Below the pieces are notes generated by a model that did not search any database, was not told the origin of the DNA, and saw only the letters and a program-made list of their open reading frames with translations. Below, in pieces: positions 1 through 64,000 of a stretch of DNA of 64,000 nt. Source of the stretch: an uncultured Bacteroidia bacterium (lineage in GTDB: Bacteria > Bacteroidota > Bacteroidia > Bacteroidales > ML635J-15). The first letter of the stretch is position 1. Each line of letters opens with the position of its first letter. The translations under genes were made by a program, and so were the position numbers. The stretch spans positions 186,001 to 250,000 of the forward strand of contig CADCCZ010000004.1 in the NCBI GenBank assembly GCA_902800045.1. Reading direction: 5' to 3'.

Positions 1-1869
1 ATAGATTCTCCGGCCGATTTGAAGTCGTTGGATGTGGCTGACTTACCGTTAGTGTGCGAAGAGTTGAGGCAGTTCATAATTGAGTCGGAGGCTGTCAATC
101 CTGCTCATTTCGGAGCTAATCTTGGTGTCATCGAACTTACTGTTGCTTTGCATTATGTATTCGATGTTCCCAGCGACAACCTTATTTGGGATGTCGGACA
201 CCAGGCATACGGTCACAAAATTCTTACCGGACGTCGCGATGCTTTCAAGACAAATAGGAAATACAAGGGGATAAGCGGTTTCCCATCGCCAGCCGAGAGC
301 AAATACGACAGCTTTGGCGTCGGACATTCGTCAACTAGCATATCGGCTGCTTTGGGAATGGCTATGGCTGCAAAAATGCACGGAAGCAACGAGCGTACAA
401 TTGCTGTGATTGGCGATGGCGCCCTCACAGGTGGAGAAGCTTTCGAAGCTCTGAACAACGCGGCTGTAAGCAAGCCTAATCTTCTGATTGTCCTTAACGA
501 CAACAAGATTGCTATCGACGAGACTCCTGGCTCGCTCCGCGAGTACCTTACCGATATTGCAACATCAAAGACTTACAACAAGGTAAAAAACGATGTGTGG
601 CGGTTGCTTGGTAAGGTAGGCCCCGATATAAGACATTTTACCCAGCGTATCGACAATGCTGTGAAGTCTGTAATGATGAAGCAGGGCAACTTGTTCGAGT
701 CGATGGGTGTAAGATATTTCGGACCAGTCGACGGACACGATGTGGTTTCGCTTGTGCGTTTGTTCGAGGACCTGAAAAATATCGATGGCCCCAATTTGTT
801 GCACCTTATAACACAAAAGGGCAGGGGGTTCAAACCGGCAGAGGACAATCCTCAGCGTTGGCATGCAGCTCCGGGCAAGTTCGACGTAACTACTGGCGAG
901 TTAATTGCCGATGCCGAAGACCCAATGTGCCCGCAGAAATTCCAGGATGTGTTCGGAGATGCCGTTCTGCAGCTTGCTCGCAACAACCCAAATATTGTCG
1001 CAATATCACCAGCAATGGTGTCGGGAAGTGGACTTACAAAGATGTTCGAGGAGTTGCCCGACAGATGTTTCGATGTGGGGATATCGGAACAACATGCGGT
1101 GACATTCGCTGCCGGACTGGCAATTAAGGGAATGACTCCTTATTGCTGTATTTATAGTACTTTCTCGCAACGTGCTTTCGACCAGATAGTTCACGATGTT
1201 GCTCTGCAGAAACTGCATGTTGTGCTTTGTCTCGACCGTGCTGGACTAGTAGGAAAAGATGGGGCAACTCATCATGGGTCGTTCGACATTTCTTTCCTAC
1301 GTTGTATTCCAAATCTGGTAATTGCGGCTCCGTCCGACGAATTCCAGTTACGTAACCTGCTTTACACTGCTCAGCTCGAAAAGAATAAATTTCCATTCGT
1401 AATTAGATATCCGCGAGGAAAGTCATTCCATCCAAAGTCCGAAATTAATTTTTCGGAAATGGAGATCGGAAAAGGCCGTTGCGTAAAACGTGGCACGGAT
1501 GTTGCTATAGTTACCGCCGGCACGGCAGGGCGGACAGCCGCCATTGTTGCCGACCGCCTGCACAACGAAGGTATTGAGGTTTCGGTGTACGATATGATTT
1601 TCGTCAAGCCAGTGGACAAGGACCTGCTAAGCGAGGCATGTGCTGGACATCGACAAATTGTAACTATCGAGGACAACGCTCTGCAGGGAGGATTTGGAAG
1701 CATGGTTCTGGAGTTCATTTCCGACAACGGATTCGACACTAAAGTTAAGCGCTTCGGAATTCCCGATTACTTCGTGACGCATGGCACACAGGAGGAGTTA
1801 ATAAAGGAATGCGGCTACGATGCCGATACTATATACGAATGGATAAAATATTATATTGGTTATAAATAG
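1..1869 (+). CDS. dxs: 1-deoxy-D-xylulose-5-phosphate synthase, 5' end cut by window edge
   Basis: Condenses pyruvate and glyceraldehyde 3-phosphate to DXP with thiamine diphosphate, the first step of the MEP isoprenoid pathway; cytosolic. The frame is open to base 1 and reads IDSPADLKSL, the normal DXS N-terminal region, so the TTG at 19 is not the true start and only a few residues are missing. Visible motifs: HFGANLG (substrate His), the thiamine-diphosphate motif GDGALTGGEAFEALNNAA, and DRAGLVGKDGATHHG in the pyrimidine domain, followed by a transketolase C-terminal domain. The 616+ residues fit the family. A polyprenyl synthase that would use the products lies at 54592. Confidence 0.96.
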   Translation: MDSPADLKSLDVADLPLVCEELRQFIIESEAVNPAHFGANLGVIELTVALHYVFDVPSDNLIWDVGHQAYGHKILTGRRDAFKTNRKYKGISGFPSPAESKYDSFGVGHSSTSISAALGMAMAAKMHGSNERTIAVIGDGALTGGEAFEALNNAAVSKPNLLIVLNDNKIAIDETPGSLREYLTDIATSKTYNKVKNDVWRLLGKVGPDIRHFTQRIDNAVKSVMMKQGNLFESMGVRYFGPVDGHDVVSLVRLFEDLKNIDGPNLLHLITQKGRGFKPAEDNPQRWHAAPGKFDVTTGELIADAEDPMCPQKFQDVFGDAVLQLARNNPNIVAISPAMVSGSGLTKMFEELPDRCFDVGISEQHAVTFAAGLAIKGMTPYCCIYSTFSQRAFDQIVHDVALQKLHVVLCLDRAGLVGKDGATHHGSFDISFLRCIPNLVIAAPSDEFQLRNLLYTAQLEKNKFPFVIRYPRGKSFHPKSEINFSEMEIGKGRCVKRGTDVAIVTAGTAGRTAAIVADRLHNEGIEVSVYDMIFVKPVDKDLLSEACAGHRQIVTIEDNALQGGFGSMVLEFISDNGFDTKVKRFGIPDYFVTHGTQEELIKECGYDADTIYEWIKYYIGYK

Positions 1870-1948
1870 TAGGATAAGATTAAATTTAGATAAAAAAAAA
1901 AGGATTTAAAGGACTATTTGTTATATGTTTGTTTATAATTATTAAAAG

Positions 1949-4513
1949 ATGAAAAAACTGTTACTATTTTTCTTATGTACGGCAATGTTTGCGGTGTGTT
2001 ACTCGCAGAAGCCCAGCAAAGCTTTTATGAGTAATTTCTATGATGCACAGGCCTTTATGTACGAGGATAATTTTGAGGAGGCTCTTAAGATGTGGCGTTT
2101 GGCAGAGGAAAAAGACCCCGAAAATCCGAATGTCTGGTATAATATTGGCGTGTGCTGCAAAAACACTTCAAAGGACCGAGAAATGTCGGAGCAATATCTG
2201 CGTAAGGCTTTGGATTATGTAAATCCAAAATACAAAAGAGGTGAACACAAGGAGCGTACGGCACCTATTGACTGCTACTATCACCTCGGATCGGTTCTTC
2301 GTATGTTGGGAAAATATGAGGAAAGTACCGAGATGCTTGTGAAAGCTAGGCAGCTCGCGCAGGAAAATAATAGGGAAAAGCTTGTCGAGTTGATTGACGA
2401 GGAAATGGAAATAACCGTCAATGCAAAAAACATTTCGACACGTAAGTCGTGCTTGAAGATGGAAGTCGAAAATATTGGCGATGTGGTCAATTCGGTGTAT
2501 TCCGATCACTCACCAATAATTTCGTGCGATGGTAGAACATTATATTTTACTTCGAAACGACCCAATTCGCTTGGCTCCGAAGGTTTCGAAAATATTTATG
2601 TTACAACCAAGGACGATAACGGCAAATGGCGCGAACCTGAGATGTTGCCTGCAGGTATTAATACCAAAGGCAGCAATGAGTCGGTCGTGGCTCTTTCGCC
2701 CGACGGAAAGGAATTGTATTTCTTTAGGTCTGGCTCATCGTTGCAAGGCAATTTGTATGTTGTCGAAAAAGGTCGCAATGGTTCGTGGGGAAAGCCTAGC
2801 AACCTGAGTGCATCGATAAACAGCAAGTACAGGGAATCGCACGTGACTATCTCTCCCGATGGCAGCAGTATGTATTTTACTAGCGACCGTCCTGGTGGTT
2901 TCGGCGGACTCGACATATATGTAATGAAAAAGTTGCCTAACGGACAATGGTCGGAACCTAAGGTGCTTCCCGAAGAGGTTAATACCCCCAAAGACGAGGA
3001 ATATCCTTTTGTCCATCCTAATGGTTCGATTTTGTATTTCAATTCAAAGGGACACGAGACTGTCGGTGGTTACGACGTATTTTTCTCCCGCATAAACGAG
3101 GATGGAACCTTCAGTCCTGCAGAGAATATGTGTAGTCCTATCAATACTCCCGACAACGATATATGCTATTCGCTTAGTTGCGACGGAAAGACCGCATACG
3201 TTGCTGGTGTTCGCGCCGATTCGTATGGTGAGTACGACTTGTATGTAATTTCCGACAAGACCGAGGAAAGCAACATGATAGTGTATCGCGGTGCTGTAAA
3301 GTATGCCGACAATGCTATTCCAAAGGGGGTTCAGGTTTGGGTGAAGAACACTACTACAGGTGCCGATTTGGGTTCGTATAAGCTCGACAGCGCAGGCAAT
3401 TATACTTGCTACTTGCTGCCAAGCAACGACTACAGCCTTACATATTCGAAAAATGGCGAAAAGTTGAACGATATGCAGAAGACTCCAGCCGATAACGAAG
3501 TCACTGCCTTCAGAGAAAACGGAAATCCGGTACAACTCGACGATATTATTCTTCCGTTGTCGACAAGCGAAGCTTCGGTTACTTTGTATGGCAATAGCGA
3601 CCTTACTGCCGATGCAATCTCGGTACTCAACAAGGTTAAAAAGACTGCCGACGAACTTAACGAGGAATCGAGAGTTCTTTGTGTAAACTTTGAGTTCGAC
3701 GAAAACCAGATTGCTCCCAATTCACCTCAGCTAAAGAAAGTTGTCGATTATTTGGCCGGTTCGGTGAACAAGGCAAATATGTCGTACAACGAGAAACCAA
3801 TGGACAGGAACCTGTATAATGTAACTGTATTGTACGAGCCAGAACTCATTGCCGACAATCCGCCACAGGCAGTTATGGATACTGTAGAAATAGGTAATGT
3901 ATATTTCGATTTCGACAAATATAACATCAAGTCCGAATACGAAGGCTTGCTCAACAAGTTGTCCGAATTTATGACCGATAACCCGGGTGCTAAGATTGAA
4001 GTTGGCGGTCATGCCGATTATACTGGTACCGACGAATACAACTACCTGCTTTCTGGTCGCCGTGCTATGGCTGTAAAGGATTATCTTGTTGGCAAGGGCG
4101 TAAAGCAGGACAAGATCGAAGTTGTTAAGTACGGTGAATCGAAGCCTATAGCAAGCAATAGCAAGAGCTCGCTCAGAAAGTATAACCGTCGTGTCGATTT
4201 CAGGGTACTCATCCAGGGTAGCGATGCTTACCTGAAGGTTAAGTCAGAAACAATAGTTGACGACGGCAAGGGCGATCCGACTGCTTACAAAGCAAGCGGA
4301 ACCACCAAGGTGTTCAGAGTTCAGGTATTTGCATTGTCGACTCAGAAGCCAGTAAGTAGCTTTGGTATTCCGAACCTTAAGGTACGCGAATTTAATGGCG
4401 TATATAAGTATTACATAGGAGATTTTGATACTTATGAAGAGGCTAAGCAGGTTATGGAATCGCTTGACGATCAGTATCGCTCTTCGGCAATAGTACTCGA
4501 ATCGAGAAAGTAA
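1949..4513 (+). CDS. TPR / beta-propeller / OmpA envelope protein with C-terminal SPOR-like region (PorE-like)
   Basis: 854 residues. Order seen: signal peptide (1-19), TPR-like helices (about 30-150), five PD40-type propeller strands with DG..LYF/MYF (about 185-435), a carboxypeptidase-regulatory-like beta domain (about 445-545), an OmpA peptidoglycan-binding domain (about 648-755, with FDFDKYNIK, GHADYTGT, NRRVDF) and a SPOR-like region (about 787-852). TPR-PD40-CRD-OmpA is the layout of PorE, the T9SS component tethered to peptidoglycan, so a link to T9SS is inferred. A half OmpA motif, VNFEFDENQIAPNS near residue 577, precedes the complete one. It lies 79 bp after dxs. Other OmpA/PD40 proteins share this layout, so the T9SS role is not certain. 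Confidence 0.82.
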   Translation: MKKLLLFFLCTAMFAVCYSQKPSKAFMSNFYDAQAFMYEDNFEEALKMWRLAEEKDPENPNVWYNIGVCCKNTSKDREMSEQYLRKALDYVNPKYKRGEHKERTAPIDCYYHLGSVLRMLGKYEESTEMLVKARQLAQENNREKLVELIDEEMEITVNAKNISTRKSCLKMEVENIGDVVNSVYSDHSPIISCDGRTLYFTSKRPNSLGSEGFENIYVTTKDDNGKWREPEMLPAGINTKGSNESVVALSPDGKELYFFRSGSSLQGNLYVVEKGRNGSWGKPSNLSASINSKYRESHVTISPDGSSMYFTSDRPGGFGGLDIYVMKKLPNGQWSEPKVLPEEVNTPKDEEYPFVHPNGSILYFNSKGHETVGGYDVFFSRINEDGTFSPAENMCSPINTPDNDICYSLSCDGKTAYVAGVRADSYGEYDLYVISDKTEESNMIVYRGAVKYADNAIPKGVQVWVKNTTTGADLGSYKLDSAGNYTCYLLPSNDYSLTYSKNGEKLNDMQKTPADNEVTAFRENGNPVQLDDIILPLSTSEASVTLYGNSDLTADAISVLNKVKKTADELNEESRVLCVNFEFDENQIAPNSPQLKKVVDYLAGSVNKANMSYNEKPMDRNLYNVTVLYEPELIADNPPQAVMDTVEIGNVYFDFDKYNIKSEYEGLLNKLSEFMTDNPGAKIEVGGHADYTGTDEYNYLLSGRRAMAVKDYLVGKGVKQDKIEVVKYGESKPIASNSKSSLRKYNRRVDFRVLIQGSDAYLKVKSETIVDDGKGDPTAYKASGTTKVFRVQVFALSTQKPVSSFGIPNLKVREFNGVYKYYIGDFDTYEEAKQVMESLDDQYRSSAIVLESRK

Positions 4514-4531
4514 ATTTATGTATACATATTT

Positions 4532-4570
4532 CGAAAAATGCCGCGCTTTGGCGTGGCATTTTTTTTTATG
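4532..4570 (+). terminator. Rho-independent terminator after the OmpA-family gene
   Basis: The hairpin ATGCCGCGC-TTTG-GCGTGGCAT, with one G-U pair, is followed by a run of eight T. It starts about 24 bases after the stop codon at 4513. Confidence 0.85.
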
Positions 4571-5002
4571 GAATCCAGATATCAACATGAAATTTTGACG
4601 TTTTTAAGTTTGTGCGGTGTAAATGCCAGGAAAATGCATTTATTATTAAGTCGCTTATTATCAAAAATATACTATCTGGAGAATAATATCCTGTTTTCCT
4701 ATATAGGCGTAGAATTGCGAAAATTTAAGAAAAAATTATTTGGCTCAAAGTGTTGATAATTAGTGTTTTATCGGCTAATTTTGAAAATTTTCTGATTTTC
4801 TGAAAAATGACAAATATGTTGATACATATTAAATTCAAATATAACAAAAATTTATACATTGCACGATAATTGTGCTAATTAAGGTGGTATTTTGATGAAA
4901 AAATGCTTTTTCGACTATTGTACCTTATAAAAAAGATTTAACTTTGTAGCTGATTTCGCTTTTATAGAAGTGGAAATTTTGGTTCAACATTAAAAAATAA
5001 AG
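4571..5002. other. AT-rich gene-poor stretch with an 11-codon ORF and a promoter-like site
   Basis: No convincing gene; the 72-codon frame at 4538-4756 starts inside the terminator and looks random. Two things stand out on the plus strand. An AAGGTGG ribosome-site-like sequence (4881-4887) sits 7 bases before an 11-codon ORF, MKKCFFDYCTL (4895-4930). A TAACTTTG box lies at 4939-4946 with TTG at 4918-4920, spaced 18 bases. A terminator follows at 5003. Confidence 0.5.
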
Positions 5003-5027
5003 AAGGCTCGTCGAGCCTTTCTTTTTT
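4953..5027 (+). ncRNA. Candidate small RNA of about 75 nt
   Basis: A promoter-like pair (TTG at 4918-4920, TAACTTTG at 4939-4946) would start transcription near 4950-4953. The next strong feature is a hairpin with a T run at 5003-5027. No ORF fits between them and the next gene is on the opposite strand, so a short noncoding transcript is inferred. It could also be the end of a longer transcript carrying the 11-codon ORF. Confidence 0.3.
5003..5027 (+). terminator. Rho-independent terminator facing the rnf operon
   Basis: Perfect hairpin AAGGCTC-GTC-GAGCCTT followed by TCTTTTTTT on the plus strand. No annotated plus-strand gene lies directly upstream, which is why a small transcript is proposed. 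Confidence 0.75.
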
Positions 5028-5033
5028 TGTGCC

Positions 5034-5072
5034 TACAAAAAAACTGCGCAGCACCCGAAAGCACTGCGCAGT
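5034..5072 (-). terminator. Rho-independent terminator of the rnf operon
   Basis: On the minus strand, ACTGCGCAG and CTGCGCAGT form a perfect 9-bp stem around a 12-base loop, followed by a T run. It lies 20 bases after the rnfA stop codon. Confidence 0.88.
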
Positions 5073-5092
5073 AACATTATGAAACACTTAAA

Positions 5093-5689
5093 TTATACAA
5101 GTCCTGAGAATCCCATGAAAGCCAAAGCAAGGATACCAGCAACTACGAGAGCTGCAGGAACGCCCTTCATGCCTTCTGGAATCGGGAGCTTTGCCATGTG
5201 TTCGCGGATACCAGCGAAGATTATCAATGCAAGCATAAAGCCCAAAGCGGTACCTATTGCGAATACTATAGCTGGCAAAAGCGATGTTGCATCGAGTCCC
5301 ATCGAGTTGTATGTTCCGTTGCCAACCAATATTGCAACACCAAGTATTGCGCAGTTGGTGGTGATAAGCGGAAGGAAAATACCGAGTGCCTGATACAGCG
5401 ACGGGCTAATCTTCTTGAGGATAATCTCGACCATCTGTACGAGTGCAGCAATGATGAGGATGAATGCTACTGTCTGCATAAACTGAATTCCCAACGGATT
5501 GAGGATGTAGGTCTGCACGAGCCATGTCACAATGGTTGCAAGAGTCATTACGAACAGGACTGCGCTTCCCATTCCTACTGCCGTCTTAACCTTTCCCGAT
5601 ACGCCAAGGAACGGGCATATTCCGAGAAACTGGGCAAGCACGATGTTATTTACGAGCATTGCCGATATTATGATGAGTATGTATGCCAT
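5093..5689 (-). CDS. rnfA: Rnf complex subunit RnfA
   Basis: 198-residue integral membrane subunit of the ion-translocating ferredoxin:NAD+ oxidoreductase. It has about six hydrophobic helices and the family's conserved early segment NNIVLAQFLGICPFLGVS; the Cys in this segment is a ligand of the intramembrane Fe cluster shared with RnfE. Length is normal. It is the last gene of rnfBCDGEA, 11 bp after rnfE, and is followed by a strong terminator. RnfA and RnfE are paralogues with inverted topology. Confidence 0.97.
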   Translation of the reverse strand: MAYILIIISAMLVNNIVLAQFLGICPFLGVSGKVKTAVGMGSAVLFVMTLATIVTWLVQTYILNPLGIQFMQTVAFILIIAALVQMVEIILKKISPSLYQALGIFLPLITTNCAILGVAILVGNGTYNSMGLDATSLLPAIVFAIGTALGFMLALIIFAGIREHMAKLPIPEGMKGVPAALVVAGILALAFMGFSGLV

Positions 5690-5700
5690 AGTCGTAAATT

Positions 5701-6279
5701 TTATTTGTTAAACCTTCTTACTACTGCTATAAAATATGCCAATCCGAAGAATGCACCCGGAGCAAGCACGAATACGAGAATTCCGTCGGCCTGAATGAAC
5801 TGCCATCCGAAGATTGACAGGCTACCGAGGACTTCGCGAACAGCACCCAATATCATAAGTGCAAGTGCATATCCGAGACCCATTCCCAAACCATCGACGC
5901 AGGATGCCCAAACGCCGTTTTTCGAAGCAAACGCCTCGGCACGACCGAGAACTATGCAGTTTACAACGATAAGCGGAATGAACAATCCCAATGTTTCGTA
6001 AATACCCGGCAAGTAAGCCTGCATAAGCAAGTCGATTACCGTTACGAACGATGCGATTACAACGATGTACGATGGAATACGCACCTTGTCGGGGATAAGG
6101 TTCTTGATTAGCGATATTACTATGTTGGAGCATACGAGGACGAATGTCGTCGCAAGACCCATGCTCAAGCCGTTGATTGCCGATGTGGTGGTTCCCAGTG
6201 TCGGGCAGCAGCCGAGCAACATTACCAATACGGGGTTCTCCTTTATGAAACCCTTAGTGAAATTCTTCCAGTTATTCAT
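5701..6279 (-). CDS. rnfE: Rnf complex subunit RnfE
   Basis: 192-residue membrane subunit, paralogue of RnfA, with [20 protein letters not shown] near the N-terminus, which carries the cluster-ligand Cys. A longer frame begins at 6351, but the ATG at 6279 follows an AGGAGG site and gives the family's [16 protein letters not shown] start, so it is chosen. The start overlaps the end of rnfG by 8 bp, a sign of translational coupling. Confidence 0.96.
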
Positions 6280-6970
6280 TGTCCTGTCCTCCTTCTTCTT
6301 TAAATGTAACTGTAAAACTGTCATTTGCAGTCTTGCATATAGTCTCAACATTTTTTAATGTGTCGCATCTGCCAGTTTCATCTGTAAGGATTACCATACT
6401 AGTAGATACGCAGCTGCCAACTGTATTAACGTAGGTTGCGTAAGCCTTGTTGAGAGCATCGCAGAAAGCACGCGACGAGATTGTTGCTGCTGTGATAGCG
6501 TCAACATCGCCACCGTCCTTCTTTACCTTTGCAGGAGTCGAAAGGTCCTTGCCAATTACATTGCCCTTTCCGCCTTCCTGGAACCAGTCGCCCATCTTCG
6601 AACCAAGACCGGCGGTTTCCTTATGCTCCAGAACGGTGTATCCGAAAATCTTGCCTTCGGTATCGAAACCGACCAAAACCTTTACATCGCCGCCGAAACC
6701 CTTGTCGGTAACAACCTCGATAGCTGTTCCAACTAGCTGTTCGTTAGCGTCGAATGCCTTGTAGGTAGGAACGCCTTCAACTTCTTCGGCTACCTGATGG
6801 TCGAATGCAGGGAGCACCTTCATAAGACCTTCGTTCAACTTCTTTTCTTTCACCTGTGCAATAGGCTCCTGGGTAAAGTAATATACGAAACCGAGAGCCA
6901 CGGCTGCCACTACTGTAATCACGAACAGCGTGAGCACCATATTTATTAAAGAACTTTGTTTCTTTGCCAT
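6272..6970 (-). CDS. rnfG: Rnf complex subunit RnfG, covalent-FMN protein
   Basis: 232 residues: one N-terminal membrane helix (about 9-31) and an extracytoplasmic FMN-binding domain. The flavinylation motif TAATISS puts the FMN phosphodiester on Thr163. Residues after about 185 form a C-terminal extension rich in Thr, Asp and Glu, beyond the usual domain. Attachment of FMN would need an ApbE transferase, which is not in this window. It overlaps rnfE by 8 bp. Confidence 0.95.
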
Positions 6971-6995
6971 GATAATTCTTTTTTAGGTTCCACAA

Positions 6996-7991
6996 TTATT
7001 TCTTTACCTCTTCTTTTGGCGGTTTTACAACCTCACCGAAACGCTTCGGCTTGCACCAGTTGTTAATCAGCGGAACAAGTGCGTTCATAATAAGGATTGC
7101 GAACGACATACCTTCCGGATACGAACCCCAGGTTCTGATTAAGATGGTGATAATACCGATACCAACACCGTAAACCAACATTCCCTTGCCAGTCATTGGC
7201 GAAGTTACCATATCGGTTGCCATGTAGATAGCACCGAGCAGGGCACCACCGGCGAGGATATGGAACAGCGGATCGGCATACTTGGTTGGGTCAACGCCCC
7301 AGAGGATTGCCGAGAAAGCAGCCATAGTTCCGAGAACTGCAACTGGAATATGCCAGGTTATAACCTTGCGGATAAGCAGGAAGATACCGCCAAGGAGCAG
7401 TGCTATTGCCGACATTTCGCCGAGCGAACCACCCATGTTGCCGATAAACATATCCATATAGTTGTAATCAACCATCTGACCTTCGTTGAGAAGTCCCAGT
7501 GGAGTTGGACCTGTTACTGCATCGAGAGCCTTGATGTCCCAAATTGGTTCCGGAGTCGGCCAGGTGGTCATCTGCGACGGGAACGAAATGAGCAGGAATA
7601 CACGACCTACGATTGCTGGGTTGAACGGGTTATTGCCCAATCCGCCGAAAGTCATCTTTGCGATGCCTATTGCGACGATTGCACCTATAACAATAATCCA
7701 CCAGTCGAGGTTTGCAGGAACATTGAATGCAAGAAGCATACCTGTAACGATTGCAGAACCGTCGAAAATAGTGGTCTTTCCCTTCAATAAGAACTTCTGA
7801 ATCAGCCATTCAACAGCCATACAAGCAACTATCGAGATTAACGTAACTCTGATAGCGTTGAGTCCGAAGAAGTAAACCGATACGCAGAAGGCCGGTAACA
7901 GCGCAATTACCACGCTGTACATTATCTTTTTCACCGACTCGTTGCTGTGAACGTGCGGTGACATTGCGATTGCTAATCTATTTTCTGCCAT
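6996..7991 (-). CDS. rnfD: Rnf complex subunit RnfD, covalent-FMN membrane protein
   Basis: 331-residue multi-helix membrane subunit. It moves electrons between RnfC and RnfG and contributes to ion translocation. GGLGNNPFNPAIVGR (about 116-130) is conserved in the family. DAVTGPTPLG holds the flavinylated Thr163; the usual motif is SGAT/TGAT, so Pro here replaces the common Ala. The gene is 8 bp from rnfC. Confidence 0.96.
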   Translation of the reverse strand: MAENRLAIAMSPHVHSNESVKKIMYSVVIALLPAFCVSVYFFGLNAIRVTLISIVACMAVEWLIQKFLLKGKTTIFDGSAIVTGMLLAFNVPANLDWWIIVIGAIVAIGIAKMTFGGLGNNPFNPAIVGRVFLLISFPSQMTTWPTPEPIWDIKALDAVTGPTPLGLLNEGQMVDYNYMDMFIGNMGGSLGEMSAIALLLGGIFLLIRKVITWHIPVAVLGTMAAFSAILWGVDPTKYADPLFHILAGGALLGAIYMATDMVTSPMTGKGMLVYGVGIGIITILIRTWGSYPEGMSFAILIMNALVPLINNWCKPKRFGEVVKPPKEEVKK

Positions 7992-7999
7992 AGCTGTTA

Positions 8000-9328
8000 C
8001 TATTTTTTAGACCTTAAAATTTTTGTTACTGTCGCTTTACCGTAGCGGATGTAGTCGGTAATAGGAATTCCTGCAGGGCAGGTGAAGCTGCACGAACCGC
8101 ATTCGATGCAGTCGAGCACTCTTTCTTCCTTCAAAGCGTCGAAGTCGCGAATCTTGGCGAGGTTCTTGAGCAAGTAAGGTTCAAGACCCATACAGCAAGC
8201 GCTTACGCACTTTCCGCAGCGGATACAAGCACTTTCTTCCATACGCTCGCTTTCGCTCTGCTTGAACATCAGCACGCCCGATGTACCCTTTGTTACAGGT
8301 ACTTCCAACGACTTAACAGCCTTACCCATCATAGGTCCGCCGTTTACTACCTTGCCGGTGTCTTCGGGCAAACCGCCAACTGCTGCAATGAGGTGGCTCA
8401 ACGGAGTACCAACTCTTGCAAGTATGTTCTTCGGCGACTTAACCGACTTTCCTGTTACAGTTACAACGCGCTCGAACAGAGGCTTGTTCTTCTGTACTGC
8501 CTCGTAGATTGCGAAGGTAGAACCAACATTCTGAACTACGCAACCAACATCGATAGGCAATGCTGGAGGAGCAGGAATTTCGCGGTTTACGGTAGCCTTG
8601 ATAAGCTGCTTTTCACCACCTTGAGGATATTTAACCTTCAAAGGCATTACGGTGATTCCGTACTTCTTTGCAGCCTCGGTCATCTTGGCTATTGCGTCGG
8701 GCTTGTTGTTCTCGATGCCGATGATAATCTTTTCGGCACCTGTAGCTTTCTGTATAATCTTGCAGCCAACCATGATTTCTTCAGTATGCTCGAGCATAAG
8801 ACGGTGGTCGGCAGTAAGGTAAGGTTCGCATTCAACACCATTGATGATAAGGTGCTCGCATTTCTTGCCCTGTGGAACCGACAACTTAACATGAGCAGGG
8901 AAAGTTGCACCGCCAGTACCAACAATACCGCATTCTGCAATCTTGGCGCGGATTTCTTCGGCGCTCATTGTGATTTCGGTCTTCAGGTCGGGAGTGCGGT
9001 CGATGGTTTCGAGCCATTCGTCGCCTTCGACATTGATGAAGATACAAGTATTCTTGTAGCCCGAAGTGTCGATTGTCTTCTCAATCTTAGCAACAGTACC
9101 CGATACCGACGAGTGAATGTTTGCCGATACGAATCCGGTGCTCTTAGCGATGAGCTGTCCGACCTTTACGGTGTCGCCCTTGGCAACAACCGGTTCGGCA
9201 GGAGCACCGATGTGCTGTGCGATAGGAATCATTACCTGCTTGGGCAGTTCTATTCTTTCGATAGGATTTCCTTTTGAAATCTTATTTTCTTGTGGATGAA
9301 CACCACCTTTTGGAAAAGTTCTTAACAC
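8000..9328 (-). CDS. rnfC: Rnf complex subunit RnfC, NADH-side flavo-iron-sulfur protein
   Basis: 442 residues. The N-terminus MLRTFPKGGVHPQENK is typical. The Rossmann/FMN and SLBB regions are followed by two [4Fe-4S] sites, C368-C371-C374-C378 and C407-C410-C413-C417. This peripheral subunit exchanges electrons with NAD(H). The first cluster motif continues as CCMG instead of the usual CP; the ligand spacing is kept. It lies 17 bp after rnfB. Confidence 0.97.
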   Translation of the reverse strand: MLRTFPKGGVHPQENKISKGNPIERIELPKQVMIPIAQHIGAPAEPVVAKGDTVKVGQLIAKSTGFVSANIHSSVSGTVAKIEKTIDTSGYKNTCIFINVEGDEWLETIDRTPDLKTEITMSAEEIRAKIAECGIVGTGGATFPAHVKLSVPQGKKCEHLIINGVECEPYLTADHRLMLEHTEEIMVGCKIIQKATGAEKIIIGIENNKPDAIAKMTEAAKKYGITVMPLKVKYPQGGEKQLIKATVNREIPAPPALPIDVGCVVQNVGSTFAIYEAVQKNKPLFERVVTVTGKSVKSPKNILARVGTPLSHLIAAVGGLPEDTGKVVNGGPMMGKAVKSLEVPVTKGTSGVLMFKQSESERMEESACIRCGKCVSACCMGLEPYLLKNLAKIRDFDALKEERVLDCIECGSCSFTCPAGIPITDYIRYGKATVTKILRSKK

Positions 9329-9345
9329 GATGAGTCCTCCTGAGT

Positions 9346-10263
9346 TTAGTTGTTATTTACATTGTTTTCTACCACTGTAGCTTCGGCTGGTGCTGATGCA
9401 GGAGCGGGCTGAGCTTCGGGCTTTGGTGCTGGCGGAGTTGCCGGCTTAGGCGGGAAGTTTACAGCGTTGATTGCGCCTGTCGGGCATTCGGCAACACACT
9501 TGCGGCACGACTTGCACTTTGTGAAGTCGATATATGCGACATTGTTCTCGACGGTGATAGCCTCGAACGGGCAAACCTTTGCGCACTTGCCGCAACCGAT
9601 ACAAGCAGCCTTGCAAGCCTTCATAGCCTCGGCACCCTTGTCCTTGTTGATGCAGCCTACATAAACACGACGGTCGTTCTTGCCACGAGGTCTTACCTCG
9701 ATAACGCCGCGCGGACACATCTTGGCGCAACCGCCGCAACCGCCGCACTTGTCGTAGTCGATTTCGGGAAGACCAGTTTCCTTGTTAATCGTTATTGCGC
9801 CGAAATGGCATCCTGCAACGCAGTCGCCATAGCCGAGGCAACCGTACTGGCAAGCGGTGTCGCCACTCGATGTAGCGTGAGCGATAGCGCAGGTCTTGGC
9901 TCCGTCGTAGGTCGAAGTCTGAGGACGCTTGTCGTGCGAGCCACAGCATCTAACGACTGCAACCATAGGTTCCTTTTCCTCGGCTACAAGTCCCATAACG
10001 GCAGCAACCTTGCTCATGGCAGCATTACCGCCTGCTGGGCAGTACTTGCCATCGAGATTACCGCTCTTAACAACGGCTTCCGACAATCCACGGCAACCCG
10101 GGAATCCACATCCGCCGCAATTTGCACCCGGCAGACAAGCCTCAACCTCGTCGATGCGCGGGTCCTCTTCTACCTTGAATTTCTTGGCGACAAAGAACAG
10201 TATTATTGCTAACACTATTCCTAGCGCACACAAAGGTATCACAGTCCAAATTACAATCTCCAT
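9346..10263 (-). CDS. rnfB: Rnf complex subunit RnfB, ferredoxin-side polyferredoxin
   Basis: 305 residues: one N-terminal membrane helix (about 5-27), the four-Cys Fe-S domain CLPGANCGGCGFPGC (C43, C49, C52, C57), then several [4Fe-4S] ferredoxin repeats, ending in a Pro/Ala-rich tail and an Asn-rich end. It accepts electrons from reduced ferredoxin. It is the first gene of the rnf operon. No TAnnTTTG box is seen on the minus strand in the 130 bp before it, unusual for such a long operon. rseC, its usual upstream partner in relatives, is about 3 kb away. Confidence 0.97.
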   Translation of the reverse strand: MEIVIWTVIPLCALGIVLAIILFFVAKKFKVEEDPRIDEVEACLPGANCGGCGFPGCRGLSEAVVKSGNLDGKYCPAGGNAAMSKVAAVMGLVAEEKEPMVAVVRCCGSHDKRPQTSTYDGAKTCAIAHATSSGDTACQYGCLGYGDCVAGCHFGAITINKETGLPEIDYDKCGGCGGCAKMCPRGVIEVRPRGKNDRRVYVGCINKDKGAEAMKACKAACIGCGKCAKVCPFEAITVENNVAYIDFTKCKSCRKCVAECPTGAINAVNFPPKPATPPAPKPEAQPAPASAPAEATVVENNVNNN

Positions 10264-10302
10264 AAATTCACTGATTTAAATTATTATTTTTTGTTATTCT
10301 TT

Positions 10303-10375
10303 GTTTCTGGGTTTCTAAGTTTCTATGTTTCTAATTGTTTCTATGTTTATGGTTGTTTGATGTTGTTTGATGATT
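10303..10375. repeat. Degenerate GTTTCTA-type short repeat upstream of rnfB
   Basis: The plus strand carries GTTTCT at least five times with variable spacing, then two TTGTTTGATG units. The minus strand therefore reads as GAAAC-rich, purine-rich sequence directly before rnfB. A related GTTTCTA/TAGAAAC element occurs at 61975-62025. Function unknown. Confidence 0.7.
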
Positions 10376-10393
10376 TTGGGTGTTTATAATGTT

Positions 10394-10822
10394 TTACAAG
10401 TTCAAATCCACAGCACAAAGTTCGTTGTAGAATTCTTGAAGTTTTTTGACTTCAATTTTAGGGAATAGTGTGTCTTTGAGCACATTGAAATGCTTATCTT
10501 CAGTTACAATGTAGTCTGCATTTGAAACTATAGCACAGTCAACAAATTTATTGTCATCAGGGTCTGCCACTATCAGTTCAAACCTGTAATGAGCATCTAC
10601 CCTCATTACATTGTTAGCTCTCAAAATAGCTTCAATTACGATATTGGCAGCTAATGGTGATATATGTGAGGCGATAATTTCTTCATACTCTGCCAGGATT
10701 TCGTTTGACACGCAAAGCGTATATTTGCCAAGAATAAAATCTTCCCATACCTTGTAGTAGAAACTTCGTCTCGACAAGGATTGCAGCAGGCAGTTAGTAT
10801 CAAGAACAATGTATCGACTCAT
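10394..10822 (-). CDS. PIN-domain toxin of a toxin-antitoxin pair
   Basis: 142 residues, predicted Mg2+-dependent ribonuclease. It starts VLDTNCLLQSL (first acidic residue Asp8), has SNEILAEYEEI (Glu), then DPDDNKFVDCAI and VTEDKHF carrying the later acidic residues, as in the TIGR00305/COG1569 group of putative toxins. Its ATG overlaps the antitoxin stop by one base (TAATG), the coupling expected of such pairs. Its target RNA is not predictable here. The pair lies between rnfB and rseC. Confidence 0.88.
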   Translation of the reverse strand: MSRYIVLDTNCLLQSLSRRSFYYKVWEDFILGKYTLCVSNEILAEYEEIIASHISPLAANIVIEAILRANNVMRVDAHYRFELIVADPDDNKFVDCAIVSNADYIVTEDKHFNVLKDTLFPKIEVKKLQEFYNELCAVDLNL

Positions 10823-11049
10823 TACATTTGCTTATATGGTGTACGCATGTGTTCGTGTTTCCAAGCGGCAACCTTTTCGTCGGTAAGTTCGCCAGTATCG
10901 TAAAGGCGGTCTATTTCATTCTGCAAGCGAGAGTTCAGAAACTTCACGATTACATTCTTCAACTCTGCCAAATCGTCCTCGCGCGTAATGCAGGAAAGCA
11001 TATTCAGCACTTCGTATTGTGCAGGAGTTATTGTCGTTAATTGTGCCAT
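10822..11049 (-). CDS. Antitoxin partner of the PIN toxin
   Basis: About 75 residues, small and mostly helical, ending KHEHMRTPYKQM. It is named from its position and one-base overlap with the PIN gene and from similarity to small proteins that accompany this PIN family. The frame opens at 11082 with TTG; ATGs exist at 11073 and 11049, and 11049 (MAQLTTITPAQ) is preferred because it matches the usual length. A TAATTTTG box at 11087-11094 on the minus strand could be the pair's promoter. Confidence 0.72.
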   Translation of the reverse strand: MAQLTTITPAQYEVLNMLSCITREDDLAELKNVIVKFLNSRLQNEIDRLYDTGELTDEKVAAWKHEHMRTPYKQM

Positions 11050-11086
11050 ATCCGTTTTATTACATTGTTTCATGTGTTTCAAATTG

Positions 11087-11094
11087 CAAAATTA
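11087..11094 (-). promoter_or_regulatory. -7 promoter box of the toxin-antitoxin pair
   Basis: TAATTTTG on the minus strand matches the Bacteroidota TAnnTTTG box, 37 bases before the ATG at 11049. No good TTTG box lies 19 bases upstream; the nearest TTG is 23 bases away. Confidence 0.5.
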
Positions 11095-11208
11095 GAAAAA
11101 AATATGATACGCTGAAACAATTTATTGTGAACATAATTGGATTATTATCGTCACGCCTTTCTTCAGTGCAAAAGGACATTACAAAGACAAATAGCGCTAA
11201 GGTAAAAT

Positions 11209-11238
11209 GAAAAAAGTCCGACAATCGCCGGACTTTTA
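11209..11238 (-). terminator. Terminator of the T9SS cargo gene
   Basis: On the minus strand AAAAGTCCG and CGGACTTTT pair around a short loop, followed by a T-rich run; about 20 bases after the stop at 11258. Confidence 0.82.
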
Positions 11239-11257
11239 TCGTATGTTTCGCAGATTT

Positions 11258-13111
11258 CTATTCCTTCACAAACCTTCGCAGGCTGAGTGTAGTCGAAGCC
11301 GAGTGGATTCTCACAACATACACCCCACTCCTCAAATCATCCACATCACAAACCGCATTGTCTGCGTTTACCTCAATGCGCTTAACAACCTGTCCAAGCG
11401 TATTTACAATCTCAATCTCCGAAATTGTTTCCGAGGATGTGATGTTGAGAATATCTGTTGCTGGATTTGGGAATATTTTCACATCGACAAAAATATGTTC
11501 ATCAATGATTACTGGATTAATAAGATTTAAACTGCGAGTAAAAGAATATCCTGCCAAACTTGCCATAACATTTTCGTTGCCAGAAGCAAGAATTGTGGCA
11601 TTTTCTCCAACAATATTCAATCTGCTGCCCGATGCCCACGAAACATTATTTTCTGTGCCAACCGTAAAATGATGCTGAACCAAATCCACATCATCGTATT
11701 CATCTTCACTTTCGGCATATAGATAAATCGGTGTTGCAAAAAGCATTGCAAGCGAATCGGTTTCCAAGCCCAGCGGAATTGGGTAGCGACCTTCGGCATA
11801 ACTCCAGCCATCGCCAAGCATAGCGCGGAGTTCGGGAGTATCGCCTGTAAGTTGCGAAGTAAGGCGACCTTCCGTTTCACCCTCAATATCTTCGCCCGAA
11901 CCTCCCGACATTTGGCGGTCGTAGTAGTTGGAAGACATATTGCTGATTGAATCGCCTGTAACTTCCCACTTGTCTATCATAATATGCATTCCGCTAACAT
12001 CCAGGCAGTTGCTTATATGTGCAGTGTCATATACAGTCCCCACGATTCCGCCCGAAGTTGTTGCAGAAGCAACCTGTCCAGCATTAAAACACGAAAATAT
12101 GTTACTCAAACTACTAAGAGAACCGCTTATTCCACCTCGAATTTTACCGCTTAAAATTTCACCATAGTTAGCACAATTCCTAATTATTATGGAACCATCT
12201 CCAGCATTTTCAGTATTTTCACTATCACTTCCCATAATACCACCTCCGCAATATAATTTCCCTGCTCTTATGCATCCATAGTTTATGCAGGATTCTGTTG
12301 TCGGAATATTATTAGCATCGTTTTCGCCTCCTGTAATCGCAAATATTCCTCCAGATGGCAAATTATCAAAATAATCTATTATTAAGTCTTGGGGTGATGT
12401 AATATCTCCGTAATTTATACAATTATGAATAGTCCCACCGGTTATTACACATATTCCCCCAATAGATAAAAAACCTGCGATATTCCCATAGTTTTTGCAC
12501 GCAGATATAGTTCCACTATTTGTGACCGCTATGCTCCCCGCATAAAAATTCATTTCATTTTCTTCCGCTATTAGATTACCATAGTTTGTGCAATCTGTAA
12601 TTAAACCTGAGTTATTGTTAGCAATAAAACTATGTTCAGAATATGGGCAAATATCAATAGTAACATTTACATTGGTTTTACAATTCCTTATTTCCCCGAT
12701 GTTGGATTGAGTAATGCCAAAACAATAATTGACATTTCCAGACACTCTTACGGAATCTATAATACCTTGTGAATCAGAAAAAAATGTATAAAATACATTA
12801 TCGTAATTATTCAATGTATCTGGCAATAACAATGTGTGACCTTTTCCATTGAAATAACCGTAAAAAGACCCCTGAATTGGATTGTTCCAAAAGTCACTTT
12901 CAATTGCAATGTCTGCTACCTGTTGAAAATATTTATTCCTTGTATATTGTGTCGCATTATAAAAAAGAGAACGAAATTCGACAAAATCATTATAGTTTTC
13001 AATTAAAAAAGGGTCATCTTCCGTTCCGGATCCTCCGCTGCCAACAAACTGCTGCGAATGTGAATACGCAGTTATGAGCAGAAGTAAAAATATTAATAGT
13101 ATTTTTTTCAT
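11258..13111 (-). CDS. T9SS-secreted cell-surface protein with NYG/GGI beta-helix-like repeats
   Basis: 617 residues from the ATG at 13111; the longer frame to 13174 is rejected because MKKILLIFLLLLITAYSHSQ is a clear signal peptide. The body repeats NCxNYGxI and SGGI(V/C) blocks (about 140-430), suggesting a GLUG-like beta-helix. The last ~75 residues are a classic type A T9SS sorting domain: KIFPNPATDILNI, IVNTLGQVVKRI, LRSGVYVVRI. It is expected to cross the outer membrane through T9SS and be anchored on the surface. The ligand or substrate is unknown. It lies between rseC and the toxin-antitoxin pair. Confidence 0.85.
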   Translation of the reverse strand: MKKILLIFLLLLITAYSHSQQFVGSGGSGTEDDPFLIENYNDFVEFRSLFYNATQYTRNKYFQQVADIAIESDFWNNPIQGSFYGYFNGKGHTLLLPDTLNNYDNVFYTFFSDSQGIIDSVRVSGNVNYCFGITQSNIGEIRNCKTNVNVTIDICPYSEHSFIANNNSGLITDCTNYGNLIAEENEMNFYAGSIAVTNSGTISACKNYGNIAGFLSIGGICVITGGTIHNCINYGDITSPQDLIIDYFDNLPSGGIFAITGGENDANNIPTTESCINYGCIRAGKLYCGGGIMGSDSENTENAGDGSIIIRNCANYGEILSGKIRGGISGSLSSLSNIFSCFNAGQVASATTSGGIVGTVYDTAHISNCLDVSGMHIMIDKWEVTGDSISNMSSNYYDRQMSGGSGEDIEGETEGRLTSQLTGDTPELRAMLGDGWSYAEGRYPIPLGLETDSLAMLFATPIYLYAESEDEYDDVDLVQHHFTVGTENNVSWASGSRLNIVGENATILASGNENVMASLAGYSFTRSLNLINPVIIDEHIFVDVKIFPNPATDILNITSSETISEIEIVNTLGQVVKRIEVNADNAVCDVDDLRSGVYVVRIHSASTTLSLRRFVKE

Positions 13112-13255
13112 GGTTATATAAGACAAAAGCAATGGGATGTTCCTCATAGTAAGCGATAACACTCTTCTCACCATTATTTTCTCGGGATTAAAAGTTGATT
13201 TTCACTGCCGAAAAAAGTAGATTTGTTGTTTTATTATTTTTATCGTATATAAAGC

Positions 13256-13678
13256 CTACAATTTTTCAATCCTAAAGTTAAAAACCTTCTTTATCCTGTC
13301 TCTCAGCAGATATAGCACAACATAGTATGCCGTGAGCAACACAAGCGACACCAAGGCGGCGATTCCTTCGTTAACACCAATGCCAATCAGCACGAAAAGT
13401 CCAATCATCACCACCACAAACGGAAGCGCATAGCCGATAAGCACTGCCTTGGTGCCCATCGTCTGCGTCATCTTTACATTTACCTCGTCGCCTACGGAAA
13501 TTTCTTGTCCTTGCATAAGCTGGGCCTCGACGACCCTGCTGCCCGATTCGCTTGATCCGCAGAACGATGTAGCCTTGCAGGTGGCGCAAGCCGACGACAC
13601 CATAATCTCAACGATGGCGGTGCTGCCAGCGATTGATTTCACTGTTCCCTTGTGCGATATTTCTGCCGATTCGGGCAT
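13256..13678 (-). CDS. rseC: RseC/MucC-family membrane protein
   Basis: 140 residues: an N-terminal soluble part with the cysteine group SACATCKATSFC, then two adjacent membrane helices (about 80-125). RseC proteins are linked to sigma-E regulation and to the reductase that resets SoxR, and in Bacteroidales the gene usually sits just upstream of rnfB, suggesting an accessory role for Rnf. Here it has the same orientation as rnf but is separated from rnfB by about 3 kb. The symbol is assigned by family. Confidence 0.88.
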   Translation of the reverse strand: MPESAEISHKGTVKSIAGSTAIVEIMVSSACATCKATSFCGSSESGSRVVEAQLMQGQEISVGDEVNVKMTQTMGTKAVLIGYALPFVVVMIGLFVLIGIGVNEGIAALVSLVLLTAYYVVLYLLRDRIKKVFNFRIEKL

Positions 13679-13766
13679 TTTACAATTACAATAATAACGA
13701 TTGCAAAAATAGATTAATAAATGTTTTTATGCAATAATAAAATTAAGGAAATTTTAAGTTTCCCAT

Positions 13767-13812
13767 CAATCGTAAATCGTAATTCTAAAATCGTAAATAA
13801 TCTTTATCTTTG
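13767..13812 (+). promoter_or_regulatory. TCGTAAAT-rich promoter module with TATCTTTG box
   Basis: A TATCTTTG -7 box (13805-13812) is preceded by repeated CGTAAAT units (13767-13799). No TTTG lies 19 bases upstream. Nearly the same arrangement occurs at 41047-41089 (+) and 20021-20067 (-). The ATG of the next gene is 7 bases after the box, so the mRNA would be leaderless or nearly so. Confidence 0.7.
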
Positions 13813-13819
13813 CCGTCCC

Positions 13820-14455
13820 ATGAACGAAACAAAAATCATATCGCTTTTGCCAAAGTTCGACACCACATTCTTCGAAAGGTACGCCAAGATCGTGCTTGTC
13901 GATTTGCTCGGCGAGAAATACGCAAACCTCGTCAACTGCGACCGTCCCGACCTGCAGGACAACGAGGCTGGCATCGGCATCGAAGTTACCCGTGCAATGG
14001 TAACTGGCCGCGACGATGCGATTTCGCTCATCACCGACATGGCTGGTGCCGACGATATTTCCGACAGCGACATCGAACGCATCAGGCGCTACGGCTACAG
14101 CTACGGTATCCACCGCAGACTGATGGGTAAGGTCGAAGAAGAATTCTGGTCGCTGGCAATTCCGCTCAAGCGCATAATAGAAAGCAAAGTGTGCAAGGTT
14201 GCAAACGGATTTTACGGAAGTTTCCACGAATTCGGACTATTTGTTTTCTCGAAGGACGAACTTTCGCTGGAATACGCCACGCAAACTATGGACTATACCA
14301 TCGAAATACAGCAGGAAAACGCAACAAAGTACGCCACGATGTTCATTTTCGATACCCATTCGCTTTTCGTCTGCGACCTAGTAAACGACCTCATAACGCA
14401 GATTAATGTGAATGCCGAACAATGCGAAAGATATTATATGGATGCGTTAAAATAA
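13820..14455 (+). CDS. Unknown protein with a PD-(D/E)XK-like motif
   Basis: 211 residues from the ATG at 13820; the upstream part of the frame covers the promoter and is rejected. I do not recognise the family. Residues about 25-60 read CDRPDLQDNEAGIGIEVTRA; this Asp...Glu-Val-Thr spacing resembles the core of PD-(D/E)XK nucleases, but the Lys is not clear and this is inference only. The rest is mixed alpha/beta with no signal peptide or membrane segment, so it is probably cytosolic. No restriction or defence genes are adjacent. Confidence 0.7.
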   Translation: MNETKIISLLPKFDTTFFERYAKIVLVDLLGEKYANLVNCDRPDLQDNEAGIGIEVTRAMVTGRDDAISLITDMAGADDISDSDIERIRRYGYSYGIHRRLMGKVEEEFWSLAIPLKRIIESKVCKVANGFYGSFHEFGLFVFSKDELSLEYATQTMDYTIEIQQENATKYATMFIFDTHSLFVCDLVNDLITQINVNAEQCERYYMDALK

Positions 14456-14484
14456 TTTTTTGTTTTGCATTTCGATGAAAAGAT

Positions 14485-14492
14485 TAATTTTG
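14485..14492 (+). promoter_or_regulatory. -7 promoter box of the small lipoprotein gene
   Basis: TAATTTTG with TTTG at 14464-14467, spaced 17 bases rather than the usual 19. The start codon is 41 bases downstream. Confidence 0.5.
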
Positions 14493-14532
14493 CGAAGTGA
14501 AAAAAGAATGTAGAACCTAAAAGTGTAATAAG

Positions 14533-14979
14533 ATGAAAAAGAGTATTTTCTTTATGATTTTAGCAGTTGCATTTGCTTTTGCATCATGCAGTTCAATGTC
14601 TAATGTAGCTTCTTCAGACACAGTAGCAAAGACTGCTGGTACTTCATGCGGATCGTCGCTTGTAAACCTTTACAAGTCGTACAAGGCTGCTGGCAACAAG
14701 GTTAATATGAACGATGCCAATGTTCTTACCAATGCTATCGCTTTGTCAACCAGCATTTCTGGCTTAAAGCAGAATGGCAAGGATTCGGCTTATCGTAAGT
14801 CATACATTGCCGGTATGCTTCTCGGTGGTGCTGGTATTCTTACCGAAACAAGTGCTGCAAATGTTTACGACGGTTTGGTAACTTCGTCGAATGCGCTGTC
14901 GAACATCAACACATCGTCGAGTGCAAGTACACTGACAACTGCTGCAAACGCACTTAGCACAATTCTCGGATTGTTCTAA
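14533..14979 (+). CDS. Small Ser/Ala/Thr-rich lipoprotein, unknown function
   Basis: 148 residues. Signal peptide with lipobox-like FASC, so Cys19 would be lipidated. The mature part is low in aromatic residues and rich in Ser, Ala, Thr, Asn and Leu, with GMLLGGAGILTE in the middle. No known domain is recognised. It has its own promoter box and a bidirectional terminator at 15000-15027, so it is probably monocistronic and may be abundant. Confidence 0.75.
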   Translation: MKKSIFFMILAVAFAFASCSSMSNVASSDTVAKTAGTSCGSSLVNLYKSYKAAGNKVNMNDANVLTNAIALSTSISGLKQNGKDSAYRKSYIAGMLLGGAGILTETSAANVYDGLVTSSNALSNINTSSSASTLTTAANALSTILGLF

Positions 14980-14999
14980 TTTGTACGTAAACGAAAATA

Positions 15000-15027
15000 A
15001 AAATGGGCGAAATTTTTCGCCCATTTT
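15000..15027. terminator. Bidirectional terminator between the lipoprotein gene and dut
   Basis: 13-bp arms (AAAATGGGCGAAA / TTTCGCCCATTTT) with a 2-base loop; T runs follow on either strand. It touches the dut stop codon. Confidence 0.85.
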
Positions 15028-15461
15028 TATTTTTTACCCGTATGTCCAAATCCGCCTGCTCCGCGCTCGGTTTCGTTGAGTTCTTCAACTTGTATCCATT
15101 CGGCTTGCTCGTGACGGGCAATGACCATTTGGCAGATGCGTTCGCCATGCTCAATCTTGAAATCTTCGGTCGAGAGGTTGATGAGAATTACGCCTATTTC
15201 GCCGCGATAGTCGGCATCGATGGTGCCGGGAGTATTGAGAACTGTAATTCCGTGTTTCAAAGCAAGACCGCTGCGTGGACGAATCTGTGCTTCGTAGCCT
15301 TCGGGAAGTTCGATGAAAAGTCCTGTCGGGATAAGTTTGCGTTCCATCGGCTTCAGAACAATCGGTTCTGCAAGGTTCGCACGAAGGTCGATGCCTGCCG
15401 ACTGCGAGGTTGCATACTGCGGCAAAGCATTTGTGGATTTGTTTACTATTCTAATTTTCAT
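15027..15461 (-). CDS. dut: dUTP diphosphatase
   Basis: 144 residues, trimeric dUTPase that hydrolyses dUTP to dUMP and pyrophosphate, keeping uracil out of DNA and feeding dTMP synthesis. Motifs in order: SAGIDLRA (1), [12 protein letters not shown] (2), [16 protein letters not shown] (3, catalytic Asp and Tyr), ERICQMV (4) and [12 protein letters not shown] (5). Length is normal. It starts 4 bp after the flippase stop, so the two are co-transcribed. Confidence 0.97.
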
Positions 15462-15465
15462 TGTA

Positions 15466-16980
15466 TTATCGTTTTAACAATTTTCGTTTTACACCAGAGA
15501 TAACCTGCTTTACCAGCACTCGTTCGTTGTACATAACAACAGCAAGATACAATATCATCAGTAACGTGTTGACAATTATTGCAATAACTGTGCTTTCGGG
15601 ATACAGGAACTCTCTCATATACTTTTCGGCAAGGAATATTCCTACCGCCAGTGCAAAATATCCGAATATCGGCATAAGTTTGTATGGCACAGGATTTTTC
15701 TTACGTCCGATCAGGTACGAAAGCACCATGCAGATTCCATAGCCGGCAAATCCGCCCCAAGCGCAAGCCATATAACCGATTTGCGGTACAAGCAGGAAGT
15801 TGATTGCCAGCAGTACTGCACATCCGATTGCTGAAATTATTGCGCCCCAGTACGTCTGGTCGGTAAGTTTGTACCAGAATGACAGGTTGAAATAAATTCC
15901 CATGAAAATTTCCGCCATCATCACAATCGGAACGGCGTCAAGTCCTTCCCAGTAGTCGCTGCTGATGATGAACTTCAGTACATCGATGTACGACATTACC
16001 GCCACGAATGCCAGTAGCGTGAAGATGACGAAATACTTCATCACTTTTGCTTGCATATCCTTGCTTTTCTTGGCTTCCTCGCGGTTTTCGCCAAACACAA
16101 ACGGCTCGTATGCATAGCGGAATGCCTGTGTTATCATAGCCATAATCATTGCAATCTTCACACAAGCACCATATATGCCAAGCTGGGTTTCGCCTTCCTG
16201 TCCGGGAACTATAAAGCGGTAGCAAATCTTGTCGGCAACCTGGTTCATAATGCCTATGATTCCGAAAATCAGCAACGGCCAGGTGTATTTCCACATTTCC
16301 TTCATCAGGCTTCTGTCGAAACCGTTGCGCAGAGCTTTGAGTTCGGGCAGGAATCCAAAGGTAATCAGCGAAGTACATATCAGGTTAACTACGAAAATGT
16401 ATCCTACCTGATAGCTCGGGCTGTACCATCCCATAAGCGACGGACACCATTCGCACATTTTTGGTGCAAGCAGGAATATGAAGAGGTTCATACCTATATT
16501 GAGGAATATGAACAGCAGTTTCAGAAATGCAAACTTTATTGGTCGCTTCTGGTAGCGCAGGTAGGCGAACAGTATTGCCTGGAATGCATCTATTGCCACT
16601 ACAATCGCCATCATCTCGATGTATTCGGGATTGTCGGCATAGCCAAGCGCATTGGAAATCCAAGGCAGACAAGCCGAGCATAATGCTATAAAAGTAAGAG
16701 CAACAACACCTACCGAAATAAGCGAAGTGGAGAATGCCTTGAGTGGATTCACGCCTTCCTTGTTGGCAAAACGGAAGAAAGTGGTTTCCATTCCGAAGGT
16801 CAGAATCACAAGGATAAGGGCTGTGTAGGCATAGATGTTGGTGACAACTCCGTATCCGCCCGACTCGGCTGCAATCTTGTAGGTGTAGAGCGGAACGAGC
16901 AGATAGTTGAGGAATCGTCCGATTATGCTGCTAAGCCCGTATATAGCGGTATCGCCGACTAGTTTCTTCAGTTTTCCCAT
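15466..16980 (-). CDS. Polysaccharide/oligosaccharide flippase, Wzx/MurJ-like
   Basis: 504 residues with about 12-14 membrane helices. The N-terminus [22 protein letters not shown] and the early [12 protein letters not shown] are typical of the MOP exporter superfamily, which moves lipid-linked sugars across the inner membrane. The frame extends to 17007 but the ATG at 16980 gives the family N-terminus. The cargo (O-antigen, capsule or lipid II) cannot be told from sequence. It forms an operon with dut. Confidence 0.88.
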
Positions 16981-17060
16981 CTTGAGTATATATAAAAAAG
17001 AACACAATCACCCAAATACTTGGATAATCATGCTCGGCAAAAACAATAAAATTATTATTA

Positions 17061-17222
17061 CTATCTTCTCTTGTGCCTTGGTTCGTCAGAAACTGTGAGT
17101 TTCTTTCTTCCCTTAGCTCTTCTTCTTGCCAAAACCTTGCGTCCTTCAACGGTTGACATTCTTTCTCTGAAACCGTGTTTGTTTCTTCTTTTCCTCTGTG
17201 AAGGTTGAAATGTTCTTTTCAT
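17061..17222 (-). CDS. rpmH: 50S ribosomal protein bL34
   Basis: 53 codons on the minus strand. It begins [18 protein letters not shown] and ends [13 protein letters not shown], an Arg/Lys-rich protein of normal L34 length. A consensus promoter (TTTG at 17308-17311, 19-base spacer, TACTTTTG at 17281-17288) precedes it, with a leader of about 55 nt. The flippase start lies 80 bp downstream on the same strand, so read-through into flippase-dut is possible. Confidence 0.96.
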
Positions 17223-17280
17223 CGCCTTATAATATTTTTATGTTTTACAATTAAGTTTCTTTTCCGTAAAAATCGGACTG

Positions 17281-17311
17281 CAAAAGTACTGCTATTTTTT
17301 TAATCCACAAA
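17281..17311 (-). promoter_or_regulatory. Consensus promoter of rpmH
   Basis: On the minus strand TTTG (17311-17308), 19 bases, TACTTTTG (17288-17281), then CAGTCC. Sequence outside the boxes also matches the rplU, rpmE and tRNA-Glu promoters. Confidence 0.88.
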
Positions 17312-17481
17312 ATTTTGTTCATATTTTTTGAAGGAAGATTTGAGTATGCTTTAATTTGCTGTAGATCAATGTCTTCCTGAATAATTTAGGCAAATATGCT
17401 AGCAAGTTAACAGTATGACAGTCAGATGTCGCACAGGCTGTTCTTCAATCAGACAGCAGGAATTCTTGCCTTTTATAGCTC

Positions 17482-19008
17482 TTACTCCTCGCTTATCTCC
17501 TTCCACAGGAAAATATCATTCTTTTCCTTGGGGCGAACATTGTCGAACCACTTGAAATTCTTGAGGAACAGCTTGTCGGCGGTTATCTGGTCCATAGGCA
17601 GGGCAAGGCCGTCGGGCTTCTCGAAGAACATAATGTCCTTTATGGTCTTGTCCTCGTAGAATACGCGCATATTGCTGCTTAGGAGCTTGTTCTGCGCTAC
17701 AAATTCGTTTTCTTCCTCGTCCTCTATATAATATATGGTCTGGCAGTCGGAAAAAAGGTCGGTGCGGTACAACTTCTTATCCTTCAGGTAGCCGTTGATG
17801 TTCTTGCAGTTTATCTGGTTGTAGTAGTCGTCCTCGATGTGCTGGCACAGGAACGACGAGTTTTTCATCACAAACGAATCTGGCTCCTTGTTCACGAACT
17901 TCACCGAAATGTATTCGGCGGTGGCCTGCATGTTGTCGCTCCACATTATGGGGCTGTAGAACATCTCGGCTATGGAGTCGTTGGAGTGGAAGGCTATGGA
18001 ATCGCAGCGTGCCTGTCCGTCCGACTTGAACGCCAGCACCTTGTGGAACGCCCGCATCAGCTTGAAATCCAATGTGTCGCCCTGTTTCTCGGTAGTAATA
18101 AATATGGTGTCGGCGTGAATGAACAGCGAATCACCGTCCATTATGTAGGTTAGCAGTGTGCTGTCGGTCATAAACGCCCTTTCTGGCTCCTCGTAGAAGT
18201 ACCCGTAGTTTCCGCTGGCGATCATGTTGTTGGAAGTGTCGATTATCGACACATTGCGAAAACCTTCGCCGTAACGGATTTTGCGGTCGTAGTAGAGGCT
18301 GTCGCCGTAGAGGAAGTTGCAGCCCGACTGCAACCACGCATTTTGCGTAAGGTTGGCTTCGTCGGTGACGGTGTTGTAGCGACCATATTCGCAGTACAGG
18401 TAGTTCGAGTCGGAAACTATCTCGGTAGGGCCGAAAAAGTCGGCAATTTCGGTTTCGGTATTGTACCTGAGCGTATCGCTAGTAATGGAATATTCTGGAT
18501 TTTTCAGCACGACGCCCTCGACGGCATAGTAGTCATAAGTCTCTGTGTAGTAATACCCCCACTGGCTGCGCAGACGGTTGTCGCCGTCGTACATACGTCC
18601 GCCCTCGAAGTAGTAGATAAGGTTCTTGTCTCGGTCGTAGTCGAGCGAGTCGGTTATGAGGTACGACTTGTTGTGCTGCATAATCACCGAATCGCGCATC
18701 TTGGCCATGCGGATGTCGCCGTCGTATTCGGCGTACTTGCCTATGAGCAGAATGGTGTCGCCCTGCTTGAAGCGCACATTGTTATATGCTTGCACCGAGT
18801 TGGTCTCGTCGTAGAAATATGCCGAGTCGCAGAACATATAGATTTCATCGTGTCGGAAGACAACATCGCCGAGCAGACGCTTAGCCTCGATGCCCGACTT
18901 CTTGCTGTATTCCAAGGTGTTTGCGTGAAGAATCTCCACCTTTTTTTGCGCCAATGCAGCCACGGTCGCAAAAACGAGAATCAATGTCAGCACAACACGG
19001 AATTTCAT
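17482..19008 (-). CDS. OstA-like (LptA/LptD N-domain family) protein
   Basis: 508 residues with a Sec signal peptide (cleavage near ALAQ, residue 21). The remainder is a long run of short beta strands with repeating Asp-Thr/Ser-Leu and Tyr-rich blocks (GDVVFRHDEIYMFCDSAYFY, SDTLRYNTET, GDSLYYDR), the pattern of the OstA beta-jellyroll that bridges LPS across the periplasm. It is much longer than LptA and lacks the LptD barrel, a form common in Bacteroidota. It lies 21 bp after a MoxR-type ATPase on the same strand. Confidence 0.8.
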   Translation of the reverse strand: MKFRVVLTLILVFATVAALAQKKVEILHANTLEYSKKSGIEAKRLLGDVVFRHDEIYMFCDSAYFYDETNSVQAYNNVRFKQGDTILLIGKYAEYDGDIRMAKMRDSVIMQHNKSYLITDSLDYDRDKNLIYYFEGGRMYDGDNRLRSQWGYYYTETYDYYAVEGVVLKNPEYSITSDTLRYNTETEIADFFGPTEIVSDSNYLYCEYGRYNTVTDEANLTQNAWLQSGCNFLYGDSLYYDRKIRYGEGFRNVSIIDTSNNMIASGNYGYFYEEPERAFMTDSTLLTYIMDGDSLFIHADTIFITTEKQGDTLDFKLMRAFHKVLAFKSDGQARCDSIAFHSNDSIAEMFYSPIMWSDNMQATAEYISVKFVNKEPDSFVMKNSSFLCQHIEDDYYNQINCKNINGYLKDKKLYRTDLFSDCQTIYYIEDEEENEFVAQNKLLSSNMRVFYEDKTIKDIMFFEKPDGLALPMDQITADKLFLKNFKWFDNVRPKEKNDIFLWKEISEE

Positions 19009-19029
19009 TTGCCGTTTGTTTGGTGAAAC

Positions 19030-20001
19030 TTAGTCCTTAACAAGTTCGTCGATGATGTCTTCGATGGAAAGACCTTCGGCTTCGGCCTTGTAGTTCTTCA
19101 CAACCCTGTGGCGCAAAACAATCTTTGCAACTGCCTGAACATCCTCAATGTCGGGAGAATATTTGCCGTTAAGCACAGCCACTGTCTTTGCTCCGATGAC
19201 AAGGTATTGCGATGCACGTGGTCCTGCTCCCCAGTGTATGAACTTGCGTGTGATTTCGGGGGCAATCTCCGAATCGGGACGAGTCTTGTTTACAAGGCGC
19301 ACTGCATATTCGAGTACATTGTCGTTAATCGGAATCTTACGGATAAGGTTCTGGAAATAAATGATTTCCTCTGCGCTCAAAATCTGTTTGATTTCGAAAT
19401 TCTTGTCGGCGGTAGTGTTCTTCACGATGCGGATTTCGTCGTCGAGGCTCGGGTAGCCGACATTTATGTTGAACATAAAACGGTCGAGTTGGGCTTCGGG
19501 CAACGGATATGTACCTTCCTGCTCAATTGGGTTCTGGGTAGCCATGACGAAAAATGGTTCGTCGAGCTTGTAGATTGTACCCGAGGCGGTTACCGAGCGT
19601 TCCTGCATTGCTTCGAGCAGTGCGGCCTGAGTCTTAGGCGGAGTACGGTTGATTTCGTCGGCAAGGATGAAGTTGGCGAAAATCGGGCCCTTTATGAACT
19701 TGAACTGGCGGTCTTCACCAAGAATTTCGCTACCGATAATGTCCGATGGCATAAGGTCGGGTGTAAACTGGATACGCTTGTTCTTCAAGCCAAGAACTTC
19801 GGCTATAGTGTTTACCAACAAGGTTTTTGCCAGTCCCGGAACACCAACAAGCAGGCAGTGTCCACGGCTGAAAATTGAAATCAGCACTTCCTTAACAACC
19901 TGGTCCTGACCGTAAATCTTCTTGCCAATCTCGACTAGCATCTCGTCGTATTTCGACCTCAAGGCATTTGCAGCCTCCACATTGTCCTTGTATTCAATCA
20001 T
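19030..20001 (-). CDS. MoxR-family AAA+ ATPase
   Basis: 323 residues. Walker A GVPGLAKT (53-60), Walker B FILADEIN (111-118), then PPKTQAALLEAMQER and ATQNPIEQEGTYPLPEAQLDRF, the MoxR signature; C-terminal AAA lid domain. MoxR ATPases act as chaperones that often load metals or activate VWA-domain partners. No VWA gene is adjacent here; the downstream gene is OstA-like. Its promoter carries the TCGTAAAT-rich module. Confidence 0.93.
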   Translation of the reverse strand: MIEYKDNVEAANALRSKYDEMLVEIGKKIYGQDQVVKEVLISIFSRGHCLLVGVPGLAKTLLVNTIAEVLGLKNKRIQFTPDLMPSDIIGSEILGEDRQFKFIKGPIFANFILADEINRTPPKTQAALLEAMQERSVTASGTIYKLDEPFFVMATQNPIEQEGTYPLPEAQLDRFMFNINVGYPSLDDEIRIVKNTTADKNFEIKQILSAEEIIYFQNLIRKIPINDNVLEYAVRLVNKTRPDSEIAPEITRKFIHWGAGPRASQYLVIGAKTVAVLNGKYSPDIEDVQAVAKIVLRHRVVKNYKAEAEGLSIEDIIDELVKD

Positions 20002-20020
20002 ACCGATAAATTTTAGGGTG

Positions 20021-20067
20021 CAAAGATAAAAAAGATTTACGATTTACGAAGTACGATTGACGATTGA
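20021..20067 (-). promoter_or_regulatory. TCGTAAAT-rich promoter module of the MoxR gene
   Basis: On the minus strand TCGTAAATCGTAAAT-like repeats run into a TATCTTTG box (20028-20021). No TTTG lies at the -33 position. It is the third copy of the module seen at 13767 and 41047. The ATG is about 20 bases downstream. Confidence 0.7.
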
Positions 20068-20123
20068 TTTGAGGCTGTTCGAAATTTTAAAGATTCAAAG
20101 ATATCCAGGTCCTCATTTTTGTC

Positions 20124-20131
20124 TATCTTTG
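20124..20131 (+). promoter_or_regulatory. -7 promoter box of the lipoprotein/702-aa gene pair
   Basis: TATCTTTG, 27 bases before the ATG at 20159. No TTTG at the expected upstream distance. Confidence 0.55.
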
Positions 20132-20158
20132 TCACGTTTGACAATGACTTTTTTGATA

Positions 20159-21172
20159 ATGAATAAAAAAATTAACTGGCTGGTTTGCATATTGATAGCT
20201 GTTGCATGCGTCTTTATGTCGGGCTGCAACAACAAGAAGAAGGACGTTGTTCCGGAAGGCAACGCCGTTTATTATTGGCGCACAACTTTTAGGATGAACG
20301 ACTACGAGCGCAATTTCCTGAAGGAGCACAACGTCACCAAGATGTATTTGAAATTTTTCGACATCGTAGAAAACTGGGACGGAAAAATTATGCCTGTCGG
20401 AACAACAATTTTTATCGATTCAATTCCCAAGGATGTGACGATTGTGCCTACCGTTTTCATAACCTCGGAGGCTGTTGCCAAATATCCGGAGTTCATCGAC
20501 AAGATGTACAAGCGTGTGGAGGATATGGCTTCGGCAAATGGTGTCAAGTACAGCGAGATTCAGATTGACTGCGACTGGACAGAAAGCACTTCGGAGCAAT
20601 ATTTCGCATTTATGAAGCAGCTGAGGACTATTCTCGAACCCAAAGGAATTGAACTTTCGGCTACAGTACGTATGTTCCAGCTCGACTACGAAGCTCCCGA
20701 AGCCGATTATGGCGTGCTTATGTGCTACAATACGGGTAATCTAAAGGACTGGGAAACCGACAATTCAATACTCGACCTCAAGGATGTGAAGCCGTACGTA
20801 AGTAAGTTGTCAGATTACAAGTTGCCGCTTTCGGTGGCTTTGCCCTGCTTCTCGTGGGATGTCACGTTTGGCGGCGAGAAGAATTTGCTCGGCATCGAGT
20901 ACAACAGCTACGATTTTTCCGATAAGCGTTTCAGCAAGATTTCGGAGAACAAGTACGAAATCGACAAGGGCAAGGAGCGTGACACATATTACGACTACTG
21001 GACACCCTGCTATGTCCGCCACGAGGAAGTTTCGCTCAAGGACATTCTCGAAGTCAAGGATATGGTTGTGTCAAAAATGTCGGACAAACCATTGCAGATG
21101 GTTTTGTACCAGCTCGATTCTGTTAACCTTTCTAAATTTTCAAGCGATGAGGTGGAAAAGATTTATCGTTAG
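20159..21172 (+). CDS. Lipoprotein with a TIM-barrel-like domain (resembles DUF3142)
   Basis: 337 residues from the ATG at 20159, chosen because it gives a clear lipoprotein signal with lipobox MSGC (Cys23); the upstream 34 codons overlap the promoter. The mature protein begins NAVYYWRTTF and contains EIQIDCDWTE..YFAFMKQLR, recalling DUF3142 and related glycosidase-like barrels (LQIDxD followed by Tyr and an Arg-rich helix). No substrate can be assigned. It overlaps the next gene by 26 bp, so the two are coupled and likely act together in the envelope. Confidence 0.68.
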   Translation: MNKKINWLVCILIAVACVFMSGCNNKKKDVVPEGNAVYYWRTTFRMNDYERNFLKEHNVTKMYLKFFDIVENWDGKIMPVGTTIFIDSIPKDVTIVPTVFITSEAVAKYPEFIDKMYKRVEDMASANGVKYSEIQIDCDWTESTSEQYFAFMKQLRTILEPKGIELSATVRMFQLDYEAPEADYGVLMCYNTGNLKDWETDNSILDLKDVKPYVSKLSDYKLPLSVALPCFSWDVTFGGEKNLLGIEYNSYDFSDKRFSKISENKYEIDKGKERDTYYDYWTPCYVRHEEVSLKDILEVKDMVVSKMSDKPLQMVLYQLDSVNLSKFSSDEVEKIYR

Positions 21173-23255
21173 TGCGCTGCTTGTTGCGGCTGTTTCGTCG
21201 AGTTTCGCCTGCGGTTATTGCGAACCCGATGCATCGAGTACATATATGTTCAAGACATACGATATTGCTCCCTACTTGCAATATAAGGAGGATGCAAATT
21301 TCTATAATGTTGGATTCTGGTATCAGTATGCAAACAAGGAAGTCCCACGTTCGGAAGTGTGGGCTGCATTAAATAAATGTCATGCTATTGATATTGAGGA
21401 GGGTAAGAATGCATTTTTCGCCTTTCTGAAGCGCAAGCACGATGTTGATGCGTTGACATACTGGGAAACTGTATTAGCTTTTCAGGACCTTACTGGCGAC
21501 GAATGGGACTATGCCGAGAGTGTTGATAGCGCTGCTATGCGTGAGATGGCAAAAACGCTCGAAACAGTTGGTAGAAAATGTGATGATGTTAGACTTAAGG
21601 AACGTTTTGCATACCAATATATACGTATAATGTTTGCGCTTAACGAGTACAAGCAATGCCGTAAGGCGTGGGAGAACGGTGGCGAGCAGTGGCAGGATAC
21701 AGTGCTAAGAAAGCAAGGCCGTCTGTACTATGCTGGAGCCTTGTTCTACACTGGCGACCTTTGCAAGGCTGCCGACATTTACGGCGAATGCAGCGACTGG
21801 AACAGCTTGCGATTTTTCAAAGGTAAGCTTGAGTTTATGCAGGAACTTTACCAATACAATCCCAAGTCGAAGGCATTAATGTTTTTCGTGCAGAATTACG
21901 AAAATTCGTATCAGGATGGCAAGAATGTGGATGTCAAGAAGTTTACCGATTTCTGCAAGCAGGTTCTGAAGGAAAAGAAAACCGACAATCCGGCTATGTG
22001 GCAGGCTGCGCTTGCTCACATTGCTTTTCTTGACCGCGACTACGCCAAGGCTATCGAAATGATTGAAAAAGCCTGCAATATGGATGGAGCCCAGATTGTC
22101 AAGGATAATGCACGTTTTCTCAGGCTTGTCTATCATGCTGCCGACACTAAGGCATCCAACTACGACGACCTGCTATATGTCGATTTGCCTTGGTTGCTGA
22201 AAAAATTGAACGAAACCGATGAGTATCATTCAAAAAACGGGAACGGATACGCACATTTTATCAATATTCTGCGTCGCGTAGTGTTTGTTTATGCATTCCC
22301 GCATTATGTTGACACAGGCAATCACAATATGGCGGCTGCAATACTCAATGCCTACGACGAACAGTTTTGCTACAACAAGCAACATCGTGCCGAGTTGCGT
22401 AGCAATCCAAACGAAACAGGAAGCTGGGACTATTCCACGTTTTATTTCAACTATCTCGATACCACATCGGTGGAGAATGTTAAGGATTTTCTTGCGTTTG
22501 TAAAGTCGAGGGGCAAGACGAATTTGGAAAAGTCGCTTATTTCGATGGGTTATGTAAACGAAAGCATGATGAACGAACTTATCGGTACAAAGTATATGCG
22601 TTTGCACGATTATGCCAAGGCCATCGATTATCTCCAGAAGGTAAGTCCTGCCTTCCTCAAGAAGCAGAACATCACCGATTATCTGAAGCGCAATCCGTTT
22701 GAGGAAGATTGGATTACTGCAAAGAGTGAGAAGGCTAGCATTTACGGCGATTTCAAACCTATGACCATGTATGCGACTTCGTCAACTAAGTTGCAGTTCT
22801 GCATAATAATGAAGATGCTGGACGACAAGATTCACAGCCTGACCGACAATGAGGAGTGCGCAGTGCTAAATTATGCATACGCTGTAGGTCTTGTGCAGGC
22901 AGAAAAGTGGTGCTGGGCACTTACCCAGTACGCCAAGAGCAGCGACGATTGGAACGGAGGGTTGTTCCAGAGCATCAACAACTTGCAAACCGATGACAAT
23001 GGCTGGGATTACATGTCGTCGCGGTCGTACATGCTGCAGGAACGTTACAACAAGGTGTATGCAAGCCTCGGCAATGCCGAGAAACTTACAAAAAACAGCG
23101 AGTTGCTGGCACGTTGCCAATATATGCGCGGTTTCATCGATTTGGACGATTCGCACAGGTGGCAGTACTACCGTAACCTTGTCGGAACTTACTCAAAGAC
23201 CAAGTTTGTCGGCAGCGAGAAGCGTCACTGCGACCTACTCCGCGACCATAGGTAG
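21147..23255 (+). CDS. Large exported helical-repeat protein of unknown function
   Basis: 702 residues from the ATG at 21147, which begins MRWKRFIVSALLVAAVSSS, a signal peptide; the longer frame back to 20859 lies inside the preceding gene and is rejected. The mature N-terminus is CGYCEPD, so Cys21 could be lipidated although the lipobox (SFAC) is weak. The rest is alpha-helical with TPR/Sel1-like spacing (YAGALFYTGDLCKAADIY, ALAHIAFLDRDYAKAIEM). I do not recognise the family. Its overlap with the lipoprotein gene suggests a functional pair. Confidence 0.75.
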   Translation: MRWKRFIVSALLVAAVSSSFACGYCEPDASSTYMFKTYDIAPYLQYKEDANFYNVGFWYQYANKEVPRSEVWAALNKCHAIDIEEGKNAFFAFLKRKHDVDALTYWETVLAFQDLTGDEWDYAESVDSAAMREMAKTLETVGRKCDDVRLKERFAYQYIRIMFALNEYKQCRKAWENGGEQWQDTVLRKQGRLYYAGALFYTGDLCKAADIYGECSDWNSLRFFKGKLEFMQELYQYNPKSKALMFFVQNYENSYQDGKNVDVKKFTDFCKQVLKEKKTDNPAMWQAALAHIAFLDRDYAKAIEMIEKACNMDGAQIVKDNARFLRLVYHAADTKASNYDDLLYVDLPWLLKKLNETDEYHSKNGNGYAHFINILRRVVFVYAFPHYVDTGNHNMAAAILNAYDEQFCYNKQHRAELRSNPNETGSWDYSTFYFNYLDTTSVENVKDFLAFVKSRGKTNLEKSLISMGYVNESMMNELIGTKYMRLHDYAKAIDYLQKVSPAFLKKQNITDYLKRNPFEEDWITAKSEKASIYGDFKPMTMYATSSTKLQFCIIMKMLDDKIHSLTDNEECAVLNYAYAVGLVQAEKWCWALTQYAKSSDDWNGGLFQSINNLQTDDNGWDYMSSRSYMLQERYNKVYASLGNAEKLTKNSELLARCQYMRGFIDLDDSHRWQYYRNLVGTYSKTKFVGSEKRHCDLLRDHR

Positions 23256-23260
23256 AATTG

Positions 23261-23578
23261 TCAGTTGCCGAGCATAAGGTATATTTGTATTAGTACTGCA
23301 GCCAATATTGCTACAGGAATTATAATCTTTGCAACTCTGAATATAAATTCATTTGTGATGCTTCTGTCCTCCAATGCGTAGCAGGTATGAAGTGAAAGTG
23401 CATTCTTTTCGGTAAGTTTTTGCAGACAATTTTCCACATCGGCTTCGGTTATGCCAGTGTTTTCCGGCATTTTTAGCACTTTGCCCAGCAGTACTGTCTT
23501 GTCGATGAAAATTTGTCCGTTTGCGGTTTCGAGGATGCGTCTTTCTAGTTGCGAATAATTTCTGTCAATTTTTTTCAT
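23261..23578 (-). CDS. Small single-helix membrane protein, unknown
   Basis: 105 residues: a soluble N-terminal part of about 75 residues with two helix-like stretches, and one membrane helix near the C-terminus (about 80-101, RVAKIIIPVAILAAVLIQIYL). No signal peptide; it looks tail-anchored with the soluble part in the cytosol. No known domain is recognised. It converges on the 702-residue gene with a 5-bp gap, and no terminator is visible between them. Confidence 0.6.
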   Translation of the reverse strand: MKKIDRNYSQLERRILETANGQIFIDKTVLLGKVLKMPENTGITEADVENCLQKLTEKNALSLHTCYALEDRSITNEFIFRVAKIIIPVAILAAVLIQIYLMLGN

Positions 23579-23692
23579 GTTTTTTAGTTTTTAATTCGAG
23601 ACAAAGTTCAGGTATAGTTACGACATTTTGTGTCGTAGGTGGTCATGGCTTAGATATTTTTTGAAAAAACAACTGATTTTTCTAAAAAGCAT

Positions 23693-23700
23693 TATATTTG
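23693..23700 (+). promoter_or_regulatory. -7 promoter box of the Cys/His-rich lipoprotein gene
   Basis: TATATTTG, 27 bases before the start codon. No clear TTTG 19 bases upstream. Confidence 0.55.
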
Positions 23701-23727
23701 CGGAGTAAAATTTAAATTAATACGAAT

Positions 23728-24282
23728 ATGAAGAAATTACTTTTTCTTTTAGTTCCTGCATTCTTGTTGGTTGCTTGCTGCAATAACGAACCTAAGCAGG
23801 ACGCCGCTGCAGAAGGCGAACAGAAATGCTGCAACAAAGAAGGCGAACACAAGTGCTGCAAGGATGGTGAACACAAGTGCTGCCACGAAATGAGCGAAGA
23901 GCAGAAAGCCGATATGGCTGCTTGGGAAGATTGGGCAAACCAGACCGACGAAAAGAAGGCAGAACTCCTTAACAAGCGTAAGGAATGCTACGACAAGATG
24001 GTTGCTGAAAAGAAGGCCAGAGAAGAAGAAATGGCTGCTAAGAAGGCTGCTTTCGAAGAGGGAATGGCTAACTGGGACAACCTGAGCCTTGATGAAAAGA
24101 AAGCTTTGTTCGACAATATGCCTTGCTGCGGCAAGTGCCACAAAGGTCACGGCTGCCATCATGGCGAAGGCAAGTGCTGCAAAGAAGGCGAACACAAGTG
24201 CTGCAAGGATGGTGAGCACAAGTGCGGCGAAAAGCACGAAGGCTGCCAGCATCACGAAGGTTGCAAGCATCACAACGACTAA
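23728..24282 (+). CDS. Cys/His-rich lipoprotein with GEHKCC repeats, probable metal binder
   Basis: 184 residues with lipobox LVAC (Cys17). Two Cys/His-rich ends flank a charged Glu/Lys helix (about 55-125). The unit GEHKCCKDGEHKC occurs in both ends, so the ends probably arose by duplication. The whole precursor has 20 Cys and 14 His. Such density implies binding of soft metals (Cu, Zn, Ni, Cd) or heme at the cell surface; this is inference. It has its own promoter box and terminator and no metal-transport neighbours. No known family is recognised. Confidence 0.78.
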   Translation: MKKLLFLLVPAFLLVACCNNEPKQDAAAEGEQKCCNKEGEHKCCKDGEHKCCHEMSEEQKADMAAWEDWANQTDEKKAELLNKRKECYDKMVAEKKAREEEMAAKKAAFEEGMANWDNLSLDEKKALFDNMPCCGKCHKGHGCHHGEGKCCKEGEHKCCKDGEHKCGEKHEGCQHHEGCKHHND

Positions 24283-24300
24283 TCGAAAATTCGAAGAAAA

Positions 24301-24334
24301 TCAAAAAAGCTACGCTTAGGCGTGGCTTTTTTTG
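24301..24334 (+). terminator. Terminator after the Cys/His-rich lipoprotein gene
   Basis: Hairpin AAAGCTACGC-TTAG-GCGTGGCTTT with one G-U pair, followed by a T run. Confidence 0.85.
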
Positions 24335-24370
24335 TTTGTATTTTTCTATCCCTACCTAACAAAAAACAAC

Positions 24371-24378
24371 TACCTTTG
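24371..24378 (+). promoter_or_regulatory. -7 promoter box of the SGNH hydrolase pair
   Basis: TACCTTTG, 20 bases before the ATG at 24399; no TTTG 19 bases upstream. Confidence 0.55.
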
Positions 24379-24398
24379 CACTCTCAAAATACAAAACG

Positions 24399-25919
24399 AT
24401 GAAAGTAAGGAATACATTGATATTCATATTGATAATATTTGCAGTGATTGCAGGTGTGATGGCTGTTTTTCCGAAAGACGGCATTAGGATTGGTGATAGT
24501 TTTGTGCTTAAGTGCCCGTCGTTCGAGGATTTTTGGTCTTCGTCGGCAAAGGATGAGGGTTCGGTTGATCTCGACTCGCTGCTTTCGAGCCAGATAAATA
24601 TCGACGAGCATATTCCCGAAAAAACGCCAGCCAAACTGAAGGATATGCCCGAATATGTAGAGCAGCCCGACCCGACTTCCGACAATGTCGTAACCGATGA
24701 CGCATCCAACTACAACATCGAGGACATAAAGTCGGCTGTGAATCCGCTCGAAATGCCGGCAGGCAATAGTACTGCCCTTGACAATTTCTTCCGTAAGCTG
24801 GCCCATCACGGTGAATACGAAAAAATCAGAGTTCTGCATTACGGCGACAGTCAGCTCGAAGGCGACCGCATAACCGCTTACATAAGGTACAAGTTGCAGG
24901 GACGTTTTGGCGGTAACGGCGTGGGAATGTGCTCTCCAGTAGCCATTTATGCCCAGTACAGCATGAAACAGGATGCTTCCGAAGGTTGGATTCGCTGTCC
25001 GGGATTCGGCAAGCGCAATCCTGCCATCACACACAGAAAATATGGTCCGATGATGGCGTTCAACCGCTTCTCGCCAATCCGCGATTCGTTGTGGGAACGT
25101 CCCGAAGAGCCATACAAGGCTTGGATAAGCTTCACAAAGTCGTCGATGGGCTACGCCAACACGCGCAAGTTCAAGAACGTATATATATATTATGGTAATT
25201 GCACCGAGGAGGTGAATGTAACCGTCAAAGTCGGCGGAGCAGTGGTAAACGAAGGCCGCATGCCAATTTCGGAAGGTTTGAACGTATATGCCTACAAGTC
25301 GCCCGACTACATTAGCGACGTAACTCTTGAATTTGAGGCATTCGACAGTCCCGACTTCTACTGCGTTTCGCTTGAGGACGATCATGGAATACAAGTAGAT
25401 AACATTGCAATGCGCGGTTGCAGCGGTGAAGTTTTCACTGGTACCGACCGCTCGCTGTTGTCGGCTTCGTACTCGAAACTCGGTGCCGATTTGTTCATAT
25501 TGCAGTTCGGTGCCAACGCCGTACCAAACACCAAGGATTCGAAGGGAGCATCGTATTTTGTGAACCTTTTTATGTCGCAGGTGCGCACCATCAGGGCAAT
25601 GTGTCCAAACGCGTCGATTATGATTGTCGGTCCAAACGACATGTCTGTGAAGAACAAGGATGTATATGAATCGTATCCAATCCTCGACACCATGGTCAAT
25701 ATGCTTCGCGATGCCGCCCAGCGTAACAACTGTGCATTTTGGGACACCTACAAGGCTATGGGCGGTCGCAATTCGATGCCCAAGTGGGTTGAGGCCGACC
25801 CGCCGCTTGCTGCAAAGGACTACACACACTTCTCGCCACAGGGAGCGCAGGTCATCTCCAATATGCTTTACAATGCGATAATAGTGGAATACACCAACTA
25901 TTTACAGAGAAATAAATAG
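24399..25919 (+). CDS. SGNH/GDSL-family esterase, membrane-anchored or exported
   Basis: 506 residues. An N-terminal hydrophobic segment (about 6-23) is followed by an acidic linker and an SGNH domain: block I HYGDSQLEG (catalytic Ser), block III-like LQFGANAVPN, and block V DYTHFSPQG (catalytic His). In Bacteroidota such proteins usually form a cluster of two SGNH genes plus an MBOAT O-acyltransferase that modify surface polysaccharide. Here the second SGNH gene follows after 2 bp, but the only MBOAT gene is at 55683. The substrate is probably an O-acetylated glycan (inference). Confidence 0.85.
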   Translation: MKVRNTLIFILIIFAVIAGVMAVFPKDGIRIGDSFVLKCPSFEDFWSSSAKDEGSVDLDSLLSSQINIDEHIPEKTPAKLKDMPEYVEQPDPTSDNVVTDDASNYNIEDIKSAVNPLEMPAGNSTALDNFFRKLAHHGEYEKIRVLHYGDSQLEGDRITAYIRYKLQGRFGGNGVGMCSPVAIYAQYSMKQDASEGWIRCPGFGKRNPAITHRKYGPMMAFNRFSPIRDSLWERPEEPYKAWISFTKSSMGYANTRKFKNVYIYYGNCTEEVNVTVKVGGAVVNEGRMPISEGLNVYAYKSPDYISDVTLEFEAFDSPDFYCVSLEDDHGIQVDNIAMRGCSGEVFTGTDRSLLSASYSKLGADLFILQFGANAVPNTKDSKGASYFVNLFMSQVRTIRAMCPNASIMIVGPNDMSVKNKDVYESYPILDTMVNMLRDAAQRNNCAFWDTYKAMGGRNSMPKWVEADPPLAAKDYTHFSPQGAQVISNMLYNAIIVEYTNYLQRNK

Positions 25920-25921
25920 GT

Positions 25922-27196
25922 ATGACTTTCAGGGATTGCACGGAAAAGTTGTTTTTGACGCTTGTGTTAATGGGCATATCGCTTGTTGGTATAGCTCAGT
26001 CGCTATCTTTTCCATATCCCGAACGCAAATACGACTTCGTAAACTACGATTCGTCAGTACTTTACACACCGGCTGGCAATCCCAACCTCGAAACTTTCTT
26101 CAACAAGCTCGACCATTTCTATTTCGATGGCGATGAGGGCTTTACCGTGTTGCATCTTGGCGATTCTCACATTCAGGCTGGAGTGGTTTCGTGGTGTCTG
26201 CGCAGGCATTTCGAAAGTCTTTGCCACGATTCGCATGGCGATTTCGGTTTGCTTGCTCCTTTGTCAATTGCTCCAAAGAACAACCACCCATATTATTATG
26301 TGTCGCGAAACTCGGGCAACTGGGAGTTCGAGAGGATAATAAAGAATGTAACTGGCACACCCATAGGACTTTCAGGATTTGTCGCTTTTACAAAGGATAG
26401 CATTGCTGGCCTCACATTTGCCTTTCCGAAGCGCTCTATGAAGGAGTTGCACGAGTTCACTAGGGTAAAGCTAATCCACGATGCCAACGACACCTGTTAC
26501 GACATATTTACCAATGTGGATTCGCTGATGGTCGATTGCACAACTGATTTTACCGAAGGCTATACCGAGATGGTGTATTCACATTCGTTCGACTCGCTGG
26601 TATTCAAGTTTGTACGCAATGTCGATTCCCGTTCTGCTGAACCAATGCATGTACATGGTGTGCTGGTTGATGATTCGTTGCCGAATGTAAATTTTGTGAC
26701 CATAGGAACCAATGGTGCCTCAACCGAATCGTATGTCAGGGAAAAGCTATTGCTCAAGCAGATGAATGCTGTAAATCCCGACCTCGCTATTGTTGCACTT
26801 GGTGTAAACGATGCATCGGGAAAAAATTTTGACAAGGGAAGGTTTGTGCAGAACTACCGCAAAATAATAGATGCCATACTCGACGCAAATCCAGATTGCG
26901 CGATTATTTTCGTCAGCAACAACGACTTCTGCGGTTACCGAACCGGTCACAACCATAACCAGCCATTGGTTGTAGAGGCAATGAAGGAGCTTTGCAATCG
27001 CTACCATGCATCATTGTGGAACCTTTATGCCGTTATGGGCGGAAGCAAATCGATTTACACTTGGCAGAAGCACGGACTGGCCAATACCGACAGGATTCAT
27101 TTTACTAGTGATGGTTACATTTTGGAAGGCGACTTGCTTTTCGGGGCGATACTTAGGGAGTACGAGAAGCATCTGAAAGGAGTAGCCGAAAAGTAA
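25922..27196 (+). CDS. SGNH/GDSL-family esterase, second of tandem pair
   Basis: 424 residues with a signal peptide ending near GIAQS. SGNH blocks: HLGDSHIQAG (Ser), VALGVNDASGK, and DRIHFTSDGY (His). It is a distant paralogue of the preceding gene, with matching block order and the shared HGDFGLLAPL / GNGVGMCSPV position, so an old duplication is likely. The 2-bp gap means co-transcription. Confidence 0.85.
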   Translation: MTFRDCTEKLFLTLVLMGISLVGIAQSLSFPYPERKYDFVNYDSSVLYTPAGNPNLETFFNKLDHFYFDGDEGFTVLHLGDSHIQAGVVSWCLRRHFESLCHDSHGDFGLLAPLSIAPKNNHPYYYVSRNSGNWEFERIIKNVTGTPIGLSGFVAFTKDSIAGLTFAFPKRSMKELHEFTRVKLIHDANDTCYDIFTNVDSLMVDCTTDFTEGYTEMVYSHSFDSLVFKFVRNVDSRSAEPMHVHGVLVDDSLPNVNFVTIGTNGASTESYVREKLLLKQMNAVNPDLAIVALGVNDASGKNFDKGRFVQNYRKIIDAILDANPDCAIIFVSNNDFCGYRTGHNHNQPLVVEAMKELCNRYHASLWNLYAVMGGSKSIYTWQKHGLANTDRIHFTSDGYILEGDLLFGAILREYEKHLKGVAEK

Positions 27197-27278
27197 TATG
27201 TAAAAAGGTGTAATTTGTTGTTTCTCAAGGGTGTTGCTGTGAGTTATCGGCTTTTGTGCAAAAAAGTGTTGAAAAATT

Positions 27279-27309
27279 TTTGCCATGTGGATAGAAAGCA
27301 TTACTTTTG
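27279..27309 (+). promoter_or_regulatory. Consensus promoter of rplU-rpmA
   Basis: TTTG (27279-27282), 19 bases, TACTTTTG (27302-27309), then CAGTCC. The spacer begins CCATGTGG, close to the tRNA-Glu promoter spacer TCATGTGG. Confidence 0.9.
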
Positions 27310-27336
27310 CAGTCCAAATTTTTAAGAAATAGAGAA

Positions 27337-27648
27337 ATGTACGCAGTAGTAGAAATTTTAGGTCAACAGTTCAAGGTTGAAAAGGGCACAAAGCTTTTCG
27401 TAAACCGTATGGCAAGCGAAGAAGGCAGCAGTGTCAAGTTGGACCGAGTTCTTTTGGTTGACAATGAAGGTAGCGTTAAAGTTGGCGCTCCAGTAGTAGA
27501 AAATGCATCGGTATCGGCAAAGGTTATCAAGCATTGCAAAGGCGAAACCGTGCTGGTATTCAAGAAGAAGAGAAGAAAAGGCTATCAGACTCTCAATGGT
27601 CACAGACAGGCTTTGACTCAGATTGAAATTGAAAGTATTAACGCATAA
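27337..27648 (+). CDS. rplU: 50S ribosomal protein bL21
   Basis: 103 residues, MYAVVEILGQQFKVEKG at the N-terminus and KKKRRKGYQTLNGHRQ near the end, as in bL21. The frame opens at 27307, but the ATG at 27337 matches the family start and lies 27 bases after the -7 box. rpmA follows after 12 bp, the normal arrangement. Confidence 0.97.
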   Translation: MYAVVEILGQQFKVEKGTKLFVNRMASEEGSSVKLDRVLLVDNEGSVKVGAPVVENASVSAKVIKHCKGETVLVFKKKRRKGYQTLNGHRQALTQIEIESINA

Positions 27649-27660
27649 AACAGTAAAATT

Positions 27661-27933
27661 ATGGCACATAAAAAAGGTGTTGGTAGTTCGCGCAACGGTC
27701 GTGATTCCGAAAGTAAAAGATTAGGCGTTAAGGTTTATGGCGGTCAGATTGCTATCGCAGGTAACATTATAGTTCGTCAGCGTGGTACTGTTCATCGTCC
27801 GGGTAATAATGTTGGTATGGGTAGAGATCATACGCTTTATGCTCTTTGCGACGGTGAAGTTAAGTTCCAGAAGAAGAGAGACAACAAGTCGTATGTTTCG
27901 GTTCTTCCTTTCGTTGAAGAAGTGACTGAATAA
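27661..27933 (+). CDS. rpmA: 50S ribosomal protein bL27
   Basis: 90 residues, starting [20 protein letters not shown], the conserved N-terminus that reaches the peptidyl-transferase centre. There is no N-terminal extension of the kind cleaved in Firmicutes. It forms an operon with rplU and is followed by a terminator at 27973. Confidence 0.97.
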
Positions 27934-27972
27934 GGATCTTAATAAATTTTTCATAATAAAGGTTTTAATTGG

Positions 27973-28010
27973 TCTTGAGTGGTATTCCCCGTATCACTCA
28001 AGATTTTTTG
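27973..28010 (+). terminator. Terminator of rplU-rpmA
   Basis: TCTTGAGTG and CACTCAAGA form a perfect 9-bp stem around a 13-base loop, followed by TTTTTTG. It lies just before the next start codon, so it may also act as an attenuator for that gene. Confidence 0.85.
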
Positions 28011-28017
28011 TGTATAT

Positions 28018-28524
28018 ATGAAAAAGATTGGATTGCTGTCCGATACCCATGGATATCTGGACTATGATATACTCGATTTCTTCGAGCCAGTCGATGAGGT
28101 TTGGCATGCTGGCGACATCGGCACCGAAGATGTTCTCGATGCTTTGGAGGCCCGCAAGACCGTTCGCGCCGTCTTTGGCAATTGCGACGGCTGGGGCATA
28201 CGTATGCGCACTACCGAAATAGAACGCTTTACCGTTGAAGGCCTCGATGTGCTGATGACTCACATCGGCGGTTATCCAGGTCGCTACGAGTACAAGATAA
28301 ACGAGATTATGAAGGTTTTGCCTCCGAAACTTTTCATTTCGGGACATTCGCACATACTCAAGATTGTAAACGACAAGAAGTATAACCTTTTACACATCAA
28401 TCCAGGCGCGGCAGGTCGCATGGGCATACATCGCACCATGACTTGCGTTCGTTTTGACATTGAAAACGGAGTTGTGAAGAACCTCGAACTTTTTGAGAAG
28501 GATAGGGGAAATACACCTCTGTAA
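28018..28524 (+). CDS. Metallophosphoesterase of the YfcE/MJ0936 family
   Basis: 168 residues; binuclear-metal phosphodiesterase or phosphatase. Motifs: LLSDTHG (metal Asp and His), HAGDIG (Asp), FGNCD (Asn), MTHIGG and SGHSH (His). The frame extends to 27979, but that part overlaps the terminator; the ATG at 28018 gives the family start. The natural substrate is unknown for this family. A macro-domain gene follows after 14 bp. Confidence 0.92.
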   Translation: MKKIGLLSDTHGYLDYDILDFFEPVDEVWHAGDIGTEDVLDALEARKTVRAVFGNCDGWGIRMRTTEIERFTVEGLDVLMTHIGGYPGRYEYKINEIMKVLPPKLFISGHSHILKIVNDKKYNLLHINPGAAGRMGIHRTMTCVRFDIENGVVKNLELFEKDRGNTPL

Positions 28525-28538
28525 AAAGTATTCAAGCT

Positions 28539-29108
28539 ATGAAAATATATTTGTTGGACAAGAGCCATGGTACGACAGAACAATGGCAACGCTATTTTGC
28601 TGGGGATGCCGATGTGGAAGTTGTGAATATGTTTTTCGAGGATTTCATGAATGGCCATGATGTGGAATGTGTGGTTTCTCCTGCCAATTCGTATGGATTG
28701 ATGGATGGCGGGTACGACCGCGCAATAAGTGAGTATTTCGGTTGGGATTTGATGAAGATTGTTCAAAAGAAGATTTTAAATGAATGCTTTGGTGAACAAT
28801 TGGTTGGGACGAGCATTATTGTTGACATACCCAATACCAACAAGAAACTTATCCATACTCCGACAATGAGAGTGCCGTCTTACATAAAGGATCCGATGAT
28901 TGTATATTATTGTATGCGTTCGGTTCTGATGCTGGCAATCAGGGAAGGCATTCAGAGCATTGTGATTCCTGCGTTTGGCGGAGCTTGTGGCGGATTGAGG
29001 TCGGATATAATTGCGTATATGATGAAGGTGGCTTACATGCAAGTCATGAATCCTCCAAAAGAATTAAATTGGGAGTATGCTAATAGGGCAAATTTTGAGG
29101 ATTTTTGA
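28539..29108 (+). CDS. Macro-domain protein (ADP-ribose-binding family)
   Basis: 189 residues. CVVSPANSYGLMDGGYDRAI is the macro-domain adenosine/ribose loop and SIVIPAFGGACGGLRSD is the Gly-rich diphosphate loop. Macro domains bind ADP-ribose or remove it from proteins or RNA, or act on related nucleotides. It is linked to the phosphoesterase gene by a 14-bp gap, which suggests shared nucleotide-derivative metabolism (inference). Confidence 0.88.
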   Translation: MKIYLLDKSHGTTEQWQRYFAGDADVEVVNMFFEDFMNGHDVECVVSPANSYGLMDGGYDRAISEYFGWDLMKIVQKKILNECFGEQLVGTSIIVDIPNTNKKLIHTPTMRVPSYIKDPMIVYYCMRSVLMLAIREGIQSIVIPAFGGACGGLRSDIIAYMMKVAYMQVMNPPKELNWEYANRANFEDF

Positions 29109-29140
29109 ATAATAACGCCATGATATTGGTAAAGATTTTT

Positions 29141-29148
29141 TATCTTCG
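29141..29148 (+). promoter_or_regulatory. -7-like box of the first paralogue gene
   Basis: TATCTTCG, one mismatch from TAnnTTTG, 14 bases before the ATG at 29163. Confidence 0.45.
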
Positions 29149-29162
29149 CCCTTGAAAACAAT

Positions 29163-30443
29163 ATGGCGATGAGGAAATTATATTCTATAGTATTTTTGCT
29201 TGCAGTATACGCAGGCGCATTTGCTCAGGAAATAACAGTTCGCTTTTCGGGAAAACTTAACGGCTCGGAATACTGTCAGTTGGATAGCGTTGTGGTTACA
29301 AACCTAGAAAGCCACTGGTCGGAAACGGTAGTATATCCCGATTCTGTCATTGTTCTTTCTGCCACAACAGGTAATGATGCCATGGTTGCCGAAAGCCAAG
29401 GATTATGGCAGAACATACCAAATCCGTTCGAAGCAGAAACAAGGGTTGACCTCTCTCTTCCTTGTCGTGAGAACGTAAGTATGCGATTGCTTGATGTGAC
29501 AGGAAAAGTTTTTGCCCAGTACGATAGCTGGTTGAATGAGGGAACCCACACTTTTGTTGTTACGGTGACTAAACCGCAGACATATATACTTAATGCAATT
29601 GTTGGCGAGAAGTCATATTCGATAAAGATGGTAAATGTCGGATATGGAGGCTCTTGCGGTATCGAATATGCTGGATTTTCTGGCAATATCACAACAAAAT
29701 TAACTTCGAGCAATGAATTTCATGTTGGAGACAATATGCGCTATGTTGGTTATGCGACAATTGGCGGGGTTGTCGTGCCGAGTATCGTGGTTGTGCAGCG
29801 TCAGCAAGAAAACGAGGATTTGGTATTGAATTTTTATTATCCTGGACAAGGAACTCTGAATGGACACGAATGGGTCAATCTTGGGCTTCCTAGCGGTACC
29901 CGTTGGGCAACTTGCAATGTTGGTGCTTCCTCGCAGGAAGGCTATGGAAACTATTACGCGTGGGGCGAAGTCGCACCCAAGGCAATCTACGATTGGAATT
30001 ACTACCGATATTGCAACGGAAGTGCCAATACGCTGACCAAGTATTGCAATAGCCCGACTTACGGCAGCAATGGTTTTACCGACACCTTGACTATTTTGGA
30101 GGCTTGCGACGATGTTGCAACAGCTAATTGGGGCGAAGGCTGGCGTATGCCGACTTCTATGGAAATGCAAGAATTGTTTGAGAATTGCACACATACATGG
30201 ACGGGATACGGACTGTTGTTTGTGGGACCCAACGGCAATTCGATTCTTCTTCCTGCAGCAGGACATCGTTATGAAATTGAACTTTATCAGGTTGACGACA
30301 ATGGTGGCTACTGGACGAGTTCCGTTGGCGAATATGCGCCATACGCGCAATGCGGAAGTTTCAGTTTAAATGGATTGTATGTTTTCGATACATATCGTTT
30401 CTGGGGTTTTCCTGTGCGACCGGTTTGCTCGGCAGAAAATTAA
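29163..30443 (+). CDS. Exported protein: internal T9SS CTD-like domain plus Fib_succ_major domain (paralogue 1)
   Basis: 426 residues, signal peptide ending GAFAQ. An N-terminal beta region (22-70, LDSVVVTNL..YPDSVIVL) is followed by a segment at 83-158 that reads like a T9SS type A sorting or FlgD-like Ig domain (QNIPNPFEAETRVDLSL, LLDVTGKVFAQ, EGTHTF, YILNA), although it is not at the C-terminus. From about 233 to the end is a Fibrobacter succinogenes major paralogous domain (NGHEWVNLGLPSGTRWATCN, YYAWGE, WRMPTSMEM, PVRPVCS). It is probably surface-exposed; ligand unknown. A close paralogue follows at 30523. Met1 or Met3 may start. Confidence 0.82.
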   Translation: MAMRKLYSIVFLLAVYAGAFAQEITVRFSGKLNGSEYCQLDSVVVTNLESHWSETVVYPDSVIVLSATTGNDAMVAESQGLWQNIPNPFEAETRVDLSLPCRENVSMRLLDVTGKVFAQYDSWLNEGTHTFVVTVTKPQTYILNAIVGEKSYSIKMVNVGYGGSCGIEYAGFSGNITTKLTSSNEFHVGDNMRYVGYATIGGVVVPSIVVVQRQQENEDLVLNFYYPGQGTLNGHEWVNLGLPSGTRWATCNVGASSQEGYGNYYAWGEVAPKAIYDWNYYRYCNGSANTLTKYCNSPTYGSNGFTDTLTILEACDDVATANWGEGWRMPTSMEMQELFENCTHTWTGYGLLFVGPNGNSILLPAAGHRYEIELYQVDDNGGYWTSSVGEYAPYAQCGSFSLNGLYVFDTYRFWGFPVRPVCSAEN

Positions 30444-30493
30444 GGGATGCTATATGTGATAATGGACAATAGTGTTGTTTTTCAAAAAAATAC

Positions 30494-30501
30494 TATCTTT
30501 G
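30494..30501 (+). promoter_or_regulatory. -7 promoter box of paralogue 2
   Basis: TATCTTTG, 21 bases before the ATG at 30523, in the gap between the paralogues; each copy has its own box. Confidence 0.55.
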
Positions 30502-30522
30502 TCCTTGTAAAAATAAATAATT

Positions 30523-31812
30523 ATGAAGAAATTTTACTCAATAATCATTCTGCTTGCTATTTGTATGGGTGCATTGGCGCAGGAAATAACTTTGCGCTTT
30601 TCTGGGCGTGAATTTCCAAGTCCAGAATACTGCCAGTTGGATAGTGTTGTCGTAACAAATCTTACTCGCAATTGGACAGAAACTATTGAGTTCCCTGACA
30701 CCATAATAGTACTTACCGTTATTGCTGGTATTTCCCCCAATGTGGAGGCTATGCAGGGGCTTGGGCAGAATACTCCTAATCCGTTCCACTGTGAAACTCG
30801 GGTGGAACTATCGGTGTTGCAGCATGATGATATTCGTATGCAATTGCTTGATGTGTCAGGTAAATTGTATGCAGAGTATAGTGCTACGCTTGATGCAGGG
30901 GTACATACATTTCAAATATATGCAGACAAGCCGCAGACCTATATACTTAATGCGGTTGTGGGCGGTAGTTCATATTCGACAAGGATGGTAAATGTCGGCA
31001 AAGGATGTGGAAGCGGTATAAAATATGTTGGTACATCCAACTATATTATGGCAAAACAAACATCTGTTAATGAGTTCCATTTGGGTGACAATATGCGTTA
31101 TGTTGGCTATGCAACTATTGATGGCGATATTGTTGTAAGTTCTATGTCTCAGAATCTGACTGCAAGTCAGGATTTAATTCTAGAATTTATGCATTATACA
31201 ACTCATGGCTATTTGAATGGGCATGAATGGGTTGATCTTGGTCTGCCAAGCGGTACTCTTTGGGCTACTTGTAATATAGGAGCAGAAAAACCAGAGGATT
31301 ATGGCAATTATTATGCTTGGGGAGAAACAACCATTAAAGAAACTTACGATTGGACGACATACATTTATTGTAATGGGAACGAAACTTCAATGACAAAGTA
31401 TTGCAGTGATGAAGATTTTGGCTACTATGGTTTTGTTGATGATTTGATTACTCTTGAGGCTTTTGATGATGTGGCTTCTGCTAATTGGGGGCAATTTTGG
31501 CGTATGCCTACCGATTTAGATTTTGTCGAATTGAAAAATAACTGCGATGTAACAGACATTACTTATAACGGAGTGTTGGGGTACTTGTTCACTGGGTCTA
31601 ATGGCAATAGCATTTTTCTGCCTGCTGCTGGTGGTCGATATAACAATGAAATTGATGATGGTCCTGTTGGCTATTATTGGTCGGGTTCGCTTTGTACTGC
31701 GTTTCCTTGCAAAGCTTGGAATCTTGTTTTAGATTTGGGGTATTGTCATGTTGACGCATATATTCGGCAATATGGGCATTCTGTTCGTGCAGTTTGCTTG
31801 CCACAAAACTAA
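30523..31812 (+). CDS. Exported protein: internal T9SS CTD-like domain plus Fib_succ_major domain (paralogue 2)
   Basis: 429 residues with the same architecture as the gene at 29163: signal peptide (to GALAQ), LDSVVVTNLTRNW beta region, internal CTD-like block (QNTPNPFHCETRVELSV, LLDVSGKLYAEY, AGVHTF, YILNAVVGG) and a C-terminal Fib_succ_major domain (NGHEWVDLGLPSGTLWATCN, YYAWGE, FWRMPTDLDF, VRAVC). The repeat regions diverge mainly after the WRMPT motif. The 3' half is visibly more AT-rich at third positions than copy 1. No terminator is evident after either copy. Confidence 0.82.
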   Translation: MKKFYSIIILLAICMGALAQEITLRFSGREFPSPEYCQLDSVVVTNLTRNWTETIEFPDTIIVLTVIAGISPNVEAMQGLGQNTPNPFHCETRVELSVLQHDDIRMQLLDVSGKLYAEYSATLDAGVHTFQIYADKPQTYILNAVVGGSSYSTRMVNVGKGCGSGIKYVGTSNYIMAKQTSVNEFHLGDNMRYVGYATIDGDIVVSSMSQNLTASQDLILEFMHYTTHGYLNGHEWVDLGLPSGTLWATCNIGAEKPEDYGNYYAWGETTIKETYDWTTYIYCNGNETSMTKYCSDEDFGYYGFVDDLITLEAFDDVASANWGQFWRMPTDLDFVELKNNCDVTDITYNGVLGYLFTGSNGNSIFLPAAGGRYNNEIDDGPVGYYWSGSLCTAFPCKAWNLVLDLGYCHVDAYIRQYGHSVRAVCLPQN

Positions 31813-31876
31813 CGCAGCGGCATGCTAAAGTTGCGAAAATGTTCTAATACAAAATTATTTTCCTATCTTCGCACCA

Positions 31877-32602
31877 ATGATTCTAAATGGTCCAACATAT
31901 AAGGCAATTTTGCATAACTGCTTGCAACACAAGCGACAACTTGCAGTTTTGATAGACCCAGACAAGCAGTCGGCGAGCGAAACTGCGGCGTTTGCGAAGA
32001 AAATTGAGGTTTCTTCGGCCGATTATGTGCTCGTTGGTAGCAGCTATATGCTCGGAAACCTCGACAAATGCATCGAAGCCATCAAGGACAACACCCAGAA
32101 ACCAGTGATAATTTTCCCTGGACACGCAAGCCACATTTCCGAAAAGGCTGACGCCATTCTTCTGCTCTCGCTCATTTCGGGACGAAATCCAGAATTTCTC
32201 ATTGGAAACCATGTGGTTGCGGCGGCTTCGCTTATGCAGATGGACATAGAGGTCATAAGCGCAGGTTACATTCTTGTCGATGGAGGCAGAACGACATCTG
32301 TGGAATATGTCAGCAATACGCGACCAATTCCTGCCGACAAGCCCGAACTTGCCGTAGCAACTGCCGTGGCTGGCGAAATGCTCGGTCTTAAGATGACTTA
32401 CTTGGAGGCTGGCAGCGGTGCGCTCAATCCAGTGCCCGACAAGATGGTGGCAGCGGTGCGCAAAACGACAAAAACTCCGCTCATTGTCGGTGGTGGACTT
32501 AGAAATATTGAAACGATAAAACAAAAATACGAGGCGGGAGCCGACATAATTGTGGTTGGCAACGCATTCGAAAACAAAGAATTACAGATAAATCAATTTT
32601 AA
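31877..32602 (+). CDS. Geranylgeranylglyceryl/heptaprenylglyceryl phosphate synthase family protein
   Basis: 241-residue (beta/alpha)8 enzyme that joins a polyprenyl diphosphate to sn-glycerol-1-phosphate as an ether. Motifs: AVLIDPDKQ, YVLVGSSYM, VISAGYILVDGG, YLEAGSGA and GGGLRNIETI. Bacteroidota members of this group are known GGGP synthases, but the fate of the product in these bacteria is unclear. The start is 5 bases after a TATCTTCG box, so the mRNA may be leaderless. nadA follows after 1 bp. A polyprenyl synthase at 54592 could supply the substrate. Confidence 0.92.
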   Translation: MILNGPTYKAILHNCLQHKRQLAVLIDPDKQSASETAAFAKKIEVSSADYVLVGSSYMLGNLDKCIEAIKDNTQKPVIIFPGHASHISEKADAILLLSLISGRNPEFLIGNHVVAAASLMQMDIEVISAGYILVDGGRTTSVEYVSNTRPIPADKPELAVATAVAGEMLGLKMTYLEAGSGALNPVPDKMVAAVRKTTKTPLIVGGGLRNIETIKQKYEAGADIIVVGNAFENKELQINQF

Positions 32603-32603
32603 G

Positions 32604-33599
32604 ATGACAGCACAGGAAGATGTAAAGAAATTTGGCTTTTTAAACCAGCCAATCGACAGCAATATCGACTTGAAATCGGAGATTCTCCGCATGAAAAAGG
32701 AAAAGAATGCCGTAATTCTTGGGCATTTCTACATAAATTCCGAATTGCAGGACATTAGCGACTATGTAGGCGATAGCCTCCAGTTGGCTCAGATGGCCGC
32801 CAAGACCGATGCCGAAATAATTGTGTTCCTTGGCGTTAACTTTATGGGTGAGACGGCAAAAATCATCTGCCCCGACAAGAAAGTTATAATTCCCGACCTC
32901 AATGCTGGTTGCTCGCTTGCCGATTCGTGTCCTGCCGACGAGTTCGCCAAGTTTATTGCCGAACATCCGGGACATACTGTGGTTTCGTACATCAACACCA
33001 CGGCGGCCATAAAGTCGATGACCGACATTACAGTGACTTCCTCCAACGCAAAGCAGATTGTCGATAGTCTGCCTGCCGACGAGAAGATAATCTTCGGTCC
33101 CGACAAGAATCTTGGCGGTTACATCAACGCGCAGACCGGCAGAAATATGGTGCTGTGGAATGGAGCCTGCCATGTGCATCGCCGTTTCGACCTTGAGGCA
33201 ATACTGAAACTCAAGGAGGAGCATCCCGGAGCAAAGATTATTGCTCATCCCGAGTGCGAAAAGCCAGTTGTCATTGTCGCCGATTTCGTTGCAAGTACGG
33301 CTGGCTTGCTGAAGTATGTCAAGAACAACGATGCGAAGGAGTTTATTGTTGTTACCGAATCGGGCATTCTGCACCAGATGCGCAAGGCAGTTCCCGAAAA
33401 GACCTTGATTCCTGCACCGGCACTGGATTCAACTTGTGGGTGCAACGATTGCAACTTTATGAAACTTAATACTTTGGAAAAACTTTACAACTGCCTGAAA
33501 TACGAAATGCCCGAAATTACCATTCCCGAGGATGTTCGCGAGAAGGCCTACCGTCCGATAAAGAGGATGCTTGATGTTTCGTCAAAGTTGGGATTGTAA
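32604..33599 (+). CDS. nadA: Quinolinate synthase A
   Basis: 331 residues; condenses iminoaspartate and dihydroxyacetone phosphate to quinolinate in de novo NAD synthesis, using an oxygen-sensitive [4Fe-4S] cluster. Likely ligands are C103 (AGCSLAD), C189 (GACHVH) and C280 (TCGCNDC). HFYINSELQ and SGILHQM are conserved. nadB and nadC are not in the window. It is tightly coupled to the GGGP synthase gene. Confidence 0.97.
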   Translation: MTAQEDVKKFGFLNQPIDSNIDLKSEILRMKKEKNAVILGHFYINSELQDISDYVGDSLQLAQMAAKTDAEIIVFLGVNFMGETAKIICPDKKVIIPDLNAGCSLADSCPADEFAKFIAEHPGHTVVSYINTTAAIKSMTDITVTSSNAKQIVDSLPADEKIIFGPDKNLGGYINAQTGRNMVLWNGACHVHRRFDLEAILKLKEEHPGAKIIAHPECEKPVVIVADFVASTAGLLKYVKNNDAKEFIVVTESGILHQMRKAVPEKTLIPAPALDSTCGCNDCNFMKLNTLEKLYNCLKYEMPEITIPEDVREKAYRPIKRMLDVSSKLGL

Positions 33600-33606
33600 T
33601 CATTTC

Positions 33607-33627
33607 CCCCGAGCGTAGTTGATGGAA
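33607..33627. repeat. Degenerate REP-like sequence between nadA and asd
   Basis: CCCGAGCGTAGTTGATGG resembles the widespread intergenic palindrome CCCTGAGCGTAGTCGAAGGG with a few changes. Other REP-like pieces occur at 40926 and 58347. Confidence 0.45.
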
Positions 33628-33660
33628 AAGACATTGTATAACTAAAATTGATTTAGAAAT

Positions 33661-34653
33661 ATGAAACTCGCAGTAGTAGGAGCCACCGGAATGGTCGGCA
33701 CTCAGATATTCAGGGTTCTCGAAGAACTCAACTTTCAGTTCGATGAACTTGTTCCCGTGGCATCGGAACGCTCGGTTGGTCGAACAATAACCTGCAAAGG
33801 CAAGGAATACAAGGTTGTAGGCTTGGCAGATGCTGTTGCTTCGCGTCCCGACCTCGCAATTTTCTCGGCTGGTAAGGATGTGTCGCTAGAGTGGGCTCCG
33901 AAGTTTGCCGAAACTGGCACTTATGTGGTAGATAATTCGTCGGCTTGGCGTATGTACCCCGACAAGAAGCTCATTGTCCCAGAGGTAAACATTTCGGAAC
34001 TTACTGCTGACGACCATATTATTGCTAATCCTAATTGTAGCACAATACAGCTTATGGTTGCGCTCGCTCCGTTGAAAAAGTACGGACTGAAGCGCCTTGT
34101 GATTTCAACCTACCAGTCGGTTAGCGGTTCGGGTTTCAAGGGGGTGAACCAACTTATGTGCGAACGCGAAGGCAAGCCAGTTGAAAAACCTGCTTATCCG
34201 CATCAGATTGACCTTAATTGCCTGCCTCACGGCGGTGCTTTCCTTGAAAACGGTTATACCGAAGAGGAGATGAAACTCGTGAACGAGAGCCGCAAGATAT
34301 TGGGACTTCCACATTTGCTTGTGACTTCTACTGTTGTGCGCGTGCCAGTGGTTGGCGGGCATAGTGAGGCTGTAAATGTCGAGTTCGAGCAAAAGCCCGA
34401 CTTGGAAAAGATAATGGCCGACTTGAAGGCGGCTCCTGGACTGGTTGTTCAGGACGACCCCAAGAACAACCTTTACCCGATGGCGATAAATGCGAAGGAT
34501 AGGAACGAGACTTTTGTTGGTCGCATTCGCCTCGACTATTCGTGCAAGAATGCCATAAATATGTGGGTTGTCGCCGACAATTTGCGCAAGGGTGCTGCTA
34601 CCAATGCAGTGCAGATTGCACAGTATGTAAAGGATAAATTCATCGCGAAGTAG
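33661..34653 (+). CDS. asd: Aspartate-semialdehyde dehydrogenase
   Basis: 330 residues; reduces aspartyl phosphate with NADPH, the branch point to lysine/diaminopimelate, threonine and methionine. NADP loop GATGMVGTQ (7-15), active-site Cys126 in NPNCSTIQ, and VPVVGGHSEAVNVEF with the catalytic-His region. The GH25 gene follows after 4 bp; the link to cell-wall diaminopimelate is suggestive only. Confidence 0.97.
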   Translation: MKLAVVGATGMVGTQIFRVLEELNFQFDELVPVASERSVGRTITCKGKEYKVVGLADAVASRPDLAIFSAGKDVSLEWAPKFAETGTYVVDNSSAWRMYPDKKLIVPEVNISELTADDHIIANPNCSTIQLMVALAPLKKYGLKRLVISTYQSVSGSGFKGVNQLMCEREGKPVEKPAYPHQIDLNCLPHGGAFLENGYTEEEMKLVNESRKILGLPHLLVTSTVVRVPVVGGHSEAVNVEFEQKPDLEKIMADLKAAPGLVVQDDPKNNLYPMAINAKDRNETFVGRIRLDYSCKNAINMWVVADNLRKGAATNAVQIAQYVKDKFIAK

Positions 34654-34657
34654 GCGG

Positions 34658-35458
34658 ATGGCATCGAGGCACAAGAAGGGTAGGAGGTGGAAAGTCGTTG
34701 CGGTTTTCGTGGCTGCTGTGGCATTGCTTGTCGCAGGCTATTTCTCGTACCCTTACTTGCAGAAATACTACAAGCGTTTCTTCGGAAGTAGCGAGGAGTC
34801 CGAAATGGGTGCGGTAGTGCCTATGCAGACATACCGACAGATGTATCCGCAGTACAGTTTGTTTGGAATTGATGTTTCTGAATATCAGGGTGATATTGAC
34901 TGGGAAACCTTAGTTGACAAGAACAAGATAGATTTTGCATTTGTCCGCGCTACGGCAGGTAGCGATACCAAGGACAGAAATTTCTCGGAGAACTGGCGAC
35001 AGTTGAAGAAATACAATGTACCGCGCGGAGCATATCACTATTATCGTCCCAATGAGAACAGCACCGACCAAGCCAATCTTTTCATAAAGACGGTTGTTGT
35101 TGAAAAAGGCGATTTTGTTCCTGTGCTTGATATTGAGAAGTACAGCAAAGTGCAGAGTGTCACGAGTTTGAAGAATGGTTTGCTCAACTGGCTTTCGATT
35201 GTGGAGGCGCATTATGGTGTTGTGCCGATAATCTACACTTACAGCAATTTTTACGAAAAAGTCATTACCGACGACAAGCGTTTCAAGAAATATCCCATCT
35301 GGATAGCGCACTATTCCGAAAAGGAGAATCCCAAGAAGTTACCATCCGACTGGGTTTTCTGGCAGTTCTGCGAGGATGGCAGGTTGGAAGGCATTGAAAC
35401 ATACGTAGATATAGATTTGTGCAGTAATGCCGAGAAATTCAAGGCATTGAGGAAATAG
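34658..35458 (+). CDS. GH25 family lysozyme-like muramidase, membrane-anchored
   Basis: 266 residues: a basic N-terminus, one membrane helix (about 11-29) and a GH25 domain with FGIDVSEYQGDIDW, FAFVRATAG, GAYHYYRP and the catalytic-type LDIEKYS; WIAHYSE and WQFCEDGRLEGI complete the fold. It would hydrolyse peptidoglycan between MurNAc and GlcNAc in the periplasm. There are no cell-wall-binding repeats. It probably shares a transcript with asd. Confidence 0.92.
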   Translation: MASRHKKGRRWKVVAVFVAAVALLVAGYFSYPYLQKYYKRFFGSSEESEMGAVVPMQTYRQMYPQYSLFGIDVSEYQGDIDWETLVDKNKIDFAFVRATAGSDTKDRNFSENWRQLKKYNVPRGAYHYYRPNENSTDQANLFIKTVVVEKGDFVPVLDIEKYSKVQSVTSLKNGLLNWLSIVEAHYGVVPIIYTYSNFYEKVITDDKRFKKYPIWIAHYSEKENPKKLPSDWVFWQFCEDGRLEGIETYVDIDLCSNAEKFKALRK

Positions 35459-35505
35459 TCGAAAAAAGTTTTCTTCAAAAATATCTCTGTTTCAAAAAAA
35501 TGTTG

Positions 35506-35536
35506 TACTTTTGCGCCCGCAGTTCGGGTAACTGCG
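35506..35536 (+). promoter_or_regulatory. rpsP promoter box and 5' leader hairpin
   Basis: TACTTTTG (35506-35513) is followed at once by CGCAGTT-CGGGT-AACTGCG, a perfect 7-bp stem (35518-35536) at the predicted 5' end of the mRNA, with the start codon 34 bases further on. No TTTG at the -33 position. The hairpin may protect the 5' end or take part in control; inference. Confidence 0.6.
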
Positions 35537-35570
35537 AGTTTAAGTTATTTAATTTATTAAAATTTATTTT

Positions 35571-36128
35571 ATGTCAGTAAAATTAAGACTTTCAAGGCAC
35601 GGACGTAAGGCAAGAGCTTTCTACCACATCGTCGTTGCCGACAGCAGATCACCACGTGATGGTAGATTTATTGAAAAACTCGGAACTTACAATCCGATGA
35701 CAAACCCTGCAACAATCGATTTGAATTTCGATTCTGCATTGGCATGGCTCCAGAAGGGTGCTCAGCCAACCGAAACCGTAAGACGCATTTTGTCGTACAA
35801 GGGCGTTCTTATGAAGAAACACCTTCTCGAAGGCGTAAAGAAGGGTGCTTTCAACGAGGCAGAAGCAGAAAGACGTTTCAATGCATGGTTGGACGAAAAG
35901 AACATCAAGGTTAGCAACAAGAAGAGCGAACTCGCAGCAGCTAAGAAGGCTGACGAAAAGGCTAGACTTGAAGCTGAAACCAAGGTTAAGGAACAGCGTG
36001 CTGAAGCTATCGCTAAGAAGCGTGCAGAAGCTATGGCAGCTCTCGAAGAGGCTGCAAAGGAAGCAGCTGCTGAAGCAAATGCAGAAGAAACTGCAGAAGA
36101 AGCTCCAGCTGAAACTCCAGCAGAATAA
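35571..36128 (+). CDS. rpsP: 30S ribosomal protein bS16 with long C-terminal tail
   Basis: 185 residues. Residues 1-80 are bS16 ([31 protein letters not shown]). The rest is an Ala/Lys/Glu-rich helical tail of about 100 residues, ending Glu/Ala/Pro-rich. Bacterial S16 is usually 80-90 residues; extended forms are normal for Bacteroidota. rimM follows after 3 bp. Confidence 0.96.
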
Positions 36129-36131
36129 GCC

Positions 36132-36662
36132 ATGCTGTTTGACAACAAGGAGTTGGTTGAAATTGCTCAGGTTGCAAAGACCTACGGACTCAATGGCCAT
36201 CTCAGCCTAAAGTTCGAAAATAATTTCTCCGATGACTTGCTTGACGAAGAAATACCGGTATTCCTTCTGATAGAAGGGTTACCGGTTCCTTTTTTTGTAG
36301 AGGACTACAAAAACTCTGGCGGTTATGTCGCCACAAAATTCAAATATATCGATAGTGCCGAAGCAGCCGAGAAATACGTAGGTTGCAAGGTGTTGGTGTT
36401 TGCCGACGATGTGCAGGACGATGAAGAATATGATGAGGAACTTGAACTTGTGGGCTACAAGGTCTTCGATGCGCATCACGGATTTGTCGGTGAGATTGCC
36501 GATTTCAATTTAATTCCTGGTAATCCCGTCTTCGAAACCGACTTCAACGGCAAGACAATAATTATCCCATACACCGAAGACATAGTCGTTGGCATCGACG
36601 ACGACAAGCAGGAAGTGTATATTGATGCTCCCGAAGGACTGATAGATTTGTATCTGGAGTAA
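36132..36662 (+). CDS. rimM: Ribosome maturation factor RimM
   Basis: 176 residues; helps mature the 30S head and binds uS19. VAKTYGLNGHLSLKFENN is the N-terminal RimM motif and the C-terminal PRC-barrel part has NPVFETDFNGKTIIIPYTED. It forms an operon with rpsP; no trmD lies next to it, unlike many other phyla. Confidence 0.94.
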   Translation: MLFDNKELVEIAQVAKTYGLNGHLSLKFENNFSDDLLDEEIPVFLLIEGLPVPFFVEDYKNSGGYVATKFKYIDSAEAAEKYVGCKVLVFADDVQDDEEYDEELELVGYKVFDAHHGFVGEIADFNLIPGNPVFETDFNGKTIIIPYTEDIVVGIDDDKQEVYIDAPEGLIDLYLE

Positions 36663-36722
36663 AATTGGGGTAATGTATTCATAATTACATTTTTAATACT
36701 CCAACAAGGCAATAAAAGCAAA

Positions 36723-37397
36723 ATGGAAATGGATTATAATGCGAAGGGAAAAGTGTTAAAGAAAGCGGTGGTATGGAAGAATTTGTACTTCTATCGCAAA
36801 AGTGATGCACTCTACCAACTTACAGTAGCATTTTGCCATCGTTATCTGCCTGTTCACGGTGATCGTACTGTGGACCAAATGGTTCAGGCAGCACGTTCTG
36901 GCAAACAGAACATTGTAGAGGGCAGCGAAGATGGACTTACTAGTTCGGAGATGGAGATAAAATTACTTAATGTAGCTCGTGGTAGCTTACAGGAGCTTCG
37001 TGCCGATTATATAGATTATTTGAATACGCATCATCTTTCAATATGGACTGCGGACAATGAACGGCAGCAGCGTATGCGTGAGTTTTGCCATTCACACAAT
37101 GACTTTAGTGACTATGAGCCAATGCTTAATCGAATGAATGATGAAGAAATGGCAAATCTTGCGTTAACTCTCTGTCACCAGACAGATAAGATGATGTGTT
37201 CTTATATAGAGAAACTTGAACGTGACTTTGTTACTGAGGGAGGAATAAAGGAGCGTATGTATGCTGCTCGTAATGATTATCGTAATGCGCAGGAATCTCA
37301 TATTCAGGCTTTAGAAGCGGAAAACATGCAACTGAAACAGAGAATAAAAGAATTGGAGGGTATCATAGAGAATTTAGGCTGTCCTAGGGAATCCTAG
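36723..37397 (+). CDS. Four-helix-bundle protein with suffix domain and coiled coil
   Basis: 224 residues. KNLYFYRKSDALYQLTVAFC and IVEGSEDGLTSSEMEIKLLN belong to the four-helix-bundle family related to 23S rRNA intervening-sequence proteins (S23), in the subgroup with a suffix domain (TIGR04258-like). The C-terminus (about 190-220) is a coiled coil. Function is unknown. No rRNA gene is near. The 3' end contains CCTAGGA repeats that supply the stop codon. Confidence 0.8.
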   Translation: MEMDYNAKGKVLKKAVVWKNLYFYRKSDALYQLTVAFCHRYLPVHGDRTVDQMVQAARSGKQNIVEGSEDGLTSSEMEIKLLNVARGSLQELRADYIDYLNTHHLSIWTADNERQQRMREFCHSHNDFSDYEPMLNRMNDEEMANLALTLCHQTDKMMCSYIEKLERDFVTEGGIKERMYAARNDYRNAQESHIQALEAENMQLKQRIKELEGIIENLGCPRES

Positions 37398-37409
37398 GAT
37401 TTCCTAGGA
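37383..37409. repeat. Tandem CCTAGGA palindromes at the 3' end of the four-helix-bundle gene
   Basis: TCCTAGGA occurs at 37391-37398 and 37402-37409, with a related CCTAGGG just before. The first TCCTAGGA contains the stop codon of the gene. Confidence 0.65.
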
Positions 37410-37460
37410 ATAAATGATCTAATTTTATTATCGTCCATTTTCTGCATATTTGTTCTAATA

Positions 37461-37495
37461 AAAAACGGAGAACTATTGTCCTCCGTTTTTTTTAT
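37461..37495. terminator. Bidirectional terminator between the four-helix-bundle gene and the large oxidoreductase
   Basis: AAAACGGAG and CTCCGTTTT pair around a short loop, with T runs on both strands. Confidence 0.85.
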
Positions 37496-37514
37496 AAATA
37501 GCATTTTATTAATC

Positions 37515-40500
37515 CTATTTGAACGCATTTTCGCAAAGACCGTCGCCACTGAGCAACAATCTGTCGGCATAGTCTGGAACTGGACGTCCCATGTACCTGT
37601 CGACATACATCTTTGCAAGGTACTGGCCGAGCATGAAGCCGTGTCCCTGTAGACCTACGAGCAATCCGTGTCCCGGGTCGATGATGTAGCGCGGTTCGGT
37701 GTAGTAGCCTGCCCAGAATGCCTGGAAGCTGACTGCTCCAAGTTGCGGTATCCATTCGCGGAACATTTCGGAGCAGATCTCGAGGAAGTTCTGTGCGTTG
37801 AACTTGAGGTTCTTGCCTGCTTCGGCTGCATCAACACCAGGTGATGCACAACCGATGATTTGTCCGGTTTCCTTGAACTGCTGTCCGTAAACTGCCGAGA
37901 ATCCCTTGTATTGACGGCGGTCGATGAGCATGTCCAAGCACTCACCGTCCTTACCCATCATTGGCAGACGACCTGTGATAAATGCCTGGTGCTTGATTGG
38001 GTAAAGTCCAGTTTCGATACCGAGTTGCTTTGCAAATTTTGCTGCCTGATAACCGAGCGAGTTTACAAAGTGTTCGCAATGGTATTCTACGAATTCCTTA
38101 TCGTGGGTGTAAACCAACGCCATGAATCCCTTTGCTGTGCGCTGAACTTCAACCAAGCGGCAGTCTTCGAGCAGTACACCGCCCTTTTCGCATGCCAAGT
38201 GACGGATGTAGTCGATTACCTTGCCAGGAGTTGCCTGCCAGCAGTTGTTAGTTACGCATGCTGCGCTGTAGGTGTCGAGATTCGGGTTGAAGTATGGTGA
38301 AATTTCCTTCTGGAAATCCTTTCTGTCGACCATATAGCCGTCCGACCAGCCGAGTGATGCTTCCAACGACTTGTATGTTGCTTCGTCGTGTGCGAAGCCT
38401 ACATAGCGGATAGGGTAGTAGCCGACGTTGGTCTTGCTCTGCAATTCGCGGAAAATGTCCTGGTTGTGGTTTGCGATGTCGGCAATTTCGGGAACCGAGA
38501 ATGCTGGACGACCACCACCGATGCAACGCCATGACGAACCGCGTTCTGCATTACAGAGAACGGTCTTCTTGCCAGCTTCGGAGAAGTAGCGGAACAATGC
38601 GCTACCTGCGATACCACCACCTGCTACGAATACGTCGCACTCAACGCGTTTGGTGTTCTTGCCTGCGATAAATTCAACTGGCTTGTTCGTCGGCTGCATA
38701 TCGTTTATTGTAACCTGGTTCGACAGAGGTCCACGTGGTGTAGCATCGCCAACAACCTCTATTCCGTAGCCACGGAGCAACTGCTTTACGCGCGGAATAC
38801 AGCGTTTACCACGGCAAGTACCCATACCGATACGGGTGGTGTGCTTCAGTTCGTCAACCGAAATAACCTTGCGGTCGCCAATGACTTCGAGTATCTTGTC
38901 GAGTTGAACGTCTTCGCAGTGGCAGATGTAAGCAGGTTCCTTGCCGTCCTTCTTTGTTGGGTTCATTGCAACCTTCTCGCCGAAGTTCTTCTTCAGGATA
39001 AAGCCGGTAACTTCTGTCAGCTTTTCACCGCTTACGTCGGTAGCCTTTACGCGGGCAACGTTGGTTTTGTTTTCGTTAATCTTGATGTGTTCAACAACGC
39101 CTTCGCCAACCTTTTCGCCGTTGTCGTTGATAAGAACGACTTCGGAATTGACGTCAACGTGGTATTCGATAGGCAGGAACATGGTGTTCTTCTGCAGGTT
39201 GTAGCCGAAGAGAGCCAGACCCGGGCAGTGCGAAACACACTCCATACAGCCTATGCACTTGTTGTAGTCGATTTCGGGAACCGATGAGGTAGAAGCCTTT
39301 GTGATTGCACCTTGCGGACACGAGAACGAGCATGGGTTGCAGGCAAATCCGTAGAGGCAGTCGGCAACAACGAATCCGCGAGTGTTCATACGCTCGCTAG
39401 TCGGTTTATTAGGTTTCTGCAAAACGCGTACCGGACGCTGCTGAGCATCGATGTATTCCTTCGAAACAGCAAGGTATTCGTCGTAGTTGACGCGCTTATT
39501 CATCTGCATTGCAATTTCGAGGGCAACCTGCTTTCCGCGAAGAACGGCGCAAGTACCTTCGCCAACGCGAACTGCATCACCAGCACCAAATACGTTAGCA
39601 CCGAAAACTTCCTTGCCCTTTGTGAGCAACTGGCTGTCGGGGATAAGTCCTGTACATATATTAATTACATCAATTCCTTCAATGACTTTCTCTGTGCCTG
39701 GAATCGGCTTGAAGTCCTTGCATTCGGCAATGACTGCACCGACTATGCCAGTGTGGGTTTCGTTAGGAATTGCACGAAGCAAAGTATGTGAAGTGTAGAT
39801 TGGAATACCAAGTCGGCGTACACGGTTTGCCTGAACTGGGAAACCGCCTTCGTGGTCCATTGCTTCGACAACAGCCACAACCTTAGCGCCAGCCTGTGTT
39901 GCCTGATACGAAGTTAGGTAGCCGATGTTTCCTGCACCTATCGAAAGTATGCGCTTGCCGAGAAGCGTGTGTTCAACGTTCATCATCTTCTGGACTACTG
40001 CTGCGGTATAAACGCCAGGAAGGTCGTCGTTTTCGAAGACTGGCATAAACGGAACAGCACCGGTAGCCACTACAAGATGTTCGGCATCGATGTAGAAGAT
40101 GCTTCCGTCGCGGAGATTCTTGCAAGCTACGCGCTTACCTTCTAGCAAGTCCCAAACAGTGGAGTTGAGGAAGATATTGCTGTGGTCGTCACCAGCGAGC
40201 GACTTTGCTATGTCGAAACCACGCATTCCGCCGTAAACCTTCTCCTTCTCGAAGAAGAAGAACTGGTGTGTCTGCATATTGAACTGACCGCCAACGCGTT
40301 CGTTGTTATCAACTACTATGTTTGCAATGCCCATTTCGTTGAGTTTCTCACGGCAAGCCAGACCTGCTGGACCAGCACCGATGATTACGACTTGAGTCTT
40401 GTAAACCTTGCGTGTTTCGTCCTTCGGCTCGATGACCTGCGGGAAATAATCCTGTGGAATTTCGCGAACCGACTTAACGCCATCGACTGGAGTTATACAG

Positions 40501-40736
40501 ATACGCTTTATTTCGCCATCGACCAGCATCTGGCAGGCACCGCATTTGCCGATGCCGCATTCGAGGCTGCGCTCGCGTCCGTCGATGCTATGACTGTGAA
40601 CAGGGAAGCCCGCCTGATGCAAGGCTGCTGCAATAGTATAACCTTTTTGTCCTGTAACCTTCTGACCATTATACTCAAAGGTGGTCTGTTCGGCTTGTGG
40701 AATGTCCAAAATCGGATGTTCGGTAATCTTGTACAT
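37515..40736 (-). CDS. 1073-residue multi-cofactor FAD oxidoreductase (HcnA-HcnB-ferredoxin-BFD-HcnC-type fusion)
   Basis: Modules in order: [2Fe-2S] domain (C60, C65, C68, C80); pyridine-nucleotide/FAD oxidoreductase from VVIIGAGPAGLACRE (116-130); two-cluster ferredoxin insert (C466/C469/C473 and C494/C497/C500/C504); BFD-like [2Fe-2S] domain (C605, C607, C641, C646); and a DAO-type FAD oxidase from CDVFVAGGGIAGSAL (700 on). Separate proteins of this kind form glycine/proline/hydroxyproline dehydrogenases and hydrogen cyanide synthase. Here one chain holds all, with an added ferredoxin. It probably oxidises an amino acid or amine and passes electrons to ferredoxin or quinone; the substrate is unknown. 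It is monocistronic, with a palindrome upstream. Confidence 0.87.
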   Translation of the reverse strand: MYKITEHPILDIPQAEQTTFEYNGQKVTGQKGYTIAAALHQAGFPVHSHSIDGRERSLECGIGKCGACQMLVDGEIKRICITPVDGVKSVREIPQDYFPQVIEPKDETRKVYKTQVVIIGAGPAGLACREKLNEMGIANIVVDNNERVGGQFNMQTHQFFFFEKEKVYGGMRGFDIAKSLAGDDHSNIFLNSTVWDLLEGKRVACKNLRDGSIFYIDAEHLVVATGAVPFMPVFENDDLPGVYTAAVVQKMMNVEHTLLGKRILSIGAGNIGYLTSYQATQAGAKVVAVVEAMDHEGGFPVQANRVRRLGIPIYTSHTLLRAIPNETHTGIVGAVIAECKDFKPIPGTEKVIEGIDVINICTGLIPDSQLLTKGKEVFGANVFGAGDAVRVGEGTCAVLRGKQVALEIAMQMNKRVNYDEYLAVSKEYIDAQQRPVRVLQKPNKPTSERMNTRGFVVADCLYGFACNPCSFSCPQGAITKASTSSVPEIDYNKCIGCMECVSHCPGLALFGYNLQKNTMFLPIEYHVDVNSEVVLINDNGEKVGEGVVEHIKINENKTNVARVKATDVSGEKLTEVTGFILKKNFGEKVAMNPTKKDGKEPAYICHCEDVQLDKILEVIGDRKVISVDELKHTTRIGMGTCRGKRCIPRVKQLLRGYGIEVVGDATPRGPLSNQVTINDMQPTNKPVEFIAGKNTKRVECDVFVAGGGIAGSALFRYFSEAGKKTVLCNAERGSSWRCIGGGRPAFSVPEIADIANHNQDIFRELQSKTNVGYYPIRYVGFAHDEATYKSLEASLGWSDGYMVDRKDFQKEISPYFNPNLDTYSAACVTNNCWQATPGKVIDYIRHLACEKGGVLLEDCRLVEVQRTAKGFMALVYTHDKEFVEYHCEHFVNSLGYQAAKFAKQLGIETGLYPIKHQAFITGRLPMMGKDGECLDMLIDRRQYKGFSAVYGQQFKETGQIIGCASPGVDAAEAGKNLKFNAQNFLEICSEMFREWIPQLGAVSFQAFWAGYYTEPRYIIDPGHGLLVGLQGHGFMLGQYLAKMYVDRYMGRPVPDYADRLLLSGDGLCENAFK

Positions 40737-40831
40737 TTTCTTTGCTTTTATAATAGACTATATTTCAGTTAATTAAATCAAAAATCATCGTAATATTTTG
40801 GAGTGTTAAATTTACATTTTTTTTGATACCA

Positions 40832-40848
40832 TTGTCAAAATGTGACAA
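40832..40848. promoter_or_regulatory. Candidate operator TTGTCA-N5-TGACAA upstream of the oxidoreductase
   Basis: A perfect 6-bp inverted repeat with a 5-base spacer, 96 bases upstream of the oxidoreductase start codon. The symmetry fits a dimeric regulator; it is not an exact CRP/FNR site. Its distance from mrp makes the oxidoreductase the likelier target. Confidence 0.45.
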
Positions 40849-40925
40849 AAAAATATGATTTTTTTTGATTGTATTCTTTTTTGTTGCTAATAATCAACAC
40901 GTTGTATTAGCAAATTGCATTTCGT

Positions 40926-40944
40926 CCCTGAGTATGTCGAATGG
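40926..40944. repeat. Degenerate REP-like palindrome
   Basis: CCTGAGTATGTCGAATGG resembles the common REP core CCCTGAGCTTGTCGAAGGG, flanked by GTC/GAC. Confidence 0.5.
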
Positions 40945-41046
40945 ACAATGCTGAGGTGCACATTGTATTACATTAGTCGACTTTTATATTTACGTTCGGG
41001 GTGTGATTTTAGGGGCAGCTCAAGAAATGGTATTAGCCAAATAAAA

Positions 41047-41089
41047 TAGTAAATCGTAAATCTAAAATCGTAAATAAGTTTTATCTTTG
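41047..41089 (+). promoter_or_regulatory. TCGTAAAT-rich promoter module of mrp
   Basis: TATCTTTG (41082-41089) preceded by GTAAATCGTAAAT and AAATCGTAAATAAG. It aligns closely over about 40 bases with the module at 13767-13812. No TTTG at -33. The ATG is 22 bases after the box. Confidence 0.72.
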
Positions 41090-41111
41090 CAATCCCTAAA
41101 AAACAAATGCA

Positions 41112-42206
41112 ATGAACAAAGAAGATATTATTGAAGTACTCGGAGCAGTGTGTTATCCCGAAACAGGGCGTACACTCGAAGAGGAAGGAATGATAGGCGA
41201 GATTGAAGCCAACGGCAAAGAAATAGATATAACTCTATTGTTCCCGAAACCAACCGATCCGTTCCTTTCGTCGATAAGGCGTGACGTGAAGGATGTTTTG
41301 GAGGCTCATTTTGGCGATGTTGCTGTTAATGTTGTAACAAAGGTAAAGCCGAAGGAAACGAAGAAGCAACCTGTAGAGTGTGGTGTCGGCAAGGTAAAGA
41401 ATATTATTGCTGTTGCAGGCGGCAAGGGTGGTGTTGGTAAATCGACTGTTGCCGTAAACCTTGCAATTTCGTTGGCTCAGAAGGGCTACAAGGTTGGTCT
41501 GCTCGATGCCGACATTTTCGGACCGAGTGTTCCAAAGATGTTCAAAACCGAAGATGCCCAACCGATGGCTGAAGCCGACAGCGAAGGACGTGAAATTATT
41601 ATGCCAGTCGAACAATACGGAATTAAGTTGTTGTCGGTTGGTTATTTTGTTGCTCCTGGCAGTGCAGCAATTTGGCGTGGTCCAATGGCAGCAGGCGTGA
41701 TGAGGCAGTTCATCCAGAACACCAAGTGGGGAGAACTCGACTATTTGCTTTTCGATATGCCTCCAGGAACAGGCGACATACATCTTACATTGGTTCAGAC
41801 CGTTCCAGTTACGGGCGTAGTGGTTGTTTGTACGCCTCAGCAGGTTGCAATTGCCGATGCTCGCAAGGCTGTTTCGCTGTTCCGTACCAAGGATATCAAT
41901 GTGCCGATTTTGGGTATCGTCGAGAATATGTCGTGGTTTACACCTGCCGAACTGCCCGACAACAAGTACTATCTGTTTGGCAAGGATGGTGGTGTTGAAC
42001 TTGCAAAGGCAATGGACACCGAACTTCTCGGACAGATTCCTATCGTGAAGTCAATCTGCGATAGCGGCGACAAGGGAATGCCTGCTTCGATGGAATTTGC
42101 AAGCATAGTTGGAAAATTGTTTGCTCAGCTTGCTGCAAATCTGGTAAAGGCTGTCGAAAAGCGCAATGCAACCTTGCCACCGACAAAAATGGTAGAAACA
42201 AAGTAA
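41112..42206 (+). CDS. mrp: Mrp/NBP35-family Fe-S cluster carrier ATPase
   Basis: 364 residues: an N-terminal FeS-assembly (DUF59-like) domain (about 1-80) and a ParA-like ATPase with deviant Walker A GGKGGVGKST (103-112) and LLFDMPPGTGDIHL. It carries and transfers [4Fe-4S] clusters. The CxxC that bridges the cluster in most homologues, normally just after NMS(Y/W)F, is absent; the position reads NMSWFTPAELPDNKYYLFG. It is followed after 11 bp by a NifU-like gene, a functional pair. Confidence 0.94.
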   Translation: MNKEDIIEVLGAVCYPETGRTLEEEGMIGEIEANGKEIDITLLFPKPTDPFLSSIRRDVKDVLEAHFGDVAVNVVTKVKPKETKKQPVECGVGKVKNIIAVAGGKGGVGKSTVAVNLAISLAQKGYKVGLLDADIFGPSVPKMFKTEDAQPMAEADSEGREIIMPVEQYGIKLLSVGYFVAPGSAAIWRGPMAAGVMRQFIQNTKWGELDYLLFDMPPGTGDIHLTLVQTVPVTGVVVVCTPQQVAIADARKAVSLFRTKDINVPILGIVENMSWFTPAELPDNKYYLFGKDGGVELAKAMDTELLGQIPIVKSICDSGDKGMPASMEFASIVGKLFAQLAANLVKAVEKRNATLPPTKMVETK

Positions 42207-42217
42207 ATTTATTCAAT

Positions 42218-42451
42218 ATGGAAGAAATAGTAAAGAAAATCCAAGCCTCGATTGACGAGATAAAGCCTTTCCTTCAGCAGGACGGTGGTGACATTGAACT
42301 TATTGAAGTAACTCCCGACTTTACTGTGAAGGTAAGATTGCAGGGCGCATGCGGTTCATGTCCGTATCGTATACAAACCTTGAAGCTCGGTGTTGAGGAC
42401 AAACTCAAGACCGACGTTCCGCAAGTGAAGGAAGTGGTAAATGTAAATTAA
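42218..42451 (+). CDS. NifU C-terminal-domain (Nfu-like) Fe-S scaffold
   Basis: 77 residues. FLQQDGGDIELIEV and GACGSCPYRIQTLKLGVE carry the conserved C45-x-x-C48 that holds a [4Fe-4S] cluster between two monomers. It would pass clusters to targets or to Mrp, encoded just upstream. Length equals a bare Nfu domain without extensions. Confidence 0.94.
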   Translation: MEEIVKKIQASIDEIKPFLQQDGGDIELIEVTPDFTVKVRLQGACGSCPYRIQTLKLGVEDKLKTDVPQVKEVVNVN

Positions 42452-42474
42452 CAATTGACAATGTACAATGAATA

Positions 42475-42502
42475 GAAAAGGCTGAAATTTTTCAGCCTTT
42501 TC
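42475..42502. terminator. Bidirectional terminator after mrp-nfu
   Basis: GAAAAGGCTGAAA and TTTCAGCCTTTTC form a perfect 13-bp stem with a 2-base loop, ending next to the stop codon of the converging lipoprotein gene. Confidence 0.87.
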
Positions 42503-42504
42503 TG

Positions 42505-43518
42505 TTATAATTTCTTTACTGTTGTTGTTCCATCCATTATTCCGTCTTCATCGTCAAAATACGAGTATCGTATCTTATACATACCTTTTTGTCCTTTTAC
42601 TGGAGTGATGATAGGCTCGCCGGACTCTTCCAGTTCTTCCATCAGATTGCAGTGGACAGAAAACGGTTCTACAAAGAATTTCCATTCGCCGTTTACGAGC
42701 GTATATATATAAAAGGTATGCCAGCAGCTTGTCCACCACCATGGCCAAATGCCAATTTCGATAGTGCCATTTCCATCCAAATCGCCGTAAATTTTGGGAC
42801 TGCCGCCTATGCAGGCTTCCACTTCGATAGGAGGAATATTGCTGTCGGAGAACATGATAAGACAGTTGCATTCGCCTTGGCATTCCATGAAGTGGTCTTC
42901 GTCGTCGTACTTTTTCGGCTCAAGCAGATAGCACGATTCTTTTTTGCCATCACCGTTGAAGTCGAATAACCCATCTACATCGGTGCGGTCGCCCATTTCC
43001 TGTGCAAGTGCATTTTTCTTATTTTCGGCACGTTTAGCAAGATTTTCGTCGGTTATAAGGTCACTCTCGACCGAAATTTTCCATTCGTCACCAACCTTGC
43101 GGAAATTCAGGTACGACGGGTAGTCGGTAGTTTGACCACCCACTGTAACGCGCTTTACGAAACTGCACTTTACTTCTGTGTCGCTGATTTTTTCAACATC
43201 AATGTCGCCGTAAATCTGCTGGTAGAAATCTGGAGACTTCTTGAAAGCCATCTGCTTGTTTTCTACGCAGGCGTTCTTGTTGAGCTGTGTGCCGTAGAAA
43301 AGCACATTGTTGTCGAACATTCCCGACAGCGCTTCGTAGTCCTTAGCCGAGTTTGCTTTGTTCCATTCTTTTACTAAGGCTGAGAAATCGGTATCGTCTG
43401 GCTGAACTTCAGAGGTTGTTGTTTCTTCATTGTTGTCGCTAGGCTTTGGCGAAGAGCAACTTATTGCAATTGCAAAGATAAGGAGCAATGAGGTGATGGT
43501 AAAAAGTTTTGTTTTCAT
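42505..43518 (-). CDS. Lipoprotein with NTF2-like domain and EF-hand-like/FG-GAP motifs
   Basis: 337 residues with lipobox AISC (Cys21) and an acidic linker. Residues about 45-155 look like an NTF2/SnoaL-type cone fold (LVKEWNKANSAKDYEALSGMFDNNVLFYG, ..WKISVESDLI). The C-terminal half has two DxNxDG-like sequences, DFNGDGKKES and GDLDGNGTIE, and the tryptophan-rich IWPWWWTSCWHTF. The Asp motifs suggest Ca2+ binding. Function unknown. The cyclophilin gene lies 12 bp upstream in the same direction. Confidence 0.75.
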   Translation of the reverse strand: MKTKLFTITSLLLIFAIAISCSSPKPSDNNEETTTSEVQPDDTDFSALVKEWNKANSAKDYEALSGMFDNNVLFYGTQLNKNACVENKQMAFKKSPDFYQQIYGDIDVEKISDTEVKCSFVKRVTVGGQTTDYPSYLNFRKVGDEWKISVESDLITDENLAKRAENKKNALAQEMGDRTDVDGLFDFNGDGKKESCYLLEPKKYDDEDHFMECQGECNCLIMFSDSNIPPIEVEACIGGSPKIYGDLDGNGTIEIGIWPWWWTSCWHTFYIYTLVNGEWKFFVEPFSVHCNLMEELEESGEPIITPVKGQKGMYKIRYSYFDDEDGIMDGTTTVKKL

Positions 43519-43530
43519 GATATCACAAAT

Positions 43531-43989
43531 TTATTCTTCCTCTATTTTTATTTCCTCAATCTTGCAGCCCTGACGAATCTTGTCGAGTACATCGAGGCCT
43601 TCGACAACTTTGCCGAAGCATGTGTGCTGGCGGTCGAGGTGACTAGTGTATTCGCGTGAGAGGCAAATGAAAAATTGTGATCCGCCGGTGTCGCGTCCTG
43701 CGTGTGCCATCGACAATACGCCGCGGTCGTGGTATTGGTTGCCACCGTTGAGTTCGCATTTGATTTTGTAGCCTGGTCCGCCTGTGCCAACTCGCGGGTC
43801 GCCAAGATTGCGCGAAAACGGGCAGCCGCCTTGAACAACAAATTCGGGAATTACACGGTGAAAGCGCAATCCGTTGTAGAAGCCTTCTTCGGCCAGTTTA
43901 ATGAAATTTGCCACCGTATTTGGTGCATCGTTGAAATAGAAGTTCACTTTCATGGTGCCGACTTCGGTTTTGATTTTTGCTATCTTCAT
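43531..43989 (-). CDS. Cyclophilin-type peptidyl-prolyl isomerase
   Basis: 152 residues from the ATG at 43989; the longer frame to 44085 is repeat-rich intergenic sequence. Cyclophilin motifs: FHRVIPEFVVQGG (catalytic Arg), GGSQFFI and FGKVVEGLDVLDKI. There is no signal peptide, so it acts in the cytosol, unlike the SurA-type foldases encoded upstream. Confidence 0.93.
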   Translation of the reverse strand: MKIAKIKTEVGTMKVNFYFNDAPNTVANFIKLAEEGFYNGLRFHRVIPEFVVQGGCPFSRNLGDPRVGTGGPGYKIKCELNGGNQYHDRGVLSMAHAGRDTGGSQFFICLSREYTSHLDRQHTCFGKVVEGLDVLDKIRQGCKIEEIKIEEE

Positions 43990-44010
43990 GATGTAAGTTT
44001 TTTTGTTGAA

Positions 44011-44076
44011 TCGCGCAATGGCGCGATCGTACTTTAGGAATTGTCTATTATATTTATTAAGACGCAAAATTTTGCG
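44011..44076. repeat. Two adjacent GC-rich palindromes (REP-like)
   Basis: TCGCGC-AATG-GCGCGA (44011-44026) and the perfect 14-bp palindrome CGCAAAATTTTGCG (44063-44076), 36 bases apart, between surA-like and cyclophilin genes. They match styles of dispersed intergenic palindromes (compare 59451 and 62682) and could form hairpins in the shared transcript. Confidence 0.7.
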
Positions 44077-44085
44077 CCTGTACAA

Positions 44086-45426
44086 TTATTTCTTTATCCA
44101 ACAGTTAACGTTGAAATTGCAGTCCTTATACTCGTCATCAACCTTTATGTAAACGCTCTGAACCTTGTCTTTTACCCATTTGTCGATGAGTTTGCTGTTC
44201 TTGTCTTCGAGTGCATATCGTTGCAGAGTGAAGTAGTCGTCTTTCATATTGGCTTTGTGTTCCTTTACGTCGAGGTCGAGACGAATAATTTTTATGACGC
44301 GAATTCCCTTATTGTCGCTCGACAGGAATGGTTTTGAGTATTCTCCTTCCTTGAGAGAGGATAATGCCATCTTTGTATATGGGTCGAGAAAGTCGTCGGT
44401 CATGTGGGCATCGCCGTAATATGGATTCATAACCTTGCCGTCGGAGCCCTTGCTGTCGCCGTTGCTGTATTTTTTGACGGCATCGGTAAAGCTGATTGTA
44501 TCGGACTTGAGAATGTTGTAAACTTCGTTTGCCTTCTTGTCGGCGGCTTCGAGGGCTTCCATGCTTACTTTGGGCTTCATGAGGATGTGTCGGAAATTCA
44601 TCATGTTGCCTTTCTTTTCAATCATTTGTATTATGTGGAAGCCATATTCGGTCTCTACCACTTGCGATACATCCAATGGGCTTGTAAGGTTGAATGCCAC
44701 CTGCGAGAATTCGGGAACAAGGTCGGTCTTGCTGACGAAACCTAGTTCGCCGCCTTTCATTGCCGAGCCTGGGTCTTCGGAATACAGCACTGCCATTGTT
44801 GAGAAACTTTCGCCGTTTTGTATGCGTTCGCGTATCTTGTTTAGCTCAGCAATGACCTTTTCCTTGTCTTCCTTGCTAACTTCGGGCTTTATTACTATTT
44901 CGGAAAGTTCGTAGTAGGCTTCGATTGTCGGTATGCTGTCGGCGGGAAGCGATTCGAAATATTTCTTTACTTCCGATGGTGTTACCTTGGTGTCGCCAAT
45001 TATTTTCTGCTGAACTTTTTGGGCCATCATCTGTTCTTCGATAGTGCTTCGCAAATCGTCCTTTATTGCCTTTATGGTCTTTCCAAAATATTCCTCTAGT
45101 TTTTGTTCGGAGCCAATCTGGTTTATGAATACGCTCAGACGGCGGTCGAGTTCTGTTTCAACTTCTTTAGGTGTTACCTCAATACTGTCTTTTTGTGCCT
45201 GAACATACAATAGTTTCTGGAACATCATGTCCTCAAGAATTTCGCAGCGAGTGTTGGGAGTTATTTCCATCTGCTGGCTTTGCATCTGTATGTACTGGTT
45301 CTCGATGTCGGACATCATTATGATTTCGTTGCCGACTATACCTACTATCTTATCGATAATACCTTGAGAATAGGTATTTGCACTGATGAGCAGGGTCAAT
45401 ATGGAGATAAAAATAATTCTTTTCAT
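44086..45426 (-). CDS. SurA-like periplasmic foldase with PpiC domains
   Basis: 446 residues with a signal peptide (to NTYSQ). The N-terminal SurA-type helical domain starts IVGIVGNEIIMMSDIENQY. Two parvulin domains follow: one near 175-280 (ELSEIVIKPEVS..GELGFVSKTDLVPEF..YGFHIIQM) and a more divergent one after FRHILMKPKVS. SurA chaperones outer-membrane proteins in the periplasm. It is the last of three foldase genes below guaB. Confidence 0.92.
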   Translation of the reverse strand: MKRIIFISILTLLISANTYSQGIIDKIVGIVGNEIIMMSDIENQYIQMQSQQMEITPNTRCEILEDMMFQKLLYVQAQKDSIEVTPKEVETELDRRLSVFINQIGSEQKLEEYFGKTIKAIKDDLRSTIEEQMMAQKVQQKIIGDTKVTPSEVKKYFESLPADSIPTIEAYYELSEIVIKPEVSKEDKEKVIAELNKIRERIQNGESFSTMAVLYSEDPGSAMKGGELGFVSKTDLVPEFSQVAFNLTSPLDVSQVVETEYGFHIIQMIEKKGNMMNFRHILMKPKVSMEALEAADKKANEVYNILKSDTISFTDAVKKYSNGDSKGSDGKVMNPYYGDAHMTDDFLDPYTKMALSSLKEGEYSKPFLSSDNKGIRVIKIIRLDLDVKEHKANMKDDYFTLQRYALEDKNSKLIDKWVKDKVQSVYIKVDDEYKDCNFNVNCWIKK

Positions 45427-45429
45427 GTA

Positions 45430-46278
45430 TTATTGGTTGACAATAGTAATATTTCCGTCTGATTTGTATTTGTTCAATAATTCTTTTTTGCCTTGTATGT
45501 ATTTGTCGTGCCTGCGCTTATTCATGATAATCTGTATTATCTGGGGCTTGGCAAGTTCTATAGGCAGAAGATCGCCTGGGACGACATAGTCGTCAATTTT
45601 CACCAAATAGTGTAAAGAGTCGCGGATATAGTCCAAAGTATTCTTATATTTTAATTCGTAAGGTTCCAAGGAGCCACTGAAATTTATCAGTTTCAGAAAA
45701 TCGTTCAGTTCCACCCAGTCTTTTACAAAGTAAACGTTTTTGTCCGGACCGTCGCAATAGTCGCCAAGTTCCTGTTCGCTGTCGAGATCGCTTTTGCGCA
45801 GTTTGTCAAAAATCTCGTAGTAGCGTGTGATTTGTGGCGGGATTGTCATATAGTGCGCCTTTACGTATGATGTGTTGATGATATATTCGTTGAGATGCTT
45901 GTCGTAGTAGTCGGATATTTCCTTTTCGGTTATGTTCATGTTGACGTTGCTGTAGATATACTTGTTGCAGTATTCGTGCGAATATAGTTGTCTCCTATAT
46001 TGCATTATCTTCTTTGATATTTCTGCAGTGTCGGTCATGAGCTTCATCGCTTCGTTATACATTACTCTTTCGGTCAGCCAGTCGTCGATGTACTTGTCGG
46101 CAAGCTTAGCACTGTCGGTTGCATCGACAAAAGGTCCTATTGCCTGCATAAGTTCTTTTTCGTACAACTTTTCCTGTCCTATGCTGGCAACGTATTTCTC
46201 TTCAACGGGAGATTCACTCTTTTTATTGCACGCGAAGAGTAAAAAAGCAAGCGATATCAGTAATAATGACTTGTACAT
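45430..46278 (-). CDS. SurA-related lipoprotein lacking a parvulin domain
   Basis: 282 residues with lipobox LFAC (Cys17). The N-terminal part (YVASIGQEKLYEKELMQAIG.., DDWLTERVMYNEA) resembles the SurA/PrsA chaperone domain, but the middle lacks the parvulin core motifs (no GGxLG or YGxHI). It is probably a chaperone-only paralogue. It overlaps the upstream gene by 1 bp and is 3 bp from the next, so the three are co-translated. Confidence 0.75.
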   Translation of the reverse strand: MYKSLLLISLAFLLFACNKKSESPVEEKYVASIGQEKLYEKELMQAIGPFVDATDSAKLADKYIDDWLTERVMYNEAMKLMTDTAEISKKIMQYRRQLYSHEYCNKYIYSNVNMNITEKEISDYYDKHLNEYIINTSYVKAHYMTIPPQITRYYEIFDKLRKSDLDSEQELGDYCDGPDKNVYFVKDWVELNDFLKLINFSGSLEPYELKYKNTLDYIRDSLHYLVKIDDYVVPGDLLPIELAKPQIIQIIMNKRRHDKYIQGKKELLNKYKSDGNITIVNQ

Positions 46279-48257
46279 TATTGTTTATTTTCCGAAAGTT
46301 CCTTTACAATCTGGTCGAGCATTTCGTTGTGTATCTTCACGGTATATTTCTTGCGAAGACTTTCTATCCACAATTTTTCGAGATAGTCCTGATATGCAGC
46401 AGTGACAATTCCTCTGATTTCGCTGAGCTTTTTCGTTGTCGGAGCGACATGTTTTATCCAAGTAACAATGTTGTCCTTGTTCCAGCACATTGTATCCGGA
46501 TGACGAACTTCGTATTCACGAATAGCATTGTCAACAAGCAAACTGTGTCCTTTTTCTTCCAATGCCGATTCACCGACAACTACTGCTGTGGAATCCTTTT
46601 CATTAAAATGGCGGATAACTTCTTCATCGCCCGCATTGGGTGGATTAAATGCTAAAGCTTTCGAAAAAGCAATTGCTGTCTTTTCATCTTTGCACTTGTA
46701 GGTGCGTACATCGTAGCGATCGCCCCACTTGTAGTTGTCCTTTACGGTCTCGTAGTAGTCTTCAAGGCCTAAAGTATCGGCAATAGCCTTGTTCCAGACA
46801 GCTTCGTTGGTAAGGGCAAAGAGCAGTATTCCATCGTGGTATTCCTTCATAAGGTAACGGAACGACGGATATTTTTCTTCGAGATGCTTTTCTTCGTATT
46901 CGATGATGCACTTGTCGCCAAATTGCTTGTAGGCGTTAAGTACCAACATTTTTATATCGACAGGGTCCTGCTTTATGTTGAATTTCATCAAGTATTTCGC
47001 AAAATCCTTCTCGGTATACTGTTCGTCTTTAATTTCGAATATAATCTTGTCGAGTTTCAGTGTGGAGTCGATTTTCCAAGCGCCCGTAAAGATAGAATCG
47101 TTAACGTATTTCTTGTAGAACGGGGCAATTTTTTTCTGCATGTCCTTTACTCCGTATTCTTTCTTCAGGTTGGCAATCACCACGTCGCGTCCCTTGTACG
47201 ACCTCATGTTTCCGCTTACCTTCGACTTGAGTTCGGCTTTGCATTCGTCGAACGACTTTATAGGTTCTTTTTCGAGCAGTTTTATAATGTGGTATCCGTA
47301 GCCTGTTGAAACAATCTCAGAAATATCGCCGACATTTTTAATGTTGAATGCGGCCTCTTCGAATTCGCGTATCATTCTTCCTCCAACGCTAATCCAGCCA
47401 AGTTCGCCACCTTTCACAGCGGTTCTGCGGTCGGCACTGTATTCGTCTGCCATTTTTGCAAAGTCGGCACCATTTTTCAACTGTGCATATACGTCGTTGA
47501 TGGTTTCCTTGGCTTCTTTTTTCATTTCGTCGGTTGCATCCTGTGGCGAAACTATCATGATGTGGGCTATTTTGTATCTGCCCTTGGCGGGACGTTTGTC
47601 GTTGACCTTTAGAATGTGGTAGCCGAATTTTGTCCTGAACGGAGCCGAGATTTCACCTGGCTTTGTGTTGTACATAGCTGTTTCGAATTCATATACCAAT
47701 CCGAAAACGGTGCAATAGCCAAGGTCTCCATGATTTTTTGCCACCGATGGGTCCTGCGAATATTCGTCGGCAAGTTTCGAGAAGTTTTCGCCCTTTATGG
47801 CTCGCTTGTAAGCCTCGTTTATCTTGTTCCAAGCCTTCAGCGTGTCTTCTGGCGAAGCATTCGAACTTACTGTAATTAGGATGTGGCTCACATTGACGTC
47901 GTATTGCATTCTGTCGTAGGCTTCCTTTATCAGTTCGTCCTCGATGCTCTTGTCGCTAAGGTAAGGTTGTGCAAGTTGCTTGCGGTAACCTGCGATTTCC
48001 TGCTTGAAACTTCTGGAAGTGTCGCGACCGAGCGCTTGGCCTTCGTGGACCTTAAGTTTGAAGTTTACAAACAAGTCCATATATTCGTCGACGTCCTTGC
48101 GGGTAACATTGCCGTTATTGCCGGCATTCTTTTTGAATATGTGAATGAACTCGTCGGCATCGATCTTTTCGTTGTCGATTTCGAGCAGAGTCCTGTCCTG
48201 CGCATAAAGTATTGCCGCAAAAAGCAGCAATACGATTGTCAGTACGTTTTTTTTCAT
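46278..48257 (-). CDS. Periplasmic peptidyl-prolyl isomerase with two parvulin domains
   Basis: 659 residues with a signal peptide (to ILYAQ). Two parvulin domains in tandem: about 120-225 (VSHILITVSS.., HGDLGYCTVFGLVYEFE.., FGYHILKVND) and about 230-335 (IAHIMIVSPQ.., GGELGWISVGGRMIREFE.., YGYHIIKLLE). A long C-terminal helical region of about 320 residues follows. It is expected to fold or escort outer-membrane and secreted proteins. The gene lies 11 bp after guaB. Confidence 0.91.
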   Translation of the reverse strand: MKKNVLTIVLLLFAAILYAQDRTLLEIDNEKIDADEFIHIFKKNAGNNGNVTRKDVDEYMDLFVNFKLKVHEGQALGRDTSRSFKQEIAGYRKQLAQPYLSDKSIEDELIKEAYDRMQYDVNVSHILITVSSNASPEDTLKAWNKINEAYKRAIKGENFSKLADEYSQDPSVAKNHGDLGYCTVFGLVYEFETAMYNTKPGEISAPFRTKFGYHILKVNDKRPAKGRYKIAHIMIVSPQDATDEMKKEAKETINDVYAQLKNGADFAKMADEYSADRRTAVKGGELGWISVGGRMIREFEEAAFNIKNVGDISEIVSTGYGYHIIKLLEKEPIKSFDECKAELKSKVSGNMRSYKGRDVVIANLKKEYGVKDMQKKIAPFYKKYVNDSIFTGAWKIDSTLKLDKIIFEIKDEQYTEKDFAKYLMKFNIKQDPVDIKMLVLNAYKQFGDKCIIEYEEKHLEEKYPSFRYLMKEYHDGILLFALTNEAVWNKAIADTLGLEDYYETVKDNYKWGDRYDVRTYKCKDEKTAIAFSKALAFNPPNAGDEEVIRHFNEKDSTAVVVGESALEEKGHSLLVDNAIREYEVRHPDTMCWNKDNIVTWIKHVAPTTKKLSEIRGIVTAAYQDYLEKLWIESLRKKYTVKIHNEMLDQIVKELSENKQ

Positions 48258-48268
48258 TTTGGTATCCT

Positions 48269-49747
48269 TTATTGATTTCTTGAATAGTTAGGAGCTTCTC
48301 TTGTGATTGTTATATCGTGTGGGTGGTTTTCGACAACACCGTTTGCGGTTATGCGTACAAACTGAGCTTTTTCGTGCAGTTCTTCGATGTTCTTAGCGCC
48401 GCAGTAACCCATACCGGCCTTCAGTCCGCCGATAAGCTGGTAGATAACTTCGTTGAGAGTTCCCTTGTAAGGTACGCGTCCCGAAATTCCTTCTGGAACA
48501 AGTTTCTTGACATCGTCTTCCATATCCTGGAAGTAGCGGTCCTTTGAGCCGAGCTGCATAGCTTCGAGCGAACCCATTCCGCGGTATTCCTTGAATTTAC
48601 GTCCGTTGTATATGATTGTTGAGCCAGGAGCCTCTTCGGTACCTGCGAAAAGTCCGCCAGCCATTATCGACGATGCACCTGCAGCGATTGCCTTTACTAT
48701 GTCGCCCGAGTAGCGTATACCGCCGTCGGCGATTACAGGAACGCCCGAGCCCTTGATGCCTTCGCATACGTTCATGATTGCGGTAAGCTGAGGCACGCCG
48801 ATACCGGCAACTATTCTTGTCGTACAAATTGATCCAGGGCCTATACCTACCTTAATACCGTCGGCACCATTCTTGACGAGCAGTTTTGCTGCTTCGGCAG
48901 TTGCTACGTTTCCAACTACGAGGTCGATGCTCGGGAATTTGCTGCGAGCAGCCTTTAGCACTTCGTTTACACTCTTGGTGTGTCCGTGTGCAGTGTCGAT
49001 TACGAGAGCGTCGGCACCAGCATTTACAAGTGCTTCCATACGTTCGATGGAATCGCCAGTTATGCCGACTGCTGCAGCCACGCGCAGACGTCCGTTGGAA
49101 TCCTTGCACGAGTTGGGGCTTACGCTAGCCTTTGTGATGTCCTTGTAGGTGATAAGTCCCACAAGCTTGTTGTCCTTGTCGACAACAGGAAGTTTCTCGA
49201 TGCGGTATTTTCTGAAAATATCCTTTGCTGCGTCGAGTTTTGTATTCTGGTCGGCAGTGACGAGTTTATCGGCTGGAGTCATGATTTCCCTGATAGGCTT
49301 GCTGGCATCGTCCTGGAAACGCATGTCGCGGCTGGTAAGAATACCACAGAGACGTTTTTCGGCGTCAACAACAGGCAAACCGCCGATGTTGTATTCGTTC
49401 ATTATTTTGCGTGCATCACCAGCAGTGCTTTCAACATCAATGGTGACTGGATTCAGAATCATTGCATTTTCGGCACGTTTTACCTGGCTTACATGGCGAG
49501 CCTGAATGTCGATAGGCATGTTTTTGTGTATAACACCAATACCGCCCTGACGAGCCATTGCTATTGCCATGCGGCTGTCGGTAACAGTATCCATAGCTGC
49601 CGAAACTATTGGCGTATTTATCTTTATGTTTCTGGAAAACACCGATCCAAGTGTTACCTGTGCCGGTATAATTTCCGAATATGCAGGGATAAGAAGGACA
49701 TCGTCGAATGTGAGACCGTCCATGATGATTTTGCTGTTCGTTGCCAT
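48269..49747 (-). CDS. guaB: Inosine-5'-monophosphate dehydrogenase
   Basis: 492 residues; oxidises IMP to XMP with NAD+, the committed step of GTP synthesis. Two CBS domains (about 95-205) are inserted in the TIM barrel; the catalytic Cys308 is in [10 protein letters not shown]; the flap has [12 protein letters not shown] and the end [19 protein letters not shown] box lies at 49780-49773 on the minus strand. It heads the operon with three foldase genes, an arrangement typical of Bacteroidota. Confidence 0.97.
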
Positions 49748-49772
49748 AAAATCTCTATTTAAATTTAAGGTG

Positions 49773-49780
49773 CGAAGATA
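49773..49780 (-). promoter_or_regulatory. -7-like promoter box of the guaB-foldase operon
   Basis: TATCTTCG on the minus strand, 26 bases before the guaB ATG; one mismatch from the consensus. Confidence 0.55.
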
Positions 49781-49850
49781 AGACTTTTTTTGCAGAAATT
49801 GAAAAGTTTTTTTTGCAGTATGTAAACTTGGTTGTTTGCGCCATTTTTCT

Positions 49851-49858
49851 TATTTTTG
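49851..49858 (+). promoter_or_regulatory. -7 promoter box of recQ
   Basis: TATTTTTG with a CTTG 20 bases upstream, 13 bases before the ATG at 49872; back-to-back with the guaB promoter. Confidence 0.6.
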
Positions 49859-49871
49859 CCTTTTCAACATC

Positions 49872-51776
49872 ATGAGCCAGTTTCGTGAAATATTGCTGAA
49901 ATACTGGGGATACGACACGTTCCGCTATCCGCAGGAGGAGATTATCAAGTCGGTGTCGGAGGGGAAGGATACCCTCGGACTGATGCCTACTGGTGGAGGG
50001 AAATCCATAACTTTTCAGGTTTTCAGCATGGCGAACAGCGGAGTTTGCCTTGTTATTACACCATTAATTGCGCTGATGAAAGACCAGGTTGCCAATTTGC
50101 AGAAGCGCGGAATAAAGGCAGTGGCAATATATTCGGGCATGACCCAGCACGAGATAGAGGTGGCTGTAGATAATGTAACATACGGAGACTATAAATTTCT
50201 CTATCTTTCGCCCGAAAGGCTCAAGAACTATTATTTCCGCGAGCGACTCAAGGTCATGCATGTCAACTTGATAACCGTCGATGAGGCGCATTGTATTTCG
50301 CAGTGGGGCTACGATTTCCGTCCGCCCTATCTCGAAATTGCCGAAATCCGCGAGATTCTTCCTGGTGTGCCGGTGCTTGCGCTTACCGCAACAGCTACTC
50401 CCGAAGTGGTTGACGATATTCAGGATAGACTGAAATTTCCTGTTCACAATGTCTTCCAGAAAAGTTTCGAGCGCAAGAATCTGGTTTACTATGTGATAAA
50501 TACCGAGGACAAGATTCGCAAGTTGTTTTCAATTTTGAACAAGGTGCCGGGGTCGGGCGTATTTTATGTACGAAACCGTAAGAAGACGCGCGAATACGCT
50601 ATGCTTTTGCAGCAGAACGGCATTTCGGCAGACTTTTATCATGCTGGTTTGTCGGCACAGGAAAGGTCTGAAAAACAGGAGGCATGGCAGAAAAATCAAA
50701 TACGCATAATGGTGTGTACCAATGCCTTCGGTATGGGAATCGACAAACCCGATGTGCGACTGGTAATTCATCTCGACTTGCCCGATTCGCCCGAGGCGTA
50801 TTTTCAAGAAGCAGGACGAGCAGGACGCGACGGGAAAAGAGCGTATGCATTCCTCCTTACCAACAATTCGGATAAGGCACAGATAAAGAAAAACATTACA
50901 ACTTCATTTCCCGAGCTACCTAAAGTCAAGGAGGTGTACTCGGCTGTATGCAGCTATTTAGGCGTGCCGTACGAGGGCGGTGCGAACCAGGATATTCCTT
51001 TCGACATATTCGACTTTTCGGCTCATACGCACATCGATGTGCTTACAACGCATAGTTGCCTTAAGACTCTCGAATTTGCAGGCTTCCTCGAATATGTTGA
51101 GGATACAAATACGGTTTCGAGGATAATGTTTATCGTTCGTCGCGACGACTTATACCAATATCAACTTGAGAACAAGAATATAGATGAGTTTATTAAGCTG
51201 ATACTCAGAATGTATACTGGTGTGTTTACCGACTATGTGAACATAAGCGAGGAGTTCATTGCAAAGAAAGCTGGAATATCGGAGCAGTCGGTTTACGAAT
51301 ACTTCAAGTTGCTGTCTAAACATAAGATAATTAGTTATATACCAAAGACAAACAAACCGCTTATAAGGTTGCTGATGGAGCGTCGGCGCGAAAACGACAT
51401 GTATTTCGACCGACAGGCTCTCAATTCCCGTAAGGATAGGGTAGTGGCTAAAATGGAAGCAATGTTGCAGTATGCTACGAGCGACAATAAGTGCCGGAGT
51501 CAGCAACTTTTGGCGTATTTTGGGGAAACCGATGTCGACCGATGTGGGGAGTGTGATGTTTGTAAACGTCGTAACGAATTGGGACTCAGTAAGTACGAGT
51601 TTGATATTATTCTCGATAAAATAAAGCGTATATTGGGAGAATCGCCATATCTTTACAACGATTTGATTGACAAGGTTGGCGAGGACGAAGCCAAATGTGT
51701 AAACGTAATAAAATGGCTTTTCGAAAATAATAAGATTTTATACAACGAAGAACGAAAAATAATATGGCACAAATGA
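49872..51776 (+). CDS. recQ: RecQ-family DNA helicase
   Basis: 634 residues from the ATG at 49872 (the frame opens at 49836, which covers the promoter). Walker A TGGGKS (40-45), DEAH box (137-140), VCTNAFGMGIDKPDVR and QEAGRAGRDG of domain 2, and the Zn-binding Cys set CRSQQLLAYF..CGECDVC. A winged-helix remnant follows, but there is no HRDC domain. A 3'-5' helicase acting in recombination and fork repair. The stop overlaps the next start (ATGA). Confidence 0.95.
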   Translation: MSQFREILLKYWGYDTFRYPQEEIIKSVSEGKDTLGLMPTGGGKSITFQVFSMANSGVCLVITPLIALMKDQVANLQKRGIKAVAIYSGMTQHEIEVAVDNVTYGDYKFLYLSPERLKNYYFRERLKVMHVNLITVDEAHCISQWGYDFRPPYLEIAEIREILPGVPVLALTATATPEVVDDIQDRLKFPVHNVFQKSFERKNLVYYVINTEDKIRKLFSILNKVPGSGVFYVRNRKKTREYAMLLQQNGISADFYHAGLSAQERSEKQEAWQKNQIRIMVCTNAFGMGIDKPDVRLVIHLDLPDSPEAYFQEAGRAGRDGKRAYAFLLTNNSDKAQIKKNITTSFPELPKVKEVYSAVCSYLGVPYEGGANQDIPFDIFDFSAHTHIDVLTTHSCLKTLEFAGFLEYVEDTNTVSRIMFIVRRDDLYQYQLENKNIDEFIKLILRMYTGVFTDYVNISEEFIAKKAGISEQSVYEYFKLLSKHKIISYIPKTNKPLIRLLMERRRENDMYFDRQALNSRKDRVVAKMEAMLQYATSDNKCRSQQLLAYFGETDVDRCGECDVCKRRNELGLSKYEFDIILDKIKRILGESPYLYNDLIDKVGEDEAKCVNVIKWLFENNKILYNEERKIIWHK

Positions 51777-52267
51777 AATATATGAAAGGCAAAATTTTGA
51801 TATTTGTACTAGCTGCATTGTTTACTTACGGCTGTGGACCAAGTGCTACCGACCGTGAGTGGGAATCCAGCATCAAGGGTTACTGGAAGCCTATTAATGA
51901 AAATTCGGGTGAACTTTGTACATCAATACCGTTTTACCATTTCGGCGACAGTGCCAAAGGTGCCACCAAATACTATAAGTTCGATTATACCGACACCATG
52001 TTGTGGGAGATTCGTCGCCGGCAGATGAACGTATATTACGAAGAAGCCGTCGATGGCTATTATATAGGTTACAATCAATACAATAGCCGTGCACTTATAC
52101 ATATACGCAGTATTTCGGAAAACGAAGTAAGGATGTCGCAGCTTTTCAATAGCGGATATCAAACCGACTATAAGTTGGTGCGTATTACGCCAGAAGAATT
52201 TTATGCGCCATACACTGATACTGTTGCTGGTACAAGTGAGCCGCATCCGATTGACGATACATTTTAA
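51773..52267 (+). CDS. Small lipoprotein, unknown function
   Basis: 164 residues. The ATG at 51773 overlaps the recQ TGA stop by four bases (ATGA); an ATG at 51782 is an alternative. Signal peptide with a Cys21 in FTYGC, an acceptable but imperfect lipobox. The mature part is beta-rich with many Tyr (YKFDYTDTMLW, GYYIGYNQYNS, NEVRMSQLFNSGYQTDY), similar in feel to lipocalin-like small lipoproteins. No family recognised. Confidence 0.7.
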   Translation: MKYMKGKILIFVLAALFTYGCGPSATDREWESSIKGYWKPINENSGELCTSIPFYHFGDSAKGATKYYKFDYTDTMLWEIRRRQMNVYYEEAVDGYYIGYNQYNSRALIHIRSISENEVRMSQLFNSGYQTDYKLVRITPEEFYAPYTDTVAGTSEPHPIDDTF

Positions 52268-52291
52268 TAGGAATAAAGAAAATATAAGACT

Positions 52292-53563
52292 ATGAATATA
52301 TTGGTATTAGGTTCGGGAGGAAGAGAGCATGCAATAACATGGAAGATTGCATCGAGTCCGAGAGTTGAAAAGTTGTACGTTGCTCCAGGAAATGCAGGAA
52401 CTCGTGATATTGCCGAGAACGTAGCAATAAAAGCTGATGATTTTGACGCAGTTGCGGATTTTGTTCACAAGGCGAAAATAGACATGCTGGTTGTCGGTCC
52501 GGAGGATCCGCTAGTAAAGGGCATTGTGGATTATTTTTCAGAAAAGCCTGGATTTGAAAATCTTATGCTGGTTGGTCCCGACAAGCTCTCGGCCCAACTT
52601 GAGGGAAGCAAGGAGTTTGCAAAGATGTTCATGCAGAAGTACGGCATTCCAACAGCAAAATATTTGTCGGTAACTGCCGAGAATATTTCAGAAGGCGAGA
52701 AATTTCTCGAGTCGGTAAATCCTCCGTATGTACTTAAGGCCGATGGCCTTGCTGCAGGTAAGGGCGTGTTGATTCTCGACAACCTCGACGAAGCAAAGTG
52801 CGAATTGAAAAATATGCTTGGTGGAAAGTTCGGCAGCGCAGGCAATAAGGTGGTGCTCGAACAGTACCTCGATGGAATAGAGTGTTCGGTATTTGCTTTA
52901 ACGGATGGCAAGTCGTATGTGCTTCTGCCCGAAGCAAAAGACTATAAGCGGATAGGCGAAGGAAATACCGGTTTGAACACAGGCGGTATGGGTTCGGTTT
53001 CGCCAGTGCCGTTCTACGATAAGGATTTTGCAAAAAAGGTAGAAGACAGGATTGTTAAGCCGACCATTGATGGAATTCATTCGGAAGACATGAACTACCG
53101 TGGTTTTGTTTTCTTTGGACTTATGAATGTAAAAGGCGACCCGTATGTTATTGAATACAATGTACGTATGGGCGATCCCGAAACCGAATCGGTAATGCTT
53201 CGCATCAAATCGGACTTGGTAAAATTGCTCGAGGCTGCGGCAAGACGAGAGTTGTCGGGTAAGTCGGTCGAGTTTGACCGGCGCGCGGCAGCAACTGTGA
53301 TGATGGTTTCGGGTGGGTACCCCGAAGCTTACGAAAAGGGTAAGACGATAAGCGGACTCGGAAATGTGAAAGATAGTATTTGCTTCCATGCTGGCACGGC
53401 AGTTGCTGACGGAAATGTAGTTACATCGGGCGGCAGGGTTATTGCTGTAAGCAGTTATGGCAACACGATATTCGATGCTCTGAACGTTTCTTATTCGTCA
53501 ATCAAAAATATATCGTTCGACAAGTGCTATTATCGTACCGACCTTGGTTTCGACTTGAAATGA
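52292..53563 (+). CDS. purD: Phosphoribosylamine-glycine ligase (GAR synthetase)
   Basis: 423 residues, ATP-grasp enzyme of de novo purine synthesis. MNILVLGSGGREHAITWK start, VLKADGLAAGKGV (ATP site), GGMGSVSPVPF, and EYNVRMGDPETE (metal site). It lies 24 bp after the small lipoprotein and 8 bp before the membrane-protein gene, part of a recQ-to-purD transcription unit. Confidence 0.97.
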   Translation: MNILVLGSGGREHAITWKIASSPRVEKLYVAPGNAGTRDIAENVAIKADDFDAVADFVHKAKIDMLVVGPEDPLVKGIVDYFSEKPGFENLMLVGPDKLSAQLEGSKEFAKMFMQKYGIPTAKYLSVTAENISEGEKFLESVNPPYVLKADGLAAGKGVLILDNLDEAKCELKNMLGGKFGSAGNKVVLEQYLDGIECSVFALTDGKSYVLLPEAKDYKRIGEGNTGLNTGGMGSVSPVPFYDKDFAKKVEDRIVKPTIDGIHSEDMNYRGFVFFGLMNVKGDPYVIEYNVRMGDPETESVMLRIKSDLVKLLEAAARRELSGKSVEFDRRAAATVMMVSGGYPEAYEKGKTISGLGNVKDSICFHAGTAVADGNVVTSGGRVIAVSSYGNTIFDALNVSYSSIKNISFDKCYYRTDLGFDLK

Positions 53564-53571
53564 CTTTGTAG

Positions 53572-54567
53572 ATGCTGAAACTGATAAAATCAAATAATCC
53601 GTTCAACTACTTTCTGGCATTCTTGTTTATGCTCGGCTTATGGGCATACAAATTTGCAGTGATGCCTACTGCAGTCGACACGGGAGGTATGCATTCGTAT
53701 TTTTTCAGGTTTATATATGAGTCGTCGAAGTTCCAGTATATTTATACTGCTATAGCCTTCGCATTGACGTTCGCTTTTGCGTGCTACTTGTCGGTTTCTA
53801 ATTTCCGATTGCAGATAGTTGAATCGGGATACCAGTTGCCTACATTATTCTTTACAATGCTTGTCGGATGTCTCATAAATGCGCAGCGATTTATTCCAGA
53901 AATGTTTGCTACGTTATTTGTATCTCTGGCCATCTTGCGGATATTCTCGATGTACAACAAGTATGAGGATATTAGGAGCAGTCTTGATGTCGGACTTCTT
54001 TACGGGCTTTCGCTTCTATTTGCATATAAGTATATTGTACTTCTACCTGCAATAGTTATTGTGTTTATAATTGTTAAGCCCGTATCGTGGCGCGACTTGT
54101 TTTCTTTCTTCCTCTCTGCTACATTCGTTTGCGCTATAGCTTTTTGTTTAGTATGGCTCTATGGCGACCTCAACGAGATGCTACTGTCTGTAAAGAACGA
54201 GGTTTTAACACTTATATTTGCAGAGAAGTATAATTATCTCAATTATATTTTCTTCATTCCGGTCATTTTCTCGCTGTTTGTTTCTGTGTTGTCGATTTTT
54301 ATCCTTAGGGTTTTTCGTAAGGCTGCCGAAATGAAGTATTATCAGTCGATGCTTGTCCTTTTGGTATATTTTGGATTGTATGTTGGTTCACCGCTTTCGT
54401 CAAACGAATCGGTATGGCTTATGTATTTCCCTCTTTGCTATCTGCTTTCGAATATAGTGGTCAATGCTAGACGGAGAGTTGTTCGGGGACTGGTGTTTTA
54501 TGGACTTCTTTTGTGTTTGGTAGTGTCGCAGATATTGCAGATTATGTATTTTGATTCGATTTTTTAG
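53572..54567 (+). CDS. Multi-pass membrane protein (resembles DUF6427)
   Basis: 331 residues with about nine to ten membrane helices and short loops. It starts MLKLIKSNNPFNYFLAFLFML, and the central QRFIPEMFATLFVSLAILRI and C-terminal VWLMYFPLCYLLSNI fit the Bacteroidota DUF6427 family, often found beside purD. No enzymatic motif is visible. It sits between purD and a polyprenyl synthase in one transcription unit. Confidence 0.72.
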   Translation: MLKLIKSNNPFNYFLAFLFMLGLWAYKFAVMPTAVDTGGMHSYFFRFIYESSKFQYIYTAIAFALTFAFACYLSVSNFRLQIVESGYQLPTLFFTMLVGCLINAQRFIPEMFATLFVSLAILRIFSMYNKYEDIRSSLDVGLLYGLSLLFAYKYIVLLPAIVIVFIIVKPVSWRDLFSFFLSATFVCAIAFCLVWLYGDLNEMLLSVKNEVLTLIFAEKYNYLNYIFFIPVIFSLFVSVLSIFILRVFRKAAEMKYYQSMLVLLVYFGLYVGSPLSSNESVWLMYFPLCYLLSNIVVNARRRVVRGLVFYGLLLCLVVSQILQIMYFDSIF

Positions 54568-54591
54568 GATTTATACCTATTAGTTTTAATT

Positions 54592-55569
54592 ATGGAAACT
54601 CAGGAATATTATTGGGATTATTTCAAAAAGCATCTTTCCTCTTTTCTTGATGCGATGGAAACCGAACCTAAATTTTTGTACGAGCCTGTCAGATACGCAC
54701 TTTCGGCGGGTGGGAAGCGTATCCGTCCTGTGTTGTGCCTAATGTCGGCAGAGATGTTTGGTGCAAGTGCGGATAAGGCTATAGATGCAGCTCTTGGACT
54801 TGAGATTTTTCACAACTTCACATTGCTTCACGACGACATAATGGATAAGTCGGATATGCGTCGTGGACGTCCTACTGTGCATAAGAAGTGGACCGAGAAT
54901 ATAGCAATTCTTTCGGGAGACCTCATGTCGCTTGTGGCTTGTAGAAGCGCTGCAAAAACAGTTGTCAATAAGGAAAAAGTTCTTGAAACTTTTCTGCGTA
55001 CGGCCATAGAGATTTGCGAAGGTCAGCAGTACGATATGGATTTCGAGACCGAAACCAATGTCAGTGTCGATGAATATATGAAGATGATAAATCTGAAGAC
55101 GGCAGTACTGCTTGCCGGAAGCTTGAAGATAGGTGCGTTGATTGCAGCAGCAAGCGAATCGGATTGTGAAAACATATACCAGTATGGACGATATGCTGGG
55201 CTGGCATTCCAGTTGCAGGACGATTTGCTCGATACATACGGAAATGCTGCCGTATTCGGCAAACCAATAGGTGGCGACATTGCCGAAAACAAGAAGACTT
55301 TTTTGCTCATTAATGCAATAAACTTGGCTTCGGGTAGTACTAAAAAGGAATTGTTGGAATGGGTTTCGAAAGAAAACTTCGACCGTGACGAAAAGTACAA
55401 TTCGGTAAAAGCTATATACGATACCTTAAATATTAAAGACCTTACGATAAAAAAAATAGAGGAATGCTATAGCATTGCCGATTCGTATCTGCAAAAGGTG
55501 TCCTTGCCCGATTCGGAGAAAGCGGTGCTTCGCAATTATATGGACTCGATGAGGTCGAGAAACTATTAA
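54592..55569 (+). CDS. Polyprenyl diphosphate synthase
   Basis: 325 residues, trans-prenyltransferase. First Asp-rich motif LLHDDIMDKSDMRRG, second FQLQDDLLDTYG, and GGKRIRPVLCLM near the N-terminus (IPP site). The chain length cannot be read with certainty; it may make the menaquinone side chain or supply the GGGP synthase at 31877. It lies 24 bp after the membrane-protein gene. Confidence 0.94.
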   Translation: METQEYYWDYFKKHLSSFLDAMETEPKFLYEPVRYALSAGGKRIRPVLCLMSAEMFGASADKAIDAALGLEIFHNFTLLHDDIMDKSDMRRGRPTVHKKWTENIAILSGDLMSLVACRSAAKTVVNKEKVLETFLRTAIEICEGQQYDMDFETETNVSVDEYMKMINLKTAVLLAGSLKIGALIAAASESDCENIYQYGRYAGLAFQLQDDLLDTYGNAAVFGKPIGGDIAENKKTFLLINAINLASGSTKKELLEWVSKENFDRDEKYNSVKAIYDTLNIKDLTIKKIEECYSIADSYLQKVSLPDSEKAVLRNYMDSMRSRNY

Positions 55570-55632
55570 AAAGCTTAGAATCATTAACTTGCAAAGGAAA
55601 AACGAATAAGCGTTCAAAAGTTTATATTTTCC

Positions 55633-55663
55633 TTTGTTTCGAATATCCTAAATATTAATTTTG
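55633..55663 (+). promoter_or_regulatory. Consensus promoter of the MBOAT gene
   Basis: TTTG (55633-55636), 19 bases, TAATTTTG (55656-55663); the GTG start codon is 19 bases downstream. Confidence 0.85.
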
Positions 55664-55682
55664 CGCCCTCAAAAATTGGATT

Positions 55683-57341
55683 GTGATAGAATTTTTGCAA
55701 GGCATATTTTTGTACGATGAGAATTCGCCATTGATTTTCACGAAGATGTTCTTCTGGATATTCTTCGCAGTGGTTTTGTTCGGATATTCGTTCATCTGCA
55801 ACCGACCTAAACTCAGGGCGTTGTATTTGTTCCTTGCAAGCTTGTTTTTCTACTACAAGTCGAGCGGATTCTTCTTTATCCTACTGATAGTTAACATTAT
55901 ACTGAACTATTTCATTGGTAATGCAATCCATAGGTCCGAAAAGGAGGGAAAACGGAAAACATATTTAGTTCTCAGCGTTTTCATAAACCTTTTCATACTT
56001 TCGTACTTCAAATATACATTTTTCTTCGTCGATGCCTTCAATTCGATGTTCGGCACGCACCTGGTGGCGACAAACTACCTTGCGGGACTGTCGAATATGC
56101 TGGTTGGTACGCAGTTCAACCTGTCGGAAATATTCCTGCCGGTTGGAATTTCGTTCTACACCTTCCAGACAATGTCCTACACCATAGATATTTACCGTCG
56201 TAAACTCGAGCCAGTTAAGAGCATAATCGACTTTGGATTCTATGTGTCGTTTTTCCCGCAGTTGGTTGCCGGACCTATTGTCCGTGCGTCGGAGTTTGTG
56301 CCGCAGATATACCAAAAATACTCGCTCACGCGCTACGAGTTTGGCTCGGCTGTGTTTATGATACTCAAGGGTTTGGTAAAGAAGATTATGATTGGCGACT
56401 ATATTGCCGTCAACTTTATCGACCGCGTGTTCACAAACCCCGACATGTACACTGGCTTCGAGTCGCTGATGGCGATGTTCGGCTATTCGTTGCAGCTGTA
56501 CTGCGACTTTTCGGGCTATACCGACATTGCCATAGGTGTTGCCTTGCTGATGGGCTTCCGCCTGAGCAAGAACTTCAACTCGCCGTACAAGTCGAAAAAC
56601 TGTTCCGAATTCTGGACGCGCTGGCACATTTCGCTGTCGTCTTGGCTCAAGGACTACCTCTATATTCCGCTTGGCGGAAACCGCAAGGCAACAATCGGAA
56701 CCTATCTGAATTTCGGCTTCATTCTGCTGGTTATCATGCTGATGGCATCGAGTTGGATAGTGACCGTTGCAATATTGGCATTTGCGCTCGTGCTGTTCCT
56801 GCTCATAAGGTTTGTGCCTTCGGTGGCAGACGGCATCAAGTCGAATATTAACCGACTGATAACCATGCTTCTCGGTGGTATGTGGCACGGCTCAAGCTGG
56901 AATTTCCTCGTGTGGGGCGGACTTAACGGCGTGGGCTTGATTTTCGACAAGTACTGGCAGAAAATCAGTCCGTTTGCAAAGTTCAATGGAGGATTTATAA
57001 ATTTTGTTAGGGTGCTCAACACCTTCCTTTTCATAACTGTAACATGGGTGTTCTTCCGCTCGCAGGATTTTGACACAGCCATTGCCATGTTTAAGAATGT
57101 TTTCACCAATTTCCATTTCGAGTATGTCCCAGCAGTGATTGCCGCCTACTACAAGGTGTTCCTGCTCATGGCGTTTGGCTATCTGACGCATTGGTTCAGC
57201 GGAAGGTTGAAGGACAAGTGGCGCGACAAGTTCATCGATATGCCACATTGGGTTCATGCTATAGTGGTTCTGCTTGTAGTATTTGTGGTATATCAGTCGA
57301 TTTGCTCCGACATGCAGGCGTTCATTTATTTCCAGTTCTAG
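55683..57341 (+). CDS. MBOAT-family O-acyltransferase (AlgI/DltB-like)
   Basis: 552 residues beginning with GTG at 55683; the consensus promoter just upstream leaves no room for another start. It has about 11 membrane helices and MBOAT signatures: FPQLVAGPIVRASEF, FWTRWHISLSSWLKDYLYIPLGG (His315) and MWHGSSWNFLVWGG (His402, the likely catalytic His). It moves an acyl group across the inner membrane to an extracytoplasmic glycan. The SGNH partners usually next to it are at 24399-27196. Confidence 0.93.
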   Translation: MIEFLQGIFLYDENSPLIFTKMFFWIFFAVVLFGYSFICNRPKLRALYLFLASLFFYYKSSGFFFILLIVNIILNYFIGNAIHRSEKEGKRKTYLVLSVFINLFILSYFKYTFFFVDAFNSMFGTHLVATNYLAGLSNMLVGTQFNLSEIFLPVGISFYTFQTMSYTIDIYRRKLEPVKSIIDFGFYVSFFPQLVAGPIVRASEFVPQIYQKYSLTRYEFGSAVFMILKGLVKKIMIGDYIAVNFIDRVFTNPDMYTGFESLMAMFGYSLQLYCDFSGYTDIAIGVALLMGFRLSKNFNSPYKSKNCSEFWTRWHISLSSWLKDYLYIPLGGNRKATIGTYLNFGFILLVIMLMASSWIVTVAILAFALVLFLLIRFVPSVADGIKSNINRLITMLLGGMWHGSSWNFLVWGGLNGVGLIFDKYWQKISPFAKFNGGFINFVRVLNTFLFITVTWVFFRSQDFDTAIAMFKNVFTNFHFEYVPAVIAAYYKVFLLMAFGYLTHWFSGRLKDKWRDKFIDMPHWVHAIVVLLVVFVVYQSICSDMQAFIYFQF

Positions 57342-57345
57342 GGCC

Positions 57346-57447
57346 AACAGGCTGACAGGCTAAAAGGCTAACTGTCGAGCAGAAGACCTGTCCAACAGAA
57401 GACCAGTCAGTCTGTTAGACTGCAAGACTGTGAGCCTGTTAGACTGC
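57346..57447. repeat. Cluster of short direct repeats (GTTAGACTGC and relatives)
   Basis: CTGTTAGACTGC occurs at 57412-57423 and again at 57436-57447; AGAAGACC at 57381-57388 and 57397-57404; AGGCTxA three times near 57350-57370. It fills the space between the convergent MBOAT and map genes. It may fold and terminate both. Confidence 0.75.
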
Positions 57448-57451
57448 TAGC

Positions 57452-58288
57452 CTAATAAGTCAAAATTTCGTTTCCCGTTTCAGTAATCAGAATCTGGTGT
57501 TCCCATTGAGCCGAAGGCTTGAGGTCCTTGGTTACGACGGTCCAGTCGTTATCTTCGATAAAGATTTCCTTCTTGCCCATGTTTATCATCGGTTCGATGG
57601 TGAATGTCATGCCGGGGATGATAAGTTCTTCGGTACCGCGCTTGCCGTAGTGCAGAACCTCGGGCGGTTCGTGGAATTTTACACCGCAACCGTGTCCGCA
57701 AAGTTCGCGCACAACAGAATAGCCATTCTTTTCGGCGTGTTCCTGGATTGCTGCACCAACATCGCCCATGCGAGCCCATGGTTGAGCAGTGGCGATACCT
57801 ATTTCGAGGCATTCTTTTGTGACTTTGACAAGTCGTTTGCATTCTTCGCTAACCTCGCCAATCATGAACATTCGTGATGCATCGGAGAAATAGCGGTTGT
57901 AAATTGTTGAAACATCAACATTTACGATGTCGCCATTGCGGAGGAATTCCTTCTTGCTCGGGATGCCGTGGCAAACGATTTCGTTGCGTGACACGCAGCA
58001 GCTCTTGGGGTAGCCCTCGTAGTGAAGCGGGGCGGGAATTGCACCGTGTGAAGTGGTGAATTCGTAAACCATGTCGTCAATGTCCTGAGTGGTAATGCCC
58101 TCACGAATATTTTCTGAAATGTAATCGAGCAGTGCGGTGTTTATCTTTGCGCTTTCGCGTATGCCAGCAATCTGTTCTTCGCTACGAATTATTCTCAGGG
58201 GCGGAATCTTGTATCCCTTGGCACGGTATTCCTTTATTTTGTTCCGCAGTTCTATCGGTAGAAGCGGTGCGTATTCCTTCTTTGACAT
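57452..58288 (-). CDS. map: Type I methionine aminopeptidase
   Basis: 278 residues from the ATG at 58288 (frame opens at 58342). Removes the initiator Met. Metal ligands D125, D136, H199, E232, E263 and substrate His107 in CHGIP are all present. A roughly 30-residue N-terminal extension (PLLPIELRNKIKEYRAKGYKI) precedes the catalytic domain. No zinc-finger Cys motif is seen in it. Confidence 0.95.
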   Translation of the reverse strand: MSKKEYAPLLPIELRNKIKEYRAKGYKIPPLRIIRSEEQIAGIRESAKINTALLDYISENIREGITTQDIDDMVYEFTTSHGAIPAPLHYEGYPKSCCVSRNEIVCHGIPSKKEFLRNGDIVNVDVSTIYNRYFSDASRMFMIGEVSEECKRLVKVTKECLEIGIATAQPWARMGDVGAAIQEHAEKNGYSVVRELCGHGCGVKFHEPPEVLHYGKRGTEELIIPGMTFTIEPMINMGKKEIFIEDNDWTVVTKDLKPSAQWEHQILITETGNEILTY

Positions 58289-58346
58289 CGTTTTTGAAAT
58301 TTTCTGCAAAAATAAATAATATTTGCGATTTACGCTCTTCATTGTT

Positions 58347-58422
58347 ATGCTGAATTTATTTCAGCATCCGTTGTTGATCCTGAAACAAGCTTAGGATAAC
58401 CGGTGCTGAAACAAGCTTAGGA
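58347..58422. repeat. REP-like hairpin and 17-bp direct repeat
   Basis: ATGCTGAA and TTCAGCAT form an 8-bp stem (58347-58367). CTGAAACAAGCTTAGGA occurs twice, at 58380-58396 and 58406-58422, related to the dispersed REP core CCTGAACTTGTTTCAGG. Confidence 0.75.
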
Positions 58423-58584
58423 AGACTATTCGGGATGACATCTTCGGTTCCCTAAGTATCAGATTTCTTAATATTATATATTATATAGGTGTGCAATCCA
58501 TGCATTTTAATTTGTTGCAGAGTGTTTTTTGTGTGTTTGATAATTTTTTTTGCCATAAATAATATGTGTAAAAAATTATTTTTG

Positions 58585-58610
58585 TAATTTTGTACCTCAA
58601 TTCTAGAATT
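58585..58610 (+). promoter_or_regulatory. yebC promoter box and adjacent palindrome
   Basis: TAATTTTG (58585-58592) and the perfect palindrome AATTCTAGAATT (58599-58610) at the likely start of the mRNA. The palindrome is placed where a repressor would block transcription; no regulator is known here. Confidence 0.5.
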
Positions 58611-58637
58611 AGAAGTTTAACATAAATATATATTTAT

Positions 58638-59387
58638 ATGTCAGGACATAATAAATGGTCAACGATTAAGAGAAAGAAGGGCGCATTGGACGCTAAGAGA
58701 TCGAAAATCTTCTCAAAGTTAGCAAAGGAAATAACAATAGCAGTAAAGGAAGGTGGAGGAACCGACCCCAACTATAACGCAAAATTGAGGCTTGCAGTCC
58801 AGAATGCAAAGGGTGTTAACATGCCTAAGGACAATATCGAAAGAGCTATCAAGAAAGGTGACCAGGACGGTGCAAACTTCATGGAAATCACTTTCGAAGG
58901 ATACGCAGCTCATGGTATCGCTCTTTTCGTTGAATGCTTGTCGGACAACAACAACAGAACCGTTTCTTCGGTACGCGCTGCTTTCAACAAGTTCAACGGT
59001 ACTCTCGGAACCAACGGTTCTTTGAGCTTCCTTTTCGAACGCAAGGGCGTTTTCGAAATTCCAATGTCTGATTCTATCAGCATGGACGATTTCGAACTCG
59101 AAATTATTGACGCTGGTGCAGAAGACATCGAAATGGATGAAGAAACCATTACCGTAACTTGCTCGTTCGAAGATTTCGGCAACGTAAACAAGAAGTTGGA
59201 AGAAATGAATATTGTTCCTACTTGCGCCGAACTCAGAAGAATCCCGAACGACACCAAGGTTATTTCTCCCGATGATGCAAAGGGCGTTTTGAAGCTCATA
59301 GACGTTCTCGAAGACGACGACGATGTTGTAAACGTATTCCACAATATGGAAATGACAGACGAAATCGTCGCTGCAATGGAAGAATAG
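58638..59387 (+). CDS. yebC: YebC/PmpR-family protein (DUF28)
   Basis: 249 residues, starting MSGHNKWSTIKRKKGALDAK, the family signature, with GVNMPKDNIERAIKKG and HGIALFVECLSDNNNRT. YebC proteins have been described as transcription regulators and, for some members, as factors that relieve ribosome stalling at proline runs. Length is normal. It is followed by its own terminator. Confidence 0.96.
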   Translation: MSGHNKWSTIKRKKGALDAKRSKIFSKLAKEITIAVKEGGGTDPNYNAKLRLAVQNAKGVNMPKDNIERAIKKGDQDGANFMEITFEGYAAHGIALFVECLSDNNNRTVSSVRAAFNKFNGTLGTNGSLSFLFERKGVFEIPMSDSISMDDFELEIIDAGAEDIEMDEETITVTCSFEDFGNVNKKLEEMNIVPTCAELRRIPNDTKVISPDDAKGVLKLIDVLEDDDDVVNVFHNMEMTDEIVAAMEE

Positions 59388-59410
59388 GATATTATTTCTT
59401 TAAAATAGAG

Positions 59411-59442
59411 AGGTCGGAAAACAAATTTCCGACCTTTTTTTT
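59411..59442 (+). terminator. Terminator of yebC
   Basis: AGGTCGGAAA-ACAAA-TTTCCGACCT, a perfect 10-bp stem, then a T run. Confidence 0.9.
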
Positions 59443-59450
59443 GTGTAAAT

Positions 59451-59480
59451 TGTAGAGACGCGCCATGGCACGTCTCTACA
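59451..59480. repeat. 30-bp near-perfect palindrome (REP/MITE-like)
   Basis: TGTAGAGACG and CGTCTCTACA flank GCCATGGC; 14 of 15 base pairs match. It belongs to a style of dispersed palindrome seen in several phyla. A fragment, ACGCGCCTCTACAA, occurs at 62763-62776. Confidence 0.8.
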
Positions 59481-59631
59481 GATTACACACATGTTTAATT
59501 CATCGCAACACATTGCAAATCGGTGCATAGTATAATGTATAATTATTGTTAAATAATTCGTTGATTTACAGGTGTTTGAATGGGTTGATGTTCCAAAATT
59601 CAATATTTTTTCAAAAAAAGTGAAAAAACAT

Positions 59632-59662
59632 TTTGTCATGTGGGAAAAATGCACTTATTTTG
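59632..59662 (+). promoter_or_regulatory. Promoter of tRNA-Glu
   Basis: TTTG (59632-59635), 19 bases, TTATTTTG (59655-59662), then CAGTCC. The second base of the -7 box departs from consensus (T for A), but flanks match the rplU promoter. Confidence 0.8.
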
Positions 59663-59686
59663 CAGTCCCAAAACGATGGGAATTTT

Positions 59687-59758
59687 GGTCCGATCGTCTA
59701 ATGGTTAGGACGTCAGATTTTCATTCTGGTAATCGGGGTTCGATTCCCCGCCGGACTG
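59687..59758 (+). tRNA. tRNA-Glu (anticodon TTC)
   Basis: 72 nt. Acceptor GGTCCGA/CCGGACT, a D-arm with GGTTAGGA, anticodon stem TCAGA/TCTGG around loop TTTTCAT (anticodon TTC), T-arm CGGGG-TTCGATT-CCCCG. The acceptor has an A7-C66 mismatch and a G1-U72 wobble. CCA is not encoded. It is a lone tRNA between its own promoter and terminator. Confidence 0.95.
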
Positions 59759-59759
59759 C

Positions 59760-59791
59760 AAAAAGCCACTGAAATTCGGTGGCTTTTTTGT
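59760..59791 (+). terminator. Terminator of tRNA-Glu
   Basis: AAAAGCCAC and GTGGCTTTT pair around a 9-base loop, followed by a T run, directly after the tRNA. Confidence 0.87.
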
Positions 59792-59851
59792 TTGATATGT
59801 TGATATGACATGTAGGATTGCTATAAAACTTGCCGAATTTGCAAAAGTAAA

Positions 59852-59882
59852 CTTGCAATCCCGTCAATTTTGCTTATATTTG
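59852..59882 (+). promoter_or_regulatory. Promoter of the M23/LysM peptidase gene
   Basis: CTTG (59852-59855), 19 bases, TATATTTG (59875-59882). The ATG at 59887 is only four bases further, so the transcript is predicted to be leaderless. Confidence 0.72.
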
Positions 59883-59886
59883 CGAC

Positions 59887-60798
59887 ATGAATAAATGTTT
59901 GTTTTTGTTTTTATTGTTTCTATCCGCCGAAGTCTTCGCACAAGGCGTGGCTAAGGTTTCGGTGGATACTTTATCCACTTCAGACAAATATGTCAAGATA
60001 GTAATATTCAGCGACAGAACGTGGGATTCGTTGGTACTGCCCAAGCCTAAGCATGTCAATTCCGAGATGTACGACATCGACTGGATTACTACCGATCACA
60101 ATGCACATAGGAATTTCGACATTACAACTCTTCCCGATACCATAGTGTTGCCGCTCATCGAAGATTCGACCGACTTTTGCATGCCTCGCATAGGTTTTGT
60201 GTTCTCGAAGTACGGCTGGCGTCATGGACGTGCTCATACCGGTAGCGACATACCTTTAAATATAGGTGATCCCGTTTATTCGGCATTCGAAGGAAAAGTT
60301 AGATACACTGGTTATTGCGGTGGTTATGGAAACTTGGTCGTCGTGCGCCACGCCAACGGACTCGAAACCTACTACGGACACCTGTCGAAGATTCTAGTTC
60401 GCGAAAACGAGCCGGTTGATGTTGGCGAGGTTATTGGTCTGGGCGGAAGCACAGGCCGTAGCACTGGTCCGCACCTGCATTTCGAGACTAGATACAAGGG
60501 CTTCCCGTTCGACCCGGAGACCATTGTAAACTGGAAGGACACAACCTTGCGTTGCGATACACTCGTGCTACCGCGCAACAAGCTTAACTCGACTTCGAGG
60601 TATTCGTCGTCTTCGTCGTCATCGTCTGCAAATACGGTCGAGACTGGCGATGGTACATATCATATCATCCGTCAGGGCGACACTTTGAGCGCTCTTGCTC
60701 GTAAATATGGTACCTCGGTAAGCAAAATTTGTTCGCTCAACAATAACCTTACACCAAATACCGTGCTCCAACTGGGACGTAAAGTGCGTGTAAGATAA
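59887..60798 (+). CDS. M23 metallopeptidase with C-terminal LysM domain
   Basis: 303 residues: a signal peptide (to EVFAQ), an M23 (LytM) domain with complete Zn ligands H117-x3-D121 and H196-x-H198 (HTGSD, HLHFE), a serine-rich linker (about 240-248), and one LysM domain (about 258-302, YHIIRQGDTLSALARKYGTS). It would cleave peptidoglycan cross-bridges or activate amidases in the periplasm, held to the wall by LysM. Confidence 0.94.
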   Translation: MNKCLFLFLLFLSAEVFAQGVAKVSVDTLSTSDKYVKIVIFSDRTWDSLVLPKPKHVNSEMYDIDWITTDHNAHRNFDITTLPDTIVLPLIEDSTDFCMPRIGFVFSKYGWRHGRAHTGSDIPLNIGDPVYSAFEGKVRYTGYCGGYGNLVVVRHANGLETYYGHLSKILVRENEPVDVGEVIGLGGSTGRSTGPHLHFETRYKGFPFDPETIVNWKDTTLRCDTLVLPRNKLNSTSRYSSSSSSSSANTVETGDGTYHIIRQGDTLSALARKYGTSVSKICSLNNNLTPNTVLQLGRKVRVR

Positions 60799-60855
60799 CG
60801 AGTTACAATGATTATTGTCGCAAAAGAAAAATCTTGGAATATTTTTGAACAGAAT

Positions 60856-60886
60856 TTTGTGGAATAAAAAAAAAGTAGTACCTTTG
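60856..60886 (+). promoter_or_regulatory. Consensus promoter of rpmE
   Basis: TTTG (60856-60859), 19 bases, TACCTTTG (60879-60886), then CCGTCC; the spacer begins TGGAATAAAA like the rpmH promoter. Confidence 0.88.
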
Positions 60887-60927
60887 CCGTCCAAAAATTA
60901 GTAAGAATAATTTAAAAGTTAAATACA

Positions 60928-61200
60928 ATGAAAAAGGGAATACATCCTGATAAGTATCGCTTGGTAGCATTCAAGGACATGTCGAATGAAAATGTTTTCA
61001 TTACCAAGTCAACCGCTAACACTAAGGAAACGATTGTTGTTGATGGTGTTGAGTATCCTTTGTACAAGCTTGAAATCTCCAACACATCTCACCCGTTCTA
61101 CACTGGTAAGATTAAGCTTGTTGATACCGCTGGTCGTGTTGATAAGTTCCGCAACCGCTATCAGAAGCACTTGGAACAGCGTGCTGCTGCAAAGAAGTAG
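60928..61200 (+). CDS. rpmE2: 50S ribosomal protein bL31, type B (zinc-free)
   Basis: 90 residues, MKKGIHPDKYRLVAFKDMSN start and HPFYTGKIKLVDTAGRVDKF. There is no cysteine, so it is the zinc-independent form used by many bacteria under zinc limitation; no second L31 is in the window. Leader of about 38 nt; terminator after. Confidence 0.96.
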   Translation: MKKGIHPDKYRLVAFKDMSNENVFITKSTANTKETIVVDGVEYPLYKLEISNTSHPFYTGKIKLVDTAGRVDKFRNRYQKHLEQRAAAKK

Positions 61201-61225
61201 TAGCATTCTTGCAATATTAAAGGAT

Positions 61226-61256
61226 AGGGAATACCCGTTGGGCTTTCCCTTTTCTT
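61226..61256 (+). terminator. Terminator of rpmE2
   Basis: AGGGAA..CCC-GTT-GGG..TTCCCT, an interrupted stem followed by TTTTCTTG. Confidence 0.75.
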
Positions 61257-61286
61257 GTTTGTATATACCATTAAATTTTTAAGTAT

Positions 61287-61958
61287 ATGAAGAATTGTTT
61301 TTATTTGTTAATTTTGTTTGTATTCACTATGGTATCGTGCAATAACAACAAAACAGAATCTGTCGAAGAAAACAGCAAGTGCGAACAGCAATGTTCGGAA
61401 CAGAAGAATCAGGTAGTCGACTGCATAATGAGCCGTCGTAGCATCCGTGCCTACAAGCCCGAGCAGATAAAGGACGAGGAATTGAAGACCATCCTCGAAT
61501 GCGCTATCAATGCACCGAGCGCACGCAATTCGCAGCCGTGGGAAGTTCGCGTTATGCAGAACAAGGAGGCTATCGAAAATCTCAACAAGGAAGTAATCGC
61601 CGACATGATTGAGAAGCGTCCCGAAGCAAAGGAACGTTTTGCTGACGAAAATGCAAGCGTATTCTTCCATGCCCCAACCTTGCTCGTAGTTGCATACGAC
61701 ACCACCCAGTACTGGGGACAGAGCGACTGCGGAATGCTCGTACAGAATGTTTTGCTCGCTGCCGAGTCGATGAACATCGGTTCGTGCGCTGTTGGCTGCT
61801 GCCGCGAATACATCAACTCGCCGAAGGCTGCCGACTTCGTGAAGTCGCTCAACCTTCCCGAAAACTATGTGGTTTACTTGACCGTAACCCTCGGCTACAA
61901 GGATGAAAATCCTGATGCCAAGCCACGCGACGACAAGAAGGTTGCGTATATGGAATAG
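61287..61958 (+). CDS. Lipoprotein-type nitroreductase
   Basis: 223 residues. Lipobox MVSC (Cys18) after a hydrophobic signal, then a linker with KCEQQC and a nitroreductase-fold domain from CIMSRRSIRAYKP: NAPSARNSQPWEVRVM (FMN phosphate/isoalloxazine loop), HAPTLLVVAYD, QNVLLAAESMNIGSCAVG and YVVYLTVTLGY. Family members are FMN enzymes that reduce nitro compounds or quinones with NAD(P)H and are normally cytosolic; an envelope lipoprotein form would need another electron donor. It is monocistronic. Confidence 0.86.
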   Translation: MKNCFYLLILFVFTMVSCNNNKTESVEENSKCEQQCSEQKNQVVDCIMSRRSIRAYKPEQIKDEELKTILECAINAPSARNSQPWEVRVMQNKEAIENLNKEVIADMIEKRPEAKERFADENASVFFHAPTLLVVAYDTTQYWGQSDCGMLVQNVLLAAESMNIGSCAVGCCREYINSPKAADFVKSLNLPENYVVYLTVTLGYKDENPDAKPRDDKKVAYME

Positions 61959-61974
61959 GTTTCAAGGTTTATGA

Positions 61975-62025
61975 GTTTCTAACTTTCTAGTTGCTTGATG
62001 AACTGGAAATTTAGAAACCTAGAAG
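61975..62025. repeat. GTTTCTA/TAGAAAC inverted repeat element
   Basis: GTTTCTAACTTTCTAG (61975-61990) is partly inverted as TTTAGAAACCTAGAAG (62010-62025). Related to the GTTTCTA repeat at 10303. Confidence 0.65.
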
Positions 62026-62026
62026 C

Positions 62027-62057
62027 AAAAAAACACAGAATTATTCTGTGTTTTTTT
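62027..62057. terminator. Bidirectional terminator between the nitroreductase and cvpA
   Basis: AAAAAAACACAGAA and TTCTGTGTTTTTTT pair around TTA; T runs on both strands. Confidence 0.85.
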
Positions 62058-62123
62058 GTGCCTTGTCAGAAACCTAAACCAAAAACATGAAACTTTAAAC
62101 GGGCTTTAGCCCATGAAACCTCT

Positions 62124-62591
62124 CTATAGGAATATCCCTCCGAAAATTTCCAGAAGTTTGTGGTATATTGTCGAATTGGCTAGAAATTCTTGTTCGGTAA
62201 GACTGAAATTCTGAATTATACGTTCGGCAAGGTAGCATACGCCAGCCACTATGAGTGCTCCTTTGCAGCCTCCGAAAACGAAACCAGCCAGTTTGTTGAG
62301 CCAATTTAGGCTTATAGTGTCGGCAAATTTGTCGAGTAGTTTCGACATCAGGATTACTAGCAAGATAACACCAAGGAAAATAATTGTAAAGCTTATAATT
62401 TCGAGATATTTCGGATCGAACCAGCCTTTTTCGAGTATCCAGTCCGACAGCCATCCCGAAAAATTTACAGCTAAGAACAGGCCCACAAGTATGGCGGCAA
62501 TTCCCGCAGCTTCCTTTATCAGTCCGCATATCAAACCTTTGATGGCAAAAAATGCAATCACTATGATAATTATTATGTCGGCTGCACTCAT
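62124..62591 (-). CDS. cvpA: CvpA-family membrane protein
   Basis: 155 residues from the ATG at 62591; the frame start at 62609 is a TTG inside the -7-like box TATCTTGG, so it is rejected. Four hydrophobic helices with FFAIKGLICGLIKEA and LAGFVFGGCKGALIVAG, as in the CvpA/colicin V production family. Family members affect envelope integrity; the molecular role is not clear. uvrC lies upstream and also on the minus strand, but with a 221-bp gap. Confidence 0.88.
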   Translation of the reverse strand: MSAADIIIIIVIAFFAIKGLICGLIKEAAGIAAILVGLFLAVNFSGWLSDWILEKGWFDPKYLEIISFTIIFLGVILLVILMSKLLDKFADTISLNWLNKLAGFVFGGCKGALIVAGVCYLAERIIQNFSLTEQEFLANSTIYHKLLEIFGGIFL

Positions 62592-62681
62592 ATCCGAAAT
62601 TTTTGCCAAGATAAAGAGAATCTACTGGCTCGGGTTGTTGAAAATTGGTTTTTTCTCAACAATGGGCTTTTGATAACGGAC

Positions 62682-62720
62682 AAAATTGTATGGATGCAAA
62701 TCGTTGCGCCATACAATTTT
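62682..62720. repeat. 39-bp palindrome (REP-like)
   Basis: AAAATTGTATGG and CCATACAATTTT are perfect 12-bp arms; the centre also pairs as TGCAA..TTGCG. It lies between cvpA and uvrC. Confidence 0.78.
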
Positions 62721-62787
62721 CAACCTTAAGCTTGGCGTTAGCCAAATCCTTGAATCCGTCCGACGCGCCTCTACAATTCTCGAATTT

Positions 62788-62809
62788 TCAAATCATCAAA
62801 TCCTCAAAT
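62788..62809. repeat. TCAAATC-type short tandem repeat after uvrC
   Basis: Three degenerate TCAAAT(C) units in tandem, ending 3 bases from the uvrC stop codon; similar in style to the short repeats at 10303 and 13767. Confidence 0.6.
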
Positions 62810-62812
62810 TTT

Positions 62813-64000
62813 CTACTTGTGAAAATATCCGTATATAATTTGTGCCTTAGCAGCTCCGAGACTTTCGGTAAGCTTTTCAAGGCTAGCCTCCTTTATTCCG
62901 TTTATGGTCTTGAATTCCTTTAGCAGGATTTCCTTTGTCTTAGGACCAATGCCCTTGATGTCGTCGAGCTCGCTCTTGAGAAAGTTGTCGGAACGTTTTT
63001 TGCGATGGAAGGTAATGCCGAAGCGGTGTGCTTCGTCGCGGGCGTGCTGTATAATTTTCAGCGATTCGGAATTCTTGTCGAGGTAGAGCGGAATGTCGTC
63101 GCCAGGTAGAAAAATTTCTTCGAGCCGTTTTGCAATGCCGATGATTTTTACCTTGCCAATCAGTCCCAATTTTTCGAGGCTTCGCACGGCAAACGACAAC
63201 TGTACCTTGCCACCGTCAACGACAATTAGTTGGGGTAGAGGTTCTCCCTCGTCGAGCAGACGGCGGTAGCGGCGGAATATGATTTCTTCCATCGAGGCAA
63301 AGTCGTTTGCTCCAACCACCGTCTTTATGTTGAAATGGCGGTAATCCTTTTTCGACGGCTTGGCATTCTTGAACACTACGCACGATGCCACCGGATTTGT
63401 ACCCTGTATGTTGGAGTTGTCGAAGCACTCGATATGCACTGGCAGTTCGTCCATCATCAGGTCAGCTTTCAAGGTTTCCAGTTTGCGTAGAGTGTTCTTT
63501 TCTGGGTCTTTGCCTTCCACCTGCTTGTGCTTTTCGAGCATATAGAATTTTGCGTTGCGGTTTGCCAGTTCCAGTATTTTGCCCTTGTCGCCCTTTTGCG
63601 GATACTCGAACTTTACATTTTCGATTGGAAAGTCGATTTGGAACGGCAGTATTATTGTCTTGACATTGCTTTTCAGTTCTTCGCGAATGTCGACAATGGC
63701 GTAGGCAAGAATGTCTTCGTCGGTTTCCTCGATACGCTTGCGAATTTCGACCGAATGCGAAGCGACGATTGCACCGTTTTGTATGCGCAGGTAGCTAATG
63801 TAGTACGAATTTATGTCCTTTGCGAACCCGAAAGCCTCGACGTTAGAAATGTTGGTGTCGACTACAGTCGATTTGCTGCGGTAGTTTTCGAGCAGGTCGA
63901 GTTTGTGCTTGACTTTTGCAGCCTCCTCAAATTCTAGGTTGGCGGCATGTGCCATCATTTTTTTCTTTAAGAAACCTTGTACTTGTTGCAGGTCGCCACG
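62813..64000 (-). CDS. uvrC: UvrABC excinuclease subunit C, 5' end cut by window edge
   Basis: The frame is open through base 64000 and reads RGDLQQVQGFLKKKMMAHAA there, so the Met at 63958 is internal. The visible 396 residues cover the UvrB-binding UVR motif (LEFEEAAKVKHKLDLLENY), the RNase H-like endonuclease region (HIECFDNSNIQGTNPVASCV, LIVVDGGKVQL, HRFGITFHRKKR) and the C-terminal helix-hairpin-helix (IKGIGPKTKEILL). The missing part is the N-terminal GIY-YIG nuclease. Incises DNA on both sides of lesions in nucleotide-excision repair. Confidence 0.96.
   Translation of the reverse strand, partial: RGDLQQVQGFLKKKMMAHAANLEFEEAAKVKHKLDLLENYRSKSTVVDTNISNVEAFGFAKDINSYYISYLRIQNGAIVASHSVEIRKRIEETDEDILAYAIVDIREELKSNVKTIILPFQIDFPIENVKFEYPQKGDKGKILELANRNAKFYMLEKHKQVEGKDPEKNTLRKLETLKADLMMDELPVHIECFDNSNIQGTNPVASCVVFKNAKPSKKDYRHFNIKTVVGANDFASMEEIIFRRYRRLLDEGEPLPQLIVVDGGKVQLSFAVRSLEKLGLIGKVKIIGIAKRLEEIFLPGDDIPLYLDKNSESLKIIQHARDEAHRFGITFHRKKRSDNFLKSELDDIKGIGPKTKEILLKEFKTINGIKEASLEKLTESLGAAKAQIIYGYFHK

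Follow-up and report, generated by a model that had tools for sequence, protein, structure and literature searches.

How is transcription initiated at a group of functionally unrelated genes of a rumen Bacteroidales genome (UBA1184-like clade), where a repeat element stands in the position in which the usual upstream promoter box would be expected? The question arises from three sites in a 64,000-nucleotide stretch of this genome (the window; 44% GC), located upstream of a gene of unknown function, a MoxR ATPase gene and mrp. The first-pass annotation had proposed that at these sites repeated units run directly into a -7 box, that TTTG is absent 19 bases upstream, and that a dispersed repeat supplies an alternative promoter recognition element or a binding site for a common regulator. 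The observation is confirmed for all three sites, and extends well beyond them. When read in steps of seven back from the -7 box, the sites are tandem arrays of TCGTAAA-type heptamers, each followed by a 6-bp spacer and TATCTTTG. The copies at 13770 and 41047 match at 39 of 43 positions, as counted by eye, and none of the three has TTTG 18-20 bases before the TA of the box. The 7-bp register and the clade-wide extent of the element had been missed in the first-pass annotation. The coordinates of the features are collected in the table, in which G numbers denote genomes of related species and L and C numbers denote loci and contigs.

Coordinates of the heptamer arrays, the associated -7 boxes and genes, and other features discussed in the text
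Position	Strand	Feature	Remarks
13770..13812	+	whole module	TCGTAAA TCGTAAT TCTAAAA TCGTAAA TAATCTT TATCTTTG
13770..13798	+	heptamer array, 4 units in register, upstream of the 13820 gene	same array in G005, G016 and (degenerate) G022
13805..13812	+	-7 box TATCTTTG	6 bp after the last TCGTAAAT
13820..14455	+	gene of unknown function	211 aa, no Pfam match
20063..20021	-	whole module	TCGTCAA TCGTACT TCGTAAA TCGTAAA TCTTTTT TATCTTTG
20035..20063	-	heptamer array, 4 units in register	array also in G005, G022, G014; absent from G016, G007, G006
20021..20028	-	-7 box TATCTTTG	
19030..20001	-	MoxR-family AAA ATPase gene	PF07726, E 6e-62
41047..41089	+	whole module	TAGTAAA TCGTAAA TCTAAAA TCGTAAA TAAGTTT TATCTTTG
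41047..41075	+	heptamer array, 4 units in register	
41082..41089	+	-7 box TATCTTTG	
41112..42206	+	mrp gene (Mrp-type ATPase)	name from the first-pass annotation; orthologs found in 23 of 25 same-genus relatives or better
59687..59758	+	tRNA	only Rfam gathering-level match in the window
L400, L403, L125:19910-19927, L089 (C2:385401)		dispersed repeat CTTTAGCTCGGCGTAGCC	other copies L401-L410
C1:1069910		fourth promoter with TTTG from the dispersed repeat	
L125:16539 and L091:7922		two arrays without a -7 box	near a hairpin followed by a T-run
L478-L515		TCGTAAA arrays in viral contigs	34 distinct sites

The number of such elements in the genome (3.2 Mb, 13 contigs) is far above chance expectation, and an origin by chance or composition is rejected by reversed, reverse-orientation and unbiased-sample controls. 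Pattern searches reveal 32 matches to TCGTAAATN{0,20}TATCTTTG, with none in the reversed control, and 70 matches to TCGTAAATN{0,30}TANNTTTG, with 2 in the reversed control; merging of overlapping hits by hand leaves about 57 distinct promoters. In 47 aligned sites the last TCGTAAAT is located 6 bp (35 sites), 7 bp (10 sites) or 5 bp (2 sites) from TAnnTTTG, with the ATG usually 16-25 bp beyond the box. In the 0.92 Mb of genomic stretches analysed, the histogram of distances between TCGTAAAT and the box peaks at 6, 13, 20 and 27 bp (35, 10, 7 and 5 sites), with smaller counts one base longer, whereas the reverse orientation gives only 3 scattered hits at other spacings and the reversed letters none. 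Most arrays contain 4 (17 sites) or 5 (15 sites) contiguous units with the consensus TCGTAAA. The length of the spacer is nearly constant, but its sequence is not, with 33 different spacers in the 47 sites, which argues for a distance constraint rather than recent copying. If TAnnTTTG occupies positions -12 to -5 (PMC9723704), the units start near -26, -33, -40 and -47, and would thus lie across the region where sigma region 4 normally contacts TTTG-33.

It had been set as a condition against the proposal that the repeat should be as common away from promoters as near them, but this is not what is found. In an unbiased sample of 404 kb, consisting of the window and 17 evenly spaced stretches of contig 1, intergenic TCGTAAAT occurs 22 times in upstream orientation against 2 times elsewhere, while the reversed control gives 0 and 1 (with simple ORF-based gene calls). 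When 30 TCGTAAAT loci chosen without regard to a box are added, 11 of 12 arrays with two or more extra in-phase units precede a TAnnTTTG. The one exception, and a second one in the enlarged set, appear to lie just past the stop codons of similar genes read on the other strand. The profile scores of 136 candidate promoters are bimodal, with ten above 16 and all others below -2, and TCGTAAAT is the strongest de novo 8-mer of the upstream regions after words of the -7 box itself. The downstream genes include ileS, gltX, pheT, ssb, and genes for DNA polymerase III delta, a 2-hydroxyacid dehydrogenase, a DEAD helicase, GTP cyclohydrolase I, riboflavin kinase, a lumazine-binding (riboflavin synthase-like) protein, a thioredoxin reductase-like oxidoreductase, FTCD, an MscS channel, glycosyltransferases, ABC proteins, MoxR and a protein kinase. 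Many of these are housekeeping genes, and no functional theme is seen in the Pfam annotation of about 40 downstream genes.

The arrays and the -33 box appear to exclude each other. None of the 40 promoters with at least one extra heptad has TTTG at N18-21, against 9 of 58 non-module promoters (Fisher p = 0.01), and the three module sites that do have TTTG-N19 have no adjoining upstream heptads (p = 0.002). In these three sites, and in the fourth promoter listed in the table, TTTG is derived from a dispersed repeat, CTTTAGC(T/G)CGGCTTTGC; the four copies found at promoters read GGCTTTGC and so supply TTTG exactly 19 bp before a -7 box, whereas the copies inspected away from promoters read GGCGTAGCC or GGCGCAGCC. 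The first-pass annotation had cited rpmH, rplU, rpmE2 and MBOAT as promoters with TTTG exactly 19 bases upstream; in the sample as a whole, rather than gene by gene, TTTG-N19 is the clear spacing peak (23 against 1-8 at other spacings), although only 9 of 58 non-module promoters carry TTTG at N18-21. At mrp, 4 of 13 clade species (the own genome, G005, G002 and G016) have the array and no TTTG, 8 have TTTG-N19 and no array, and G021 is a hybrid with the dispersed repeat and TTTG-N19, with the spacings read by eye. At ileS, 12 of 13 clade species have the array with nearly the same units (TCGTAAA TCGTCAT TCGTAAA TCGTAAA), while most sister species carry a shared AATTTGGAAA block that by eye puts TTTG about 20 bp before the -7 box. 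However, among 29 other orthologous promoters that have a -7 box but no array or single unit, only 2 have TTTG-33, and clean alternation is therefore shown only at mrp and ileS.

For 25 of the 28 own module genes queried, the promoters were read in up to six further species, and 86 of these 130 promoters keep an array and 8 a single unit; four genes, including ileS and gltX, have it in all seven species. Between the own and the distant species, orthologous arrays are 0.80, 0.69 and 0.69 identical in units two to four, compared to 0.59, 0.47 and 0.50 for non-orthologous arrays in the same register, with a sharp drop to 0.34 beyond -43; fourfold-degenerate sites in the same species are 0.72-0.80 identical. 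It should be noted that this comparison is ungapped, such that indels lower the upstream values, and that the last unit is conserved partly because the sites were chosen by it. Orthologous arrays, as at ileS and pheT, retain locus-specific units although the DNA just upstream is unalignable, so the array is probably under selection. The intergenic DNA upstream of the arrays, in the own and in related genomes, is rich in other short word-like repeats (TCAAATCT, CATTGTCCATTATC, TGTTAGCC, ACTTAGAA), some of which occupy the place of the array in orthologs.

The taxonomic range of the module is narrow. All 13 sampled clade species, i.e. the own species and the 12 relatives with mrp at least 92% identical, carry the module, whereas the 12 same-genus species outside that group that were searched have none. 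In 393 genomes of the order, the five clade genomes have 20-35 copies, and the 388 others have 0-2, similar to the reversed control. In contrast, the heptamer itself is a recurrent short repeat: TCGTAAA arrays also occur at 34 distinct places in viral contigs of other composition, mostly of higher GC, against 6 and 12 stretches for two control patterns, commonly just before a start codon and without the -7 box. What is peculiar to the clade is the locking of the repeat to the -7 box. Spread of the module by phages is rejected, since N6+TATCTTTGC is at control level in the viral contigs, with 13 against 13. An RNA element is likewise rejected, since the array lies upstream of the expected start, and Rfam reveals only one tRNA in the window and nothing near an exceptional array.

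The known contact surfaces of RNA polymerase do not explain the clade restriction. The clade genomes contain at most one sigma factor with a region-3 domain (none was found in one incomplete genome), whereas same-genus species outside the clade often have two or three. The region 4.2 recognition helix of sigma-A is unchanged relative to sister species, although sigma-A shows 12 clade-fixed substitutions outside this helix, several of them near region 4.2, and the DNA-binding surface of alpha-CTD is shared with sister species that lack arrays. A profile search for ribbon-helix-helix proteins of the RHH_1 family (PF01402), not extending to other RHH families such as PF07764, detected none in the clade's genomes nor in any of the 26 genomes searched, although it gave matches in 9 of 14 control genomes. 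No array-binding protein was found by these comparisons.

A comparison with known systems shows both similarities and differences. Like the canonical sigma-ABfr promoter of Bacteroides (PMC7366714), the module has the -7 box TAnnTTTG shortly upstream of the start codon and a short leader, but the -33 TTTG is absent and its place is covered by the array. In the SARP (AfsR) and PafBC 'sigma adaptation' promoters of actinobacteria (PMC10936776, PMC5930380), direct repeats likewise lie at a fixed short distance (8 bp for SARP) upstream of the -10 element, overlapping a poor or missing -35 element, and are read by an activator that engages sigma region 4; the direct repeats of the present module also stand at a fixed short distance from the -7 box in place of the -33 contact. 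However, the repeats in actinobacteria, a different phylum, are separated by 11 or 22 bp rather than forming contiguous 7-bp units, and they serve pathway regulators rather than dozens of unrelated promoters. The omega/ParB heptads of plasmid pSM19035 (PMC9499535) are contiguous, non-palindromic 7-bp direct repeats (WATCACW; here WATCGTA) that overlap promoters in several copies per site, as the present arrays do, but they occur in 7-10 copies at three plasmid genes, have a partition and repression role and require an RHH protein. The TAACTGA heptamer repeats of Beggiatoaceae, Cyanobacteria and some Bacteroidetes (PMC4679880) also form many intergenic, forward-oriented sets upstream of unrelated genes that change by 7-nt steps, but the heptamer is different, typically ends next to the start codon rather than 6-7 bp before a -7 box, was read as post-transcriptional, and is not reported to be in register with a promoter box. 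In the literature searched, no paper contains TCGTAAATCGTAAAT or the complement-like strings tested, a single-motif search returned unrelated primers and the like, and other searches gave analogies only. The module looks like a previously undescribed kind of bacterial promoter.

The most likely explanation is that the repeat is the upstream half of a lineage-specific class of primary-sigma promoter, extending from -26 to about -50 and standing in for the -33 box. The sequences themselves establish the register and single orientation of the arrays, the exclusion of TTTG-33, the restriction to one clade, the conservation at orthologous promoters and the array-versus-TTTG-33 alternatives at mrp and ileS, whereas it is inferred, without transcription-start or binding data, that the array drives transcription and that a clade-specific, cooperative heptad-binding protein sits on it and holds RNA polymerase through sigma region 4 or alpha-CTD, by analogy with SARP and PafBC (PMC10936776), such that no -33 box would be needed. 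Contiguous heptads bound cooperatively have a precedent in omega (PMC9499535). In this view, arrays change in 7-bp steps and are gained or lost at individual promoters during evolution. It is probable that the array is a functional promoter element, but that a separate protein reads it is about as likely as not, and the model as a whole is only slightly more likely than not. The interpretation of the first-pass annotation is thus partly supported: an alternative promoter element supplied by a dispersed repeat is well supported, but a common regulator is unproven, and the sites represent not a three-gene regulon but a class of roughly 55-80 promoters without a functional theme.

Recognition of the array by RNA polymerase itself, as an UP-like or extended promoter element contacted by sigma-A or alpha-CTD, is less likely but is not excluded. 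The nearly fixed spacing of 6-7 bp to the -7 box, the clade-fixed sigma-A substitutions near region 4.2 and the use at many housekeeping genes are compatible with this mode, but the identical or nearly identical recognition helix and alpha-CTD surface in sister species without arrays favour a separate factor, and a 7-bp period does not fit the helical phasing of alpha-CTD sites. It is more doubtful still that the array is a tolerated, slippage-driven tandem repeat without function that happens to lie between an upstream region and the -7 box. The other dispersed repeats in the same intergenic regions, the variation in unit number between orthologs and the arrays in unrelated viral contigs would agree with such an origin, whereas the shared locus-specific unit variants next to unalignable flanks, the constant length but variable sequence of the spacer, the absence of the reverse orientation and the near absence from non-promoter intergenic DNA argue against it. 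Least likely is a conventional regulon, in which the arrays would be operators for a repressor or activator responding to one signal on top of otherwise ordinary promoters. Although tandem heptad operators overlapping promoters are known for omega, no functional theme is seen among about 40 annotated downstream genes, TTTG-33 is missing rather than overlapped, and RHH_1 proteins were not detected in any of 26 genomes.

A more far-reaching possibility, which can only be put forward tentatively, is that one bacterial lineage has moved dozens of unrelated, partly essential promoters from -33 recognition to a tandem-heptad element read by a lineage-specific global activator, and that the element is still being gained and lost promoter by promoter, i.e., a rewiring of core-promoter recognition caught in progress. 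The motif also helps to predict transcription starts in uncultured rumen Bacteroidales. Core promoter elements are usually taken to be stable across a phylum, but here a clade of about 13 sampled species uses a different upstream element at dozens of promoters, while sister species and the rest of the order do not. Orthologous promoters exist in both states, at mrp and ileS, so that the way in which one promoter element replaces another, and what reads it, is directly accessible to testing.
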